From: Bradyrhizobiaceae bacterium PARB1 | GTDB lineage: Bacteria; Pseudomonadota; Alphaproteobacteria; Rhizobiales; Xanthobacteraceae | Assembly (NCBI GenBank): GCA_002256345.1 | Contig: NKIY01000004.1 | Span: 451,876-515,875 of the forward strand | Direction: 5' to 3' | Length of the DNA: 64,000 nt | In this document: piece after piece, positions 1 to 64,000 of the stretch | Position numbering within the stretch: position 1 is the stretch's first letter | Layout of the letters: the number at the start of each line of letters is the position of its first letter | Program-made: the position numbers and the translations under genes | Notes under the pieces: generated by a model | The model's input: the letters and a program-made list of their open reading frames with translations, nothing else | The model's database searches: none | Told to the model about the DNA's origin: nothing

Positions 1-100
1 GGCGGGGCAGCATCTGTCGTCTGCGCAGCCTTTCGGTGAGGTTTCTCGAATACCTCAATTGCGAGGCAATATGAAGAAAACAAGGTGACGGTGCGTAGCA

Positions 101-134
101 CCGTCATGCCCGGCGCATGCCGGGTATCCACGCC
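101..134. repeat. REP-like palindrome, copy 1
   Basis: A short GC-rich palindrome centred on CCCGGCGCATGCCGGG is followed by TATCCACG. The same unit recurs in opposite orientation near 63510, which marks it as a dispersed intergenic repeat. The first 100 bases and the rest of the stretch before the rpsA terminator show no gene that I can support. Confidence 0.55.
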
Positions 135-210
135 TAGCCGCAAGCCAAGACGTGGATGGTTGGGCCAGGCCCGGCCATGGCGGAGTAGTGGGTGCCGGTC
201 ATTCATAAAC

Positions 211-240
211 AAAAAAGGGCCCCGGCAATGCCGGAGCCCC
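211..240 (-). terminator. rpsA intrinsic terminator
   Basis: Read on the minus strand, a GC-rich stem (GGGGCTCCGGCA paired with GCCGGGGCCC) is followed directly by six T residues. It lies 28 bases past the rpsA stop codon, as expected for a Rho-independent terminator. Confidence 0.8.
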
Positions 241-267
241 GATTTGTTACCACAGGTAAGTCGAAAC

Positions 268-1968
268 TTACTTGTCGCCGCTCTGCTTGAGCGCCTTGCC
301 GAGAATGTCGCCGAGGGTCGCGCCCGAATCGGACGAACCGTACTGCGCAATGGCTTCCTTCTCTTCGGCCACTTCGAGCGCCTTGATCGACACCTGGACC
401 TTGCGGGCCTTCTTGTCGAACTGGATCACGCGGGCATCGACCTTCTCGCCGACGGCGAAACGCTCAGCGCGCTGGTCGTTGCGGTCACGCGCGAGTTCCG
501 AGCGCTTGATGAAGGTCGTGAAGTCGGTGCCGGCGATCTGGACGTCGATACCCGAGTCCTTCACATCCAGCACTTCGCAGGTCACGACAGCGCCCTTCTT
601 GACGTCGCCCGGCTCTGCGAAGGGGTCGCCTTCGAGCTGCTTGACGCCGAGCGAGATCCGCTCCTTCTCGACATCCACATCGAGGACGATGGCCTTGACC
701 ATGTCGCCCTTCTTGAAGTTGTCGATGACCTGCTCGCCCGGAAGCTTCCAGTCGAGATCCGACAGATGGACCATGCCGTCCACGTCGCCATCGAGGCCGA
801 GGAACAGACCGAACTCGGTCTTGTTCTTGACTTCGCCTTCCACGGTCGCACCGACCGGGAACTTCTCGACGAACACTTCCCACGGATTGCGCATGGTCTG
901 CTTGAGACCGAGCGAAATACGACGCTTGACGCTGTCGACTTCGAGAACCTGCACTTCGACTTCCTGCGAGGTCGAAACGATCTTGCCGGGGTGCATGTTC
1001 TTCTTGGTCCACGACATCTCCGAGACGTGGATCAGGCCTTCGATGCCCGGCTCCAGTTCGACGAATGCGCCGTAGTCGGTGATGTTGGTGACGCGACCCG
1101 AGAAGCGTGCGTTCAGCGGGTACTTGGCCTCGATGCCCTGCCACGGATCGTCGAGCAGCTGCTTCATGCCGAGCGAGATACGGTGGGTCTCGTGGTTGAT
1201 CTTGATGATCTTGACCTTGACCGTCTGACCGATGGTGAGCACTTCGGTCGGGTGGTTGACGCGGCGCCACGCGATGTCGGTGACGTGCAGCAGGCCGTCG
1301 ATGCCGCCGAGGTCAACGAACGCACCGTAATCGGTGATGTTCTTGACGACGCCGTCAATGACCTGACCCTCTTCGAGGTTCTGGACGAGTTCCTGGCGCT
1401 GTTCGGCGCGGGTCTCTTCGAGAACGGTGCGGCGCGACACGACGATGTTGCCGCGGCGACGGTCCATCTTGAGGATCTGGAACGGCTGCGAATTGTTCAT
1501 CAGCGGGGCAACGTCGCGGATCGGACGGATATCCACCTGCGAACGCGGCAGGAAGGCCACGGCGCCGTCGAGATCGACGGTGAAGCCACCCTTGACCTGG
1601 TTGAAGATAACGCCGTTGACCTTCTCGTTGGCGTTGAACGCCTTCTCGAGCTTGCCCCAGCTCTCTTCGCGGCGGGCCTTGTCGCGCGACAGCACGGCTT
1701 CGCCGAGCGCGTTCTCGATCCGGTCGAGGAACACCTCGACTTCGTCGCCCACCTTCAAATCGCTTTCACGGCCCGGGCCGGCGAATTCGCGCAGCGCCAC
1801 GCGGCCTTCGGTCTTCAGGCCGACGTCGATGACGGCCATGTCCTTTTCAATCGCAACCACGCGGCCCTTGATGACCGAGCTTTCCTGAAGGTTGCCGCCC
1901 GAGAAGGACTCATCGAGCATCGCGGCGAAATCGTCGCGGGAGGGATTGTAGGAATCAACAGAAGCCAT
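268..1968 (-). CDS. rpsA: 30S ribosomal protein S1
   Basis: This encodes ribosomal protein S1, which helps the 30S subunit bind and unfold mRNA leaders during initiation. The 566-residue product carries successive S1/OB-fold repeats from about residue 30 to 540. The repeats are recognisable by recurring G-x-V-x-x-I-T-D-Y-G-A-F-V-like strands and by H-V-S/T-D/E turns. The length matches alphaproteobacterial S1 with six repeats. The start ATG is preceded by GGAGA at good spacing. It is the last gene of the aroA-cmk-rpsA set. The 262 bp between cmk and rpsA probably holds its own promoter and leader. A strong terminator follows. Confidence 0.97.
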   Translation of the reverse strand: MASVDSYNPSRDDFAAMLDESFSGGNLQESSVIKGRVVAIEKDMAVIDVGLKTEGRVALREFAGPGRESDLKVGDEVEVFLDRIENALGEAVLSRDKARREESWGKLEKAFNANEKVNGVIFNQVKGGFTVDLDGAVAFLPRSQVDIRPIRDVAPLMNNSQPFQILKMDRRRGNIVVSRRTVLEETRAEQRQELVQNLEEGQVIDGVVKNITDYGAFVDLGGIDGLLHVTDIAWRRVNHPTEVLTIGQTVKVKIIKINHETHRISLGMKQLLDDPWQGIEAKYPLNARFSGRVTNITDYGAFVELEPGIEGLIHVSEMSWTKKNMHPGKIVSTSQEVEVQVLEVDSVKRRISLGLKQTMRNPWEVFVEKFPVGATVEGEVKNKTEFGLFLGLDGDVDGMVHLSDLDWKLPGEQVIDNFKKGDMVKAIVLDVDVEKERISLGVKQLEGDPFAEPGDVKKGAVVTCEVLDVKDSGIDVQIAGTDFTTFIKRSELARDRNDQRAERFAVGEKVDARVIQFDKKARKVQVSIKALEVAEEKEAIAQYGSSDSGATLGDILGKALKQSGDK

Positions 1969-2230
1969 TGGTTCTCCAGATGCGGTATCTTGCCGGCCGT
2001 TCGGGTTAAGGGGCGCAGCGCTTGCAAAGGGTCAAAGGTCCGCAACCTCTGACGACCGCTCTGCATGGAGGTGCAAAAACGGACCGGCAGGATGCCTTCG
2101 CAAATGATGCGTATGTTCAGCTTGGTATCCGGAGCCAGAAAAGAGCGTATCGTAGCTCGAGACCGGGAGCGGGCGCTCCTCCAATGACGGCTGCGGTTTC
2201 GCCTTGATGCCTCTCGAAAGGAGAGATCGA

Positions 2231-2869
2231 TCAGACCCGCTGCCGGCCCGCTCGGACGGCCTCGACAATGTCGATGGCGGCCCGGACGCCGCCTTCTATA
2301 TCCAAATTGGAATTATCCAGCAAGTATGCATCTTCTGCAGGCTTTAAGGGCGCTACGCTGCGGTTCTTGTCGCGCTCGTCGCGCTTGAGGATGTCGGCCA
2401 GAACGAGCGCCTCATCGGCCGCCTCGCCCCGCGCCTTGGCCTCCAGCGTGCGGCGGCGGGCGCGGACGGCGGGATCGGCCACGACGAAGATCTTCACATC
2501 GGCATCCGGGCAGATCACGGTTCCAATATCGCGGCCATCGAGCACGGCGCCGGGCGGTTCCTCGGCGAAATGGCGCTGGAAGTTAAGCAGGACCTCGCGG
2601 ACCCGCGGAAACGCCGAGACGATGGAAGCTGCATCACCGGATTCCTGGGTTTTCAGCAGCGGATTGCCGAAATGCTCGGGATCGAGGCTTTCGGCGGCAT
2701 GCACGGCCTCGATCTCGTTATGCAGATCGATACCGCGCGACAGCAGCGTGAAACCCACCGCGCGATAGAGCACGCCGGTATCGAGATGACGGTAGCCATA
2801 ATGCTTCGCCAGGCGCTTGCCCAGCGTGCCTTTACCGGATGCGGCGGGTCCGTCGATGGCGATGATCAT
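2231..2869 (-). CDS. cmk: cytidylate kinase
   Basis: CMP/dCMP kinase transfers a phosphate from ATP to CMP or dCMP in pyrimidine nucleotide synthesis in the cytoplasm. The 212-residue protein starts with a strand leading into the P-loop GPAASGKGT (residues 7-15). An LDTGVLYRA nucleotide-monophosphate binding segment follows, then the DGRDIGT motif typical of the family. Its length is normal for bacterial Cmk. It lies 38 bp downstream of aroA on the same strand and upstream of rpsA, a gene order widely conserved in proteobacteria. Confidence 0.97.
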
Positions 2870-2907
2870 ACGCGTGTCAGTACCTGAGAGATTGCGTCTG
2901 TGACGCT

Positions 2908-4257
2908 TTAAGCAAAATCCGCGCCCAGCCTGCGCATCATCGGGATGAAGTCGGGAAAGCTGGTTGCGATGAAAGTGGTATCGTCGATGGTGACAGGCGC
3001 GTCGGAGGCACAGCCCATGACGAGGGCGGACATGGCGATACGATGATCCATATGGGTGGCGACCGTTCCGCCGCCGGGAACGCGGCCGGTGCCGTGCACG
3101 ATGAGGTCATCGCCGACGATCTCGACCTTGACGCCATTGACGCGGATCATCGCGGCGGTGGCTTCCAGACGGTCGGATTCCTTGACGCGCAGCTCGTGCA
3201 GGCCGCGCATGACGGTCGTGCCTTCGGCAAAACTCGCAGCCACCGCCAGCACCAGATATTCGTCGATCATCGACGGCGCGCGCTCCGGCGGCACTTCGAC
3301 GCCACGAAGCTTCGACGCCTTGATGCGAAACTTCGCCATCGGCTCGCCGGCATCGCCGCGAACATCGGTTTCCTCGATGGAAGCACCCATCTCGCGCAGG
3401 GTCGTGAACAGGCCGGTGCGTAGCGGATTGGTCATCACGTCCGTCAGCTCGATCTCCGAGCCCGGTGTGATCAGCGCCGCCACCATCGGAAAGGCCGCGG
3501 AGGACGGATCGGCGGGAACCACCACGTCGGCGCCCTTCAGCTCAGGCTGACCCTGCAACGTGATCTTGCGACCGTGGGCGCCTTCCTTTTCGGAGACAAT
3601 GTCGGCGCCGAAATGCTTGAGCATCAGCTCCGTATGGTCGCGGCTGGCCTCCGCCTCGATTACCGTGGTGGCGCCGGGAGCCGACAGGCCGGCGAGCAGC
3701 ACGGCGGACTTGATCTGCGCCGAGGCCACCGGCGTCTTGTAGACGATCGGCAGCGGGTCGCGGGCGCCTTGCAGGGTGAGCGGCAACCGGCCACCGTCCT
3801 GACAGGCCACGACCTTGGCGCCCATGAGTTCCAGGGGGTCGACAATGCGGCGCATCGGGCGGCTGCGCAACGAGGCGTCCCCGTCGAACGTCACTGTGAT
3901 CGGGCAGCCGGCAACAGCGCCCATCACCAGCCGCGAGCCGGTGCCGGCATTGCCGAAATCGAGCGGCGTCTTCGGCTCGGCAAAGCCGGACACGCCTACG
4001 CCACTGATCTTCCACGCGAAATCCCCGGTGCGCTCAACCTTGGCGCCGAGGGCTTGCATGGCCTTGCCGGTATTCAGCACATCCTCGCCTTCGAGCAGGC
4101 CGGTGATGCGCGTTTCGCCGACTGCGAGCGCGCCAAGGATCAGCGCGCGATGCGAAATCGACTTGTCGCCGGGAACGCGCGCGGAGCCGCGCAAAGCGCC
4201 GCTTTTGCGCGCAGTGAGGGGCGTCGGCTTGGCGGCAGATGTCTCTGGATGGCTCAA
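2908..4257 (-). CDS. aroA: 3-phosphoshikimate 1-carboxyvinyltransferase (EPSP synthase)
   Basis: EPSP synthase joins shikimate 3-phosphate and phosphoenolpyruvate in the sixth step of the shikimate pathway. I chose the TTG start at 4257 (449 aa). An AAGGGA box lies 8 bases upstream, and the extra 25 residues from the ATG at 4332 look non-coding. The N-terminal PGDKSISHR motif, the [13 protein letters not shown] segment and the SRDHTELML segment identify the enzyme. The overall pattern ([22 protein letters not shown]) resembles class II EPSP synthases such as Agrobacterium CP4. At the CP4 alanine that confers glyphosate tolerance this protein has glycine (NAGTG). It heads the aroA-cmk-rpsA group. 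Confidence 0.95.
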
Positions 4258-4406
4258 AATACTGTTCCCTTGCGCAGGCGGGCTCGTAGCATATGGGCCA
4301 CGGCGCGTCACGCGCCCGTCATTCGCATGCAAAGCGCTATTGACATGCGCGCCTCAACTAGCCAAGTGAAGCACCGTTTTTCAAGAAATCCCCAGGACAC
4401 CTGCAC

Positions 4407-4811
4407 GTGGCCAAATCCGACCTCGGAACCAAACGCATTTGCCCGACCACGGGCAAGAAGTTCTACGACCTCAACAAGACCCCGGTGATTTCGCCTTATA
4501 CCGGTGAGGTGGTGCCGATCGCTCCCGTTGCGCCGACCCGTGGCCGCACCGCCGAGCGTGCCTCGACCGCAAATGCGACCGATGAGAACGAGACGGTTGA
4601 CAACGAGGAGATGGTGTCCCTCGAGGAAGCCGATGCCGAGGAAAACACCGGCAAGAAGGCTGCCGTGCTCGAAACCGAGGACGATATCGAGGTCGACGAT
4701 TCGCTGGGCGATGACGACGACGACGATTCGACCTTCATCGCCGACGAAGAAGAAGGCGATGACGACGTGACCGACATCATCGGCGATGTTGGCGGCGACG
4801 AAGAAAGTTAA
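4407..4811 (+). CDS. FYDLN acidic family protein (TIGR02300)
   Basis: This is a small acidic protein of unknown function found throughout alphaproteobacteria. The 134-residue product begins MAKSDLGTKRICPTTGKKFYDLN, broken here only for description, and contains the defining FYDLN signature at about residues 19-23. The C-terminal half is extremely acidic, with a run of six aspartates and many DE pairs, and is probably disordered. The start is GTG with a weak AGGA-like element upstream. It is divergent from aroA and sits just before tRNA-Ala. Confidence 0.88.
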   Translation: MAKSDLGTKRICPTTGKKFYDLNKTPVISPYTGEVVPIAPVAPTRGRTAERASTANATDENETVDNEEMVSLEEADAEENTGKKAAVLETEDDIEVDDSLGDDDDDDSTFIADEEEGDDDVTDIIGDVGGDEES

Positions 4812-4913
4812 GTGACAAGAACCTGACAAGTTTCCGACTTGGGGACTTGTGATCTGCCCGAACATGTGGTTTGGGTTTGCCGCGCGACGACGACCCAGTT
4901 CGTCGCAGGTTTC

Positions 4914-4984
<71 letters not shown>

Positions 4985-4989
<5 letters not shown>

Positions 4990-5049
4990 CGCTTCGCCAA
5001 GTGGCTTCGCGTGGCGCAGCCGCGCAGAGCCACTTGGCGAAGCGTGGTG
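4985..5049 (+). repeat. 22-bp inverted repeat overlapping the tRNA-Ala 3' end
   Basis: Bases 4985-5006 are perfectly complementary to 5028-5049, with a 21-base loop between them. The left arm includes the last five bases of the tRNA (CACCA). No T-tract follows, so it is not a standard terminator. The sequence just after it (GGCGAAGCCCGCAGGGCGAAG) adds a further imperfect repeat and leads into the GIY-YIG gene. Confidence 0.75.
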
Positions 5050-5158
5050 TCCGGCGAAGCCCGCAGGGCGAAGACGGACTGAGAGTTTCGATCTCGCCTA
5101 CACTGATCTCCTTCGAACTGTTTCCGCTCCCTTTCGACGATCCCAGGCGAATGCCGTC

Positions 5159-5398
5159 ATGTGGTACGTCTACATCATCCGGAGCATTCACTTTCGAGAT
5201 CAGGAGTACATCGGCGCGACTGCCGATCTGAGAAAGCGAATCGCCGAGCACAATGCCGGCAGATCAGCGCATACGTCCAAGTTCATGCCTTGGGAGCTCG
5301 TCTGGTACTGCGCTTTTCCAGACAAGCATCGCGCATTGGCATTCGAAAAATATCTCAAATCGCATTCCGGCCGCGCCTTCGCCAGGAAACGCCTCTAG
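5159..5398 (+). CDS. GIY-YIG nuclease family protein
   Basis: This 79-residue single-domain protein belongs to the small GIY-YIG (COG2827/YhbQ-like) group, which includes presumed structure-specific DNA nucleases. It starts MWYVYIIRS, the usual GIY-equivalent strand in this group. EYIGAT (YIG-equivalent), the arginine helix LRKRIAEHN and the catalytic-type glutamate in FEKYLKS follow. The ATG at 5159 gives exactly a minimal domain. It stands alone, 170 bp after tRNA-Ala and an extensive inverted repeat, and converges with ohrR, whose stop is only 5 bp away. Its cellular role is not known. Confidence 0.85.
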   Translation: MWYVYIIRSIHFRDQEYIGATADLRKRIAEHNAGRSAHTSKFMPWELVWYCAFPDKHRALAFEKYLKSHSGRAFARKRL

Positions 5399-5402
5399 CC
5401 GC

Positions 5403-5861
5403 CTATTCCCCCAGCGCCTTGTTCAGCCGATTCCTGAGCGCCACGATCTCGTCCTTCATCGCCACGAGCTGATCCACCGTGCAACCCGACGCGCCGAGAA
5501 TACCTTGCGGCACGGCACCGGCCTTGTCGCGCAATGCCCTGCCCTGCGGCGTCAGCGCCACGATCACGGTACGCTCATCCTCCGCACCGCGGGTGCGTTT
5601 GACCAGACCCGCCGCCTCCAGCCGTTTCAGCAGCGGGGTCAGCGTGCCGGAATCGAGGAACAGCTTCTCGCCGATGTCCTTCACCGGGACATTGTCGCGC
5701 TCCCACAAAACCAGCATGGCCAGATATTGCGGATAAGTGAGCCCAAGCTTCTCCAGAAGCGGCTTGTAGACGCGATTGAATGCGTGGCCCGCAGAGTAGA
5801 CCGCGAAGCAGATCTGGTTATCGAGCTGCAGGAAGCCCGCAGGGGCCGGTTTCTTCGCCAT
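5403..5861 (-). CDS. ohrR: organic-peroxide-sensing MarR-family repressor OhrR
   Basis: OhrR is a dimeric winged-helix repressor that releases DNA when a cysteine is oxidised by organic hydroperoxides. I chose the ATG at 5861 (152 aa) because GGGAG lies 6-7 bases upstream. The winged helix spans about residues 30-100. Cys18, in the segment LDNQICFAVYSA, is the peroxidatic cysteine equivalent. Cys127 near the C-terminus suits a two-cysteine OhrR that forms an intersubunit disulfide. It is divergent from ohr, with three operator-like palindromes between the two genes, so it very likely represses both. Confidence 0.93.
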   Translation of the reverse strand: MAKKPAPAGFLQLDNQICFAVYSAGHAFNRVYKPLLEKLGLTYPQYLAMLVLWERDNVPVKDIGEKLFLDSGTLTPLLKRLEAAGLVKRTRGAEDERTVIVALTPQGRALRDKAGAVPQGILGASGCTVDQLVAMKDEIVALRNRLNKALGE

Positions 5862-5923
5862 CGTCGTCTCCCACATGCATCTGGCCACGGGACGCTCCCG
5901 CAGCCAAGCCTCTTCACGATCAG

Positions 5924-5985
5924 TTGAGCACAATTTAATCGTGCGATCTCACTTTTTGTATTGTGCACAATCTACTTGTGCGCAA
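5924..5985. promoter_or_regulatory. OhrR operator cluster in the ohrR-ohr intergenic region
   Basis: Three related 10-bp palindromes of the form TTGNGCNCAA occur in 62 bp: TTGAGCACAA (5924), TTGTGCACAA (5961) and TTGTGCGCAA (5976). The middle one extends to the perfect 12-mer ATTGTGCACAAT. They lie between divergent ohrR and ohr and overlap the likely promoters. Assignment as OhrR sites is inferred from position and symmetry. Confidence 0.6.
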
Positions 5986-6039
5986 TATTGTTGACGTCAA
6001 CACGCGACGCGCAAGCGCCACAGCCTGAAGGAGACCACC

Positions 6040-6465
6040 ATGTCCGTGAACGTTCTCTACAAGACCAGCGCCAAGGCTACCGGCGGCCGTGACGGCCGCG
6101 CCGTTACCACCGATGGCTCGCTCGATGTCAAACTCGTCACCCCGAAGGAACTCGGCGGCGCCGGCGGCGAAGGCAACAATCCCGAGCAACTGTTTGCCAT
6201 GGGCTATTCGGCCTGCTTCATCGGCGCGATGAAGTTCGTGGGCTCGCAGGGTGGCCCGAAGGTACCGGCTGACGTCTCCGTGACCGCTACCGTTGGTATC
6301 GGCCCGCGCTCCGCCGGCGGCTTCGGCCTCGATGTCGAGCTCGCCATCTCGCTGCCCGGCCTCGCCCGCGCCGACGCAGAAGCGCTGGTCGAGAAGGCGC
6401 ACCAGATCTGCCCGTATTCGAATGCCACGCGCGGGAATATCGACGTGCGGTCGGTCATCGTGTGA
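6040..6465 (+). CDS. ohr: organic hydroperoxide resistance protein Ohr
   Basis: Ohr is a thiol peroxidase that reduces organic and fatty-acid hydroperoxides using lipoylated partners. The 141-residue OsmC/Ohr-fold protein has both catalytic cysteines: Cys59 in GYSACF and Cys124 in ICPYSNATR. The length and the N-terminal MSVNVLYKTSAKATGGRDG pattern, described here in part, match the family. A GAAGGAGA ribosome-binding site lies just upstream. Control by the divergently encoded OhrR is expected. Confidence 0.96.
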   Translation: MSVNVLYKTSAKATGGRDGRAVTTDGSLDVKLVTPKELGGAGGEGNNPEQLFAMGYSACFIGAMKFVGSQGGPKVPADVSVTATVGIGPRSAGGFGLDVELAISLPGLARADAEALVEKAHQICPYSNATRGNIDVRSVIV

Positions 6466-6805
6466 GGAGCCCCGCTCTCAGCCCCTCACGGTGAGGAGGC
6501 CTGGCGGCGCAATTGCGCCGCCGGAAGCGCCGTCTCGAACCATGAGATGGCCAGGCTCGGAGCTTCGTAGTCATCCTTCGAGACGCCGCTACGCGACTCC
6601 TCTGGATGAGAGCGGAGCAAGAATTGCGCATCAAGGCCCGGCTGCAGCCGGGCCTTTTGCGTTCGCCCTGCGAGCGTCACGCTCTCGCCATGGCGGCTGC
6701 GCGGAGAACGCCATTGCCGCATGCGGCGAAGCCCGGTAGCTCTGACGGCCTTCACGATGCTCTCCGGCATAATAATTCGCAACGAAACGAGAGAAGGCTG
6801 ATTGA
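6466..6805. repeat. gene-free stretch with a decayed palindromic repeat
   Basis: No gene is supported here. Around 6572-6610, CATCCTTCGAGACGCC is followed by GACTCCTCTGGATGAG, the two arms of an imperfect palindrome. Bases 6503-6524 contain a second small palindrome (GGCGGCGCAATTGCGCCGCC). A terminator-like hairpin at 6633 is listed separately. Confidence 0.45.
6633..6657 (+). terminator. terminator-like hairpin after ohr
   Basis: A perfect 9-10 bp stem, AGGCCCGGCTGCAGCCGGGCCT, is flanked by AA on the left and TTTT on the right. It lies 170 bp after ohr and 150 bp before the CoA-transferase gene and could end ohr transcripts. Confidence 0.65.
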
Positions 6806-8014
6806 ATGAGTCTACCCGTAGCTCCCGGCGCCATTGCCGGCCTGCGCGTGATCGATCTGTCGCGTGTGCTCGGTGGCCCCTACTGCACGCAGATTCTGGG
6901 CGACCACGGCGCTGACATCGTCAAAGTGGAGCCACCCGCCGGCGACGAGACCCGCGACTGGGGGCCCCCGTTCCATGATGAGGACGCAGCCTATTTCGTC
7001 GGCGCCAACCGCAACAAGCGCTCCATCGGCCTCGACCTCGCTTCCGAGGGCGGCCGCGCCGTGCTGATGCGGATGCTCGAAGATGCCGATGTGATGATCG
7101 AGAACTTCAAGCCCGGCACGCTCGACAAATGGGGCATCGGCAACGACTTTTTGCGCGAGAAATTTCCGCAGCTGATCCATTGCCGCATCTCCGGCTTCGG
7201 CGCCGACGGACCACATGGCGGCCATCCCGGCTATGACGCCATCATCCAGTCGATGGTCGGCCTGATGGCCTCCACCGGTTCGCAGGAAAGCGGCCCGACG
7301 CGTATCGGCGTTGCGTTGGTGGACATGTGCACCGGCCTCTATGCCTGTGTCGGCATCCTGATGGCGCTGCAGGAGCGTGCAAAGTCGGGCCTCGGCCAGT
7401 TCGTGGAAGCGACGTTGTACGAGACCGGCCTTGCGATCATGCATCCGCATACGTCGAACTATTTCTACAATGGCGGCAAGCCGCCGGCCCTCACCGGCAA
7501 CGAGCATCCGAACCTGGTGCCCTACGCCGTGTTTAAGGCGCGCGACGGCAACATCTTCATGGGTGTCGGCAATGACGGCACCTTCCGGAAATTGTGCCGC
7601 GAACTCGGCAAGCCGGATCTCGGCACCGATGAGCGCTTTGCGCGCAATCGCGACCGTGTGGTGAATCGCGATGCCTTGCGGGCCGAGCTGGAAACGATCC
7701 TCGCCCAGCACGACTCCGCACCACTCTGCGAACGCCTGCTCGGCGCCGGCCTGCCTGCCGGCCCGGTGCAGTCGATCGACAAGGCGCTCGCCAACGCGCA
7801 CACCAAGCATCGCGGCGACGTCATCGAAAAGGATTGGTATAAGGGCGTTGCCTCGCCAGTGCGTTTCGATCGTACCAAAGCGAGCCTTCGCCGTGTGCCG
7901 CCAAAGTTCAACGAGCACTTCGACGAGATCCTGACCGAATTCGGCTACTCGGCCGATGAGATCACGGACCTCGTGGCCAAGGGCACGGTGAGCGGCCCCG
8001 AGCGCAAGCGCTGA
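6806..8014 (+). CDS. family III CoA-transferase (CaiB/BaiF)
   Basis: Family III CoA-transferases move coenzyme A between carboxylic acids through an aspartyl-CoA intermediate. The 402-residue protein has the family's interlocked-dimer pattern: an N-terminal GLRVIDLSRVLGGPYCTQILGD segment (described in part), KVEPPAGDETRDWGPP, and the predicted catalytic aspartate Asp173 in ALVDMCTGLYA. The length is typical. It stands alone between ohr and the ugp operon, so the acyl substrate cannot be deduced from context. Annotations such as formyl-CoA or succinyl-CoA transferase would be over-specific. Confidence 0.9.
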   Translation: MSLPVAPGAIAGLRVIDLSRVLGGPYCTQILGDHGADIVKVEPPAGDETRDWGPPFHDEDAAYFVGANRNKRSIGLDLASEGGRAVLMRMLEDADVMIENFKPGTLDKWGIGNDFLREKFPQLIHCRISGFGADGPHGGHPGYDAIIQSMVGLMASTGSQESGPTRIGVALVDMCTGLYACVGILMALQERAKSGLGQFVEATLYETGLAIMHPHTSNYFYNGGKPPALTGNEHPNLVPYAVFKARDGNIFMGVGNDGTFRKLCRELGKPDLGTDERFARNRDRVVNRDALRAELETILAQHDSAPLCERLLGAGLPAGPVQSIDKALANAHTKHRGDVIEKDWYKGVASPVRFDRTKASLRRVPPKFNEHFDEILTEFGYSADEITDLVAKGTVSGPERKR

Positions 8015-8019
8015 CGATC

Positions 8020-8051
8020 GTGCGGGGCTGCGCGATTCGCAGCCCCGCACA
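8020..8051 (+). terminator. intrinsic terminator of the CoA-transferase gene
   Basis: A 13-bp GC-rich inverted repeat (GTGCGGGGCTGCG with CGCAGCCCCGCAC) starts 6 bases after the stop codon. A T-rich tract (GACTTTTTG) follows about 8 bases later. It separates this gene from ugpB. Confidence 0.65.
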
Positions 8052-8180
8052 TCTCCGACTTTTTGCGGCTTCCCAATGCCGCCTTTTCCCGCTTAGCATC
8101 CGGCCTGCCAAAATGTCGCAGGCACGTCATCCGACGCAGTGTGTTGCGTTGAGACGATGACGGCACCCGGGAGAAACTAA

Positions 8181-9494
8181 ATGAACCGCTCACAGCTCGC
8201 GATTGCCACTCTGCTCGCGTCCTCGCTGGCGCTTGTTGCGCCTGCACAAGCCGTGACCGAGATCCAGTGGTGGCATGCGATGACGGGCGGCAACAATGAC
8301 ATCGTCAACAAGCTCGCCACCGATTTCAATGCATCGCAAAGCGACTACAAGGTGGTACCGACCTTCAAGGGCGCCTATCCCGACACGATGAATGCCGGCA
8401 TCGCCGCGTTCCGCGCCGGCACCGCACCGCATATCCTGCAGGTGTTCGAAGTCGGCACCGCGACCATGATGAGCGCCAAGGGCGCTATCAAGCCGGTCTA
8501 TCAGTTGATGAAGGATGCCGGCGAACCGTTCGATCCCAATGCCTATCTGCCGGCGATCACGGGGTACTATTCGACATCGAAGGGCGAGATGCTGTCGTTC
8601 CCCTTCAACTCGTCATCCATGGTGATGTGGGTCAATCTCGACGCGCTGAAGAAAGCCAACATCGCGGAAATCCCGAAGACCTGGCCGCAGGTGTTCGAGG
8701 ACGCCAGGAAGCTGAAGGCGGCAGGCTATACGACATGCGGCTTTTCGAATGCCTGGGCGACCTGGGCGAATATCGAGCAGTTCTCCGCCTGGCATAACGT
8801 GCCGATCGGCAGCAAGGCGAACGGCCTCGATGGTTTCGATACTGTGCTGCAATTCAACACACCACTGCATGTAAAGCACCTGCAGACGCTGACCGAACTC
8901 GTCAAGGACAAGACCTACGACTATTCCGGCCGTGCCAACGCCAGCGAAGCACGCTTTGGCTCCGGCGAATGCCCGCTATTCCTGACGTCATCGGGCTATT
9001 ACGCGACCGCAAAGAGCACGGCAAAATTCGCCTTCACCTCGGCGCCGATGCCGTATTACCCGGAAGCCGAGGGCGCGCCGCAGAACTCGATCATCGGCGG
9101 CGCCTCGCTGTGGGTGATGGGCGGCAAGAAACCGGACGAATACAAAGGCGTCGCCAAGTTCTTCGCGTTCCTGTCCGACACCGACCGGCAGGCGAAGCTG
9201 CATCAGGAATCCGGCTATCTGCCGATCACCAAGGCCGCCTATGAGAAGACCAAGGCCTCAGGCTTCTACGAGAAGAACCCGACGCTGGAGACACCCTTGA
9301 AGGAGCTCACCAACAAGGAGCCCACGGAGAATTCGCGCGGACTTCGCTTCGGCAACATGGTGCAACTGCGCGACATCTGGTCGGAAGAGATCGAGGCCGC
9401 GCTCGGCGGCCAGAAGACGGCGCAGCAGGCACTGGATGCCGCCGTGACGCGCGGCAATGCGATGCTGCGGACGTTTGAGAAGGCAGTGAGGTAG
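8181..9494 (+). CDS. ugpB: sn-glycerol-3-phosphate ABC transporter, substrate-binding protein
   Basis: This is the periplasmic solute-binding protein of the UgpBAEC importer, which takes up glycerol 3-phosphate and glycerophosphodiesters. The 437-residue product has a Sec signal peptide ending near ALVAPAQA-VTEIQWWHAM. The IQWWHAMTG start of the mature domain and GTAPHILQVFEVGTATMM are characteristic of UgpB. A GGGAGAAAC ribosome-binding site precedes the ATG. It begins the ugpB-A-E-C operon, but a 130-bp palindromic repeat separates it from ugpA. I saw no convincing pho box upstream. Confidence 0.93.
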   Translation: MNRSQLAIATLLASSLALVAPAQAVTEIQWWHAMTGGNNDIVNKLATDFNASQSDYKVVPTFKGAYPDTMNAGIAAFRAGTAPHILQVFEVGTATMMSAKGAIKPVYQLMKDAGEPFDPNAYLPAITGYYSTSKGEMLSFPFNSSSMVMWVNLDALKKANIAEIPKTWPQVFEDARKLKAAGYTTCGFSNAWATWANIEQFSAWHNVPIGSKANGLDGFDTVLQFNTPLHVKHLQTLTELVKDKTYDYSGRANASEARFGSGECPLFLTSSGYYATAKSTAKFAFTSAPMPYYPEAEGAPQNSIIGGASLWVMGGKKPDEYKGVAKFFAFLSDTDRQAKLHQESGYLPITKAAYEKTKASGFYEKNPTLETPLKELTNKEPTENSRGLRFGNMVQLRDIWSEEIEAALGGQKTAQQALDAAVTRGNAMLRTFEKAVR

Positions 9495-9503
9495 TTCTGA
9501 TCC

Positions 9504-9636
9504 TGTCCCGGACGCGGTGCAGCCTTCTTACGCTGCTCCGCAGAGCCGGGACCGTCGCAAACGCCGGAGCTTGATACGGTCCCGGCTCTGCAGTGCACCA
9601 CGCCAAGGGGCGCGATGCACTGCGTCCGGGACACAG
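9504..9636 (+). repeat. nested palindromic repeat, copy A (between ugpB and ugpA)
   Basis: The outer arms TGTCCCGGACGC and GCGTCCGGGACA enclose a perfect 15-bp inner inverted repeat (9540-9554 with 9577-9591, GCAGAGCCGGGACCG). The element begins 10 bases after the ugpB stop. It is one of five copies in the window and could stabilise the upstream mRNA or attenuate transcription. Confidence 0.85.
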
Positions 9637-9655
9637 GCTGGGGGCACGACAGCAC

Positions 9656-10537
9656 ATGGACAAATCCGCGATCTTCGGTAACAAGGCGCTGCCTTATGCG
9701 CTACTGCTGCCGCAACTCGTCATCACGCTGGTGTTCTTCTATTGGCCGGCGAGCCAGGCCGTGTGGCAGAGCTTCCTGCGCGAGGATGCCTTCGGGCTGA
9801 ACTCCGAATTCGTCGGGCTGGAAAACTATCAGGCGCTGTTCGCTCAGCCGGAATACTACAAGGCGATGGCGACGACGCTGGTGTTCTCGTCGCTGGTCGC
9901 GGCATTGTCGCTTGCCATCGCGCTGCTGTTCGCGACGCAGGCGGACAAGAATCTCAAAGCCGCACCGATCTTCAAGGTGATGATGATCTGGCCTTATGCA
10001 GTCGCACCCGCGGTGGCCGGCGTACTGTGGCTCTTCATGTTCCATCCGACGCTCGGCACGCTGGCGAGGCCGCTGCGCATTGTCGGCTTCCACTGGAATC
10101 CGCTGCTCAACGGCAACCATGCGATGGCGCTGATCGTCATGGCCGCGGTGTGGAAGCAGATCGCCTATAATTTCCTGTTCTTCCTCGCCGGCCTGCAATC
10201 GATCCCGCGCAGCGTGCTCGAAGCGGGCGCCATCGACGGCGCCGGGCCGCTGCGGCGATTCTGGACCATCACCTTCCCGCTGCTGTCGCCGACCACGTTC
10301 TTCCTGCTGGTCGTGAATGTCGTCTACGTTTTCTTCGATACTTTCGGCATCATCGACGCGGTGACAGGCGGCGGTCCGGCGGGATCGACCACCACCATGG
10401 TCTACAAGGTCTATGCCGACGGCCGGCTCGGCGGCGATCTCGGCGGATCGGCGGCGCAGTCCGTCGTGCTCATGGCGATCGTCATCGCGCTCACCGCAAT
10501 CCAGTTCCGCTATGTCGAACGCAAGGTGCAATACTGA
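9656..10537 (+). CDS. ugpA: sn-glycerol-3-phosphate ABC transporter permease UgpA
   Basis: This is one of the two inner-membrane permeases of the glycerol-3-phosphate importer. I chose the ATG at 9656 ([10 protein letters not shown], 293 aa). The longer reading from 9593 runs into the palindromic repeat. The protein has six predicted membrane segments. The cytoplasmic EAA loop ([23 protein letters not shown], described in part) lies near residues 195-220 and docks on UgpC. Its stop codon overlaps the ugpE start by one base, indicating translational coupling. Confidence 0.93.
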
Positions 10538-11385
10538 TGGTCGAGCACCGCCGGTGGAACGATGTCGTCGCCTATACGATCCTCACACTCGGCGTGCTGC
10601 TGGTCGTATTCCCCGTCTATGTCGCGCTGATCGCCTCGACCCATGACGCTGCTACCGTGGTCAACGGCAACATGCCGATGACGCCGGGCAGCCACACCTG
10701 GGACAACTACTATCGCGCCATCTTCGTGGGCGGATCGCGCGCCAGCCGCGAACCGGTCGGGCACATGCTGATCAACTCCTTCGTCATGGCGATGGGCATC
10801 GCGCTCGGCAAGATTTTCATCTCGATCCTGTCGGCCTATGCCGTCGTGTATTTCCGCTTCCCGTTCCGCAAGACGGCGTTCTGGATCATCTTCATCACGC
10901 TGATGCTGCCGGTCGAGGTGCGCATCTATCCCACCTACAAGGTGATCGCGGACCTGAAGATGCTCGACAGCTATGGTGGACTGATCCTGCCGCTGATCGC
11001 ATCGGCCACTGGCACGCTGCTATTCCGGCAGTTCTTCATGACGATCCCCGATGAACTGCTTGAAGCCTCACGCCTCGATGGCGCGGGTCCCTATCGCTTC
11101 TTCAAGGATACGCTGCTTCCGCTGTCGGTGACGACCATGGCGGCGCTGTTCGTGATCCAGTTCATCTATGGCTGGAACCAGTATCTATGGCCGTTGCTGA
11201 TCACCACGCAGGACTCCATGCAGACCATCGTCACCGGCATCAAGAAGATGCTGACGACGACGGACGAACTCGCTGAATGGCAGCTTGCGATGGCCACTGC
11301 GATCCTGGCGATGGTCCCGCCGGTGGCCGTAGTCATCTTCATGCAGCGACTGTTCGTGCGCGGCCTGGTCGAGACGGAGAAGTAA
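10537..11385 (+). CDS. ugpE: sn-glycerol-3-phosphate ABC transporter permease UgpE
   Basis: This is the second permease of the Ugp importer. The 282-residue MalG-type protein has six membrane segments and an EAA loop at [22 protein letters not shown] (described in part, about residues 175-195). It begins in the last base of ugpA (TGATG arrangement) and ends one base before ugpC, so the three genes form a tight cistron group. Confidence 0.94.
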
Positions 11386-11386
11386 T

Positions 11387-12484
11387 ATGGCCAGCGTGAC
11401 GCTGCGGAACGTACGAAAAACCTACCCCGGCGGCTTCGAGGCCATCAAGGGCATCGACTTTGAGATTGCCGACGGCCAGTTCTGCGTGCTGGTGGGCCCT
11501 TCCGGCTGCGGAAAGTCCACACTGCTGCGCATGGTGGCGGGGCTTGAAACGGTAACCTCCGGCGAGATCGATATCGGCGGCCGCGTGGTCAATCAGGTGG
11601 AGCCGGCGGATCGCGACATCGCGATGGTGTTTCAGAACTACGCGCTTTATCCGCATATGACCGTCTACAACAATATGGCCTATGGCTTGCGCAACCGCCG
11701 CATGGCGAAAGACGAGATCGATACGCGCGTACGCGCAGCTGCGCAGACGCTCGAACTCTCCACCATGCTCGATCGGAAACCTCGGCAACTCTCCGGCGGC
11801 CAGCGCCAGCGCGTCGCCATGGGCCGCGCCATCGTAAGGCAGCCGAAGGCTTTCCTGTTCGACGAGCCGCTGTCCAATCTCGATGCAAAGCTTCGCGTGG
11901 CCATGCGCGTTGAAATCCGTAAGCTGCAACGCAGACTGAAGACCACATCGATCTATGTGACGCATGATCAGCTCGAGGCAATGACGCTGGCAGATATTCT
12001 GGTCGTGATGAACGGAGGCATGATCGAGCAGATCGGCACCCCGCTCGACATTTACAGCAAGCCGAAAACGACCTTTGTCGCCTCTTTCATTGGTGCCCCG
12101 CCGATGAATCTGATCGGGCTGCGGGATGACGCGCTCAGCACCAGCTTTGCGGGCACCGAAGCCGGCATTCTCGGCGTACGGCCCGAAGATCTCGTCCTCT
12201 CCGACACCGCGCCGGAAGGCGGTGTCGCGTTGGATCTCACGGTGGAGACCATCGAGCGCGTCGGCGCCGAGACCTATGTTTATGGCTCTCGCGCCGGCCG
12301 TCAGGCTGCCGTCAGCAGCACCCCGGGCGAACTGCCCGAAGGCGAGATGATCGTCCGCATCCCTGGCCTGGAGGCGCCCGCGATCGGTGCCCATATCCGC
12401 GCCGTAGCCCCCCGCGGCAAACTGCACCTGTTCTCGGCGGACGGTCGGGCACGGATCGAAAACCGATCCATTTCAGGCTGTTGA
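11387..12484 (+). CDS. ugpC: sn-glycerol-3-phosphate ABC transporter ATP-binding protein
   Basis: This is the ATPase of the Ugp importer. The 365-residue protein has Walker [10 protein letters not shown] (residues 37-45), the signature LSGGQRQR, Walker [12 protein letters not shown], and the switch histidine in [14 protein letters not shown]-terminal TOBE/regulatory domain extends from about residue 235 (GVRPEDL). This MalK/UgpC-type layout fits a carbohydrate-type importer. It follows ugpE without a gap and ends the operon. Confidence 0.93.
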
Positions 12485-12511
12485 CACCGTTTACCGTGCA
12501 ATCGCCGGGTG

Positions 12512-12539
12512 CTTGAACCCGGTACGTCGATCCCCATAT
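12512..12539 (+). promoter_or_regulatory. sigma-32 (RpoH) promoter for the Hsp20 gene
   Basis: CTTGAA is followed after exactly 14 bases by CCCCATAT. This is a near-perfect match to the heat-shock sigma factor consensus (CTTGAAA, 13-14 bases, CCCCATNT). It lies about 85 bases upstream of the Hsp20 start codon. Confidence 0.75.
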
Positions 12540-12595
12540 CTTTGGCAGACCGGTTGGCACAGTGCTGATCGGCCAGGGGTGCCGTAAGGGCCCCT

Positions 12596-12619
12596 CAAAG
12601 TCGCTTCGAGAGGGCTTTG
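12596..12619 (+). promoter_or_regulatory. hairpin over the Hsp20 Shine-Dalgarno region (possible RNA thermometer)
   Basis: CAAAGTC (12596-12602) can pair with GGCTTTG (12613-12619). This places the GAGAGGG ribosome-binding site in the loop and 3' arm. A neighbouring CCCCTC could also pair with GAGAGGG. The region does not show the conserved ROSE core that I know from rhizobial small heat-shock genes, so thermometer function is only a hypothesis. Confidence 0.35.
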
Positions 12620-12624
12620 TACCG

Positions 12625-13050
12625 ATGTCACGTGTTCCTTCGTTGTCCAGTCCGTTCCTTTTGGGGTTCGATGAGATCGAGCGTGCGCTCGACCGCGTCG
12701 TCAAGGGTGCCGACGGCTATCCTCCCTACAATATCGAGCGGTGCGACCGTGAAAACGGCCACCCCGAAAAGCTGCGGATCACGCTGGCGGTTGCCGGCTT
12801 CACCCGCGAGCAGCTCGATGTGACTACCGAGGAAAACCAGCTCGTCATCCGCGGCCGCCAGCAGGACGACAAGACCCGGCAATACATCCATCGCGGTATC
12901 GCCGCGCGCCACTTCCAGCGCACATTCGTGCTGGCGGAGGGGATGCTGGTGCTGGGTGCGGATCTGAAGAACGGGTTGTTGTCGATCGATCTCGCCAGGC
13001 CTGAGCCTGAAAGGGTCATTAAGACAATCGCCATCAATGAGCACGACTAA
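12625..13050 (+). CDS. small heat-shock protein (Hsp20/alpha-crystallin family)
   Basis: This is an ATP-independent holdase chaperone that binds unfolding proteins during heat stress. I chose the ATG at 12625 (141 aa, MSRVPSLSSPFLLGFDEIER in part), since this is the normal N-terminus of class A rhizobial Hsp20/IbpA proteins. The alpha-crystallin domain runs from about residue 33 to 125, with the YPPYNIER entry, the GxL-type motif near FVLAEGMLV, and the closing strand ADLKNGLLSIDL. A sigma-32 promoter and a possible Shine-Dalgarno hairpin precede it. DUF1150 follows 55 bp downstream. Confidence 0.92.
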   Translation: MSRVPSLSSPFLLGFDEIERALDRVVKGADGYPPYNIERCDRENGHPEKLRITLAVAGFTREQLDVTTEENQLVIRGRQQDDKTRQYIHRGIAARHFQRTFVLAEGMLVLGADLKNGLLSIDLARPEPERVIKTIAINEHD

Positions 13051-13105
13051 TTGTATGGAACGAGTAGCGGACTCGACCGCTTGAATCAGTTGAGGAGTCG
13101 AGACG

Positions 13106-13375
13106 ATGACTGAAGTTGAAATTGCTGCCGTGAAGAATCCCGCCATCACAACCGAAGCGCTGGCGCATCTGGGTGAAGGTTTGATCGCCTATGTGAAGCC
13201 TGTACGCTCCGAGGATGTGCCCGGCCTATTCCCGCAGGCGCCGGAGATTGCGCCGGGATTGCAGTTGTTCGCGCTGCATGCCGCCGATGGCACACCGATC
13301 ATGCTCACCGACAGCCGCGAAACGGCCGTTGCGAATGCATGGAGCCAGGAATTGCAGGCCGTCAGCGTCCATTGA
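13106..13375 (+). CDS. DUF1150 family protein
   Basis: This is an 89-residue protein of the DUF1150 family, of unknown function and confined largely to alphaproteobacteria. The conserved LGEGLIAYVKPV, LFALHAADGTPIMLTDSRE (in part) and A-x-A-W segments are present. It follows the Hsp20 gene by 55 bp with its own GAGGAG ribosome-binding site. This pairing is common in rhizobia and suggests a shared heat-shock transcript. Confidence 0.88.
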   Translation: MTEVEIAAVKNPAITTEALAHLGEGLIAYVKPVRSEDVPGLFPQAPEIAPGLQLFALHAADGTPIMLTDSRETAVANAWSQELQAVSVH

Positions 13376-13397
13376 TTTGAGGCGCTAACCTAATCCG

Positions 13398-13510
13398 TCA
13401 TTGCGCGCCCTGACGAATTGGCAACGCCGATTCGTTTGGGCGAAGCACTGCGGATAGCCAGGAGCTGGGTTGCGTCGTCACTTTGCTCGTCGCAATGTGG
13501 GGCGCATGGG
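13398..13510. repeat. decayed palindromic repeat
   Basis: GTCATTGCGCGCC at the left and CGTCGCAATG at the right form degenerate ends of an inverted repeat, with GCGAAGCACTGCGGATAGCC inside. It resembles worn intergenic palindromes. Together with the following cryptic reading frame it fills the 343-bp gap between DUF1150 and the next gene. Confidence 0.35.
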
Positions 13511-13521
13511 TACTTGTTTAA

Positions 13522-13707
13522 CCCACCATCAATATCGCCGCGGCATCCTCAGCTCAGCGCTTCGACCCGGACGCATCGGTCGATATCCAGAAAATCTATC
13601 CCCCCATCACATTCAATCTGAACATTCGCTGCGATGTCTCCATCGCGGTTGATTGCATCGCTCTTCCAGTCGAAGCGAATAGTGACCACGCGTTCACCAT
13701 GACTTGA
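13522..13707 (+). pseudogene. 61-codon open stretch without a start, possible gene remnant
   Basis: From the TAA at 13519 to a TGA at 13705 one frame stays open for 61 codons with mostly C or G at third positions. It encodes a hydrophobic-polar alternating peptide (segment ITFNLNIRCDVSIAVDC). There is no ATG, GTG or TTG at its beginning. It starts where the decayed repeat ends, so it may be the 3' end of a gene whose front was lost. I recognise no family. Confidence 0.3.
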
Positions 13708-13718
13708 GAAAGTCAGTC

Positions 13719-14360
13719 ATGACGGGATTCGAGGTCGCCATGACTGGATCGGTAGTTGGATCACCACAGGCTCACATCGTTCAGATCGAGAGCCTGCTGC
13801 ATAGCTTCAGTACGACGCACGCCAACGACAATGTCGCACCGCGACGCAGCCGTGGCTTCGATCGCCGGCCGGTGGTCGCTGCCTGTCTCGCCTTCTTCGT
13901 CTTCGCGCCAGGCTGCGCCGCAGCGGCGGCATTCCTGCTACACAACGATGGCACCGTGCCGCCGCTGGTAACACCCGGCACCAACCCGCCTTCGATCGCG
14001 AAATCCGACCGCCTGCCGCTCGATCAATGGAGCGCCGAAGCAAACGAACGCCTCGGCGCGCAGCAAGACCTGCGTGTTGCGGCTGCGATCCTCGCGGAAG
14101 ATGCGAAGTTTCTCCAGCCGATGGTGATCCGCGGCAGCCTTGAAGACGGCACGATCACGGCCTTCGCCGAAGCGGTGCCGAGCGAGACCACCATCGCCGA
14201 AGCGCCAGCGACAATCGAGCCGAGCACAGCCCCTGCGAAAAGCCGCACCAAGCGACATGCGCGGCGGCCCCCACCGATCCGCGTGGCTGAAGCCGCGCCG
14301 ATGCCAGAACCACCAGAACTGACCTTCCTAGAGAAACTTTTCGGGACGCGTTTCAACTAA
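13719..14360 (+). CDS. hypothetical single-span membrane protein
   Basis: I do not recognise a family. The ATG at 13719 is preceded by GAGAAAG at good spacing and gives 213 residues. A hydrophobic segment at about residues 55-75 (VVAACLAFFVFAPGCAAAAAF, in part) predicts one membrane span, so most of the chain would be periplasmic. A Pro/Thr/Ala-rich linker and a basic patch (KSRTKRHARRPPP) precede a conserved-looking C-terminal tail, LTFLEKLFGTRFN. It lies 32 bp upstream of the next gene on the same strand, so the two may be co-transcribed. Confidence 0.6.
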   Translation: MTGFEVAMTGSVVGSPQAHIVQIESLLHSFSTTHANDNVAPRRSRGFDRRPVVAACLAFFVFAPGCAAAAAFLLHNDGTVPPLVTPGTNPPSIAKSDRLPLDQWSAEANERLGAQQDLRVAAAILAEDAKFLQPMVIRGSLEDGTITAFAEAVPSETTIAEAPATIEPSTAPAKSRTKRHARRPPPIRVAEAAPMPEPPELTFLEKLFGTRFN

Positions 14361-14392
14361 TTCCACCACCATCCAAACAAGCGAGCATAGAA

Positions 14393-14890
14393 ATGCAAAA
14401 CACTGCAGCGATGACCTCGGACGTCAAAGCCCTCCTTACACTTCTCGCCCTCAAGACCGGCACCAGCTCACCGGAGATCCATCATGCGCTGCAGCTCGCT
14501 GCCGCATCGCGCGTGATGATGGCGGAAGAACATGCAAATCCCTCGCGCAATCAGGCCGACACGACTGCCAGCAATGTCGCCAAGCTGCGCCCGAACACGA
14601 ACAACGTGCCTGAGACCTCCGCGTCCGTGCGCCGCATGAAGCAAAGCGCCGAGGCGATGAACTCCGACATCAAGGCACTGATCACGCTGATGCTGCTGAA
14701 GAACGGCGCTGACGCGAACGAAATCCAGACGGCGCTGCGCATGGCCGCCGGATCGCGCGCTGCCGCCGCGGCGGAGGAAGCCGAAGCGCTGCGCGCGGAG
14801 CAGCAAGCAGATGGCAATCCGGAAATGGTCGCCGAACTCGCAAGCCTCGCTGGCGGACGCCAGGGCGGCAGCAAGGAATTCGCGGCTTAA
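14393..14890 (+). CDS. hypothetical protein with two copies of a 34-residue repeat
   Basis: I do not recognise a family. The 165-residue product contains an internal duplication. Residues 7-40 (MTSDVKALLTLLALKTG...) and 89-122 (MNSDIKALITLMLLKNG...) align without gaps and share a helix-turn-helix-like hydrophobic pattern ending in A-L-x-[LM]-A-A-x-S-R. An acidic-basic linker separates them, and an Ala/Glu-rich coiled-coil-like tail follows. There is no signal peptide or membrane span. A palindromic repeat begins 10 bases after the stop. Confidence 0.6.
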   Translation: MQNTAAMTSDVKALLTLLALKTGTSSPEIHHALQLAAASRVMMAEEHANPSRNQADTTASNVAKLRPNTNNVPETSASVRRMKQSAEAMNSDIKALITLMLLKNGADANEIQTALRMAAGSRAAAAAEEAEALRAEQQADGNPEMVAELASLAGGRQGGSKEFAA

Positions 14891-14900
14891 GCTCCTTCGT

Positions 14901-15030
14901 GTTCCGGACGCAATGCACCGCGTCGTCTTCGACGTGATGCATGCAGAGCCGGGACCGCACGAAACGATGACACCTGCTACGGTTCCGGCACTGCGAAGCA
15001 GCACTTCGTGCTGCGTCGCGTCCGGGACAA
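14901..15030 (+). repeat. nested palindromic repeat, copy B
   Basis: This has the same architecture as the copy in the ugp operon: GTTCCGGACGC at the left, GCGTCCGGGACA at the right, and GCAGAGCCGGGACCG with GGTTCCGGCACTGC inside. It is more diverged than copy A. It lies between a plus-strand gene and the convergent ptsN and may serve as a bidirectional terminator. Confidence 0.8.
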
Positions 15031-15045
15031 GTATTTTTGGGATTG

Positions 15046-15507
15046 CTAAGCCGCTGTCGCCGGCGGCAGCGCGAGCACCGAATAGATCGCCTGTGCATCG
15101 CGCGAGGCACGCAGCTTCTTGGCGACATCCTGATCGCGCAGCAAACGCGCGATACGCGCCAATGCTTTCAGGTGATCGGCACCCGCACCTTCCGGCGCCA
15201 GCAGCAGGAAGACGAGATCGACGGGCTGACCATCCATCGCCTCAAAATCGATCGGACGCTCCAAGCGTGCAAACAAACCGAACAGCTTATCCAGCTTCGG
15301 CAGCTTGCCATGCGGAATCGCAACGCCGTAACCGACGGCCGTGGTGCCCAGCTTCTCTCGCTGCAGCAGCACTTCGAAGATCGTGCGCTCGTTCTGTCCC
15401 GTCAACGCAGATGCGCGCGCCGCCAGCTCCTGCAGCGCCTGCTTCTTGCTATTAACCTTCAACGCCGGGAGGATCGCCTCGGGCGCTACCAGATCGGTAA
15501 TTGTCAT
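15046..15507 (-). CDS. ptsN: nitrogen-related PTS EIIA protein
   Basis: EIIA-Ntr is the output domain of the nitrogen phosphotransferase chain (PtsP-PtsO-PtsN). It regulates potassium transport, sensor kinases and metabolism by its phosphorylation state. The 153-residue protein has the EIIA fructose/mannitol fold with the phosphorylatable histidine in VAIPHGKL (about His66). The location after rpoN and hpf is classical for proteobacteria. It is the last gene of the lpt-rpoN group. The presence of kdpFABCDE in the same window is notable because EIIA-Ntr is known to modulate KdpD in other bacteria, although I infer no direct link here. Confidence 0.95.
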   Translation of the reverse strand: MTITDLVAPEAILPALKVNSKKQALQELAARASALTGQNERTIFEVLLQREKLGTTAVGYGVAIPHGKLPKLDKLFGLFARLERPIDFEAMDGQPVDLVFLLLAPEGAGADHLKALARIARLLRDQDVAKKLRASRDAQAIYSVLALPPATAA

Positions 15508-15690
15508 TGACCGTTCCGAGGAAAATTGACCGTCCGCGGTGAGTTTGGACCAAGACCGGCAGCGTCAAGAAAGACTGTAAGTGGACATCGTTCCCGGTGA
15601 CAGAGAACGCTCAGGCGCCTATCGCCCGGAACGTATTCTAGCACCGGAGAACCCCATGCGAAATCCATCGACGGTATAACCCGTCAAAGG

Positions 15691-15716
15691 CGGCGGACCA
15701 TATGCATGGCCCGCCG
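15691..15716 (-). terminator. hairpin after hpf
   Basis: GGCGGACCAT and ATGGCCCGCC form a near-perfect 10-bp stem 15 bases beyond the hpf stop codon. No strong T-tract follows on the minus strand, so it may be a transcript end or a processing signal before ptsN. Confidence 0.4.
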
Positions 15717-15730
15717 AGGCGTCAATGGCG

Positions 15731-16336
15731 TCAGGACGGTTTAATCACCGGAGGATCGACCCAGCCGACATTCCCATCCGTCCTGCGATAGACGAGATTT
15801 ACCCGGCCGGTACTGCCATGCTGGAATACCACGACCGCAGCGCCGGTGAAGTCGAGTTCCTGCACCGCCTGGCTGACCGACAGGCGTTTCAGCGACTTGG
15901 TCGCTTCCGCGATGATGACAGGCTCGTAACCGTTCACGACTTCATCTTCGTGATCGGGCGCTTCGATGATGTAACTCGGCGCATCCAGTGTGGGCGCCGT
16001 GAGTTCGGCGAGCGCCTCAGCTTCCGCATGCGCCTTGCGCGCGGAGCGATCCTTCAGCCGACTCTTGTAGCGGCGCAGACGCTTCTCGATCTGCAGCAAC
16101 GCTTGATCGGCGCTCGCATAGGCATCCTGTGCGTTGGATTCGGCTTCGAGTGTAACCCCAGAATCGAGATGCAGAGAACAGTCGGTGCGGAAACCGAAAC
16201 CGTCTTTGCTCAAAGTAATGTGACCCGAATAATTGCCGTCGAAATATTTACGCAGAACTTCATCCGTGCGCTCGGACACACGGCCGCGCAGAGCGTCTCC
16301 AACGCTGATGCTTTTTCCCGAGATGCGAAGGGTCAT
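15731..16336 (-). CDS. hpf: ribosome hibernation promoting factor (long form)
   Basis: This protein binds the 30S decoding site and dimerises 70S ribosomes into inactive 100S particles in stationary phase. The ATG at 16336 has GAGG 8 bases upstream and gives 201 residues. The N-terminal S30AE domain (about 1-100, MTLRISGKSISVGDAL in part) is followed by a linker. A C-terminal dimerisation domain (about 145-195, LSVSQAVQELDFTGAAVVVF in part) marks the long form. The gene follows rpoN by 61 bp, its usual position. Confidence 0.94.
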   Translation of the reverse strand: MTLRISGKSISVGDALRGRVSERTDEVLRKYFDGNYSGHITLSKDGFGFRTDCSLHLDSGVTLEAESNAQDAYASADQALLQIEKRLRRYKSRLKDRSARKAHAEAEALAELTAPTLDAPSYIIEAPDHEDEVVNGYEPVIIAEATKSLKRLSVSQAVQELDFTGAAVVVFQHGSTGRVNLVYRRTDGNVGWVDPPVIKPS

Positions 16337-16397
16337 GACTGATACCTCGATTCGATCTGAGTAGTACCGACAGTATCCCGTTTCCACGGGAGCGCAA

Positions 16398-18095
16398 TCA
16401 AGCTGATGCAGTGTCGCGGGATCGGTCGGGTGTCTTTTCGGACGCCTTTTCAGAAGATGCCCTGTCAGACGGGTTGGCGGGCGCCTTGAAAGCATTGCCA
16501 AGCATGCTTTGCTTGTCTCGGCGGCGTTGCACCGACGACGGAATCCGCATGGCTTCGCGGTATTTCGCCACGGTACGACGCGCAATATCAATGCCGGTTG
16601 CGCGCAGGCGTTCCACGATCGTGTCATCGGACAGAATAGCCGACGGGCTTTCGCCATCGATTAATTGCCTGATGTGATGACGCACGGCTTCAGCCGAATG
16701 CGCTTCGCCGCCATCGGCCGAAGCGATCGACGCCGTAAAGAAATATTTCAATTCAAAAATGCCGCGATTGGTCGCCATGTATTTATTTGCGGTCACGCGC
16801 GACACCGTCGATTCATGCATCTGGATCGCGTCGGCAACAGCCTTCAGATTCAGGGGGCGCAGATGCGCGACGCCCTGAGTGAAGAAACCGTCCTGCTGAC
16901 GAACGATTTCCGTTGCTACCTTGAGAATCGTACGCGCGCGTTGATCCAGCGCACGAACGAGCCATGTCGCATTCTGCATGCAATCGGAAAAATACGTCTT
17001 GTCGCCGTCCTTGCGGATCGTCTTCGACAACTCGGAATAGTAATTCTGATTGACCAGCACGCGAGGCAACGTGTCGCTGTTCAATTCGACCAGCCAACCG
17101 CCGTCCGGACCGGGACGTACATACACGTCGGGCACAACCGTCTGCGCGCGCGATGCGCCGAACTTGTGGCCGGGTTTCGGATCGAGCCTGCGAATCTCGC
17201 CGATCATATCGGAGAGATCTTCGTCATCGACGCCGCACAGTTTGCGCAAGGACGCGACGTCACGCTTGGCAAGCAGATCGAGATTCTCGATCAGCGCCTG
17301 CATCGCGGGATCGTAGCGGTTCTGCTCGCGCAGTTGGAGTGCGAGACATTCACTGAGATTGCGTGCGCAGACACCCGGCGGATCGAATGTCTGCAACGTA
17401 GCGAGCACAAGCGCGACATCTTCTGCCGATGCGCCGAGCTTGTCGCCGGCATCGCCGAGATCGGCTGGCAAGTAACCGGCCTCGTCGACGAGATCGATCA
17501 GATACTGCCCGATCATGCGCTGGGCCTGCGATGTGAACGCAACTGCAAGCTGCTCGGCGAGATGATCGCCAAGCGTCACTTCCGCCGCGACGAAGGCCTC
17601 GAGATTGTAGTCGTCGTCGTTCGACGCGCCACCACCCCATTCGGTATAGGCGGTGGGTGCAACATCCTGCGCATTGCGTGCGGCTGCTTCGGCCGGTTCT
17701 TCGGAAAATACATTGTCGAGACCAGTGTCGAATGTCTGCTCGATCTCGCTGCGCGAACCGAGATTGTCGCTCATCCAGTCTTCGGGAGCGGGGCCATCGA
17801 AGCTGCTATCGCCACCACGGTCGGCAAGATCGGAACTATCGCCACCGGCATCGGATGCGGAACCGTAATCGTCGGAACGCTCATAGTCGGATCGCTCGGC
17901 GCTCTGTTCGCCCGCAACCGGCTGTTCCGGACCGTCGCTGGCACGCTCGAGCAGCGGATTGCGCTCGAGTTCATCCTCGACAAAGGTAGAGAGGTCGAGA
18001 TTCGACAGCTGCAGCAGCTTGATCGCCTGCATCAGCTGCGGCGTCATCACCAGCGACTGGGTTTGCCGAAATTCAAGTCTCTGCGTCAGCGCCAT
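16398..18095 (-). CDS. rpoN: RNA polymerase sigma-54 factor
   Basis: Sigma-54 directs RNA polymerase to -24/-12 promoters that need an AAA+ activator (nitrogen, motility and C4-dicarboxylate genes). The 565-residue protein has the glutamine-rich activator-interacting N-terminus (QRLEFRQTQSLVMTPQLMQAIKLLQ in part) and an acidic linker (about residues 60-130). The core-binding domain follows, and the C-terminal RpoN box ARRTVAKYRE contacts the -24 element. It lies between lptB and hpf. Confidence 0.97.
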   Translation of the reverse strand: MALTQRLEFRQTQSLVMTPQLMQAIKLLQLSNLDLSTFVEDELERNPLLERASDGPEQPVAGEQSAERSDYERSDDYGSASDAGGDSSDLADRGGDSSFDGPAPEDWMSDNLGSRSEIEQTFDTGLDNVFSEEPAEAAARNAQDVAPTAYTEWGGGASNDDDYNLEAFVAAEVTLGDHLAEQLAVAFTSQAQRMIGQYLIDLVDEAGYLPADLGDAGDKLGASAEDVALVLATLQTFDPPGVCARNLSECLALQLREQNRYDPAMQALIENLDLLAKRDVASLRKLCGVDDEDLSDMIGEIRRLDPKPGHKFGASRAQTVVPDVYVRPGPDGGWLVELNSDTLPRVLVNQNYYSELSKTIRKDGDKTYFSDCMQNATWLVRALDQRARTILKVATEIVRQQDGFFTQGVAHLRPLNLKAVADAIQMHESTVSRVTANKYMATNRGIFELKYFFTASIASADGGEAHSAEAVRHHIRQLIDGESPSAILSDDTIVERLRATGIDIARRTVAKYREAMRIPSSVQRRRDKQSMLGNAFKAPANPSDRASSEKASEKTPDRSRDTASA

Positions 18096-18202
18096 CGCGG
18101 CAAAAACCGATCCAAGAAAGAAGAAGGCCTGAAAATTGGTCCGTTTCTTGCTTAGACCTTTCCCGGCCCGATGTACACGTCTTGACGAACGGGAAATTTG
18201 GG

Positions 18203-19195
18203 CTAGAGGCGGAATTCCTCGCCAAGGTAAAGACGGCGCACGTCCGGATCCGCCACGATCTGTTCCGGCGTTCCTTCCGTGAGGATTTCGCCGGCGTAAA
18301 CGATATAAGCACGGTCCGTCAGGCCCAAGGTCTCGCGCACGTTATGGTCAGTGATGAGCACGCCGATGCCGCGATTGGTCAGATGCCGCACGAGATCCTG
18401 AATGTCGCCGACAGCGATGGGATCGATGCCTGCGAAGGGTTCGTCCAACAGCATGTAGTTCGGCCGCGTCGCCAATGCGCGCGCGATCTCGACGCGGCGG
18501 CGCTCGCCGCCTGACAGCGCGATCGACGGCGACTTGCGCAGCCTGGTGACATTGAATTCGTCGAGCAGCGCGTCGAGTTCGTATTCCCGCTTCTTGCGGC
18601 TCGGCTCGATGACTTCGAGCACGGCGCGGATGTTCTGCTCGACCGTCAGACCCCGGAAGATCGAGGCTTCCTGTGGCAGATAGCCGATTCCAAGGCGCGC
18701 GCGCTGATACATCGGCAGCTTCGTGACATCGTGGCCATCGAGCTCGATGGCGCCACTGTCCGCCGCGATCAGGCCGGTGATCATGTAGAACACCGTGGTC
18801 TTGCCGGCGCCGTTGGGACCGAGCAGGCCGACGGCCTCGCCGCGGCGAACATAGATGCTGACGCCGCGCACGACCTGACGGGAACCGTAGGTCTTCTTGA
18901 CGCCGTGGACGGCCAGATAGCCCGATCGCGGCGCCGCGGCGCCATTACCGCGCTGGCGTGGCGGCTGGGGTGGCGGAACATCCGGGCGACGGGCTCGGGC
19001 GACCGGCTGTTGCTGAGTGGCCTGCGGCGCAGCCGCAGGGACCGCACGCGACATCGGCGGGGCATCGCGCATGGGCTGCCCCACCAGCGTGCCCATATCG
19101 TCCTGCAGCCCGGTAATATCGACCGGAGACCGGGCAAAACCTTGCGAGCCGCGTTTCGGAGCGCGCCGACGGAACATGCCGAGGAGATCAACCAT
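18203..19195 (-). CDS. lptB: LPS export ABC transporter ATP-binding protein LptB, extended N-terminus
   Basis: LptB is the ATPase that drives extraction of lipopolysaccharide from the inner membrane with LptF/G. The 330-residue protein has Walker [10 protein letters not shown] (126-134), LSGGERRR signature, Walker [12 protein letters not shown] and the [13 protein letters not shown] switch region. About 90 residues rich in proline, alanine and glutamine ([20 protein letters not shown]) precede the ATPase. E. coli LptB (241 aa) lacks this extension. The start at 19195 has no better downstream alternative with a ribosome-binding site that I can see. It sits between lptA and rpoN. Confidence 0.94.
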
Positions 19196-19321
19196 TCGCG
19201 CTACGATTTACCTTTAACGAACCGTCTGTGACGGCCGAGTGTCCGATCAAACAATGGCGATAACGGGTTAACGGTCAGGTTTCAACGGCGGCGCGTGGCA
19301 GGCACCCACCCACCACCTGCA

Positions 19322-20014
19322 CTATTTTTTCGACCCCGGAATGATGGAGGTCGGTCCGCCACCCTGACCTGAGCCGGAGGACTGGAACATGCCAGTGACG
19401 CGTCCGCTACTCGCTTCGACGCGGGACGTCCCGTTCGTCAGATCCACGATGAGCCTATCGCCACGCAACACATTCTTGCCTTGGGTCAGCACGACCCCGT
19501 TCGTGCCACCGGTCATGGTGACAAGATTCTTGGTGGTTTCGAAGACCGCCATCTCGCCTGTCACGACCTGGTCTTTTTGCGTAACGATCACATTTCCGCG
19601 TGCTTCGAGCTTCCGAATCGAGGACGAGCCACCCGGCCCCGGCTGAGCCGCCTTCATCTGGGCCTTCTGGGCACCTTTAGCCGGCGCCGTATCCTTCCCC
19701 TGCTGGTCCGCGGATTTGGCACCGTCGTAAAACACCACCAACGACTTCGACTTCATGGTGGTATCACCCTGAATCACCTTCACATCGCCGGAAAAAGTGG
19801 CTTCCTTCTGCTTATCGCGCACTTCCAGTGAGGCAGCCTCGATCTGGATCGGCTGGTCACGGTTTTGCGAGAATCCCTGCATGGCATTAGGCACGCCCGA
19901 CACGGCGCTTTGAGCAACCGCCTCGCCAATTACCAGCAGGGCCACCACCGACAGGCCTGCGCCCATCCAGCGATGGCGCGGAAAAAGACGTTTCGAGATC
20001 ATGGTCACATTCAT
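19322..20014 (-). CDS. lptA: LPS transport periplasmic protein LptA
   Basis: LptA forms the periplasmic bridge that carries LPS to LptDE. The 230-residue protein has an N-terminal signal segment (MGAGLSVVALLVIGEAVAQS in part). The OstA-like beta-jellyroll follows (IQIEAASLEVRDKQKEATFSGDVKV in part) from about residue 50 to 200. The start overlaps the lptC stop in an ATGA arrangement, implying translational coupling. A Ser/Gly-rich tail follows the domain. Confidence 0.92.
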   Translation of the reverse strand: MNVTMISKRLFPRHRWMGAGLSVVALLVIGEAVAQSAVSGVPNAMQGFSQNRDQPIQIEAASLEVRDKQKEATFSGDVKVIQGDTTMKSKSLVVFYDGAKSADQQGKDTAPAKGAQKAQMKAAQPGPGGSSSIRKLEARGNVIVTQKDQVVTGEMAVFETTKNLVTMTGGTNGVVLTQGKNVLRGDRLIVDLTNGTSRVEASSGRVTGMFQSSGSGQGGGPTSIIPGSKK

Positions 20015-20766
20015 TTCGCCTGAGCGCGCTTGCCGCCATTGGTGCGCGGCTTGTCGGATTCGGCAGGCACCTTTGTGTCAGGTTCGGGCGTTGCCTCCGG
20101 CTGCGCAGCCCCCTCCGCCGGCGGCTGATCCATCACCAGATTCATCGATACGCCGCCCTCGAATCGCACTACTTCGCCATTGTCCGTAATACGCATCCGC
20201 TGGCCAAGCAAAGTACCGTTGAGCAGCTTCACATCCACCGGCTTGTTGGAATCGACCGTGCCCTTGGCGATATCGACAATAGCTTCCGTCAGTCGTGCCT
20301 CGTAGCCTGTGGTCGTCTGCAGGAAGATGTCCTTGGTCAGATGCAGCAACTGCGTCTTGGAATTAAACTGGCCGCTCCGCGCATCAAGACTGAGCGTCGA
20401 TTTGTCCTCCATGACGACTTTGGCGCGCAGGATGGACAATTCGAGATTATCGGGATCGGTGAGGTCCTGGGTCGCCGCCTTCGCCCATAGCTCATAAGGC
20501 CGGCCGTCTGGCGAGAAACCGGCCAGATGCGGCGTTTCCATGGTGATCTTGGTACCGGATACGACGAGGTTGCCGATATCGACGGGCAGCTTGGTCAGGA
20601 TTCGAAATGGATTGAAGATCGAGATGCCGACAATGACCGCCATGGACAGCAGCACAATGGCCGGGACGGCGATCCGCAGCACACGCACGAAGCGGCTATG
20701 GCGCGCAGCGGCTTTGAACCGCGCTTCCATGGTCACTTCATAACGATCAGCCTGAATTGAACTCAC
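20011..20766 (-). CDS. lptC: LPS export protein LptC
   Basis: LptC is a single-span inner-membrane protein that hands LPS from LptB2FG to LptA. The 251-residue product has one N-terminal membrane helix (about 30-52, LRIAVPAIVLLSMAVIVGI in part) and the jellyroll domain of the YrbK family. A disordered Pro/Glu/Ala-rich C-terminus (about 215-251) follows. It heads the lptC-lptA-lptB-rpoN-hpf-ptsN series, 165 bp after rnd. Confidence 0.9.
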   Translation of the reverse strand: MSSIQADRYEVTMEARFKAAARHSRFVRVLRIAVPAIVLLSMAVIVGISIFNPFRILTKLPVDIGNLVVSGTKITMETPHLAGFSPDGRPYELWAKAATQDLTDPDNLELSILRAKVVMEDKSTLSLDARSGQFNSKTQLLHLTKDIFLQTTTGYEARLTEAIVDIAKGTVDSNKPVDVKLLNGTLLGQRMRITDNGEVVRFEGGVSMNLVMDQPPAEGAAQPEATPEPDTKVPAESDKPRTNGGKRAQAK

Positions 20767-20931
20767 CGCCGCTCCAACGGGCCAGCTTCAGCAGACTGCC
20801 CGGCATCGGCTGATATTCTACGCTGAATTGCGCCGCTTTGCAGCCCCACGCACCCAGAACGAGGAGTTTGGCCGAAACACGGCGGCGCGATCTGCCACAG
20901 GGCGCCCGGTGTCACAGTGCCGCAGGCAGCA

Positions 20932-21546
20932 TCAGGAATGGGCGAAGATATCCTCGTCCTCCCAGCCCGACAGGTCGAGCCGAGCCCGGCTGGGCAGGAA
21001 CTCGAAACAGGCCCGAGCCAGATCGGTACGCCCCTCTCGGGCCAGCATCACGTCAAGTTTTTCACGCAGGGCATGGAGATGCAGCACATCCGACGCCGCA
21101 TAGGCCAGCTGGGCCTCGCTCAGCGTCTCGCTGCCCCAGTCGCTCGACTGCTGCTGCTTCGACAGATCGACGCCCAGGACTTCGCGAACGAGATCCTTGA
21201 GGCCATGGCGATCCGTATAGGTGCGGCACAGGCGCGAGGCGATCTTGGTGCAATAGACCGGCGACGGCATCACGCCGAGCGCGTTGTACAGCGCGGCGAG
21301 ATCGAAACGGGCGAAATGGAAGATCTTGGTGATGCTGGCATCGCCGAGCAGTTTCTTCAGATTCGGCGCATCGGTATGACCCATCGGGATCTGCACCACG
21401 TCGGCGCTGCCATCGCCCGGCGAAAGCTGCACCACGCAGAGGCGATCGCGATGCGGATTGAGCCCCATAGTCTCGGTGTCGATCGCTACCGATGTGGTGT
21501 AGCGGCTCAGATCCGGCAGGTCGCCGCGATGCAGGCGGATGGTCAT
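20932..21546 (-). CDS. rnd: ribonuclease D-like 3'-5' exonuclease
   Basis: This is a DEDDy exoribonuclease that trims 3' ends of tRNA precursors and other small RNAs. The 204-residue protein holds only the catalytic domain. Exo I has Asp23 and Glu25 (AIDTET), Exo II has the aspartate in FHFARFDLAAL, and Exo III has the tyrosine/aspartate in YAASDVLHL. The C-terminal HRDC domains of E. coli RNase D (375 aa) are missing, as in the short alphaproteobacterial relatives. It lies upstream of lptC on the same strand and is divergent from the NYN protein gene. Confidence 0.88.
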   Translation of the reverse strand: MTIRLHRGDLPDLSRYTTSVAIDTETMGLNPHRDRLCVVQLSPGDGSADVVQIPMGHTDAPNLKKLLGDASITKIFHFARFDLAALYNALGVMPSPVYCTKIASRLCRTYTDRHGLKDLVREVLGVDLSKQQQSSDWGSETLSEAQLAYAASDVLHLHALREKLDVMLAREGRTDLARACFEFLPSRARLDLSGWEDEDIFAHS

Positions 21547-21717
21547 GATGCTTACAGGCCTCTATTCGCGCCCTCGATTCGAGAGCTTTTGGCCACTTTA
21601 CCGTGCAATGATCGGGCTGACGAGAGACGCTCGCCCGCAGACATATTTCCCGGACGGCAGAAAAGCTGACAGACTGAGCCGGTTACCGAGCCCTTGCGCC
21701 GCGAACAGAGGTTGCAG

Positions 21718-22593
21718 ATGAACGTTGCACAACAACGCCTACCCCGCTTCGCGGTCTTGATCGATGCCGATAACACCTCACCGCAGATTGCCGGTGGTCT
21801 GTTCGAGGAAATATCGAAGTCCGGCGAAGCCAGCGTCCGGCGAATTTACGGCGACTTTTCGAGCCCGCAACTGCGGTCATGGGCCGATATCCTGCAGAAG
21901 CATGCGATCGACCCTTACCAGCAGTTTGCCTACACGAAGGGCAAGAACGCATCGGATATCGCGCTGGTGATCGACGCAATGGACCTGTTGCACAGTGGGC
22001 GCTTCGACGGCTTTTGCCTCGTATCCTCCGATAGCGACTTCACCCGACTTGCTTCGCGACTGCGTGAGCAGGGCGCCGACGTCTACGGCTTCGGCACACG
22101 AAAAACACCCGAGAGTTTTCGACAGGCATGCCGGCGCTTCATCTATACGGAAAATCTGATGCCCGAGCGCGCGGTGGCTGCGACCGAGCAGCCGTCGGCC
22201 ACCGTGGCCTCGAAGAATCACGCGGCGGCAATCCCCATTCTGGAAAGGGTGATCGCCCAACTCGGCAGCGAAGAAGGCTGGGTCAATCTGGACCGGCTAG
22301 GCGAACAACTGCCTAACTTCGTGTCCGACTTCGACACGCGAACCTATGGTTTCAGGAAGTTGAGCGATCTCGTGCGCAAGACAGAGACATTCGAGATCGA
22401 AAAAACGGAAGCAGGTCGATTGCGGGTTCGGGTCAAACCGGCGGCACGGCCGGCAAAGGCAACGACACCCAAATCGGATGCGCCCCCTAAATCCGACGCG
22501 GCACCGGAAAAGACACCGCGACAGAAGAAAGCAGCAACGCGGCGGAGAGCGAAAACCGGCGGCGCGAAGGAGGAAGCTGTCAGCAAGGCGTGA
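21718..22593 (+). CDS. NYN domain protein with C-terminal OST-HTH/LOTUS domain
   Basis: This is a putative RNA-processing nuclease. The ATG at 21718 is preceded by AGAGG and gives 291 residues. The NYN (PIN-like) domain has the acidic cluster expected for a metal-dependent RNase: Asp16/Asp18 in VLIDADN, aspartates in ASDIALVIDAMD, and LVSSDSDFTRLA. A LOTUS/OST-HTH RNA-binding domain follows at about residues 170-240 (EGWVNLDRLGEQLPNF in part, YGFRKLSDLV). A Lys/Ala/Pro-rich basic tail ends the chain. The two-domain layout resembles eukaryotic limkain/MARF1-type proteins. The RNA target is unknown. Confidence 0.87.
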   Translation: MNVAQQRLPRFAVLIDADNTSPQIAGGLFEEISKSGEASVRRIYGDFSSPQLRSWADILQKHAIDPYQQFAYTKGKNASDIALVIDAMDLLHSGRFDGFCLVSSDSDFTRLASRLREQGADVYGFGTRKTPESFRQACRRFIYTENLMPERAVAATEQPSATVASKNHAAAIPILERVIAQLGSEEGWVNLDRLGEQLPNFVSDFDTRTYGFRKLSDLVRKTETFEIEKTEAGRLRVRVKPAARPAKATTPKSDAPPKSDAAPEKTPRQKKAATRRRAKTGGAKEEAVSKA

Positions 22594-22622
22594 CGGCTTC
22601 CCCCAAAGACCGGTCTGTGAAC

Positions 22623-23003
22623 TCAGGCCGGATCGAAATAGTGGATTTCCATCAGCACGCAACCGCCAACGGACTTGAACGGGCCGTGAAATACACCCGG
22701 CGGGCGGACTGCATAGGTGTTCGGCTGGAAGCTTTCGCCACCATTGCCCTGCTTGTCGTTGCCGACGATCAGGTCACCGGTGAACAGGAACACTTCTTCC
22801 CAGTATTCGTGCACGAACGGCTCGGTGGTGTAGACGCCCGGATCGAAGCGCAGCAGACGCGTGCGGCTGCCCTTCTTGTTGGCCTCGTCGAGCGCACCGG
22901 ACAGGATCTTCTGCTGGATACCCGCCGGATAGCCGGGCGGCGTTTCCCAACCCGACGACATATCGATGGTGCGGAATTCGTCGTGAATCTTGTTGACGGC
23001 CAT
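22623..23003 (-). CDS. cupin domain protein
   Basis: This 126-residue single-cupin protein has the motifs EPFVHEYWEEVFLFTGDL (in part) around His65-Glu69/70 and PPGVFHGPF around His106. These are probably the metal ligands, although the second histidine of a standard HxH pair is absent. It is the last gene of an operon with the flavin-dependent monooxygenase upstream (24 bp gap), so it likely acts on, or opens, a product of that hydroxylation. The exact reaction cannot be read from sequence alone. Confidence 0.8.
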   Translation of the reverse strand: MAVNKIHDEFRTIDMSSGWETPPGYPAGIQQKILSGALDEANKKGSRTRLLRFDPGVYTTEPFVHEYWEEVFLFTGDLIVGNDKQGNGGESFQPNTYAVRPPGVFHGPFKSVGGCVLMEIHYFDPA

Positions 23004-23026
23004 GATGGGTGTCCTGACGTGATGAG

Positions 23027-24517
23027 TTAGGCAACAGCTGCGACGGGCTTGCCGCCGGTGGTGAGTTCGTCGGCAAGGTCATAGCTCGCCAGCATCTGGT
23101 CGAGCAACGCAGTGGATTTGGCCCAGTCATATGTGCGGAACGCATGGCCTTTGGTGACGAAGGTCGCACCGGCGAAGAACATCTCGTATTGCGAGTGGCG
23201 CGAGGCGAATTCCGAGCCGACCGCATCCCAGGCGAGCTTGTAGAACTTCACCTTGTCGACCGCATTGGCCGCCGGCGATTGCTGGGTCTTGCCGATCAGG
23301 GCCGCCAGTTCCGGATTCTCGAAATCCTTCACAGATGATGGCAACATGATCATGCCGCCGCCAGCGAGCTCGCGCAGCGTATTGATGACTTTGGCATAGA
23401 GCTGCTGGGTCAGCACCTGCGCCCCGTAAAGCAGCGCACGATCGGGAACGAAATATTCGCCGCGCTGGACGCCCTTGGCTTCCATGGCGAGCACGAACGC
23501 TTCCACCATTGAGACTTCGGCGGCGAGCTGGCCGAGCATTTCCTTGACCTGCGGGAAGCCGATGATGCCATTGGTCTCCGCGGTGCGATGCGCGATGCCG
23601 ATCAGAAAGCGCAGCTTCACCGACAACCGGATCATCGCCTGATAGTTCTGGTAGGAATGCGCCGGCGTCGCGTGGAACTGCTTCTGGCACATGGCGATGT
23701 CCTGATCGATGAACACGCGATCCCACGGCACTTTCACGTCGTCGAAGTAGAGAACGGCGTCGTTTTCATCGAAACGGCTGGCGAGCGGATTGTCGAACAC
23801 AGAGGTCGCCGACGCTTCATAGGACTTACGCGACAGGATCTTGAGACCCTTGGTGTTCATCGGGATCGCGAAGGACACCGCATACTTTTCGTCGCCCGGC
23901 TGCAGCGGCTGGATGCAGGTGACGAACACCTCATTGGCCATGATGCCGCCGGTGGCCAGCATCTTGGCGCCGCGAATCACCAGTCCATCGGCATCGCGCG
24001 AGACGACGCCCGCTGAAAGGAACGGATCGGCCTGCTGCGCTGCGCTCTTGGAGCGATCGGCCTGCGGATTGATGATGACGTAAGTGAGATAGAGATCATT
24101 GTCGCGGGCATAGCGATAGTAATCCGCCAACGCCTTGGCGCGGTCGGCATTGTAGCCCTCGAACACATCGAAACCCATGAACATGCCGGCGATGCAGGAG
24201 GCGACGTGATCGGGCGCACGGCCCATGAAGCCCGCATGCAGCTCGGTCCAGGCTTCGAGCCCGGCGCGACGCTTCACCAGCGCGTCGTAGCTGCCCGGCA
24301 GCTCCCAGATGCGGTTGGCGCGGGTGCCGGTTTCGGTCTCGAAGGTCATCAGGTCGCGATTTTCCGGCGCACTCTGGAAATCGAACATGCGCCCGATGGA
24401 GGCCACCGCACCGCGATAGGCGGGATGGGTGGTGACGTCCTTGACGAGCTCGCCGTCGAGGTAAACCTCGCGGCCGTCGCGCAGGCTGGCAATATGCTGT
24501 TCGCCGGTCTTGATCAT
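23027..24517 (-). CDS. 4-hydroxyphenylacetate 3-hydroxylase (HpaB) family monooxygenase
   Basis: This is the oxygenase component of a two-component FADH2-dependent aromatic hydroxylase. I chose the ATG at 24517 (496 aa), with GAGGAAC 6 bases upstream. The acyl-CoA-dehydrogenase-like fold is indicated by DNDLYLTYVIINPQADRSK (in part), SVFDNPLASRFDENDAVLYFDDVKVPWDRVF (in part) and the C-terminal helical region. The length is typical for HpaB/HpaH and for pyrrole-2-carboxylate or chlorophenol relatives, so the substrate is uncertain. It lies between the flavin reductase gene and a cupin gene and is probably repressed by the divergent MarR protein. Confidence 0.87.
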   Translation of the reverse strand: MIKTGEQHIASLRDGREVYLDGELVKDVTTHPAYRGAVASIGRMFDFQSAPENRDLMTFETETGTRANRIWELPGSYDALVKRRAGLEAWTELHAGFMGRAPDHVASCIAGMFMGFDVFEGYNADRAKALADYYRYARDNDLYLTYVIINPQADRSKSAAQQADPFLSAGVVSRDADGLVIRGAKMLATGGIMANEVFVTCIQPLQPGDEKYAVSFAIPMNTKGLKILSRKSYEASATSVFDNPLASRFDENDAVLYFDDVKVPWDRVFIDQDIAMCQKQFHATPAHSYQNYQAMIRLSVKLRFLIGIAHRTAETNGIIGFPQVKEMLGQLAAEVSMVEAFVLAMEAKGVQRGEYFVPDRALLYGAQVLTQQLYAKVINTLRELAGGGMIMLPSSVKDFENPELAALIGKTQQSPAANAVDKVKFYKLAWDAVGSEFASRHSQYEMFFAGATFVTKGHAFRTYDWAKSTALLDQMLASYDLADELTTGGKPVAAVA

Positions 24518-24555
24518 GCTGTTCCTCGACTTCCCAATTTCAGTAATGCCAGTTT

Positions 24556-25086
24556 CTAGTAGTGCATGGGCAGCGGCCATTCCGGGCTGCGCTCGGTATC
24601 CTTGAGGCTGCGATAGGCCCCGCGGAAGAAAACCAGTGGCTCATTGGCCGGATAGGCCGAAAACTTGACGACACGGCCGACAAAAATCACATGATCGCCG
24701 CCGTCATATTGCGCGTAGGGCGCGCACTCGAAATGCGCGAGCGCGCCTGCGATCAGCGGCGCAGCCTCATGGCCGAGCGTATGCTCGACTGCTTCCCATT
24801 TGTCGCCCAGCGCCCTCGCGAACTTGTTCGACAAATGCTCCTGGTCGCGGCCCAGAATATTCACCGCATACCCCCTGGCTTCCGTCATCGCTTGCAGGCT
24901 GAATGCCTTGCGATCGATGGAAAACAGAATCAGCGGCGGATCGATCGAGACCGAGTTGAAGGAACTCATGGTCAGACCGATCGGCTGGCCGCCGGCGCCC
25001 TCGGCGGTGATCACCGCAACGCCGGTGGCGAATTGCCCGAGCGCCTGGCGGAAGGCGCGGGGATCCACGTCCGCAATGGCGCTCAT
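24556..25086 (-). CDS. flavin reductase (HpaC-like)
   Basis: This NAD(P)H:flavin oxidoreductase would supply reduced flavin to the neighbouring monooxygenase. The 176-residue protein has the split-barrel FMN-binding fold with FRQALGQFATGVAVITAE (in part), the flavin loop GLTMSSFNSVSIDPPLILFSID (in part) and the GDHVIFVGRV segment. It is the first gene of the operon, 39 bp before the oxygenase gene. Two palindromes sit in its promoter region. Confidence 0.9.
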   Translation of the reverse strand: MSAIADVDPRAFRQALGQFATGVAVITAEGAGGQPIGLTMSSFNSVSIDPPLILFSIDRKAFSLQAMTEARGYAVNILGRDQEHLSNKFARALGDKWEAVEHTLGHEAAPLIAGALAHFECAPYAQYDGGDHVIFVGRVVKFSAYPANEPLVFFRGAYRSLKDTERSPEWPLPMHY

Positions 25087-25112
25087 GGGCCCTTCTCCTG
25101 AACGAAGGCTAT

Positions 25113-25147
25113 TAGCTTTGATACAAAGCTATATTATCGAGCGATAA
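25113..25147. promoter_or_regulatory. palindromic operator(s) between flavin reductase and marR
   Basis: TAGCTTTG-ATA-CAAAGCTA (25113-25131) is a perfect 8-bp inverted repeat. TTATCG-AG-CGATAA (25134-25147) is a perfect 6-bp one directly beside it. They lie 27-61 bases upstream of the flavin reductase start and 100-134 bases before marR, a typical place for the autoregulating MarR repressor. Assignment is inferred. Confidence 0.6.
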
Positions 25148-25246
25148 GACCCTGTCAAGCATGGCAGGGCTGCTATCAAAATGCCGATGCCAACTTGTTT
25201 GCTAGTAGGTCGCCCGCTATACGACTCATAGGTGTGCGGGGGCCGA

Positions 25247-25813
25247 ATGGCGACGAAAAGCAAATCAAGGAAAATTCGAACCGAACTGACCATTTCTCGG
25301 CCGCAATTGATGGTCGACGGGTCGGATCGTGCGTTTCGGCAATTCTTGCACGATACATTGGCGTTTTCGGCGCGGCTGCAAGCCGTGCGTGGCCAACTCG
25401 GCGCGGTGATCGGCCTGTCCGGTACGCAATATACGGTGTTAATCGCCATTTCTCATTTGAGCAGTACAGATGAGAAGATTGGCGTCAACCAGGTCGCAGA
25501 GCATCTGCACTTCAGCGGCGCCTTTATCACCATCGAGATCAACAAGCTCGTGGCGGCTGGCTTGGTCGAGAAGGAAACCGACCCGGAGGATCGCCGCAGG
25601 GTCATCCTCACCATCACGCCGAAGGCCCGGATCCTCCTCAATGATCTGGCGCCCGTGCAGCGCCCGGTAAACGACATGCTGTTCCGCGCCATGTCCGGAG
25701 CGGACTTCGAACGCACGCGGAAATTGATGGCGGATATGGTCGATGCAGCGGACGAAGCGATCCGGCTGCTGGACTACAACGCACCGAAAGGTCCGACAAA
25801 AACGGGCAAGTAA
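25247..25813 (+). CDS. MarR-family transcriptional regulator
   Basis: This winged-helix regulator of 188 residues is read from the ATG at 25247. The DNA-binding region is visible as VNQVAEHLHFSGAFITIEINKLVAAGLVEKETDPEDRRRV (in part, about residues 85-125), with the DxRR wing typical of MarR proteins. An N-terminal basic extension (ATKSKSRKIRTE) precedes the dimerisation helices. It is divergent from the two-component hydroxylase operon and probably represses it until an aromatic ligand binds. Confidence 0.9.
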   Translation: MATKSKSRKIRTELTISRPQLMVDGSDRAFRQFLHDTLAFSARLQAVRGQLGAVIGLSGTQYTVLIAISHLSSTDEKIGVNQVAEHLHFSGAFITIEINKLVAAGLVEKETDPEDRRRVILTITPKARILLNDLAPVQRPVNDMLFRAMSGADFERTRKLMADMVDAADEAIRLLDYNAPKGPTKTGK

Positions 25814-25830
25814 CAAAAGCTGACCGGCTC

Positions 25831-25910
25831 GTGTCCCGGACGCGAAGCAGCCCTCGAGCTGCTTCGCAGAGCCGGGACCGCGTCGAACACGGGCGCCCGG
25901 GACACAGACG
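25831..25910 (+). repeat. nested palindromic repeat, copy C (shortened)
   Basis: GTGTCCCGGACGCGAAGCAG at the left and CGCCCGGGACACAG at the right keep both outer arms. The centre is reduced to a single GCAGAGCCGGGACC block, so the copy is about 50 bp shorter than the others. It lies 17 bases after the marR stop and 6 bases before the convergent kdpE stop. Confidence 0.8.
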
Positions 25911-25916
25911 CAGAGT

Positions 25917-26606
25917 TCAATCCGGCGCCCGCAGCCGATAGCCGATGCCGGTTTCGGTCAGGACGAAGTGAGGCCGCTCCGGGTCCAGCTCGATCTTCTG
26001 ACGAAGCTGACGGACATAAACACGCAAATATTGCGCATCCGTCAGCTCATCCCACAATTCTCTTAGCAGAAAACGATGCGTCAGGACCTTGCCAGCATGC
26101 TGCACCAGCACACGCAGCAGGTCATATTCTTTCGGCGATAGTTTCACCTCGCGCTCGCCGACCTTGACGATGCGGCGGACGAGATCGACCGACAGATCGC
26201 CCGTCTTGAACACCGGCCGCTCGCCATGCACCTGCAACTGATGCCGCAACGCAGCGCGCAGCCGGGCGAGCAACTCATCCATGCCGAACGGTTTGGTCAG
26301 ATAGTCGTCCGCTCCGAGATCCAGCGCCTGAACCTTGCCGGCTTCATCTCCCCGGCTCGACAGCACCACGATGGGTACGCTGTCATTGCGGGCGCGGATC
26401 ATCTGCAGGAGATCGTGCCCCTGGATATCGGGCAGCCCGAGATCGAGGATGATCAAGGCCGGATCCTCAGCCAGTTTTTCCAGCGCGAGCTTGCCGTTGC
26501 TGGCTTCGATGATGTCATAGCCCTGCGTGGTCAGGCCCATCCGGAGCAGTTTACGGATCGGCGGTTCGTCATCGATGACCAGAACCTTGATGGCAGAAGC
26601 ATTCAT
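25917..26606 (-). CDS. kdpE: response regulator KdpE
   Basis: This OmpR-type regulator activates kdp transcription during potassium limitation or osmotic stress. The 229-residue protein has a receiver domain with the phospho-acceptor aspartate in PALIILDLGLPD, an acidic pair in VIDDEPP and a lysine in DDYLTKPF. A winged-helix effector follows (KLSPKEYDLLRVLVQHAGKVLTHRFLLRELW in part). Its start overlaps the kdpD stop by 4 bases. It closes the kdpFABCDE operon. Confidence 0.96.
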   Translation of the reverse strand: MNASAIKVLVIDDEPPIRKLLRMGLTTQGYDIIEASNGKLALEKLAEDPALIILDLGLPDIQGHDLLQMIRARNDSVPIVVLSSRGDEAGKVQALDLGADDYLTKPFGMDELLARLRAALRHQLQVHGERPVFKTGDLSVDLVRRIVKVGEREVKLSPKEYDLLRVLVQHAGKVLTHRFLLRELWDELTDAQYLRVYVRQLRQKIELDPERPHFVLTETGIGYRLRAPD

Positions 26607-29323
26607 GCGGCGGTGTCCAGAGCTTCGGGCGCAGGCGGAATCGGGAGCCGGATCGTCAGCATGGCGCCGGGGCGATCCACGCGATTGGCCGCGGTGATGG
26701 TGCCTTGCATGGCTTCGATGAAACCGCGCGAGATGGCGAGACCGAGGCCGGTGCCCGCGCGGACATGGTCACCCTTGTTCGCGCGGTAGAACTTGTCGAA
26801 CACCTGTTCGAGATCGGCGGCAGGAATTCCTGCGCCTTCGTCCATGACTTGCAGGACCACAGCGTCGTCCTCGCGCCGGGCGCGGATGGTGATCGTCGTA
26901 TCCGTCGGGGCATATTTGGCGGCATTATCGAGCAGGTTGAACAGAACCTGCTCGAAGAGCACGGCGTCGAGCTTCAGCATCGGAAGATGAGGCGCCAGAT
27001 CGAGCACCACGCGATGTTGACCCAGGATCTTGCCGGCACGGCGCAATGCGCTTCCGACGATCTCGCCGGGATCGAGCAACGCCGCATTCGGCATCACAGC
27101 CCCCGACTCGAGCTTGGTCATGTCGAGCAGATTGGCGATGAAGCGATTGAGCCGTTCGGATTCGTCAATCACGGTGGCCAGCAGCTCGGCGCGTTCGGCC
27201 TCGCCCAGCTTCGGCGACAGCTCACGCAATGTCGAGGCAGCGCCGAGCACCGAGGCCAGCGGCGTCTTCAGATCATGCGAGATCGAGGTCAGCAGTGCCG
27301 CCCGCAGGCGATCGGATTCGACGTTTCGTTGGGCACGATCCATGTCTTCGACGAGTTGCACGCGCTCGATGGCCAGAGCGCTCTGATCCACCAGCGCATC
27401 GAGCAGGCGGCGCTGATCGGGCGTCAGCAGCGGTCCCGTGCGATCGTCATCGATGCCGATGACGCCGATCGGCCCGCGCCCTGTGCGCATCGGCAGGAAC
27501 AGGCGCTTTGACCCCGGCAGCGTATCGGAGCCGCGGCCGGCGGGATGATCGTTGCTCCAGGCCCAGTTGGCGGCGGCAAGATCAGCCTGGTCGAGCTGAT
27601 CTTCCGGCGGATAGCCCGCTTTCACGGTGATGATCCCGTCATCGGGCAGCAGCAGGACGACGCGCACCTGCAGCATCAGCGCGATCTGATAGGCCGATGC
27701 CCACAGCACATCGTCCAGCGCCGCCGTTCCGGCGAGTTTGCGGCTGAATGCATAAAGCGATTCCGTGGTACGGACGCGGCCAAAGGCGGAGACGGCCTGG
27801 TTGCGGACCCGGGCCGCAAGATTCGACACAAGAATCGCGACCAGCATGAAGAAGAAGAATGCCGCGACATTGGTCGGATCGGTAATCGTGAATGTATAGA
27901 CCGGCGGCAGGAAAAAGAAGTTGTAGGCGAGCGATCCGATCAGACTGGCCAGCAGCGAGGGCCACAGCCCGAAACGGACGGCGACGCCAACGACCGCGGT
28001 CATGAAAACCAGATCGACATTCTCGACGCCGAAGGCTGGATACAGCACCATGGCGACACCGAGCGCAGCGGCCATGACCCCCAGAGAGAACAGATAGGGC
28101 TTGGGATCGAACGGCTCGACCCGGTCGGTCATCTGCGTGCGCCGCGCCGCCGGTTCGGCGGGCAATACGTCTCCGGCAATCACATGCACGCTGATATTGC
28201 CGGCGCGGCGCACGAGATCATGTACCACCGAGCCGCGCAACAGCTCGAACCACCATGAGCGCGACGCCTTGCCGATCACGATCTGGGTGACATTGTTGGC
28301 ATGAGCATAGCCGAGCAGATCGTCCGCGATGCGGCGTGCCGCAGCGGGGATGGTCAGTGCTTCGGCCCCGAGCGCTTCGGCAAGACGCAGCGTATCAGCA
28401 AGGCGATCGCGCTGTTCCTCGGTGAACTGGAGGCTGCGGCGCGTCTCGATGCTCACCGCCGTCCATGGCGCATGAAGGCGGTCGGCCAGGCGCTTGGTGT
28501 AGCGGACGAGGCCGGCCGAACGCGGGTCCTCGCTGATACAGACGAGAATACGCTCGCCCGCCGCCCATGGGCCGGCAATGGCATTGGCCTGCATATGCGT
28601 CAGGAGCTGCTCATCGACGCGATCGGCCGTGCGGCGCAGCGCAAGCTCGCGCAGTGCTGTGAGATTGCCCGGCGAGAAATAGTGCTCCAGCGCGCGCTCG
28701 GCCTGCTTCGGTACATAGACCTTGCCGTCCTTCAGGCGCTGGATCAGATCGTCCGGCGTGAGGTCGATCAGTTCGATCGCGTCAGCCCGGTCAAACACGG
28801 AATCCGGCACCGTCTCGCGCACCCGTACATGGGTGATCTGCGCGACGACGTCGTTCAGGCTCTCGATGTGCTGGATATTGACGGCCGTATAGACGTCGAT
28901 GCCGGCGGCAAGCAGCTCGGCGACATCGAGGTAGCGCTTGGGGTGACGTGAGCCCGGTGCATTTGTATGTGCGAGCTCATCGACCAATGCGATCTTGGGG
29001 CGCCGGGCAAGAATGGCGTCGAGATCCATCTCGTCGAGCTTCTGACCTTTGTGCTCGATCATCCGCCGTGGAATGACTTCGAGCCCTGCCAGCAACGCCT
29101 CGGTTTCGGCGCGGCCGTGGGTCTCTACCACACCCACCACCACATCCACGCCTGCCTTGCGCTTGGCCTGGGCGTTTTGCAGCATCTCGTAGGTCTTGCC
29201 GACGCCGGGGGCGGCGCCGACAAAGATCTTCAGCCGTCCAGCCACACCTTCCTCGCGCCGTGCAGCCTCCAGCAAGGCCTCCGGCGAAGGACGTTGTTCG
29301 CGGTCGCGGCTCTGATATGCCAT
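26603..29323 (-). CDS. kdpD: sensor histidine kinase KdpD
   Basis: This is the membrane sensor kinase for potassium and turgor. The 906-residue protein has the N-terminal KdpD domain with P-loop GAAPGVGKT (about residues 36-44) and a universal-stress-protein-like domain (about 250-380). Four membrane helices of the DUF4118 region follow (about 405-500), then a GAF domain. The HisKA dimerisation helix with SISHDLKTPLASV comes next, and an HATPase_c domain has the N box NLLDNAAKYAP and G boxes. The length is normal. It lies 41 bp downstream of kdpC and is coupled to kdpE. Confidence 0.96.
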   Translation of the reverse strand: MAYQSRDREQRPSPEALLEAARREEGVAGRLKIFVGAAPGVGKTYEMLQNAQAKRKAGVDVVVGVVETHGRAETEALLAGLEVIPRRMIEHKGQKLDEMDLDAILARRPKIALVDELAHTNAPGSRHPKRYLDVAELLAAGIDVYTAVNIQHIESLNDVVAQITHVRVRETVPDSVFDRADAIELIDLTPDDLIQRLKDGKVYVPKQAERALEHYFSPGNLTALRELALRRTADRVDEQLLTHMQANAIAGPWAAGERILVCISEDPRSAGLVRYTKRLADRLHAPWTAVSIETRRSLQFTEEQRDRLADTLRLAEALGAEALTIPAAARRIADDLLGYAHANNVTQIVIGKASRSWWFELLRGSVVHDLVRRAGNISVHVIAGDVLPAEPAARRTQMTDRVEPFDPKPYLFSLGVMAAALGVAMVLYPAFGVENVDLVFMTAVVGVAVRFGLWPSLLASLIGSLAYNFFFLPPVYTFTITDPTNVAAFFFFMLVAILVSNLAARVRNQAVSAFGRVRTTESLYAFSRKLAGTAALDDVLWASAYQIALMLQVRVVLLLPDDGIITVKAGYPPEDQLDQADLAAANWAWSNDHPAGRGSDTLPGSKRLFLPMRTGRGPIGVIGIDDDRTGPLLTPDQRRLLDALVDQSALAIERVQLVEDMDRAQRNVESDRLRAALLTSISHDLKTPLASVLGAASTLRELSPKLGEAERAELLATVIDESERLNRFIANLLDMTKLESGAVMPNAALLDPGEIVGSALRRAGKILGQHRVVLDLAPHLPMLKLDAVLFEQVLFNLLDNAAKYAPTDTTITIRARREDDAVVLQVMDEGAGIPAADLEQVFDKFYRANKGDHVRAGTGLGLAISRGFIEAMQGTITAANRVDRPGAMLTIRLPIPPAPEALDTAA

Positions 29324-29364
29324 GAAGCTATATATAGCCTCCGCAGGATAACCGGCCTAGCGGC

Positions 29365-29970
29365 TTACTTAGCCGCAGCAGCATCCAGCGCCAGATTCAG
29401 CGCGAGGACGTTAACGCGGGGTTCGCCCAGAAAGCCCAGCAAGCGGCCTTCGGTCTTCTCATTTACCAATGCCCGAACCCGCTCCTCCGGCATATTGCGG
29501 GCCTTGGCGACACGCGGCACCTGGAACAGCGCGCCTTCCGGCGAGATATTCGGATCGAGGCCGCTCCCCGATGTGGTGACCAGATCGACCGGCACCGGCA
29601 TTGACGGGTTCTCCGCCTTCAGCTTCTCGACATCGTCCTTGACGCGGTCGTTCAGCGCCTTGCTGGTCGGGCCGAGATTGGAGCCCATCGAGTTGGCCGC
29701 GTTGTAGGGCTCCGGCACTGTCTTGGTGGCATCCTGCGGATCGGTCCCCGTGGTCGCCGACGGGCGGCCATGGAAATAGTTATCGCCTTTGAATTCCTGG
29801 CCGATCAGCGCGGAGCCAACCACCTTGCCGTCTCGCTCGATCAGGCTGCCCTGGGCCTGGGTCGGAAGAAGGACACCGGCGATGCCCGTCATGGCCAGCG
29901 GATAAGCGAGGCCGGTGATGGCGGTGAGCAGCACCAGAACGGTGATGGCGGGTCGAAGTTCTTTCAACAT
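29365..29970 (-). CDS. kdpC: potassium-transporting ATPase subunit C
   Basis: KdpC is the accessory subunit that stabilises the KdpFABC complex. The 201-residue protein has one N-terminal membrane helix (about 12-34). The periplasmic domain carries the conserved [18 protein letters not shown] (in part), [17 protein letters not shown] (in part) and the terminal segment [16 protein letters not shown] (in part). It follows kdpB by 11 bp. Confidence 0.96.
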
Positions 29971-29981
29971 GGTGTTTCTCC

Positions 29982-32102
29982 TCAGACCAAACCGAGTGCG
30001 GAGACCGCAAGGTCGATGATCTTGATGCCGATGAACGGAACGATGAGGCCGCCGACGCCGTAGATCAGCAGGTTGCGGCCGAGCAGCGCACCGGCTCCGA
30101 TGGGCTTGTAAGCGACGCCTTTCAGCGCCAGCGGGATCAGCGCGACAATGATGATCGCGTTGAAGATGATGGCCGACAGGATGGCGCTCTGCGGACTGGC
30201 GAGGCCCATGATGTTGAGCGCCCCGAGCTGCGGGTAGAAGGCGATGAACAGCGCCGGGATGATCGCGAAATACTTCGCCACGTCATTGGCGATCGAGAAG
30301 GTCGTCAGCGCGCCGCGCGTCATCAACAGCTGCTTGCCGATCTCCACCACTTCGATCAGCTTGGTCGGGTTGCTGTCGAGATCGACCATGTTGCCCGCCT
30401 CGCGCGCCGCCTGGGTGCCGGTGTTCATGGCGACGCCGACATCGGCCTGCGCGAGCGCGGGCGCATCATTGGTGCCGTCGCCGCACATCGCCACAAGTTT
30501 GCCCTTGGCCTGCTCGTCGCGGATCAGCTTGAGCTTGTCCTCGGGGGTTGCCTGCGCGAGGAAATCATCGACGCCGGCCTCGGCCGCGATGGCCGCAGCC
30601 GTCATCGGATTGTCGCCGGTGATCATGATGGTGCGGATGCCCATCTGGCGCAGTTCGGCAAAGCGCTCGCGGATGCCACCCTTGACGATGTCCTTGAGAT
30701 AGATGACGCCAAGCAGCTTGCCATCGCGCACGACGCCGAGCGGGGTGCCGCCGGCCTTCGCCACTTCATCGGCGATGGCCTGCAGTTCGCGGGCCGCCTG
30801 CGACAGGTTTGCCGGCGCGATCGCCCGCGCCGTATTGCCGGACGCGATCGGTGCGTCACTGCCGCTGACATAAGCGAGGATCGAATCGATCGCTCCCTTG
30901 CGCACGGACACGCCCGATGCATCGATGCCGCTCATGCGCGTCTGAGCGGTGAAGGGCACGAAAGTAGCCGACAGTTCGGCCATGTCGCGGCTGCGGATGC
31001 CGTATTTCTCCTTCGCCAGCACGACGATCGAACGGCCTTCCGGCGTCTCATCTGCCAGCGATGCGAGCTGCGCCGCATCCGCCAGCTCCTGCTCGGTGAC
31101 GCCGCGCAGCGGACGGAACGCCGTCGCCTGGCGATTGCCGAGCGTGATGGTGCCGGTCTTGTCGAGCAGCAACGTATCGACGTCGCCGGCGGCTTCCACG
31201 GCACGGCCTGACATCGCCAACACGTTGAAGCGCACCAGACGATCCATGCCCGCGATGCCGATGGCAGAGAGCAGTGCACCGATGGTGGTCGGGATCAGCG
31301 TCACGAACAGCGCAACGAGAACGACGACCGAGACGGTGCCGCCGGCATAGGCGGCGTAGCTCGGGATCGTCACCGTCGCGAAGACGAAGATGATGGTAAG
31401 TCCGATCAGCAGGATGTTGAGCGCGATCTCGTTCGGCGTCTTCTGGCGTTCGGCGCCTTCCACCAGCTTGATCATGCGATCGATGAAGGTGGAGCCTTGC
31501 GCCGCCGTGATGCGGACGCGGATCCAGTCCGACAGCACCTGCGTGCCGCCGGTGACCGCCGAACGATCGCCGCCGGATTCGCGGATGACGGGAGCTGACT
31601 CGCCGGTGATCGCAGCTTCGTTGACGGAAGCGACCCCCTCGACCACTTCGCCATCCGACGGGATGAGGTCGCCCGCTTCGACCAGCACGACATCACCGAC
31701 CTTCAACGACGTGCCCGCAACCATGCGATAGCTCCTGTCGCGGGCATCGTTGCCCGTGAGCAGCTTGGCCTGGCTTTCGGTCCGCGTTTTCTTCAGCGTC
31801 TCGGCCTGGGCCTTGCCGCGCCCTTCCGCCACAGCTTCGGCGAAATTGGCAAACAGCACCGTGAACCAGAGCCACAGGATGATCTGGAAGGTGAAAGCGA
31901 GATCTCCACCGCCGGTGATCACGTTCTTGATGAAGATGATGGTGGTGAGCGCAGCCACGATTTCCACCACGAACATCACCGGATTCTTCACCATCACCCG
32001 GGGATCGAGCTTGGTGAAGGACGAGGCGATGGCCGGCAGCACGATTGCTGGATCGAGCAACGCCGAGCCGGAGCTACGCTTTTGCAGTTTGAGGGTTTCC
32101 AT
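29982..32102 (-). CDS. kdpB: potassium-transporting ATPase subunit B (P-type ATPase)
   Basis: This is the catalytic P-type ATPase of the high-affinity potassium pump. The 706-residue protein has the actuator motif ITGESAPV, the phosphorylation motif LLDKTGTIT and the hinge motif [19 protein letters not shown] (in part). Seven predicted membrane helices are present. The length is about 20 residues longer than E. coli KdpB because of the N-terminus ([18 protein letters not shown]). It lies between kdpA (14 bp) and kdpC. Confidence 0.97.
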
Positions 32103-32116
32103 GGAGATTGCTCCGA

Positions 32117-33820
32117 TCAGAACAGGTTGCCGGCGGTCATCGCGAGATGCTCGACGATCGGGCCGAGCGCGAGAGCCGGAAAGAAAGTGAGGCCACCGAT
32201 GATCAGGATGACGCCGATGACGAGACCGATGAACAGGCCGCCGGTGGTCGGCAGCGTGCCTGGCGAGGCCGCAATGGATTTCTTCTCAACCAGCGATCCT
32301 GCCATCGCCATGGCCGGAACGATCATGAAGAAACGACCGACCAGCATCGAACAGGCGAGCGTCAGGTTGTAGAAGAACGTATTGCCGGTGAGGCCGCCGA
32401 AGGCCGAACCGTTGTTCCCCGTCGCCGACGTGAACGCGTAAAGTACTTCGGTGAAGCCATGCGGCCCGGCATTGGCCATCGACGCCACGGCCGACGGCAG
32501 CACGACAGCCACCGCCGTCCAGCCGAGATACATCAAGGGCAGCACGAGAATGGCGAGCATCGCCATCTTCACTTCATGCGCCTCGATCTTCTTGCCGACA
32601 TATTCAGGCGTGCGGCCGACCATCAGACCGGCGACGAAGATCGCCAGCACGACGAACAGCAGCATGCCGTAGAGGCCGGCGCCGACACCACCGACGATGA
32701 TTTCGCCGAGCTGCATATTGATGAGCGGAATCATGCCGCCGAGCGCGGTGAAGGAATCATGCATCGCATTGACTGCGCCGCAGGACGCGGCCGTCGTCAC
32801 GACGGCAAACAAGGACGATGCAACGATACCGAAGCGGACTTCCTTGCCTTCCATGTTGCCGCCGGTGAGGCCGAGCGCGCTGAGGCCCGTGGTGCCGTTC
32901 GCTTCCGCCCAATAGGTGATGGCAACGCCGACGATGAACAGCACGCCCATCACGGACAGGATCGCCCAGCCCTGCCGGGGATTGCCGACCATGCGGCCGA
33001 ACACATTGGTCATTGCCGCACCGATGGCGAAGATCGAGATCATCTGCACGAAGTTCGACAGTGCCGTCGGATTCTCGAATGGATGCGCGGCGTTGACGTT
33101 GAAGAAGCCGCCGCCATTGGTGCCGAGCATCTTGATCGCCACCTGCGAGGCCACCGGACCGACCGCGATGCTCTGCTTCGCGCCTTCCAGCGTCGTCGCA
33201 TCGACATAGGCGCCGAGCGTCTGCGGCATACCCTGCCAGACCAGGAACAGCGTGTAGACGATGCAGATCGGCAGCAGCACATAGAGCGTGCAGCGCGTCA
33301 CATCGACCCAGAAATTGCCGAGCGTGCGCATCGAGGAGCGCGAGAAGCCGCGGATCAGTGCCACGGCAAGCGCAATGCCCGTTGCCGCCGACAAGAAGTT
33401 CTGATGCGTCAGGCCAAGCATCTGGGACAGATAGGACAGCGTGCTTTCGCCACCGTAGTTCTGCCAGTTGGTATTGGTGATGAAGGAGGCCGCGGTATTG
33501 AAGGCGAGATCGGACGCGACCGCCGACTGGCCCTGCGGATTGAACGGCAGCACATCCTGCAGCCGCAGCAGTGCATAGAGAAACAGGAAGCCGGCGACAT
33601 GGAACAGCAACATGCCGACCGTATAAGTGAGCCAATGCTGCTCACGCTTTTCGTCAACACCGCCGAGCCAGTAGATGCCGGCCTCGACGGGCCGCAGCAC
33701 CGGCGACAGCCATGTGCGTTCGTCATTGAACACGCGCGTCATGTAGCCGCCGAGCGGCTTCGTGAGCGCCAAGATCACCGCACAGAACAGCGCGATCTGA
33801 ACCCAGCCGATGAGTGTCAT
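32117..33820 (-). CDS. kdpA: potassium-transporting ATPase subunit A
   Basis: KdpA is the channel-like subunit that selects potassium; it is a member of the SKT superfamily of K+ transporters. The 567-residue protein has at least ten membrane segments. The selectivity-filter-like loops include [19 protein letters not shown] (in part), [19 protein letters not shown] (in part) and [11 protein letters not shown]. It starts 26 bp after kdpF on the same strand. Confidence 0.97.
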
Positions 33821-33846
33821 CGTGTTTGACCTTTTTTGACGCGCGC

Positions 33847-33936
33847 TCAGAACCGCTCGGGACGGAGCAGCGCGTAAGTGAGATAAACGAGGAGAGCGGC
33901 CGACACCGTGCCGGCGAGCACATAGTCAAAGATCAT
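33847..33936 (-). CDS. kdpF: potassium-transporting ATPase small subunit F
   Basis: KdpF is the 29-residue single-helix lipid-like stabiliser of KdpFABC. The peptide [19 protein letters not shown], with a short polar tail ending RPERF, has the expected length and the C-terminal RPERF signature. GGAGATGG upstream is an excellent ribosome-binding site and overlaps the stop region of the preceding miniprotein. Confidence 0.92.
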
Positions 33937-33947
33937 GATCCATCTCC

Positions 33948-34031
33948 TCACAGCCGCTCGCAGGCATAGGCGTAGCCCAGCGCAAGAAGGAAAAAGCCGA
34001 GCCCAAGGCCCAGCATGAGAACGTCCAGCAT
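33948..34031 (-). CDS. 27-residue membrane miniprotein upstream of kdpF
   Basis: This is a short reading frame of 27 codons with an AGGAG box 6-7 bases before its ATG. The peptide starts MLDVLMLGLGLGFFLLALGYA and ends CERL. It is one hydrophobic helix with a short charged tail, much like KdpF in size. Its TGA runs directly into the GGAG that serves kdpF (TGAGGAG). This suggests translational coupling and makes it the first gene of the kdp operon. I recall similar unnamed peptides ahead of kdpF in other genomes but cannot verify that here. Function is unknown; a second small Kdp subunit is a reasonable guess. Confidence 0.65.
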   Translation of the reverse strand: MLDVLMLGLGLGFFLLALGYAYACERL

Positions 34032-34375
34032 GGAATGCTCCTGATGTACTGGCGGCGACGGCGCAGAAGAAACTGCGCCAGAGCGCAGAGATCGCGCCCG
34101 ATCGTCGATCAGGTGCCATTCAGGACGTAGGTTTTCGAGATGAGGGAAACTGCGAACTTATAGGAATCCCATAAAGGCCCAGCCGGCAGCCCGCCGCAGG
34201 CATCCGTTGCAGCTGACGACCGGCCGACGACAGAAACAGGCGCGGGGTGCGCTCACGTCAAGCTCGCGCCAGATGCGCGGGCCGAACCTGCAAGCCCCGC
34301 GGCGGCTAATCAAGCGGTATCGCGGCTCGACGATGCCGGCGCCATATCCTGGTCAGTTCGAACCGAAATAACTGG
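34032..34375. promoter_or_regulatory. gene-free region upstream of the kdp operon
   Basis: No gene is supported. The kdp promoter must lie here. TTATAGGAATCCCATAA at 34158-34174 is an almost perfect palindrome about 130 bases before the first kdp reading frame and is a candidate KdpE site. No terminator was found for the gene ending at 34376. Confidence 0.35.
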
Positions 34376-35293
34376 CTAGTTGCCCGTCAGATAGAGCGGC
34401 GTTCTGAATGTGAGTTGATAGGACGGCTGCGGAATCCACTGGATCTGCACCATCACACCGAAAAGACGATTGTCGTTGTCGTCCATGCGGTCGAGGTCGA
34501 GGCGGATAACGGGTTGGGTAAAGGGCTGGATCAGCGTTCTGTTCAGCAGGTCGACGCCGCCGAATGATTGCACGCCGACGCGGGCGGACGCTTTCCAGTT
34601 GTTCGGCCACTGATAGTAGCCGCCGGCATATCCGATCATACTCGGATGGACTTCCGCCGAGGCGCTTTGCACCACGACACGGGTGTCCTGGAAGCCGAAG
34701 AAGAATCCCCTCGTCTGATCCTCATCCAGGGCATAGTCGAATTCGATGACATTGTTGAAATTCGTCGTCGCGAACGGGCCGACCGGCAGCGATTGCGTGA
34801 TGGTCGATTGCACGGTGACGGTGGGGAGCGCGCCGCCGTCTTGTTTGTAGAGATCGGCCTGAAAGCCGACATTCCAGCTCGCGATGTCGATATCCGTCCA
34901 GCCGCCGAGCGGCATCGTGTTGGCGTTTACGGAAACGCCGCCATAGACCGACACCCGATCGTTGAGATCGACGGTCAGCGGGATATCGACCGTGACCGCG
35001 TGCACCGTCGGCAATTTGATATGGGTCGGCACGGTCGATGGCGTGTGGCCGGCCGCAAGGGCGATCGCCCCCAGAACTGAAAACAGCGACGTATTGCCGA
35101 AGCCTATTCCGATCGCACCGCCGGGGGCTGTCGCATAAGTGGTGCGGAGATCCAGATAGACGCTTGGCGCGCTGAATTGAGCCGCTTGATCGGTGTCGTC
35201 CTTGCCGAAGGCAGCATTGGTCACACCCACGCAAACGGTGCAAACCAGAAGCCATCCTTGGATCGGTCGAAGACGCCCGCTGCTCAAAGTCAA
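34376..35293 (-). CDS. putative outer-membrane beta-barrel protein
   Basis: I do not recognise the exact family. I chose the TTG at 35293 (305 aa), which gives a plausible signal peptide (SSGRLRPIQGWLLVCTVCVG in part, cleavage near NAAFG). A GTG at 35335 would overlap the phosphatase gene. The mature chain alternates hydrophobic and polar residues with many aromatic residues and glycines. It resembles an outer-membrane beta-barrel and ends in a strand (LTFRTPLYLTGN). It follows the acid phosphatase on the same strand with 7 bp or less between them, so the two are probably co-translated. Confidence 0.6.
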   Translation of the reverse strand: MTLSSGRLRPIQGWLLVCTVCVGVTNAAFGKDDTDQAAQFSAPSVYLDLRTTYATAPGGAIGIGFGNTSLFSVLGAIALAAGHTPSTVPTHIKLPTVHAVTVDIPLTVDLNDRVSVYGGVSVNANTMPLGGWTDIDIASWNVGFQADLYKQDGGALPTVTVQSTITQSLPVGPFATTNFNNVIEFDYALDEDQTRGFFFGFQDTRVVVQSASAEVHPSMIGYAGGYYQWPNNWKASARVGVQSFGGVDLLNRTLIQPFTQPVIRLDLDRMDDNDNRLFGVMVQIQWIPQPSYQLTFRTPLYLTGN

Positions 35294-35300
35294 GGTCCGC

Positions 35301-36122
35301 TTATTGCGTGGACAAGGCTGTTGTCTCGGCCGCACAAGCCGGCGCAGCGCGCCTCGCCTTCGCTGCCTTCACCTCCAGCTTCGCAGCTTTGAGGTCGGCA
35401 AGGAAGGTCGCGTTGGTCTGCAAGCGCGAAACGGTCGCCGCCCCCATGATGCGGCCCGCATCGACATCGCTCTGCCAGTGCGCATCGCAGATCACGCGGC
35501 TCTGGCCGAAAGCGATGCCGCGCGTGAACAACTCGCTGGAACGCTCTGGATTGATCTGCGCGAAGACGAGGGCCCATCCCCAGCCAGCGGCCGTGTGGCC
35601 CGACGGATAGGAGCCGTCTCCTCGCAGGATCGCTTCCTGATCCGCTCGGCATGTGGCTTCGTTGTGAACGACGAAGGGACGGATGCGGTTGTACTTGTTC
35701 TTCACGCCATAGGTCGACAGGCCAAAGTCGGACAGCATTTTCTGCATCATGGCATAGAGGCGCGGGGTTTGCTCCTTGTCGATCTTGATACCCATCGCGC
35801 AGGAAAAATTATCGGCAGCCTGCGGGAAGGCAAGATCGGCGTCGGTGTAGGCCTGTTTCCAGCGATCGGTACCACGCAGCGGGAGTGTTGCCTTGCGCGC
35901 TTCTTCGTCCCTGGCAAGCGCAGCCGAATCCTTTTCGGGAGGCGGCCCGAGCAGGACCAGACTATCCGGCAGCTCGGACGGCTTCAGATAGCCGGGCGCG
36001 ATCTTGAAATGAGGGTCGGTGACCTTTGGTGGGGCTTCACTTGATTGCGCGAGGGCCTGCCCGCACATCGTGAGCAGCGCGAAGACGGATGCGCCCGCGG
36101 ATCGAACCAGCTTTGCAGTCAT
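35301..36122 (-). CDS. class A nonspecific acid phosphatase (PAP2 superfamily)
   Basis: This is a secreted vanadate-sensitive acid phosphatase of the PhoN type, which hydrolyses phosphomonoesters in the periplasm. The 273-residue precursor has a Sec signal peptide (LTMCGQALAQSSE at the cleavage region). It shows the full class A signature: K-x6-RP in KNKYNRIRP, PSGH in GSYPSGHTAAG, and SR-x5-H-x3-D in SRVICDAHWQSD. AGGGAC precedes the ATG. The 471-bp leader contains an hdeA remnant, an araC remnant and the conserved 20-bp element found in front of two other units of the island. Confidence 0.93.
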   Translation of the reverse strand: MTAKLVRSAGASVFALLTMCGQALAQSSEAPPKVTDPHFKIAPGYLKPSELPDSLVLLGPPPEKDSAALARDEEARKATLPLRGTDRWKQAYTDADLAFPQAADNFSCAMGIKIDKEQTPRLYAMMQKMLSDFGLSTYGVKNKYNRIRPFVVHNEATCRADQEAILRGDGSYPSGHTAAGWGWALVFAQINPERSSELFTRGIAFGQSRVICDAHWQSDVDAGRIMGAATVSRLQTNATFLADLKAAKLEVKAAKARRAAPACAAETTALSTQ

Positions 36123-36226
36123 GGATAGTCCCTGTTCATTTCAAGAGTGCCGGAATCGTCAGGCGGTTGAGTTTTCCTGAATGCGGGTCCCCCGCCATCT
36201 GACCGGGCCGCCCCTTAGAAGGTAAG

Positions 36227-36338
36227 TCAGTGCACGATCACCTGGTGCTCCGCCTCTCGCACGTGCTTGATATTCATCATGTGCTTAGGCGCGAGGCCGT
36301 CGTACCACTCGCTATGCCAAAGGGGGTGCGCATGTCCG
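36227..36338 (-). pseudogene. hdeA-like gene remnant
   Basis: In one minus-strand frame, 36 codons encode PLWHSEWYDGLAPKHMMNIK and then HVREAEHQVIVH. They align with the intact HdeA-like protein of this window (GVWYSGWYNGLGKK, NLPRVREGIHELIVYC). The signal peptide and first half are missing, and a stop stands where the second cysteine should be. It lies directly next to the araC remnant and points the opposite way. Confidence 0.75.
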
Positions 36339-36339
36339 C

Positions 36340-36462
36340 TCGACAAGCGAATCTTATCCGGTCATTTCGTGCAGACGAAGGCCGGTCGTCTTGCCACTTC
36401 GCGCCAATCGCGACCGGTCAAGCCATTTAGCGATCTCTACGTCCCGCTGATGCGTGCTCTAT
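36340..36462 (+). pseudogene. araC upstream block plus 5' coding remnant, copy 1
   Basis: Bases 36340-36425 match the region upstream of the intact araC gene (42990-43075) with few differences, including TTGCCACTTCGCGCCAATCG at 36391-36410. Bases 36429-36452 then match araC codons for SDLYVPLM (43370-43393), as if about 300 bp between had been deleted. The remnant is followed by a stop (TAA at 36461). The block is 230-280 bp upstream of the acid phosphatase gene. Confidence 0.75.
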
Positions 36463-36555
36463 AAACGGCGGCATTGAGTTCTTCGAAATTTGTGAGCCGG
36501 TGTGCCCTGACTGATATGCCCGTCATCAATCCCACCCATCGTTCCTCAGTACATC

Positions 36556-36580
36556 GACAAAGAAGAAGCCAGGAGGCTTC
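36556..36580 (-). terminator. terminator of the outer-membrane transporter gene
   Basis: On the minus strand GAAGCC-TCCT-GGCTTC forms a 6-bp stem followed by TTCTTTG. It lies 14 bases past the stop codon. The stem is short, so efficiency is uncertain. Confidence 0.45.
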
Positions 36581-36593
36581 ACAGGTGAAGGAG

Positions 36594-37601
36594 CTAGAAT
36601 TTGGCTTTTATCGCGCGCCCATCGGCGAGCGCCATGGCATTGGTATCCAACGCGACGGGCACAGACACGGTAAAATATCCGGCGGTGCCTTCCATGCGGT
36701 TCACGGCATCGAATTCACGATAGATTTTCAGGCGTGTTGAAATCGGGAGCTTTCCGACCTCGAACGTGTACCCAATCGAGCCGCCGAGTGCGATGACACG
36801 ACCTTCAAAGGCGCCCAGCCTCGCGCCTGTTCCGGAGTCCGCCGTCAGTTGCTGGTAATAGTAACCGACGAGCCCGAGCGTGAACTCCTTGGTGATGTAT
36901 TTGGTTGCTGCCCATTCGAGGTGGAATTCATCGCCGCTCTTGTAATCGGTCGCCGTGTTGGTCTGGTTAAAGGTGACGCCCACCGCAGCGGAGAGGTCCC
37001 AGCCGATGGCAGGATCTAGCCATGTGAAAGTGCCGAAGACGTCGAGCGCGGTTCTGTTCAACGAGGCGTTCGACAGTTGACCGGCGACATACGTTCCGGA
37101 CGGGATCACACCGCCGACGCCGAGCTGCCAGTGAAAATTGCCCGACTGCCACCCGACAAAGGACTGGAGAAAGAAGTCGCTGAGGTTAGCATTCTTGTCC
37201 GTCACGCCGACACCGATCGGTCCGAAGCGCGGCGAATTCACCAGCAGGTTCGCATTCACGCGCGGCTCACCAACGGGCACCGTCAACGAGAATGCGAGAT
37301 TGCCACCCAGAATCTTGGCAGGTGTAACCCAGAGTGTTGTTGGCAATTCGATCCAGCTCTGGGCCGAGACGTCTGCAACTAGAAGACCACCGGTCGGCAG
37401 AGTTCGACCGCCGCTGAGTTTGCCGTCGTAATAATAGAAATCGTTCTGAAAGAAGACGCCGGGCGGCGGCGTAATGCCTGCGCCGGTTGCGTGTGACCCA
37501 AGGAGGAAGACACCTACGCCGCCTTCGGCTGCTATGACTGGCGCTTTTGACCAGCATAACATGGCGCTGGCAGCGACCGCCATCGTCAAAGAAAAGCGCA
37601 T
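36594..37601 (-). CDS. outer-membrane protein of the MetA-pathway/phenol-degradation type
   Basis: This is a predicted outer-membrane channel of the family often labelled putative MetA-pathway of phenol degradation (SphA-like). I chose the ATG at 37601 (335 aa), with CGGAG upstream. The precursor has a signal peptide (MRFSLTMAVAASAMLCWS in part). The barrel contains the family's ALDVFGTFTWLDPAIGWDLSAAVGVTFN (in part), HLEWAATKYITKEFTLGLVGYYYQQLT (in part) and a C-terminal strand ending in phenylalanine. Members are thought to move hydrophobic or aromatic compounds; the substrate here is unknown. It belongs to the sulfatase island, 215 bp after the glycine-zipper gene. Confidence 0.8.
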   Translation of the reverse strand: MRFSLTMAVAASAMLCWSKAPVIAAEGGVGVFLLGSHATGAGITPPPGVFFQNDFYYYDGKLSGGRTLPTGGLLVADVSAQSWIELPTTLWVTPAKILGGNLAFSLTVPVGEPRVNANLLVNSPRFGPIGVGVTDKNANLSDFFLQSFVGWQSGNFHWQLGVGGVIPSGTYVAGQLSNASLNRTALDVFGTFTWLDPAIGWDLSAAVGVTFNQTNTATDYKSGDEFHLEWAATKYITKEFTLGLVGYYYQQLTADSGTGARLGAFEGRVIALGGSIGYTFEVGKLPISTRLKIYREFDAVNRMEGTAGYFTVSVPVALDTNAMALADGRAIKAKF

Positions 37602-37684
37602 CAACAAACTCCGCTTGGAAAAACAGCACAAATCGCAACAGGATCAACATAAGCGCAAATCGATATTCTGAGGCAGGATGCGTC

Positions 37685-37716
37685 AAAAAAGCTAAAGCAC
37701 GTTCCGATGGGAACGC
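37685..37716 (-). terminator. possible terminator after the glycine-zipper gene
   Basis: GCGTTCC-CATC-GGAACGTGC is a stem-loop on the minus strand followed by TTTAGCTTTTTT. It lies 100 bases past the glycine-zipper stop. The T-tract is separated from the stem by several bases, so the call is tentative. Confidence 0.4.
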
Positions 37717-37816
37717 GGCCCAGCTTCTTCAGTCACATTGAGAACACCGCAGCAGTCACTGTTCGACGTGGATCGATAACAACGACCTGCTGAAATAGTC
37801 CTCGGTCAGAGTGCGA

Positions 37817-38140
37817 TCAGTAGCACCGGCTATAGATTCGGCCGTAAGCATCGACCGCCTGAACGCAAGCGGGTGGTGCGGCGACGACGGCCGCACCCGC
37901 GACTGCTCCGCCCACGATGGCTCCTCCCACGATGGCCCCACCCACGACGGCCCGGCGCGTCGTTCGCCTTGCGACGCCGGCGTAACTCAGGGGTGTAAGC
38001 GGAGCTCCGATGAGGGCCTCAGCCGAGGTCATGAAGGTACCGCCACGCGTGAACGATGCCTGTTCGCTGACCGAGAGACACAGGATGGCCACGCTCGTTC
38101 CGAGGGCGATTTTCAATAGCTTGCTTTTCAATCCCGTCAT
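37817..38140 (-). CDS. small glycine-zipper envelope protein
   Basis: This 107-residue exported protein has an N-terminal hydrophobic segment (ALGTSVAILCLSVS). Its centre contains the glycine-zipper run VVGGAIVGGAIVGGAVAGAA (about residues 65-84), a pattern of membrane-inserting or oligomerising helices. Two cysteines near the C-terminus (PACVQAVDAYGRIYSRCY) could form a disulfide. The start overlaps the DUF2092 stop in an ATGA arrangement, so the two are translationally coupled. Function is unknown. Confidence 0.7.
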   Translation of the reverse strand: MTGLKSKLLKIALGTSVAILCLSVSEQASFTRGGTFMTSAEALIGAPLTPLSYAGVARRTTRRAVVGGAIVGGAIVGGAVAGAAVVAAPPACVQAVDAYGRIYSRCY

Positions 38141-38958
38141 TTCTTCTCTCCACTGAGGCTGATTCCCGGGGGAATCTCATCGATATGGCCGAGATCCTGA
38201 AGCTCACGCTTCTTCATGTCTGCGCCCGGCTTGAACGCGAATGCATCGGCACTGGTGTCGGCGCTCGTTTTCCAGTTGCTAATTCGGAGCGTGTATTGAG
38301 GCGCGCCCGTCACCGCTTTGGACGTGATGATGTATTTGCGCGGAATCGGCGTCGCACCGGGCTCTATCCAGATCTGCCAGTCGGCATCCGGCGTGCGAAA
38401 CGCCAGGTGTTCACACTCACGGCCATCGATGACACCCCTGCCGATATGCTTGGCGTCATAGACTCCATCCATCAGGGCTGCATAGGAATTGGCGAGAAGA
38501 AGATCGGCGCCCGGCGCCTCGATGCCGGACTTGTCGCGAAGGCGGTCGACGAGCTGGTCGATCGTGCCGGGGGCTGGCATCTGCCCGTAGGTTTTGCGGG
38601 CACGATCGGAAACGGTGAAATTGGCGCCATCGTATACGAGCTCGACGTCGGCGTAGCCGCCGGTCCGTGTCACGCGGAGTTTGTCTGGCCGATGGAGGGT
38701 GAGTTGCCCGGAACTGGCAAACTGAACCTTCTGCATGTCCGGGGTCATGATCTCGATGTCGGAATCATACGATATCGAAACATTCTTTTGACCCGCGATG
38801 TAATCGGACATCGCGCGCAGGATAGACGCAGCATCATCCGCGCGGGCGGCGCCAGCTCCGATGCATGTTGCAGATAAACCCGACGCGATCAGGAGCGCGG
38901 CAACAGAGCGGATCGACCGGCGCGCCGCATTCAAGGGCGTTCTGGATTGGCTTTTCAA
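38137..38958 (-). CDS. DUF2092 family periplasmic protein
   Basis: The 273-residue precursor has a Sec signal (VAALLIASGLSATCIGAG in part, cleavage near AARADD). The mature part matches the DUF2092 family. Characteristic segments are MSDYIAGQKNVSISYDSDIEI (in part), LHRPDKLRVTRTGGYADVELVYDG (in part) and DADWQIWIEPGATPIPRKYIITSK (in part). The fold is expected to resemble LolA/LolB, which bind lipid or lipoprotein acyl chains, but no role is established. It lies 64 bp downstream of the HdeA-like gene and is coupled to the glycine-zipper gene. Confidence 0.82.
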   Translation of the reverse strand: MKSQSRTPLNAARRSIRSVAALLIASGLSATCIGAGAARADDAASILRAMSDYIAGQKNVSISYDSDIEIMTPDMQKVQFASSGQLTLHRPDKLRVTRTGGYADVELVYDGANFTVSDRARKTYGQMPAPGTIDQLVDRLRDKSGIEAPGADLLLANSYAALMDGVYDAKHIGRGVIDGRECEHLAFRTPDADWQIWIEPGATPIPRKYIITSKAVTGAPQYTLRISNWKTSADTSADAFAFKPGADMKKRELQDLGHIDEIPPGISLSGEKK

Positions 38959-39022
38959 GAGATAATTCCTGTTACTTGTTCGTTAGCTGGGCCGGCAAGT
39001 CAGAATGATGTTGCACCAACAT

Positions 39023-39370
39023 TCATTTAGCTGTGCGGACCTTTTCAGCCTTCAGAAGAACGTCGATGGCCTTGATGATGGTCGTGCCTTGATTGGCCTT
39101 GCAGTAGACGATCAGTTCGTGAATGCCTTCTCGAACTCTGGGCAAGTTGATGGACGACTTCTTTCCGAGGCCATTGTACCAACCGCTGTACCAAACGCCG
39201 AGAAAGTTGGCGTCTTCCTGATACGTTCCGGCAAGTTGCGCGCAGGTCAGCTTCTGCACATTGATGTAACCATCCGCATCGGCATAGGCCTTCAATTCGG
39301 TTTGGGCTTGAGCCGAGCCCAGCGGTGCTGCGCACGCAACAGCAAGAACAAAAGCAAGTTGCTTCATCAT
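39023..39370 (-). CDS. HdeA/HdeB-like periplasmic protein
   Basis: Members of this family are small periplasmic chaperones that protect proteins at low pH. The ATG at 39370 has AAAGGA upstream and gives 115 residues. A Sec signal peptide (LAFVLAVACAAPLGSAQAQ) is cleaved near residue 23. The mature domain has Cys43 (LTCAQLAG) and Cys90 (LIVYCKANQ), spaced as for the family's disulfide, and the motif WYSGWYNGL. It lies between the sulfatase gene (129 bp gap) and DUF2092. A degraded second copy lies at 36227. Confidence 0.82.
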   Translation of the reverse strand: MMKQLAFVLAVACAAPLGSAQAQTELKAYADADGYINVQKLTCAQLAGTYQEDANFLGVWYSGWYNGLGKKSSINLPRVREGIHELIVYCKANQGTTIIKAIDVLLKAEKVRTAK

Positions 39371-39499
39371 TGAACATTCCTTTGGTGATTCAGCAGGCGT
39401 TATCTGCTGGGGTCGTGAAGTTCGTTTTCGATCAGGGACAGCGAACACTTTCGATCTCCGTTTCCAGCCGATGAGTACGCGACGTGGTCAAACGACCAC

Positions 39500-41884
39500 T
39501 CAGTTCAGATACTCAACCCGGAGACGACTAATCTTTCCGTTGAACGCGAATGGCTTGCGGTCGTAATACGCGAACGAGACCGGCGAATAGCTGTCACGGC
39601 CGACGTCAAACGCGTCATTGGCAGTGAACCCAAGCGAGGTTGAGCGAGGCACCCGGCCCTTGGCGACTTCCTTGCCGTCCACGCGGATGACAATGTTGAG
39701 AGGAGCGGCGTGCAGGTTGCCGGACATGCGTGTTTCGACTTCGATCTTGACCCTGCCGGTCGGCAGCGGAGCGGTCGTGTCGAGCCTTGTCCGTTCGATC
39801 TCGAACAGGTTGTACTCAAAACTGAGCTTACCGTCCTCGACCCACAGCGAAATGCCTCCCGAGATCGCGCCCAGGGCGTAAAGCACACCCTTCGAGTCCG
39901 GCTTCAGTTCTGCGTCGATGCTGACAAGACTGCTTCGTGAGCCGAGCTTCGGTGCGGTGAATTCCGGAACGGCAACGACGTTCTGCGTGTAGTCGAACAC
40001 CTTGGCTGGATTGGATGGCGCGTCTTCGGGATGGAAGACAACGGACCACAGGCCGCCGCCGACGGGATAGACCTTGTTGGCCTTCGCGTTCGTATCGAAC
40101 GTCTTCTTCATCTCGTCGACTTTTTTGGAATTGGCAGACGCGATATCCTTCGCCTGCGAAAAGTCCTTCCGGAGATCGTAGAGTTCCCACGCGTCGTTCT
40201 CAGGCGTCCATTTTGCGATCGCCGGATCGACACCTGCCCGCCAGGGGATGCGCGGTCCGAACACGGACGCTATCCACTCGTCCCTATAGATCGCGCGGCT
40301 GCCCATCACCTCGAAGTACTGTTCCTTCTTTTGTCCCGGCGCGGTTGGCGCCCCGAAGGAGTAGACCATGCTGATGCCGTCAAGCGGATCCTGTGTGACG
40401 CCGTCGACAAGCTTTGGCGGCTTGATTTTCAGGATGTCGTAGATCGTCGGCACGATATCGTTGACATGATGAAACTGCGGATGCGGTGTCTTGTTCGGCT
40501 TGATCCTGGTCGGCCAGGACACCGCCATCGGCGTGCGCGTCCCGCCGAAATGCGCCGCGATCAGCTTTGTGGATTGATATGGCGTAGAGCCCGCCCACGC
40601 CCAGCCGGCATGGTACATGTTGTCGACCTTGGGCGATCCGAGCACATCCAGGCCACCCAACTCCTTCAGGGAGCGGAGATGATCCTTGATCTCGGTCGCA
40701 ATGCCATTCTGCGCCAGAAGTTCGCTGATGGTGCCGTTCTGACCTTCCGCGCTCGAGCCATTGTCACCCCAGACGTAGAAGATAAGTGTGTTGTCGCGAA
40801 TGCCGAGTTCGTCGAGCGTATCGATCAGCCGGCCGGCCTGGACGTCCGCATGCTCGGTGTATCCGGCGAACACTTCCATGAGTCGACGCTGGAATGGCTT
40901 TTCCTCCTCGGGGATATCGGCCCATGCGGCAAGCGTTTTCGGCCGCGGCGTCAGCTCGGTGTCTTTCGGAATCCATCCGAGTTCTTTCTGGCGGGCGAAG
41001 ACGCGCTCGCGCATGACATCCCAGCCGTCGTCAAACTTGCCCTTATATTTGTCCGCCCAGTCCTTGAAAATGTGATGCGGACCATGGGAGGCGCCGGGGG
41101 TCCAATACATGAAGAACGGGCGATCCGGTGTCAGCGCACGGACCTGCTTGATCCATGAGACAGCCTTGTCGGTCATGTCCTCGGTGAAGTGATATTCTTT
41201 CTTGCCCTCGGAAGGATCCAGGCGAACCGTGTTTTCGACGACCGCGGGCTCCCACTGCGAGGATTCCCCGGCAAGGAAACCGTAGAAGTAGTCGAAACCG
41301 ATGCCCTGCCCCGCTGGCCAGTTCGTATAGGGACCGACGGCTGTGGTCTCGTTCGCCGGCGTGTTGTGCCATTTCCCGAAAGCACCCGTCGCATAGCCAT
41401 AATAGCCAAGCACTTTCGCCGCCGTCGCGGATGTGCGCGGGATATGACCGGAGTAGCCATCCCAATCATTTGCCAGTTCTGCGATCTGGCCAAACCCGAC
41501 ACGGTGATGATTGCGTCCGGTCAGCAACGCTGCTCGCGTTGGGGAGCACATCGCCGCATTGTGGAAGCGATTGTACGACACGCCGCCTTCGGCAACCCGG
41601 CTCAGCGTGTCTGTCTTGATCACGCCACCATAGGTGCTGGGGAGCGCCGGACCAACGTCATCGAGCATGATGACGACGATGTTCGGTGCATTGGCCGGAA
41701 GGTGCGATTTCGCCGGCGTCGGGTTGTAGGTCGACCGAGCGATTGTCGGACCAGCCTTGCTCCCTGACGGCGTTGGCGGGAACGGCAGCGATTCCTGGGC
41801 AACCGCAGGCGTTCCCAACAACAGGAGCGACGTGCTCATACCCATCCAGCGTGCTCTGAGATGACTATTAAGCGGCTTTTTCAT
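39500..41884 (-). CDS. arylsulfatase (type I, formylglycine-dependent)
   Basis: This is a periplasmic sulfatase that hydrolyses sulfate esters after conversion of an active-site cysteine to formylglycine. I chose the ATG at 41884 (794 aa), with GGAGAGA 6 bases upstream and a Sec signal peptide (MGMSTSLLLLGTPAVAQ). The consensus C-x-P-x-R is present as Cys113 in MCSPTRAALLTGRN. The calcium-binding aspartates are in IMLDDVG (Asp75/76), and WGDNGSSAEG provides the second metal site. A C-terminal beta-sandwich extends from about residue 560. The reading frame overlaps the end of the FGE gene by 17 bases, so enzyme and activator are made together. The natural substrate is unknown. Confidence 0.93.
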   Translation of the reverse strand: MKKPLNSHLRARWMGMSTSLLLLGTPAVAQESLPFPPTPSGSKAGPTIARSTYNPTPAKSHLPANAPNIVVIMLDDVGPALPSTYGGVIKTDTLSRVAEGGVSYNRFHNAAMCSPTRAALLTGRNHHRVGFGQIAELANDWDGYSGHIPRTSATAAKVLGYYGYATGAFGKWHNTPANETTAVGPYTNWPAGQGIGFDYFYGFLAGESSQWEPAVVENTVRLDPSEGKKEYHFTEDMTDKAVSWIKQVRALTPDRPFFMYWTPGASHGPHHIFKDWADKYKGKFDDGWDVMRERVFARQKELGWIPKDTELTPRPKTLAAWADIPEEEKPFQRRLMEVFAGYTEHADVQAGRLIDTLDELGIRDNTLIFYVWGDNGSSAEGQNGTISELLAQNGIATEIKDHLRSLKELGGLDVLGSPKVDNMYHAGWAWAGSTPYQSTKLIAAHFGGTRTPMAVSWPTRIKPNKTPHPQFHHVNDIVPTIYDILKIKPPKLVDGVTQDPLDGISMVYSFGAPTAPGQKKEQYFEVMGSRAIYRDEWIASVFGPRIPWRAGVDPAIAKWTPENDAWELYDLRKDFSQAKDIASANSKKVDEMKKTFDTNAKANKVYPVGGGLWSVVFHPEDAPSNPAKVFDYTQNVVAVPEFTAPKLGSRSSLVSIDAELKPDSKGVLYALGAISGGISLWVEDGKLSFEYNLFEIERTRLDTTAPLPTGRVKIEVETRMSGNLHAAPLNIVIRVDGKEVAKGRVPRSTSLGFTANDAFDVGRDSYSPVSFAYYDRKPFAFNGKISRLRVEYLN

Positions 41885-42863
41885 TCGTCTCTCCGTTTCG
41901 AATAACGCATCTGAACCCGACATGACTTGTCGAAGTATCGATCGCTTCCGGATGGCGGGCTGCGGGCCGATAGCGGCGGCAATAATTCGGGGCACACAAA
42001 TGCGAGCCGCCTTTGAGGACCTTCCGCGGTATTCTTATTTGAGGCAGACATGGATCGTAGCTGGCAGCCTCACGCCCGCCGCGAGGATTCCTGGGCACGC
42101 AGCAGGCCTTCGTGGTGTCTGCTTCGTGCTGCGCGGAGTACCAGTCGGATGTCCATTCCCAGACATTTCCGATCATGTCGTAGAGACCGTATCCGTTCGG
42201 CGGAAAAGCCTTCACAGGCGACGTGCGGGCGTATCCGTCCTGGTTACGATTGACCGTCGGAAACGATCCTTGCCAGGTATTCGCCATATGTCGGCCAGCA
42301 GGGGTTAATTCCGATCCCCAGGCGAATTCGGCCTGTTCGAGGCCTCCTCTGGCGGCGAACTCCCACTCGGCTTCGGTAGGAAGATCCCTGCCCTTCCATC
42401 GTGCATAGGCCAGCGCGTCGTGGTGGGTAACGTGGACGACGGGATGATCAGCGCATCCATCGATGCTGCTAACCGGACCATAGGGGTGGCGCCAGTTGGC
42501 ACCCTCGAGAAACGACCACCACCGCGACCAGTCATCAAGACCGACACGCCCGGTCGGCTCGCGAAAAACCAGCGAGCCCGCATACAACATCTCCGGCAAT
42601 ATGCCAGGATAGTCTTTTGGATCGGGCGCGGATTCGGCAACCGTGCGATATCCGGTTGCAGCCACGAACTCGGCAAACTGAATATTGCTGACGGGAGTTT
42701 CGTCAATGAAGAACCCATCGACACTGACGCGGTGAGCCGGTTTCTCTTCGGGGTAGTGCCGATCCGAACCCATCCAGAACGTTCCGGCACTCACGAAGAT
42801 CATGCCATCTCGCATACGCTCCAGATCCGTCTGAGCCGTTTCGGCGCAGGTCAGTGTTTTCAA
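41868..42863 (-). CDS. formylglycine-generating enzyme (sulfatase-modifying factor)
   Basis: This copper-dependent oxidase converts the sulfatase active-site cysteine to formylglycine. The 331-residue protein has the FGE-sulfatase fold: FVSAGTFWMGSD, VSVDGFFIDETPVSNIQFAEFV (in part), LPTEAEWEFAARGG, NVWEWTSDWY. Both catalytic cysteines are in GGSHLCAPNYCRRYRPAAR as Cys290 and Cys295. It has no signal peptide, so modification would precede export. It is the first gene of the minus-strand operon and is divergent from araC across a 380-bp region carrying the conserved regulatory block. Confidence 0.94.
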   Translation of the reverse strand: MKTLTCAETAQTDLERMRDGMIFVSAGTFWMGSDRHYPEEKPAHRVSVDGFFIDETPVSNIQFAEFVAATGYRTVAESAPDPKDYPGILPEMLYAGSLVFREPTGRVGLDDWSRWWSFLEGANWRHPYGPVSSIDGCADHPVVHVTHHDALAYARWKGRDLPTEAEWEFAARGGLEQAEFAWGSELTPAGRHMANTWQGSFPTVNRNQDGYARTSPVKAFPPNGYGLYDMIGNVWEWTSDWYSAQHEADTTKACCVPRNPRGGREAASYDPCLPQIRIPRKVLKGGSHLCAPNYCRRYRPAARHPEAIDTSTSHVGFRCVIRNGETNEKAA

Positions 42864-43243
42864 TATGGTGTTTCCAGTTTACTTGTCGGGTTCGTTGGGA
42901 AGGCGGAAGCAAAGCCGGGCCGGTGCCGACGTTTCGTGGGGCGGATTCTTCGGGGAAGCCGACGCGAGCGCCCAGCCGGTTGTCTTCCGATCGACAGGCG
43001 AACCCTGTCCGGATCATTTCGTGCAGCCGAGGGTCAACCGTCTTGCCACTTCGCGCCAATCGCTGCCGGCCATGTCATTTGCAGATGAGTTCTTGCCGCA
43101 ATGCACACGACGCGGCGACCGCAGCAATTCGACACCGACAGCTCCCGGCAACAGAACGGTGGTAGTCTCCAGGCTCGCCAGCAGCGATTCCTATGAAATT
43201 GTGGCTGATGACGAGTGCCGACTGATGATCGCGACGAGACCTA
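42864..43243. promoter_or_regulatory. FGE-araC divergent control region with conserved block, copy 2
   Basis: This gene-free 380 bp separates the FGE-sulfatase operon from araC. Bases 42990-43080 are the parent of the blocks seen at 36340 and 45452. The strictest part is TTGCCACTTCGCGCCAATCG (43043-43062), about 180 bp from each start codon. It is a candidate AraC binding site serving both directions. The rest shows nothing I can name. Confidence 0.55.
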
Positions 43244-44245
43244 ATGGCCAACATTCCTTTGACGCGCTGCCAGTTTCTTCTGCCTTTTGTCGGGATACTC
43301 GATGACACCGGTGCGCCGACGAGTTCGCTTCTGGCCAGGTTTCGGCTTCCGTCGTCGCTGATCGACAAGAGCGATCTCTACGTCCCGCTGATGCCGGCAA
43401 TCCGCTTCATGGAAACCGCCCGAAGAAGCCAGGGCATTGAGGAATTCGGCTTCCTGGCCAGCCAGCGGCTGCATTACTCCCATATGCGCGAGAAAACCCG
43501 GGCGCTGATCGCGCAAGCGCCGACATTGCTCGTCGCGCTGCGGCACGCCTGCACGTGGGCGCCGCGGGAAGATACGATCCTGAGCATGTGGATCGAGCAT
43601 GATGACGATCACGCGCGGATTTGCACCACGCTCGCCGGGACAAACGGGCTCCTGCATATGGAGCACCTGCAATGGATCCAGAACATCTTCTCCATACACA
43701 TCGTCCGGCAATTCGCAGGGCCGGACTGGATGCCGGCGACGATCGCCTTTGAAGCGCGCTACACGCCGCGTCCGGCCACGCAAGCCTTGTGGCCCAATGT
43801 GCGCTTCCTGTCAGGCCAACATGCCGCGTGGATCGACGTGCCGATCTCGTATCTCAGTCTCACCAACCGCCGGAAAGATGTGAGCTTTACGCCGCAAGCT
43901 CACGAAGATGGCCCGTCCGGCTATGACATCGTTGAGCTGCTGAAGCTGATGCTGCCGTCCTATCTGGACGACGGAATTCCGGCTCTTGCCGACGTCGCTG
44001 AAATGGCGGGCGTCAGCACACGCAGCTTTCAGCGCAAGCTCGCACATGTCGGTCTGAGCTATTCAGATCTGCTCGATACCGTCAGATACGAGAATGCGAG
44101 CAAGCTTCTGCGCGAAACGGATTCCAGGATTATCGATATCGCATTTTCGTCCGGCTACACGGATCCGGCACACTTCAGTCGCGCCTTCCGCCGAATTGCC
44201 GGCGTGACGCCGCGGCAGTTTCGCGAGCAATCGCGACCGGGATAA
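43244..44245 (+). CDS. AraC-family transcriptional regulator
   Basis: This 333-residue activator-type regulator has an N-terminal ligand-binding region of the arabinose-binding-like type (about 1-200; YSHMREKTRALIAQAPTLLVAL in part). A C-terminal AraC double helix-turn-helix spans about 235-330 (IPALADVAEMAGVSTRSFQRKL in part; IIDIAFSSGYTDPAHFSRAFRRIAG in part, then TPRQFR). It is divergent from the FGE-sulfatase operon. Two truncated copies of its 5' region lie in front of the acid phosphatase and DUF1254 genes, so it is the likely regulator of all three units. The inducer is unknown. Confidence 0.92.
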   Translation: MANIPLTRCQFLLPFVGILDDTGAPTSSLLARFRLPSSLIDKSDLYVPLMPAIRFMETARRSQGIEEFGFLASQRLHYSHMREKTRALIAQAPTLLVALRHACTWAPREDTILSMWIEHDDDHARICTTLAGTNGLLHMEHLQWIQNIFSIHIVRQFAGPDWMPATIAFEARYTPRPATQALWPNVRFLSGQHAAWIDVPISYLSLTNRRKDVSFTPQAHEDGPSGYDIVELLKLMLPSYLDDGIPALADVAEMAGVSTRSFQRKLAHVGLSYSDLLDTVRYENASKLLRETDSRIIDIAFSSGYTDPAHFSRAFRRIAGVTPRQFREQSRPG

Positions 44246-44351
44246 ACGCGCTTGCCCCTTTGCACATTTCTGCGCGGCCTCAGACACGCCAGTTGGCCTG
44301 CCTGAGAGTAGCGGCGGGGGACTTGGATGCACTAGTCCTTCGGCTTGAGGC

Positions 44352-45401
44352 TCAGTTTAGAGGCTTCGCCTCCGGAAGCTTCCACTTGCCGCTGGCAAGG
44401 GGTTGCTCCGGCCGATAAAGCCGGACGGTGTAATTCCAGCCTTCAACGATCGGCAGACAGTTCGGGATCTTGCCGTCACAGCCGCCGAACTGGACGGTCA
44501 CCGAACCGTCCGCATTCTTCTTCGCGGTGATATCGTTGATCGAATAGGCATTGTATTCGTTTTTCTCGAAGAAGCCCTTCGCGTTGTACACGCTGACCGA
44601 CCAGAAAGCCTTCACCGGCACAGTCTTCGGCATATTGAAGGTGTAGACTGTCTTGCCGTCGTTCTTTGCGGGCGTGAAGCTTACATAGATGGCGTCCTTG
44701 TCCGGAATGCCGCCCCACCCGGCAGCCGTGCCAATCAGGTGCTGGATCGGATCGACCTGGCCGCGGGCGCCAAAGGAGCCGCGAAACGACGTCTGGAACT
44801 TTGCTAGTCCGAGCAACGCATTGCGGACGTCCGTCAGGCTCCCTTCATCCCAGTTTGGGAGATCGAGCTTGCCCGTTTCCTTCTGGCTGACCCTGATGGC
44901 GTCCTGCAGCTTGTGAACCTCGTCGAGATCTTTCGGATCGTTGGGATCGACCAGCGTCCGGACAGCGACGAAGGCATATCGGGTGCCAACGGATTTCTGC
45001 GTCAACGTAACCGGCTTCTTGCCATAGGCGACGATTGGCAGATAGTGATCCTGATCGACCACCATCATCGACATATAGCGCTTGCCCGTATCAGGCATCG
45101 AGAGCGTGACCGGCCCGCCGGCAAGATCAAACACCGCAAACGAATAAAGCGTATCCCGGTTCATACGGATGACCGTTTGCTTATCGATGGATACGGGCTC
45201 CCGTGAGTGCTGAAACTTGCCCAGCCCGCCTACGGTCTTTGCATTCGCCGCGAGGTAATGGTCGGTCTCAGCGCGGGCGAAATTGCCAACGGTGACCGGC
45301 ATTTTGCCGGCTGGTGCCTGGGCAAATGCTCCGCCGGTCAATGCGACCGAAGCAAATGCGAGACTGATCCCAACCGAACGGAACATGAGGTACCTCTTCA
45401 T
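44352..45401 (-). CDS. DUF1254/DUF1214 family periplasmic protein
   Basis: The 349-residue precursor has a Sec signal peptide (GISLAFASVALTGGAFAQ). An N-terminal DUF1254 region follows (FARAETDHYLAANAK; IRMNRDTLYSFAVFDL; YMSMMVVDQDHYLPIV in part). The C-terminal DUF1214 region has AFWSVSVYNAKGFFEKNEYNAYSINDIT (in part) and NWNYTVRLYRP-type strands. No enzymatic role is established for the family. The gene stands alone behind araC, and its promoter region holds the third copy of the conserved block about 100 bp upstream. Confidence 0.88.
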   Translation of the reverse strand: MKRYLMFRSVGISLAFASVALTGGAFAQAPAGKMPVTVGNFARAETDHYLAANAKTVGGLGKFQHSREPVSIDKQTVIRMNRDTLYSFAVFDLAGGPVTLSMPDTGKRYMSMMVVDQDHYLPIVAYGKKPVTLTQKSVGTRYAFVAVRTLVDPNDPKDLDEVHKLQDAIRVSQKETGKLDLPNWDEGSLTDVRNALLGLAKFQTSFRGSFGARGQVDPIQHLIGTAAGWGGIPDKDAIYVSFTPAKNDGKTVYTFNMPKTVPVKAFWSVSVYNAKGFFEKNEYNAYSINDITAKKNADGSVTVQFGGCDGKIPNCLPIVEGWNYTVRLYRPEQPLASGKWKLPEAKPLN

Positions 45402-45911
45402 TCAATCTCACCAACAACGCGGGAAGGCGCGGCAGGGAGAAACTCAACGGCAGCCGAATTCTATTCGGATCATGTCGAGCATAGGCGGATCACCGGTCTT
45501 GCCATTTTGCGCCAATCGTTATCGGGCGACCGCATTTCTTCCATTCGCGAGATCAAGGGCTCGGGCTGTGATCGCTCACTCCCCGACACTGATCGTTGCG
45601 CTGAAACACGCCCCTCGGGCGTCACAGGAGGACTGCTGTGAGAAAGCGCGCGGGCCTATCATTACGGAGCGCAGCCTGCGCGGAACGCCGCAGCGACTAT
45701 CTGGCGTATTTTAATCTTGCTGGGATCTGTCGTGCGAGGCGAGAACCGGAAGGCCTGTGCAGCAGCACTCAGCGGTACGAGAAAGTCCGTTTCCAAGCAG
45801 AAGTGCGAGGCACGGGCCCACTGCATTACGCCCCATCGTCACACCATACGGGCCGACGTAACACTCTGATCGGGCTTAACTTCTTGGAATTGCTTCACAT
45901 CAAGAAGTTAG
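45402..45911 (+). pseudogene. gene-free region with araC block and coding remnant, copy 3
   Basis: Bases 45452-45530 match the araC upstream block, with core TTGCCATTTTGCGCCAATCG at 45499-45518 (two transitions from the other copies). Bases 45541-45645 then match araC coding sequence for YSHMREKTRALIAQAPTLLV onward (43473-43595), with substitutions and an internal stop, showing decay after a deletion. A GTG with AGGAGG ahead of it at 45638 is an accident of this remnant. Nothing is recognised from 45650 to tRNA-Leu. Confidence 0.7.
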
Positions 45912-45998
<87 letters not shown>

Positions 45999-46160
45999 AC
46001 GTGCGAGGCACGTGGCGCGGTGTGTAGGGGGCCGTTACGCACTTGTCAAATTGCTTTGTGCAATTCCTTTCCGCTGTACAGGCATCGAAGCTTGGCGTAT
46101 CGCGAAACGGTCTAAACTGCCGCCTTTTCAACGCCTGCCCTACTGCAAGGAACCGACCCC

Positions 46161-47129
46161 ATGGCTGCCCCCATCGACACCCTCGTCACGGTTTTCGGCG
46201 GATCCGGCTTCCTGGGACGTCACGTCGTCCGCGCGCTGGCCAAGCGCGAGTATCGGATTCGCGTCGCATCGCGCCGGCCGGAGCTCGCCGGACATCTGCA
46301 GCCGCTCGGCCGCGTCGGCCAAATCCACAATGTGCAGGCCAATATTCGCAATCCAGCCTCCATCAAAGCGGCCATGCGCGACGCCAGCATCGTGGTGAAT
46401 CTGGTCGGCATTCTCACCGAGGGCGGCAAGCAGAGCTTCGACGCCGTGCAGGCGCAAGGCGCCGGCGCTGTCGCCCAGGCCGCTGCGGAGATTGGCGCCC
46501 GCATGGTGCATGTTTCAGCCATCGGCGCCGACGCCAATTCCGAATCGGCTTATAGCCGCACCAAGGCGGTCGGCGAGCAAAACGTGCTGGCGGCAGTGCC
46601 CTCGGCCTCGATCCTGCGTCCGTCGCTGGTGTTCGGCCCGGAAGACAGCTTCACCAACCGCTTCGCCGCACTGGCCCGCATCGCGCCTGTGATGCCGGTG
46701 TTTGGCGCCGAGACGAAGATGCAGCCGGTGTTTGTTGGCGACGTCGCCCGCGCGGTGGCCGATGCGGCCGCTGGCAAGACCAAGCCGGGCGCCGTCTATG
46801 AGCTGGGCGGACCGGAAGTGCTGACCATGCAGGAGATCGTCGAGATCGTGCTCAAGACCATCGAGCGCGAGCGCATGGTCCTGCCGGTGCCGATGGGCAT
46901 TGCCAAGCTGAAGTCCTATTTCCTGCAATTCGCGCCGGGCGACTTCAAGCTGACGCCGGATCAGGTGGCGATGCTGAAGATCGACAATGTCGTCTCCGAA
47001 GCCGCCAAGGCCGCCGGCCAGACGCTGGAAGGTCTCGGCATCGCGCCGGATTCGCTGGAAGCGGTCGCCCCTCAATATCTCTGGCGCTTCCGCGCCACCG
47101 GGCAATTTGCGCATAACGGCGCGAACTGA
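46161..47129 (+). CDS. NDUFA9-like NAD(P)-binding oxidoreductase (extended SDR)
   Basis: This is an atypical short-chain dehydrogenase related to the NDUFA9 accessory subunit of complex I and to bacterial nucleoside-diphosphate-sugar epimerases. The 322-residue protein has the Rossmann motif VFGGSGFLGRHV (residues 11-22), ASRRPE for cofactor 2'-phosphate or hydroxyl contact, VNLVGIL and SAYSRTKAVGEQNV with the Y-x3-K pair. RPSLVFGPEDSF and QPVFVGDVARAV follow. No neighbouring genes suggest a pathway. A bidirectional terminator follows. Confidence 0.88.
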   Translation: MAAPIDTLVTVFGGSGFLGRHVVRALAKREYRIRVASRRPELAGHLQPLGRVGQIHNVQANIRNPASIKAAMRDASIVVNLVGILTEGGKQSFDAVQAQGAGAVAQAAAEIGARMVHVSAIGADANSESAYSRTKAVGEQNVLAAVPSASILRPSLVFGPEDSFTNRFAALARIAPVMPVFGAETKMQPVFVGDVARAVADAAAGKTKPGAVYELGGPEVLTMQEIVEIVLKTIERERMVLPVPMGIAKLKSYFLQFAPGDFKLTPDQVAMLKIDNVVSEAAKAAGQTLEGLGIAPDSLEAVAPQYLWRFRATGQFAHNGAN

Positions 47130-47150
47130 GCCTTTCGCCCCTTAAAAACA

Positions 47151-47182
47151 AAATGCCCGCAACATTTGTTGCGGGCATTTTT
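47151..47182. terminator. bidirectional terminator between the NDUFA9-like gene and gpmA
   Basis: AAATGCCCGCAAC-ATTT-GTTGCGGGCATTT is a perfect 13-bp stem with an A-rich flank on the left and T-rich flank on the right. It lies between two convergent genes, 22 bp from one stop and 58 bp from the other. Confidence 0.88.
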
Positions 47183-47239
47183 CGTTACGGACCTGCCTCA
47201 CTGATGCCGCAAGATTTGCCGCAACAATGACGCAAGAAA

Positions 47240-47860
47240 TCACGCCAGATCGAGCTTAGAGGCGACCGTGGCGTCCGCATTGAGCTTGTAGATGATCGGC
47301 GCGCCGGTACCGAGTTCGCGGGCCAGGATGCCCTCCGGCGACAGTTTCTCCAGCACCATGATCAGCGCACGCAGCGAATTGCCGTGCGCAGCCACCAGCG
47401 TGCGCTCACCGCGGAGAACGCCGGGCAGGATTTCCTGCACATAGTAAGGCAGCGTGCGGGCCAGCGTGTCCTTCAGGCTCTCGCCGCCGGGCGGCGGCAC
47501 GTCATAGGACCGGCGCCAGACATGGACCTGTTCCTCGCCCCACTTGGCGCGGGCATCGTCCTTGTTGAGGCCGGAGAGATCGCCATAGTCGCGCTCGTTC
47601 AGCGCGAGGTTCTTGGTCACGGGAATGCCGGTCTGGCCCATCTCTTCCAGCGCGAGCTTCAGCGTGTGCTGGGCGCGGGTCAGATCCGAGGTAAAGGCAA
47701 CGTCGAAGGTGAGGCCCTGGGCTTTCAGCTTGCGGCCCGCTTCCTTGGCTTCGGCAATGCCCTTCTCCGTGAGGTCCGGGTCCTTCCAGCCGGTGAACAG
47801 GTTCTTCAGGTTCCAGTCGCTCTGGCCGTGGCGGACGAGCACAAGAAGGCGTTCGGTCAT
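47240..47860 (-). CDS. gpmA: 2,3-bisphosphoglycerate-dependent phosphoglycerate mutase
   Basis: GpmA interconverts 3- and 2-phosphoglycerate in glycolysis and gluconeogenesis. The 206-residue protein has the phosphohistidine motif VRHGQSDWN (His11), the [13 protein letters not shown] segment, the catalytic glutamate in [11 protein letters not shown], and the second histidine in [11 protein letters not shown]. It is shorter than E. coli GpmA (250 aa), as in other rhizobial relatives. It lies 23 bp downstream of dapB on the same strand. Confidence 0.96.
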
Positions 47861-47883
47861 TCGCAGATTCCGTTTTCTTCTTT

Positions 47884-48699
47884 TTAGGTTTCACCAAGAC
47901 CGAGCACGTCGGCCATCGAATAGTGTCCGGGCGGCTTGCCATGCGCCCACATGGCCGCCTTCAGGGCGCCATGGGCGAAGATCGTGCGATCCTCGGCCTT
48001 GTGCGTGAGTTCGATGCGCTCGTGCGGGCCGGCGAAGATCACGGTGTGCTCGCCGGCAACGGTGCCGCCGCGCAGCGAAGCGAAGCCGATATCGCCGGCC
48101 TTGCGCGCACCGGTGATGCCATCGCGGCCACGTGCGGAATGGGTCTCGAGCGAGACCTTGCGGCCATCGGCGGCGGCCTGGCCGAGCATGAAGGCGGTGC
48201 CCGACGGCGCATCGATCTTGGCCTTGTGGTGCATCTCCAGCACCTCGATGTCGAAGCCGTCATCGAGGGATTGCGCAACACGCTTCACCAGCGCGGCCAG
48301 CAAATTGACCCCGAGGCTCATATTGCCGGACTGCACGACGATGGCCTGTTTGGTGACGCTCTTGATGACGGCATCATCGGACGCCGACAGGCCGGTGGTG
48401 CCGATCACATGCACGATGCCGCGCTGGGCGGCGATGGCCACATTGGCGATGGTCGCCGCCGGTACAGTGAAATCGAGGATGCCATCAGCATCCTTCGACA
48501 GGGTCCACAGATCGGCCGAGAGTTTGACGCCGTTTTCCGGCAGGCCGGCGAGTACGCCGGCGTCCTGGCCGAGCAGTTCCGAAGTCGGCGCTTCCAGCGC
48601 GCCGGCGAGCACGGCCCCGGGGGTCTCGGCGATGGTGCGGATCAGCGCGCGGCCCATACGGCCGCCGGCACCGGCAACGATCAATCTCATATCGGACAT
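47884..48699 (-). CDS. dapB: 4-hydroxy-tetrahydrodipicolinate reductase
   Basis: DapB reduces hydroxy-tetrahydrodipicolinate with NAD(P)H in lysine and meso-diaminopimelate synthesis. The ATG at 48699 has AAGGA upstream and gives 271 residues. The cofactor motif is [12 protein letters not shown], and NMSLGVNLL precedes the catalytic segment [18 protein letters not shown] (in part), with the usual histidine pair and lysine. It is followed closely by gpmA. Confidence 0.96.
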
Positions 48700-48805
48700 C
48701 TGGCGTTCCTTCGTATCCTGGGCGGTATAGCGGCGCGTGTCGCTGACGGCAACACACGCGCGCGTTCCGAAATCCTCAGATACCAATCAGATCAAGCACA
48801 TGCTT

Positions 48806-48856
48806 AAGGCATGATCCCGATAAGCGGGTACCGGTCTTCGGATCAGATCATGCCCG
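48806..48856. repeat. GATC-type palindromic intergenic repeat
   Basis: GCATGATC (48809-48816) and GATCATGC (48846-48853) are perfect inverted ends. Between them, CCGATAAGCGGGTACCGGTCTTCGG forms an imperfect inner hairpin. It lies between DUF1330 and dapB. It resembles a family of alphaproteobacterial intergenic repeats with the same ends; only one copy is in this window. Confidence 0.65.
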
Positions 48857-48865
48857 GATAAACGC

Positions 48866-49174
48866 TCATGCGCCGGGCTGCGGTCCGTCATATCCCTCGA
48901 TGATCACGAGATCGCTCTCGCCATGGGGTTTACGCATCTCGACGAGGCGCTGATATTCGGGTGAATTGTAGCAGGCGAGTGCCGTCGCATAATCGGCGAA
49001 TTCGAGCACGACATTGCGCGAGCGAGAGGTGCCTTCCTTGGCCTCGAACTGGCCGCCGCGGACCAGGAATTTTGCGCCGAATTTTGCGAAGACCGGACCG
49101 TTCTCAGCGACATATTGTTTGTAGCCATCCATGTTGTGCACCTCGACGCGTGCGATCCAGTAGGCTTTCGGCAT
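48866..49174 (-). CDS. DUF1330 family protein
   Basis: This 102-residue protein with a ferredoxin-like dimeric alpha-beta barrel fold is of the DUF1330 family. Characteristic segments are AYWIARVEVHNMDGYKQYVAENGPVFAKFGAKFLVRGG (in part), NVVLEFADYATALACYNSPEYQ (in part) and DLVIIEGYDG. The molecular function is not known. It lies between pyrF and dapB on the same strand and is separated from each by a repeat element, so it may be expressed independently. Confidence 0.9.
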   Translation of the reverse strand: MPKAYWIARVEVHNMDGYKQYVAENGPVFAKFGAKFLVRGGQFEAKEGTSRSRNVVLEFADYATALACYNSPEYQRLVEMRKPHGESDLVIIEGYDGPQPGA

Positions 49175-49197
49175 TCTCGTTCTCCCTCAAATCTCTT

Positions 49198-49321
49198 GCC
49201 CCGGACGCGATGCGATACGCAGTATTGCTTCGCAGATCCGGGGCCGTACCGACCAACGGCGTTCGTTACGGTCCCGGTTCTGCGAAGCAGCGTTGCACGC
49301 TGCATCGCGCCCGGGACACAG
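49198..49321 (+). repeat. nested palindromic repeat, copy D
   Basis: GCCCCGGACGCGATGCGATACG at the left and GCGCCCGGGACACAG at the right enclose GCAGATCCGGGGCC with GGTCCCGGTTCTGC. It shares GCGATAC-AGTATTGCTTCGCAG with copy E. It ends 1 base from the pyrF stop codon, on the 3' side of that minus-strand gene. Confidence 0.85.
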
Positions 49322-49322
49322 C

Positions 49323-50027
49323 TCAGCTCTTGGCTTGTGCGATCTCGGCCACGATCGCCTCCGCCGCAACCTTCGGATCAGCCGCGGCGAGGATCGGCCG
49401 CCCCACGACGAGATAATCCGAACCTGCGGCGATCGCCTTGGCCGGCGTCATCACCCGCTTCTGGTCGCCGAGTTCGGCGCCAGCGGGGCGCACGCCCGGC
49501 GTCACCAGCACCATCTCCGGTTTGATCAGCTTGCGCAGGTTACCGGCTTCCTCCGGCGAACAGACAAGACCGTCGATGCCGAGCGCCTGCGCCTGTTGCG
49601 CCCGCGTGGTGACGAGATCGCCGACGCCGAGTTGATAGCCTGCAGCTTTCAGGTCCTCGTCGTCATAGGAGGTCAATACCGTCACCGCGAGGATGCGCAG
49701 ATTCGAGCCTTTGCTGGCATTCGCCGCCGCCTGCATGGTCTGCGGATAGGCGTGTACGGTGAGGAAGGTCGCGCCCAGCTTCGCCACGCTCTCGACGCCC
49801 CGCGCCACGGTGTTACCGATGTCGTGCATCTTCAGGTCGGCGAACACCTTCTTGCCGGCATCCGCAAGCTTGCGCACCAGCGGCAGACCGCCGGCATAGC
49901 CGAGCTGATAGCCGATCTTGTAGAAACTCACGCTATCGCCAAGCCGTTCGATCATGGCTTCGGCCGAAGCGACATCGGGCAGGTCGAGCGCGACGATCAG
50001 GCGGTCGCGGGGATCGATGGCGGTCAT
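49323..50027 (-). CDS. pyrF: orotidine 5'-phosphate decarboxylase
   Basis: PyrF decarboxylates OMP to UMP, the last step of de novo pyrimidine synthesis. The 234-residue TIM-barrel protein has the catalytic D-x-K-x-x-D array in [21 protein letters not shown] at strand 1, [10 protein letters not shown] for phosphate binding and DYLVVGRPI at the end. It starts 7 bp after the FMN reductase gene, indicating an operon. Confidence 0.96.
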
Positions 50028-50034
50028 GTCAGTC

Positions 50035-50613
50035 TCACTTCATCTGCTGGGCGACATCGATCAATTGCCGCACCATGGATTGCATCGCCGCGACATCGGC
50101 GGGGTGTCTCAATCGGTCCATCTCGTCATAGGCCTCATCCGCATGGGAGAGCGCGAGCTGGCTCGGAATGACCAGTGCGCGGCACGCCGACAGCACCAGC
50201 CGCAGCGCTTCGAGACAACGCGTGCCGCCGAGCCGGCCATTCGATGCCGCGGCGATGGCAAAGGCGCGGCCGCGGAACACATGGCCACGGCCTTCCTGCC
50301 CGTCATTGACGCGGGAGACCCAGTCGATCGCGTTCTTTACCAGCGGCGGCAATGAGGAATTGTATTCGGGCGTGACGATCAGCACCCCGTGATGCGACGC
50401 GATCATGCGCTTGAGATTGAGCGCATGTTTCGGCACGCCGGATGACGCTTCGAGATCGCCGTCATAAATCGGCAGCGGATAGTCCGCGAGCGAGATGCGA
50501 GTGACATCCGCGTCGGCACGCACCAGCTCGTCAACGGCAGCAGCCGCCAGCTTCGCGTTCAGCGAACCGGTACGCAGCGAGCCAGGAATGACGAGGATTT
50601 TCGGTGCAGCCAT
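50035..50613 (-). CDS. NADPH-dependent FMN reductase family protein
   Basis: This is a flavodoxin-fold quinone or flavin reductase of the ChrR/YieF type. I chose the ATG at 50613 (192 aa, [17 protein letters not shown]). The phosphate loop is [10 protein letters not shown], and the flavin-binding segment is [19 protein letters not shown] (in part). The longer start at 50637 has no ribosome-binding site. Such enzymes reduce quinones, flavins or chromate. It lies between pmtA (49 bp) and pyrF. Confidence 0.88.
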
Positions 50614-50662
50614 ATGTCCGATCGCGTTTGGTGGCATCGCCGCCGCGCGATCGCGAACGGCC

Positions 50663-51265
50663 TCACCCCTTGCGATACACCCAGACGCGGGCGGGCGGAA
50701 GGTTCATCCAGATCCGTTCGGACGCCTCGGTGGACACACCCGGCAGCGACTTCGGGATCGGCGGCGCCACCGAATAGGTGAACTGTACAAAGGGCGCATG
50801 CGGCGCGAGGGCCGCGAAAGCATCGCGGATCAGCTTGAGGCGCGTCAGCATCGGCTTGGTGACCAGCGGCAGGCCGGAGACGACAGCGGAAGCCGGTTCT
50901 TTCAGAACGTCCCACAGCGTGTCACGCAGCGTGTAGGCATCGCCCTGCACCACAGTCGCCTGCGGATAGCGCTCGCGCAACAGGGCACAGAAAGTCGGAT
51001 TGAATTCGACGAGCACCAGGCGCTTCTGATCGACGCCATGCGCAACGAGCGCAGTGGTGATTGCGCCGGTGCCGGGTCCAAGTTCGATGACGGGGCCGGT
51101 CCCTTTCGGATCGACATATTGCGCCATGGTGCGGGCGAGCGCTTTGCCTGACGGCATCACCGCGCCCATATGCAGCGGCTTATCGATCCATGAACGGATG
51201 AAGCGGACTTCGTCATCGAGACGAAGCGGCTTTTTCAACGTACGCGCGGACGATTGCAGAGGCAT
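50663..51265 (-). CDS. pmtA: phospholipid N-methyltransferase PmtA-like
   Basis: This class I SAM methyltransferase is of the type that converts phosphatidylethanolamine to phosphatidylcholine in rhizobia. The ATG at 51265 has GGAAG 5 bases upstream and gives 200 residues, the usual PmtA length. The SAM-binding motif is VIELGPGTGAIT, and the preceding helix HMGAVMPSGKALARTM (in part) is typical of the group related to KsgA. It lies 93 bp downstream of dnaJ, a neighbourhood I associate with Bradyrhizobium. Substrate specificity is inferred. Confidence 0.82.
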   Translation of the reverse strand: MPLQSSARTLKKPLRLDDEVRFIRSWIDKPLHMGAVMPSGKALARTMAQYVDPKGTGPVIELGPGTGAITTALVAHGVDQKRLVLVEFNPTFCALLRERYPQATVVQGDAYTLRDTLWDVLKEPASAVVSGLPLVTKPMLTRLKLIRDAFAALAPHAPFVQFTYSVAPPIPKSLPGVSTEASERIWMNLPPARVWVYRKG

Positions 51266-51358
51266 TGTGCTTCCAGGCCGACCGCGGAACGTGCGGAACG
51301 TCAGATTTTCGTCATAAAGGGGTATCGCCAACCGCGGAAACGGTCAAGCATTGTAACG

Positions 51359-52498
51359 TCAGGACGCGTTGCGTGTTCCGAAGAAGTCCTTGACCTTGGT
51401 GAAGAATCCCGCTGCCTCTGGTTGCGTTGCACCAGACGAAAGCTTCTCGAATTCACTGAGAAGTTCTTGCTGTTTCTTGGTCAGATTCTGCGGCGTTTCC
51501 ACCACGACCTGCACATACATGTCACCCGATTGACGCGAACGCAGCACCGGCATGCCCTTGCCGCCGACGCGGAAGCGACGCCCGGATTGCGTGCCGGACG
51601 GCACCTTCACCTTGTTGCGGTTGCCGTCGATGGTCGGCACTTCGAACTCACCGCCAAGCGCAGCGGTGACCATGGAGATCGGCACGCGGCAATGCAAATC
51701 GGCGCCGTCACGCTGGAAGAAATCGTGCGAGACCAGTGACAGGAAAATGTAGAGATCGCCGGCAGGACCGCCGCGCGTGCCGGCCTCGCCTTCATTGGCG
51801 AGACGAATGCGGGTGCCGTCCTCGACGCCGGCAGGAATGTTCACCGACAGCGAGCGCTCGCGCTCGACACGGCCGGCGCCAGAGCAGCTCGGGCACGGAT
51901 CCTCGATCATCTGACCGCGGCCGTGGCAGCTCGGGCAGGTACGTTCCAGCGTGAAGAAGCCCTGGGCCTGACGCACACGGCCGGCGCCGCCGCAGGTCGA
52001 GCAGGTCTTCGGCTTGGTGCCGGCCTTGGCACCAGTGCCCGAGCAGGCCTCGCAGGTCACCGCGACCGGAATCTCGATCTGCGCGGTCTTGCCGGAGAAC
52101 GCTTCCTCCAGCGTGATTTCCATATTGTAACGCAGGTCGGCGCCGCGCTCGCGGCCGCCGCTGGAGCGGCCGCCACGCTGCCCGGCCATGCCGAACAGGT
52201 CTTCAAAAATATCGGAGAAGGAAGAGGCGAAGCCCGAACCAAAGCCGGCTCCGCCGCCGCCATGTCCCTGCTCGAAGGCCGCATGGCCGAAACGATCATA
52301 GGCAGCGCGCTTGTCGCCGTCCTTGAGGACGTCATAGGCCTCGGCGATTTCCTTGAACTTCACTTCGGCAGCGGCATCGCCGGGATTCTTGTCCGGATGC
52401 CACTTCATCGCAAGCTTGCGGAAGGACGACTTCAGAACCGCGTCATTGGCGGTGCGCTCGACTTCCAGCGTCTCGTAGTAACATTGCTTGGTGGACAT
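51359..52498 (-). CDS. dnaJ: molecular chaperone DnaJ
   Basis: This is the Hsp40 co-chaperone that delivers substrates to DnaK and stimulates its ATPase. The 379-residue protein has the J domain with His34-Pro-Asp36, a Gly/Phe-rich region (about 75-110) and four C-x-x-C-x-G-x-G zinc repeats (about 145-225: [32 protein letters not shown]). C-terminal beta-sandwich domains follow. It is 159 bp downstream of dnaK and probably shares its transcript by readthrough. Confidence 0.97.
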
Positions 52499-52587
52499 TC
52501 GTCAGATCCGCCCGAAATCCCAGGTCGCCGCATCGTCATGATGCGATATATGCCGGTGCAAGTACTGTACTAGCCGCACCGCCTCAC

Positions 52588-52640
52588 AAAAAATAACCCC
52601 CATCCATTGTCAGCCGCATTGTGCTGCTCTGGATGAGGGT
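52588..52640 (-). terminator. hairpin terminator between dnaK and dnaJ
   Basis: On the minus strand ACCCTCATCCA pairs with TGGATGGGGGT across a 30-base loop, and TATTTTTTG follows. It lies 18 bases after the dnaK stop and would limit readthrough into dnaJ. Confidence 0.6.
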
Positions 52641-52657
52641 CATCGTTTTGCTCGCTA

Positions 52658-54556
<1,899 letters not shown>

Positions 54557-54917
54557 GCTCTTACTTCCTTCTTTCTGCGGCAGGTTGGCCGGGCCCAACG
54601 GGCGCCCCGCTCAAACCCCCAAATCAATCACATGCTCGCGATATTGCGACGCTAGGCGTCATATAGGAGGGTGCTAGGGGGCCGCAAGGCATCCCCGAGG
54701 GGCTTAGGCGCGGAAACCATAGGGTATTCGGGAAATTAATTAAGTCTGAATGCGCGGTCCGAAACGGGCAACGCGGCGGATCGGCGCGGGCCGCGCCGGG
54801 AACGGATTTGTGCCTTGATCTGTTGCTGGAACAGGGCAACCGTATGCCCCCTTCCGGCAGGCCGTGCCGCCGGCGGCTTCTTCGACCAGCCGCAACGCCC
54901 AACCAAGTAAGAGCCTG
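54557..54917 (-). promoter_or_regulatory. dnaK promoter region with sigma-32 promoter
   Basis: This is a 361-bp gene-free divergent region. On the minus strand CCTTGC (54684-54689) and CCTATATG (54660-54667) form an RpoH-type promoter with CTTG and CCTATAT separated by about 17 bases. It would give a dnaK leader of about 100 bases. No further motif was recognised toward the plus-strand gene at 54918. Confidence 0.65.
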
Positions 54918-55856
54918 ATGAGACACCTTGCGCCCCTGTTCGCCCTGACCGTGCTGCTGGCTGCCCTCACACCGGCCCATGCCGCCGATCCCGTCTATCC
55001 GCCGGGGGTCCGCATCGGGGTGGCCCCGTCGCTGGGACTGGAGCCGTCCAAGACCTTCACCGGCTTCCAGACCTCGGATCAGGGCGTGAAGATGCTGATG
55101 ACCGAATTGCCGGCGGCGGCCTTCGCCGAGGTCGAGACGGCATTCAAGACCAATCCGGCCGGCATGGCGCTGAAACCCGAGACAATCGAGACCGCCGCCG
55201 GCAAGGCCTTCTATACCGTCGAGAGCACCAAGGACGCTGCAGGCGCCCCGGTGCGACGCTATTCGATGATCGTCAATGGGGGCACCTTTTCCGGCTATGT
55301 GGCCGTGCAAGTCCCGGAAAACGCGCAGAAAATCTACACCGACGATGCCGTGCGCCAGATGTTCGCCAGCGTCACCGTCCGCAAGGAAGTGCCGCTCGAC
55401 GAACAGCTCGGCATGATGCCGTTCAAGATTTCGCAGCTCAGCGACTTCAAGAGCGTCCGCATGCTGGCGCCGGGCGCCGCGATCCTGCTGGCGGATTCGG
55501 CCGATGAGAACGCCGTTGAAACGAGCCCGTTCATGATCCTCGGCAGCGTCGGCTCGGCACCGGACCGGGCCGATGATCGCGGCCGTTTCGCCCAGCAGGC
55601 CGCCGCCCAGATTCCTGGCCTGCGCGAGGCCCGCATCACCCTGTCCGAACCGCAGCGGATCGACGGCATGCCGGGCTACGAGACCCGCATCGACGCCATC
55701 AGCGGCAAGGGCAACACGCCGGTCACCGTGGTGCAGTGGCTGCGGTTCGGCACCGGCAAGACCGCCATGCGCATCATCGCCAGCGCACCGCGCGACGACT
55801 GGTCGAAAGCCTTCCCGCGTTTCCGCGCCGTCCGTGACGGCATCGAGCCCCGATAA
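54918..55856 (+). CDS. secreted protein of unknown function
   Basis: I do not recognise a named family. The ATG at 54918 gives a 312-residue precursor with a clear Sec signal peptide (LFALTVLLAALTPAHAADP). The mature chain seems to hold two similar halves. Each contains a strand-rich GxxTxF..PGYE-like pattern, for example GFQTSDQGVKMLMTELP (in part) and LSEPQRIDGMPGYETRIDAIS (in part). This suggests a periplasmic two-domain fold. There are no cysteines for lipidation. It is divergent from dnaK and 73 bp upstream of a nicotinamidase gene. Confidence 0.7.
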   Translation: MRHLAPLFALTVLLAALTPAHAADPVYPPGVRIGVAPSLGLEPSKTFTGFQTSDQGVKMLMTELPAAAFAEVETAFKTNPAGMALKPETIETAAGKAFYTVESTKDAAGAPVRRYSMIVNGGTFSGYVAVQVPENAQKIYTDDAVRQMFASVTVRKEVPLDEQLGMMPFKISQLSDFKSVRMLAPGAAILLADSADENAVETSPFMILGSVGSAPDRADDRGRFAQQAAAQIPGLREARITLSEPQRIDGMPGYETRIDAISGKGNTPVTVVQWLRFGTGKTAMRIIASAPRDDWSKAFPRFRAVRDGIEPR

Positions 55857-55880
55857 CGCCCGTTTCGTGAGCTTTACGAT

Positions 55881-55922
55881 TCTCCCGCCAGCTGGTTTGC
55901 TACGGCAAATCCGGGCGGGAGA
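55881..55922 (+). terminator. hairpin that ends the upstream gene and covers the nicotinamidase Shine-Dalgarno
   Basis: TCTCCCGCC (55881-55889) is perfectly complementary to GGCGGGAGA (55914-55922). An inner TTTGC/GCAAA stem adds to the hairpin, and TTTTG follows. The 3' arm is also the ribosome-binding site (GGGAG) of the GTG-started nicotinamidase gene. It could act as a weak terminator, a translation brake, or both. Confidence 0.55.
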
Positions 55923-55929
55923 TTTTGCA

Positions 55930-56646
55930 GTGCTTGATCGACGTCAGCTTCTCATGGGATTTGGTGCGATGACGGCAACCGGCCTGATGCCAGACACACT
56001 CGCGGCCGCCGGCAAGGTCAGCCCCGATCGCACCTCGGTGCTCCTCGTCATCGACGTACAGAACTGCTTCCTGCCTGGAGGCAGCCTCGCGGTGAAGGAT
56101 GGCGACAAGGTCGTGCCTGTCATCAACGGCCTTGCCAGGAAATTCGCTCATGTGGTGATGACCCAGGACTGGCACACGCCCGGCCATATCTCCTTCGCTT
56201 CCAGCCATAGCGGCAAGAAGCCGTTCGAAGCGACCGACGTCCCTTACGGCAAGCAGGTGCTCTGGCCGGATCACTGCGTGATGGGCACTGACGGCGCCGC
56301 GCTGTCGAAAGATCTGACCGTCCCCAATGCCGAACTGATCCTGCGCAAGGGCTACAACAAGGACGTCGACAGCTATTCCGCTTTCACTGAAGCCGACGGC
56401 AAGACCACCACGGGCCTCGCCGGCTATTTGAAAGCACGCAAGCTGCAGCGCATCTTCGTGGTTGGACTCGCCACAGATTTCTGCGTGGCGTGGTCGGCGC
56501 TCGACGCGCGCAAGGCGGGCTTCGAGACCTATGTCATCGAGGACGCCTGCCGCGGCATCGACACCCAGGGCTCGCTCGCCAAGGCGTGGAGCGACATGCA
56601 GAAGGCGGGCGTAAAGCGCATCCAGTCCGGCGATCTAACCGCCTGA
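55930..56646 (+). CDS. pncA: nicotinamidase with twin-arginine signal peptide
   Basis: This enzyme hydrolyses nicotinamide to nicotinate and ammonia for NAD salvage. The GTG at 55930, 8 bases after GGGAG, gives 238 residues. The N-terminus DRRQLLMGFGAMTATGLMP (in part) looks like a Tat signal, unusual for this cytoplasmic family. The isochorismatase-like domain has the catalytic triad Asp42 (VIDVQNCF), Lys140 (LILRKGYNK) and Cys185 (GLATDFCV), and metal ligands Asp80, His82 and His86 (QDWHTPGH). It converges with the next gene and overlaps its 3' end by 12 bases. Confidence 0.9.
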   Translation: MLDRRQLLMGFGAMTATGLMPDTLAAAGKVSPDRTSVLLVIDVQNCFLPGGSLAVKDGDKVVPVINGLARKFAHVVMTQDWHTPGHISFASSHSGKKPFEATDVPYGKQVLWPDHCVMGTDGAALSKDLTVPNAELILRKGYNKDVDSYSAFTEADGKTTTGLAGYLKARKLQRIFVVGLATDFCVAWSALDARKAGFETYVIEDACRGIDTQGSLAKAWSDMQKAGVKRIQSGDLTA

Positions 56647-58155
56647 CGCCCGCCGCGTGAAAATTCCGACCTTGTTGACGCTGTCGACCTGCTGGAAATC
56701 CGTCAGCAGCCCGGCAACGTCCGGATGCGCCTTCAGCCAATCGCTGGCGCTGCCGGTGAGATCGTCCACGAGCAGGATCGTTGGCGGCGTCCTGCGGATA
56801 TCCTCGATCAATCTTTGGCGTTCGCGCTCTGCATAGGATGCGTAGGCCGCAGCGCGCACGTCATCGAGCATGCCACCCCGGCGCATGACGGTGAGATATG
56901 TGTCGATCCAGAGCCCCTGCTGGCGTGAGACCCATGTGCCACCAACGGCCCGGGTGAGCGGATGACCGATCCCCGGCTCGGCAGTGATCGCAAGGATGGC
57001 GGCATGCTTTTGCCCGAGTTGCGCCACGCGCTCCTGCAGCGGCCGCGCGTCGAAGGCCGCGGCAAACCACAGCATCGAGCGAACGAATAGTCCAAGCAGC
57101 AACAGCCCGGTCCCGAGCCGCCATAAGCGCGACGAGCCGTTGTCCTGTACCATCGCGAAGCCGAGACCGAACAGTGCCAGCGCGATTGCCGGATAGGATT
57201 GATAGGGCCAGCCTTTGCCTTGAAGGATAAAGGCACCTGCAAACGCGGCGGATGTTGCCATCAACAGCACCAGCGGCAATGCAAGCTGCCGCCCGCGATG
57301 CAGAGCCATGATCGCAAGCAGAGCGATGGCCCAAAGTGAAATGGCTGGCTTTTCGAGGAGCGTCATCAATGACGGCTTGACCGGGGCATAGACGTCGCGA
57401 AGCAGCGGCAGGATTTCCGTGAAGAATTCCGGCCAGACAACCGCGGTGACAGCTACGTAAAGGATGCCGCACGCCGCGGCAGCGAGATGTTCGGGCAGCA
57501 GCAGCACCCGCCATGACGACCGTGTCACGGCACCTGCAACTGCCAACGGCACATAGACGGCCAATGCAAAATGCGGCTTGAAGGCCAATGTCACCGCGGC
57601 GCCAAGACCAGCCGCCACTGCCAGCCATTGCAGCGGTGTAACGCCCGTGATTCGCGCGATCAACGCCGCCAGCATCGGTAATAAGGCGATCAGGGCGATA
57701 TGCTCGCGCTGGCCGAAGCTCTGCGTCGGCAGGATGGCGAGAATGGCGAAGGCAAGCAGCCCCAGCGGCCAGCCCCGCGCACCTGCAAACCATGCGTTTC
57801 GCCGCAGCAGAAGCGCGCAACAGGCCAGCGATGCGAAGATCGCGGCGAAGACCAGCACATCGACGACGGTTTCAGCACTGACACCGGTCATACGCGAGAG
57901 AACGACGGCCGGCAGATAGGCCAGCACTGACATCGGCGGATTGGTTTCGATCACATCGACATAGAGCTTGCGCCCGTCGAGAACGCGCTCAGCGGCGGTC
58001 AGCAACCAGCTCACATCCGTATTCGCCGCCAGAGCTTGCCGGAGCAAAATTGCGACGGCGAACAGGCCGGCCAGTGCAAGCCAGGCAGCAAAAGAGCGCC
58101 GCGCACCTGACATCGCAGGCGCGGCAGGCATGCCGGCATCGAGATTGATGGTCAT
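56635..58155 (-). CDS. polytopic membrane protein, GT-C glycosyltransferase-like
   Basis: This 506-residue inner-membrane protein has about ten hydrophobic segments between residues 25 and 375 and a soluble C-terminal domain (about 385-506). The first extracytoplasmic loop, AANTDVSWLLTAAERVLDGRKLYVDVIETNPPMS (in part), holds acidic residues. Its position resembles the catalytic loop of GT39/GT83-type (ArnT/PMT-like) lipid-linked-sugar transferases. The family assignment is tentative. The gene is upstream-adjacent to uppP on the same strand, which would fit a role in polyprenyl-linked sugars. Confidence 0.65.
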   Translation of the reverse strand: MTINLDAGMPAAPAMSGARRSFAAWLALAGLFAVAILLRQALAANTDVSWLLTAAERVLDGRKLYVDVIETNPPMSVLAYLPAVVLSRMTGVSAETVVDVLVFAAIFASLACCALLLRRNAWFAGARGWPLGLLAFAILAILPTQSFGQREHIALIALLPMLAALIARITGVTPLQWLAVAAGLGAAVTLAFKPHFALAVYVPLAVAGAVTRSSWRVLLLPEHLAAAACGILYVAVTAVVWPEFFTEILPLLRDVYAPVKPSLMTLLEKPAISLWAIALLAIMALHRGRQLALPLVLLMATSAAFAGAFILQGKGWPYQSYPAIALALFGLGFAMVQDNGSSRLWRLGTGLLLLGLFVRSMLWFAAAFDARPLQERVAQLGQKHAAILAITAEPGIGHPLTRAVGGTWVSRQQGLWIDTYLTVMRRGGMLDDVRAAAYASYAERERQRLIEDIRRTPPTILLVDDLTGSASDWLKAHPDVAGLLTDFQQVDSVNKVGIFTRRASGG

Positions 58156-58223
58156 TGCGATCGTCCGCTGATCGCGGCGACCCTAGAGATCAGGCTTTAA
58201 CAAGTTGTTTACCGACAACGCGC

Positions 58224-59033
58224 TTACGCGCCGAGCGCCAGCGCAATCAGGCCAAGGGTGCCGACGATCACGCGCCACCAGGCAAACAGCGCAAAGCCAT
58301 GGCGGGTCACATAATTCAGCAAGGTCTTTACGACGAAAAGCGCCGTGATGAACGACACCGCAAAACCGATAGCGATGAGCATGGCACCATCGCTCGTCAG
58401 CTCGTTGCGGCTCTTGAACAGGTCATAGGCAAAGGCGCCGACCATAGTCGGAATCGCCAGAAAGAACGAAAACTCGGCTGCGGCGCGCTTGTCGGCCCCC
58501 ATCAACATGGCGCCGACAATGGTGGCGCCCGAGCGTGACACACCGGGAATCATCGCCACACACTGGCAACAGCCGATCTTGAAGTAAGTGAGCAGCGGGA
58601 ACTCGGTCGCATCGTGGTGCACGGGCTGCAGATCGAGCTGATCCACCCACAGCAGAATCGCGCCGCCGACGATCAATGTGAAACACACAACCCATGGATT
58701 GAACAGGTAACCCTTGATGAAGCCGCCGAAAGCCGCGCCGAGCACGGCAGCAGGCAGAAAGGCAACGAGCACGCCGATGACGAAGCGTCGTGCAGCGACA
58801 TCGCCCTTGAACATATCGAGTGCGATTCGCCACAGCTTGCCGAAATAGATCGAGAGAATGGCAAGGATCGCGCCGAGCTGAATGAGGATCGCGAAGCTCT
58901 TCCAGAGACCGATTTCATCAAGGCCGAGGATGCGTTCTACGAGAAGGAGATGGCCCGTGGAGGAGACCGGCAGGAACTCGGTAGCGCCCTCGACAATACC
59001 GAGAATTACCGCCCTTAACGTATCAGACATCAT
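58224..59033 (-). CDS. uppP: undecaprenyl-diphosphatase
   Basis: UppP (BacA) dephosphorylates undecaprenyl diphosphate to recycle the lipid carrier for peptidoglycan and other wall polymers; overproduction gives bacitracin resistance. The 269-residue integral membrane protein has both family motifs: [14 protein letters not shown] (about residues 14-27) and PGVSRSGAT (about 163-171), with eight or so membrane helices. It is divergent from the GST-like gene. Confidence 0.97.
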
Positions 59034-59229
59034 CTGCTTGTCGTCCTCACTGGCGGCCTCAAAAAGCCGCGCTCTTCTCGCCTATTCGCTGCAATGCTGC
59101 AATCGCAAAAAGCGGGCAATCGCGCCTTGCCTCTCATGCACGCTTCGCTAGTTTGGCGCGCTCTGCGCAGCATTTATACCGTCGCCACCGAGACGCTTTG
59201 TTAACACCGCTTCCTTAACCAAGGCCCGT

Positions 59230-59922
59230 ATGTACACGCTCTATCATCACGCTTTCTGTCCGCATTCGCGCTTCATTCGCCTTGTCATTGGTGAATATGG
59301 CCTGGACTTGACGCTGATGGACGAGCGGCCATGGGATCGGCGCGAGGAGTTTCTGAAGCTCAATCCGGCGGGAACCACACCGGTTCTCGTTTCCGACGAC
59401 ATGCCTGCCATTCCCGGCGCCGGTATCATCGCCGAATATATCGACGAAGTGCACGGACACGCAGCAAAGGATCGCCGGCTGCTGCCGACATCCATGGCCG
59501 AGCGCATCGAGGTGCGCCGCCTGATGGCTTGGTTCAACGAGAAGTTCTTCGAGGAGGCATCCGGCCCGCTTGTCACCGAACGCATCTACAAGCGCTTCAT
59601 GAGCGGGGAGATCGGCGGCGGCGCGCCATCGATGGACGTGATTCGCGCAGCCAATGCGAATGTGCGCTATCATCTGGCCTATATCGGCTGGCTGGCGCGG
59701 ACGAGAAATTTCCTCGCTGGAGACCGGCTGAGCTATGCGGATCTGGTCGCAGCAGCGCATCTGTCGGCGATCGACTATCTGGGCGATGTGCCATGGAGCG
59801 AGGACGACGCAGCGAAGGCCTGGTACGCACGGATCAAGTCGCGTCCGTCGTTCCGACCGCTGCTGAGCGAGTGGCTGGCCGGCGTGCCGGCTTCGCGGAC
59901 CTATGTGGATCTCGATTTCTGA
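59230..59922 (+). CDS. fzlA: GST-family protein, probable FtsZ-binding FzlA
   Basis: This 230-residue protein has a glutathione S-transferase fold. The thioredoxin-like N-terminal domain (MYTLYHHAFCPHSRFIRL in part, NPAGTTPVLV) is followed by a helical C-terminal domain from about residue 95. The sequence start and the YHHAFCPHSR loop resemble FzlA of Caulobacter, an FtsZ-binding division protein that lacks GST activity. The uppP neighbourhood supports an envelope or division role. An ordinary GST remains possible. Repeat copy E separates it from queG. Confidence 0.75.
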   Translation: MYTLYHHAFCPHSRFIRLVIGEYGLDLTLMDERPWDRREEFLKLNPAGTTPVLVSDDMPAIPGAGIIAEYIDEVHGHAAKDRRLLPTSMAERIEVRRLMAWFNEKFFEEASGPLVTERIYKRFMSGEIGGGAPSMDVIRAANANVRYHLAYIGWLARTRNFLAGDRLSYADLVAAAHLSAIDYLGDVPWSEDDAAKAWYARIKSRPSFRPLLSEWLAGVPASRTYVDLDF

Positions 59923-59937
59923 CGACCCTACTTTTCG

Positions 59938-60063
59938 TGCCCCGGACGCGATGCGATACGAAGTATTGCTTCGCAGAGCCGGGGCCTTCGCGAACTCCAG
60001 CACTTGATACGGTCCCGGCTCTGCGGAGCGGCATGAGGAATGCCGCACCGCGTCCGGGACACG
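59938..60063 (+). repeat. nested palindromic repeat, copy E
   Basis: TGCCCCGGACGCGATGCGATACG at the left and GCGTCCGGGACA at the right enclose GCAGAGCCGGGGCC and GGTCCCGGCTCTGC. It begins 15 bases after the fzlA stop and ends 22 bases before the queG start, so it fills almost the whole intergenic space. Confidence 0.87.
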
Positions 60064-60085
60064 GTAGTGCGTCGTCGAGCCGCGC

Positions 60086-61228
60086 GTGATTACCCTCACA
60101 AACAGACTCGCAAGCGAAGCGAGGACGCTCGGCTTCGACGCGATCGGCATCGCCGATCCCGCGGCCATCGATGGCGCGCGGGTGAAGCTCGAAGCCTTTC
60201 TGGAGGCCGGGGCCCATGGCGAGATGGAATGGCTCGCCGACAATCCGGCCCGCCGCGCCGATCCGAGAGTGATGTGGCAGGACGTTCGCTCTGTGATCAT
60301 GCTCGGCATGAATTACGGGCCTGACGAGAATCCGATGACGATCCTCGAACAACGCTCGCATGCCGCCATCTCGGTCTATGCCCGCGGCGACGACTATCAC
60401 GACCTTATCAAGAAGCGCCTCAAGCAGCTCGCACGCTGGCTGATCGCGGAGGGGGGCGGCGAAGTGAAAGTCTTCGTCGACACGGCTGCCGTGATGGAAA
60501 AGCCGCTGGCTTCTGCTGCCGGGCTCGGCTGGCAAGGCAAGCACACCAACATGGTGTCACGCGAGTTCGGCTCGTGGCTGTTTCTCGGCGCGATCTTCAC
60601 GACACTCGACCTGCCACGCGACGAGCCCATCACCGATCGGTGTGGTTCCTGCCGATCGTGTCTCGACAGTTGCCCGACTTCGGCATTCATCGCGCCCTAC
60701 AAGCTCGATGCGCGGCGCTGCATCTCCTATCTCACCATCGAGCACAAGGGCCCGATCCCGCACGAATTCCGCAAGGCCATGGGCAATCGCATCTATGGCT
60801 GCGACGATTGTCTGGCGGCGTGCCCGTGGAACAAGTTTGCGCAAGAGGGCCGTGAAGCGAAGCTGGCTGCAAGAGACGAACTGCGTGCGCCATCGCTTGC
60901 GGAACTTTCGAAGCTCGACGACGTCGCCTTTCGTGCACTGTTCACAAAGTCACCGGTGAAGCGTATCGGCCGCAATCGGTTTTTACGAAACGTGCTGATC
61001 GCCATCGGCAATTCGGGCGATGCGACGCTGATCGACGATGCAAAGCACGCGCTGCGAGACGAAAGCCCGCTGGTGCGTAGTTCGGCTGTCTGGGCACTGG
61101 CGCAGCTCGCGCCGGAGCACTTCGAAGAAATACGCTCCGTGCATATCGACTCGGAGTCAGACTCCGATGTTCGTGCCGAATGGCATGACGCTACGCGAGG
61201 TGTCGCTGCATCTCCGGTCGCGCCTTGA
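60086..61228 (+). CDS. queG: epoxyqueuosine reductase
   Basis: QueG is the cobalamin- and iron-sulfur-dependent enzyme that reduces epoxyqueuosine in tRNA to queuosine. The 380-residue protein starts at GTG. It has the QueG N-terminal region ([26 protein letters not shown]) and two 4Fe-4S cluster motifs ([26 protein letters not shown]). HEAT-like repeats lie at the C-terminus ([20 protein letters not shown] in part). Its 3' end overlaps the convergent NTF2-like gene by 38 bases. Confidence 0.95.
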
Positions 61229-61658
61229 GCGCGATACCCTGCTTGCCGACAATCTTCGCAATGCGCTCGGGCACGAAATTGAGATCGACGAAGGCTGGCG
61301 CCGTATTCGCCACCTCCCGATAGGTCTGGATCAATCCATCGCGCAACGTCATGATCGCAACACCTTCGAACATCGCGCGCGTACCCATAGCTCCCGGTAG
61401 TTTCGAGCGATAGCTGAAGGTGTAGCGCGCATAGAGCGTGGTGCCGTTGCTCACGGGATCATGCATATCCCAGCGGAAATCTTCGGCCGTCTCGTAGAAG
61501 TGATGGTCAATCATGTCTGCGATTTTCGCCCGCCCCTCGAAGGCGCCGTAGAATACGTCGTGATAAACGCCATCCTCGGTGAAGAGCGCTGCGAAGCTCT
61601 TGCCGTCACGCGTTTCAACGGACGTGCAGAATGTCTGCAGTAGCGCGCTCAACTCCAT
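61191..61658 (-). CDS. NTF2-like (SnoaL-type) protein
   Basis: This 155-residue protein has a cone-shaped NTF2-like fold: [45 protein letters not shown] (in part), then [23 protein letters not shown] (in part). Such proteins are isomerases, cyclases or ligand binders; none can be chosen here. A GGGAG box precedes the ATG. The 3' end overlaps queG on the opposite strand. Confidence 0.8.
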
Positions 61659-61757
61659 GACGTATCTCCCGAAAGTCTTGCCATTGGCATTGTAGAAAGG
61701 GTCGGGCGGCCAAGCGAGAGCGCCAACGCACGACCCATCCGTATCTCCGTGACTTTC

Positions 61758-62540
61758 TCAAAACTCCGCCACCGCCGCCAGCAAGCGCCCGATATCCTGC
61801 GGGCGGGACAGGCGATGGTCACCGTCCTGGATCATGGTGAGCACCACATCCTCGGCCGGCAGCCGCTCGGCAAGGCGGAACGCGTGCTGCCATGGCACGT
61901 CGGGATCCTGGCGACCTTGCAGGATGCGGACGGGACAGCCGACATTGATGGAACCGCCGAGCAGAAGGTGATTGCGTCCCTCCTCGATCAGCCGCTTGGT
62001 GATAGGATAGGGATCGCCGTAGTCGGACGGTCGCAGCCATCGGCCGGCGGTCTCGATCTCTGCGCGGATTTCCTGCGAGAACTCCTTCCACATCAGCTCT
62101 TCGGTAAAATCCGGCGCGGGTGCGATAAGTACCAGCGCGCGCAGCGAAGCGCGACCGGCCTTGCCGCGCCGAGCGATGGCCCGCGCCAGCAGCAGCGCCA
62201 TCCAGCCGCCCATGGACGAGCCGACCACGATCTGCGGGCCCTGACAGGCCGCATCGAAGGCGGCCAGACCGTCCTCGAGCCAGCTGCCGATGGTGCCGTC
62301 CTCGAACTTACCGCCGGATTCGCCGTGGCCGGAATAATCGAACCGCACGCAGGCGCGGCCATGCTGCGCGGCCCATTCGTCCAGCGCCAACGCCTTGCCG
62401 CCCTGCATATCGGACTTGAAACCGCTCATCCAGAACAGGCCAGGCGCTGCACCTTCGCGGACCCGCATGGCGATCTGCCGGCTCGACGCGCCGGAGCCAA
62501 CGGTGACGAAGGTGGATTCGGGCGATATCGCCATGCTCAT
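61758..62540 (-). CDS. alpha/beta hydrolase
   Basis: This 260-residue serine hydrolase is related to ABHD10/BAAT-like esterases. I chose the ATG at 62540, which follows GGAG by 9 bases; the longer frame upstream is antisense to infC. The catalytic triad is visible: nucleophile Ser109 in VGSSMGGW, the conserved RFDYSGHGESGG strand-loop, an aspartate in LQGRQDPDVPW, and a histidine in DGDHRLSRP. There is no signal peptide. It is divergent from infC. Confidence 0.88.
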   Translation of the reverse strand: MSMAISPESTFVTVGSGASSRQIAMRVREGAAPGLFWMSGFKSDMQGGKALALDEWAAQHGRACVRFDYSGHGESGGKFEDGTIGSWLEDGLAAFDAACQGPQIVVGSSMGGWMALLLARAIARRGKAGRASLRALVLIAPAPDFTEELMWKEFSQEIRAEIETAGRWLRPSDYGDPYPITKRLIEEGRNHLLLGGSINVGCPVRILQGRQDPDVPWQHAFRLAERLPAEDVVLTMIQDGDHRLSRPQDIGRLLAAVAEF

Positions 62541-62837
62541 TCGAACAAACTCCGTTTGGCTGGGCCAACGGTGGTGTTTGCTGGAGCGACGCCGGAACGT
62601 CAACGTACCGGGGAACGTCGCCGCCCGCAGGACGTTGCCGCACGGAACTGACGCTTGCGGAACGGGCCACAGCGCTCTATGTGGGCTGCGTCCGGTTGGC
62701 GGACGATTGTCGGGTCTGGCGTGGCGGAAAAGCCGCGAATTGAGGCGACCTGATGCCGCGTTGCGTGAGTTTGCTTGCTCAGAACGCCTTATTCCGACAA
62801 ACTGCCGCCTTCCCATCACAACATTGGAGAAGTCCCC

Positions 62838-63377
<540 letters not shown>

Positions 63378-63403
63378 TCGCGATCAGGCCCATTCAGGAT
63401 TTC

Positions 63404-63432
63404 GGCCCGTCATTTTGGCGGGCCTTTTCTTT
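63404..63432 (+). terminator. infC intrinsic terminator
   Basis: GGCCCG(T)-CATTTTGG-CGGGCC is followed by TTTTCTTT, 26 bases after the infC stop. This separates infC transcripts from rpmI-rplT. Confidence 0.75.
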
Positions 63433-63509
63433 GGCCATCCGGCGAACGCCGGAATTCCTAGACACCGCGGGATGAAATAAACGCCAGCGCAGCAGTTGTG
63501 TCGACTGAG

Positions 63510-63541
63510 GCTATGGATCCCGGCATGCGCCGGGACGACGA
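63510..63541. repeat. REP-like palindrome, copy 2
   Basis: TATGGATCCCGGCATGCGCCGGGACGAC is the reverse-oriented relative of the unit at 101-134; the shared core is CCCGGCGCATGCCGGG followed by ATCCA. It lies a few bases past the stop codon of the small membrane protein gene. Confidence 0.55.
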
Positions 63542-63543
63542 AC

Positions 63544-63690
63544 TTAGCCCAGGATGAACGACAGCGCCCCGGCCAGAGCTGTCGCAGCGGCGAGGCCGGC
63601 GGCCACGAACAACCAGCCGGCTGCGGCCTGGGCGGCGGTTTCTTGCTGGATGGCGACCGCGCGGGCGGCGGTGCGTCGATTGCGGACCAT
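63544..63690 (-). CDS. small single-span membrane protein
   Basis: I do not recognise a family. The ATG at 63690 follows AAAGGA by about 9 bases and gives 48 residues. A basic N-terminus (VRNRRTAARAVA) leads into one alanine-rich hydrophobic helix (WLFVAAGLAAATALAGALSF), ending in ILG. The size, charge pattern and ribosome-binding site support a real small membrane protein in the infC-rpmI interval. Confidence 0.5.
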   Translation of the reverse strand: MVRNRRTAARAVAIQQETAAQAAAGWLFVAAGLAAATALAGALSFILG

Positions 63691-63987
63691 TTTTACTGTC
63701 CTTTCAATGATCGAATGCTTCGCAGCAGATAGGCATGCATAGCCGAGTCGGCCAGAGCTGGGCCATCCTTTCCGCAAAAAGTTGAGACGCGTTAAACGTT
63801 GCCAAGCTGTCGCATCTCTGCCATAAGCCCAGCCTTCGTCGACCGGCTGATCAAGGGCTGCCGTGGCGACGTCCGTGCAGGTTCATTTCATTTCGGAAAT
63901 AACTGAGCACAATCAACGCTCTAACGAGCATTTTCGGCCGCTGCAGCGCCCTCCGGGGCGTTTTCTGCGTGGCTAGAGGAGAGCAAA
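63691..63987 (+). promoter_or_regulatory. rpmI leader with terminator-like hairpin
   Basis: No gene was seen. Near the end, CGCCC-TCC-GGGGCG (63947-63961) is followed by TTTTCT, only about 25 bases before the rpmI start. A terminator so close to the ribosome-binding site suggests attenuation by ribosomal protein L20 or by a leader RNA, as known for infC-rpmI-rplT operons in other bacteria. This is inferred. Confidence 0.4.
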
Positions 63988-64000
63988 ATGCCCAAGTTGA
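63988..64000 (+). CDS. rpmI: 50S ribosomal protein L35 (5' end only)
   Basis: The window ends four codons into this gene: ATG CCC AAG TTG gives MPKL, the usual L35 start. A strong AGAGGAGAG box precedes it and infC lies upstream. The rest is outside the window. Confidence 0.85.

Follow-up and report, generated by a model that had tools for sequence, protein, structure and literature searches.

A conserved core before three envelope and sulfatase units as the predicted operator of a PF12625-type AraC regulator in Tardiphaga

Introduction

Three copies of a short sequence stand before three gene units of a sulfatase island in a Tardiphaga genome. The locus raises the question of whether these copies are operators, as the initial annotation had proposed for a neighboring AraC gene, and what they would control. 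The window referred to hereafter is the whole stretch of DNA that was analyzed, i.e. 64,000 nucleotides.

Results

The repeated core and its gene units

A pattern search of the window with TTGCCAYTTYGCGCCAATCG recovered the three sites first described at 36391, 43043 and 45499, all on the plus strand, with two variable positions. The full 20 bp are shared by copies 1 and 2, and copy 3 deviates at two positions. At up to three mismatches, 0.03 core sites are expected by chance in the window. With this tolerance, the 6.95 Mb Tardiphaga genome contains 3 exact sites and 4 sites at exactly three mismatches, and the reversed pattern, used as a control, matched once. Beyond the three cores, no site with two mismatches or fewer was found genome-wide. 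The cores and the surrounding gene units are the following:

34376-35335, minus strand: ORF adjoining PAP2, putative outer-membrane protein (the ORF following PAP2 in L147 is 87% identical)
35301-36122, minus strand: PAP2 acid phosphatase, predicted target (Pfam)
36230-36322, minus strand: decayed HdeA-like gene separating copy 1 from PAP2 (45% over 31 aa, E 5e-9)
36391-36410, plus strand: predicted operator core copy 1, before the PAP2 unit (pattern match)
36594-37631, minus strand: Phenol_MetA_deg outer-membrane protein, possibly the last of the middle unit (Pfam, same strand)
38137-38958, minus strand: DUF2092 protein, putatively of the middle (FGE-sulfatase) unit (Pfam, same strand)
39023-39448, minus strand: HdeA-family protein, putatively of the middle (FGE-sulfatase) unit (Pfam, same strand)
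39500-41995, minus strand: sulfatase ORF, predicted target (overlaps the FGE ORF)
41868-42863, minus strand: FGE-sulfatase-domain protein opening the middle unit, predicted target (Pfam)
43043-43062, plus strand: predicted operator core copy 2, between the FGE-sulfatase unit and the intact araC (pattern match)
44352-45401, minus strand: DUF1254/DUF1214 protein, predicted target of copy 3 (Pfam)
45499-45518, plus strand: predicted operator core copy 3, before the DUF1254 gene (pattern match)

Each core lies 5' of a minus-strand unit, as had been noticed, the first ORFs starting at 36122 (PAP2), 42863 (FGE-sulfatase) and 45401 (DUF1254/DUF1214). The true start of the sulfatase ORF is probably internal. 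Pfam gave no match for the ORF at 34376-35335, which we infer, like the initial annotation, to encode an outer-membrane protein. Copy 1 is separated from PAP2 by 268 bp with the dead HdeA-like gene in between, and its function is therefore the least certain in this strain. The description of the surroundings as homologous blocks with drifted flanks also holds: over -70..+22, ungapped identity is 54/93 between copies 1 and 2, 48/93 between copies 1 and 3 and 61/93 between copies 2 and 3.

A tRNA-Leu (CAG) gene is located directly past copy 3 (window 45912-45998); an integration site may adjoin the island. Elsewhere in the genome, one 3-mismatch core (L005, G000:C6:162351-162370) lies directly past an oxidoreductase gene, a close relative of which flanks the DUF1254 unit in L147. 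Possibly it is an inactive operator left behind when a DUF1254 module disappeared.

Conservation of the core and its flanks

The initial annotation had argued that retention of the core amid a decaying duplicate speaks for function and had called for a comparison of substitutions among relatives. In Tardiphaga the core is far better kept than its flanks: over 13 blocks from five genomes, pairs differ on average by 0.07 within the 17-bp core vs 0.37-0.56 across the four segments that flank it. The corresponding values for the five copy-3 orthologues are 0.09 in the core vs 0.43-0.74 in every flanking segment. In both sets, the best-kept 17-bp window among 114 starts at -2. The argument is thus supported with two exceptions, namely the upstream side of copy-2 orthologues, where no contrast is seen (0.06 at -60..-31 vs 0.02 in the core), and the downstream side of copy-1 orthologues from three genomes (0.04 vs 0 in the core).

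The regulator and its decayed copies

The AraC gene noticed beside the middle core is intact. According to Pfam, its product, P0001, combines an N-terminal ligand domain (Arabinose_bd PF12625, 35.7 bits vs a cut-off of 27.6) with a C-terminal double helix-turn-helix (HTH) of AraC type (HTH_18 79 bits, HTH_AraC 51 bits, both above cut-off). Stretches of similar sequence follow the two other cores:

36429-36453, plus strand: araC remnant past copy 1 (25/25 nt identical to araC)
43244-44245, plus strand: intact AraC-family regulator P0001 (Arabinose_bd PF12625 and HTH_18; Pfam)
45526-45612, plus strand: araC remnant past copy 3 (71% over 87 nt; 13/21 residues in the best translated stretch)

Both remnants are supported by tblastn and similar ones occur in the relatives L145, L146 and L147. 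They indicate that the island consists of duplicated 'target <- operator -> araC' modules, with araC surviving in a single one. In two of the five copy-3 orthologues (L144 and L147), no araC remnant is detectable past copy 3 and the core is still there; in L147 it lies 37 bp past the end of the neighboring ORF. Conservation of the core in araC-less modules suggests a purpose beyond araC expression alone.

Among 19 other AraC-like genes of the same genome, a related site was found at one only. This site, TGGCATTTTGCGCCAA (G000:C31:51356-51371; L007, L032), is located between another PF12625 AraC gene and a gene that we take to be alkB (alkane monooxygenase). In the 17 other genomes of the genus, a search at E 1e-40 recovered no match to the alkB-linked AraC.

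Architecture of the site

The monomer site of an AraC protein is made of two boxes about 10 bp apart, one per HTH motif. In AraC-type operators the half-sites are spaced by 21 bp (two turns) and the proximal one overlaps the -35 element; the Pm promoter recognized by XylS contains two half-sites in direct repeat, one strong and one weak, each with two boxes.

The 35 AraC-adjacent sites yielded the extended consensus GTCTTGCCATTTCGCGCCAATCGC. Information content is 1.86 bits per position in the core vs 0.26 elsewhere. As the sites were aligned on matches with at most two mismatches, the values for the 17 core positions partly reflect this selection. The T and C adjoining the core took no part in this selection and are invariant (35/35 sites). 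After the core, the next most conserved stretch in these sites is GAgCATTTCGtGCA, 32 bp upstream and in register (0.81 bits). It corresponds to a putative second half-site CATTTCGTGCA in direct repeat, with a mean of 0.81 bits over 17 positions vs 0.26 in the flanks; L126 and L122 have CATTTCGCGCCAA at this place, a clear second copy. The counterparts in the window are:

36360-36374, plus strand: putative second half-site belonging to copy 1, GGTCATTTCGTGCAG (in register with the core, which lies 32 bp downstream)
43012-43026, plus strand: putative second half-site of copy 2, GATCATTTCGTGCAG (alignment of sites)
45468-45482, plus strand: putative second half-site of copy 3, GATCATGTCGAGCAT, weaker (alignment of sites)

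TTGCCA and GCGCCAA, initially proposed as half-sites, are better described as the two boxes of one predicted AraC monomer site of ~17-20 bp, with a second, weaker site 32 bp away. As in AraC-type operators, two half-sites are found in direct repeat, upstream of the predicted targets and in fixed orientation. Their spacing of 32 bp (three turns) differs from the 21 bp (two turns) of E. coli AraC and XylS.

The strongest promoter signal found is a -10-like hexamer toward araC, TATtCT, 11 bp past the core (z 5.3 over 32 sites). No common promoter of the minus-strand units could be placed, the optimum of the -10 scan varying with the group of sites: 24 bp for 32 AraC-adjacent sites, 35 bp for 10 target-only sites and -2 bp for 6 GAAAATTGCC-class sites. 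The cores of this last class are preceded by GAAAA or GAGAA and form a second type (L122 7040, L123 7053, L124 1132, L125 8230, L126 10431, L131 557). By eye, 5/6 of them have CTATAG or CTATTG at a distance of 20 bp on the facing side, but three of these are near-identical and the -10 scan did not put 20 bp first. Pfam gave no match for the four scanned ORFs that face cores of this class.

Position relative to AraC homologues

Fifty-three loci of AraC matches were scanned for a core with at most two mismatches, at most 950 bp upstream and in the same orientation; seven further family-genome matches without locus were left out. Where the homologue is at least 50% identical, the core was found in 38/39 loci, 34 times exactly. 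The control positions gave 0/39 (upstream opposite), 0/39 (downstream same) and 3/39 (downstream opposite). At 28-39% identity, a core is present upstream in 7/14 loci and in 0/14 for the three control positions. In the genome-contig set, which overlaps with the 53 loci, 35 of the 36 full-length relatives with at least 50% identity have the core (24 exact), the exception being L114. Two homologues, L188 (50% identity) and L114 (72%), have no core upstream of araC; both carry a 2-mismatch core on the other side of the gene, which in L114 faces a DUF1254 gene.

The most distant case is gammaproteobacterial. In the genome G769 (L137, L213), a core lies upstream of an AraC gene whose product is 28% identical to P0001, and a second core precedes, by 117 bp, a barrel gene that has distant relatives among the alphaproteobacterial targets. 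This suggests that the regulon type is older than the classes or was transferred between them. The L213 site is truncated by the contig end. Another match in the gammaproteobacterial genome, L214, stands before a presumably MotB-like gene and was dropped.

Co-occurrence across genomes

AraC was scored as present at E 1e-30 or better and the core as the exact 17-mer TTGCCAYTTYGCGCCAA. Among 391 family genomes, AraC occurs in 31, the core in 33 and both in 31, i.e. the core is found in 31/31 genomes with AraC vs 2/360 without (Fisher p 6e-44, genomes being treated as independent and kinship ignored). The two exceptions, G170 and G196, have the exact core yet no AraC match at that threshold. The reversed 17-mer matched once in the 391 genomes. 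Within the genus, 5 of 18 genomes encode the AraC and all five contain the 20-mer at up to two mismatches, vs one of the 13 others (G016). The 2-mismatch sites of G016 and of G012 contig 126 were set aside as probable chance matches: no AraC or island-protein match was found in 19 kb around them.

Genes facing the core in relatives

Thirty ORFs facing cores in relatives were classified by Pfam or BLAST. They encode DUF1254 proteins (3, plus a weak fourth), PAP2 (3), members of two barrel families, one of 260 aa (8, including one at about 28-32%) and one of 275 aa (5, including a gammaproteobacterial one at 27%), small secreted proteins of a family that ends in YPPCY (4) and HlyD, MscS and CitMHS proteins (one each). 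Three (L112, L115, L136) gave no usable assignment, the longest ORF being probably in the wrong frame.

Seven of the exact cores lying away from an AraC match in the family genomes were inspected, and the 2.5 kb retrieved for each contains no AraC match. Five of them precede, on the predicted side, families of island genes: FGE in G170 (64% to the FGE of the window), PAP2 in G287, an only distantly related DUF1254 in G086 and DUF2092 in G341 and G369, where the core is directly in front. The latter two are near-identical and hence not independent. The G214 core faces, also on the predicted side, a 265-aa outer-membrane barrel known from sister islands, and the G193 core has no clear facing gene. 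An eighth araC-distant core, in G196, faces an HlyD-type gene, assigned to this family by likeness to the L125 protein.

Discussion

These observations make it very likely that the three cores are operators of the PF12625-type AraC activator encoded at 43244-44245, which would govern an envelope and sulfatase regulon and probably its own gene. The basis is the observed sequence conservation, co-occurrence, position, orientation and araC remnants, from which binding, activation, autorepression and a ligand are inferred. Read toward the targets, TTGGCGCGAAATGGCAA would serve as the site of one AraC monomer, its two HTH motifs contacting the boxes TTGGCGC and ATGGCAA, and the weaker site 32 bp nearer to the target would offer a dimer two contacts on the same face. 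With its ligand, the regulator would most likely activate the minus-strand envelope and sulfatase units, and the core at the araC locus is placed to control, and probably repress, araC. Duplication of the module gave rise to the island, two araC copies then decaying while operators and targets were kept under the one surviving regulator.

Cores that merely persist because the araC promoter region was duplicated along with the genes, copies 1 and 3 having not yet decayed, would explain why araC remnants follow these two copies and why the downstream remnant of copy 1 is well kept (4% differences) in the three genomes having it. The copy-3 orthologues nevertheless differ by 9% in the core against 43-74% in flanking segments, L144 and L147 retain the core without araC remnant, and isolated cores of distant genomes precede the same gene families. 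This possibility is highly improbable and can be regarded as largely refuted. A site that is bound by this AraC but serves mainly its autoregulation, the minus-strand units being under other control, is in keeping with the TATtCT hexamer toward araC 11 bp past the core (z 5.3 over 32 sites); it is unlikely given that cores without araC left or near (copies 1 and 3, isolated cores) persist and face targets.

In principle, another transcription factor could bind the core, with AraC only travelling with the cluster. The two family genomes with the core but without this AraC would fit, as would the second PF12625 AraC of the same genome, beside a related site before alkB. But the exact core is present in 31/31 genomes with AraC vs 2/360 without, and the site tracks AraC homologues down to 28% identity, upstream in one orientation, which renders a foreign factor very unlikely. 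The reading as operators of the PF12625-type activator is retained, and the near letter-for-letter conservation of the core in numerous soil-dwelling relatives sharing the regulator gene means that the genome very probably controls envelope and sulfatase genes as a group.

The nearest experimental parallel among the systems compared is GliR (PA3027) of Pseudomonas aeruginosa. It is an AraC-type activator divergent from its target operon, and the PA3026 promoter contains two motifs, one overlapping the -35, both needed for full activation (PMC8151288). By our count, the GliR motif A consensus YYGGCGHTDTYSGMC agrees with TTGGCGCGAAATGGC of the island at 9/15 positions. The targets are glycerolipid genes in the case of GliR, with another half-site sequence and spacing. 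P0001 resembles GliR in the HTH region at 67 bits, against a cut-off of 570 for the GliR equivalog. The same article describes the araI1/I2 sites of E. coli AraC, as here, as direct-repeat half-sites, strong and weak, with two boxes each (PMC8151288). SlfR from the Psychrobacter plasmid pP62BP1 is an AraC regulator with a domain that the article itself calls Arabinose_bd, encoded beside a sulfatase operon of the opposite strand and proposed as its activator; in contrast to the island's enzyme, the sulfatase there belongs to the metallo-beta-lactamase-like type 3 and has no FGE link, and the accessible sections of the article give no operator (PMC3346939). The best named model for P0001 is QhpR (NCBIfam NF049968), covering residues 49-327, nearly the whole length, with 119.3 bits vs an equivalog cut-off of 250, so P0001 is not an orthologue. 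No QhpR operator was found in the titles and abstracts searched. Searches under QhpR, DUF1254 with AraC, alkB with AraC or motif strings, mostly of titles and abstracts, gave no match for the present operator; neither of two full 17-mers occurred in any paper of the literature searched, and 11-letter pieces, which occurred in 16, were judged by title only. AraC operators as such are already known, and what emerges here is a new, functional-looking and unusually predictive regulon, as judged from sequence.

We further consider it somewhat probable that a whole subfamily of PF12625 AraC regulators, extending to members of 28% identity and into Gammaproteobacteria, recognizes one near-constant operator, TTGCCATTTYGCGCCAA, and employs it as a movable module. 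Between species, the envelope, phosphatase, DUF1254, DUF2092 and sulfatase units would be reshuffled and araC copies would die, with the operator staying on the target. If so, the regulon of any member genome would be readable from its sequence. Overall, a predictive operator is proposed for an AraC subfamily without published site in the literature searched, and the island is a clear natural example of operators that persist after their duplicated regulators have decayed. DUF1254/DUF1214, DUF2092 and an unnamed barrel would share a regulon with periplasmic phosphatases and sulfatases of the FGE type, a grouping that should aid the search for the ligand and the shared function.
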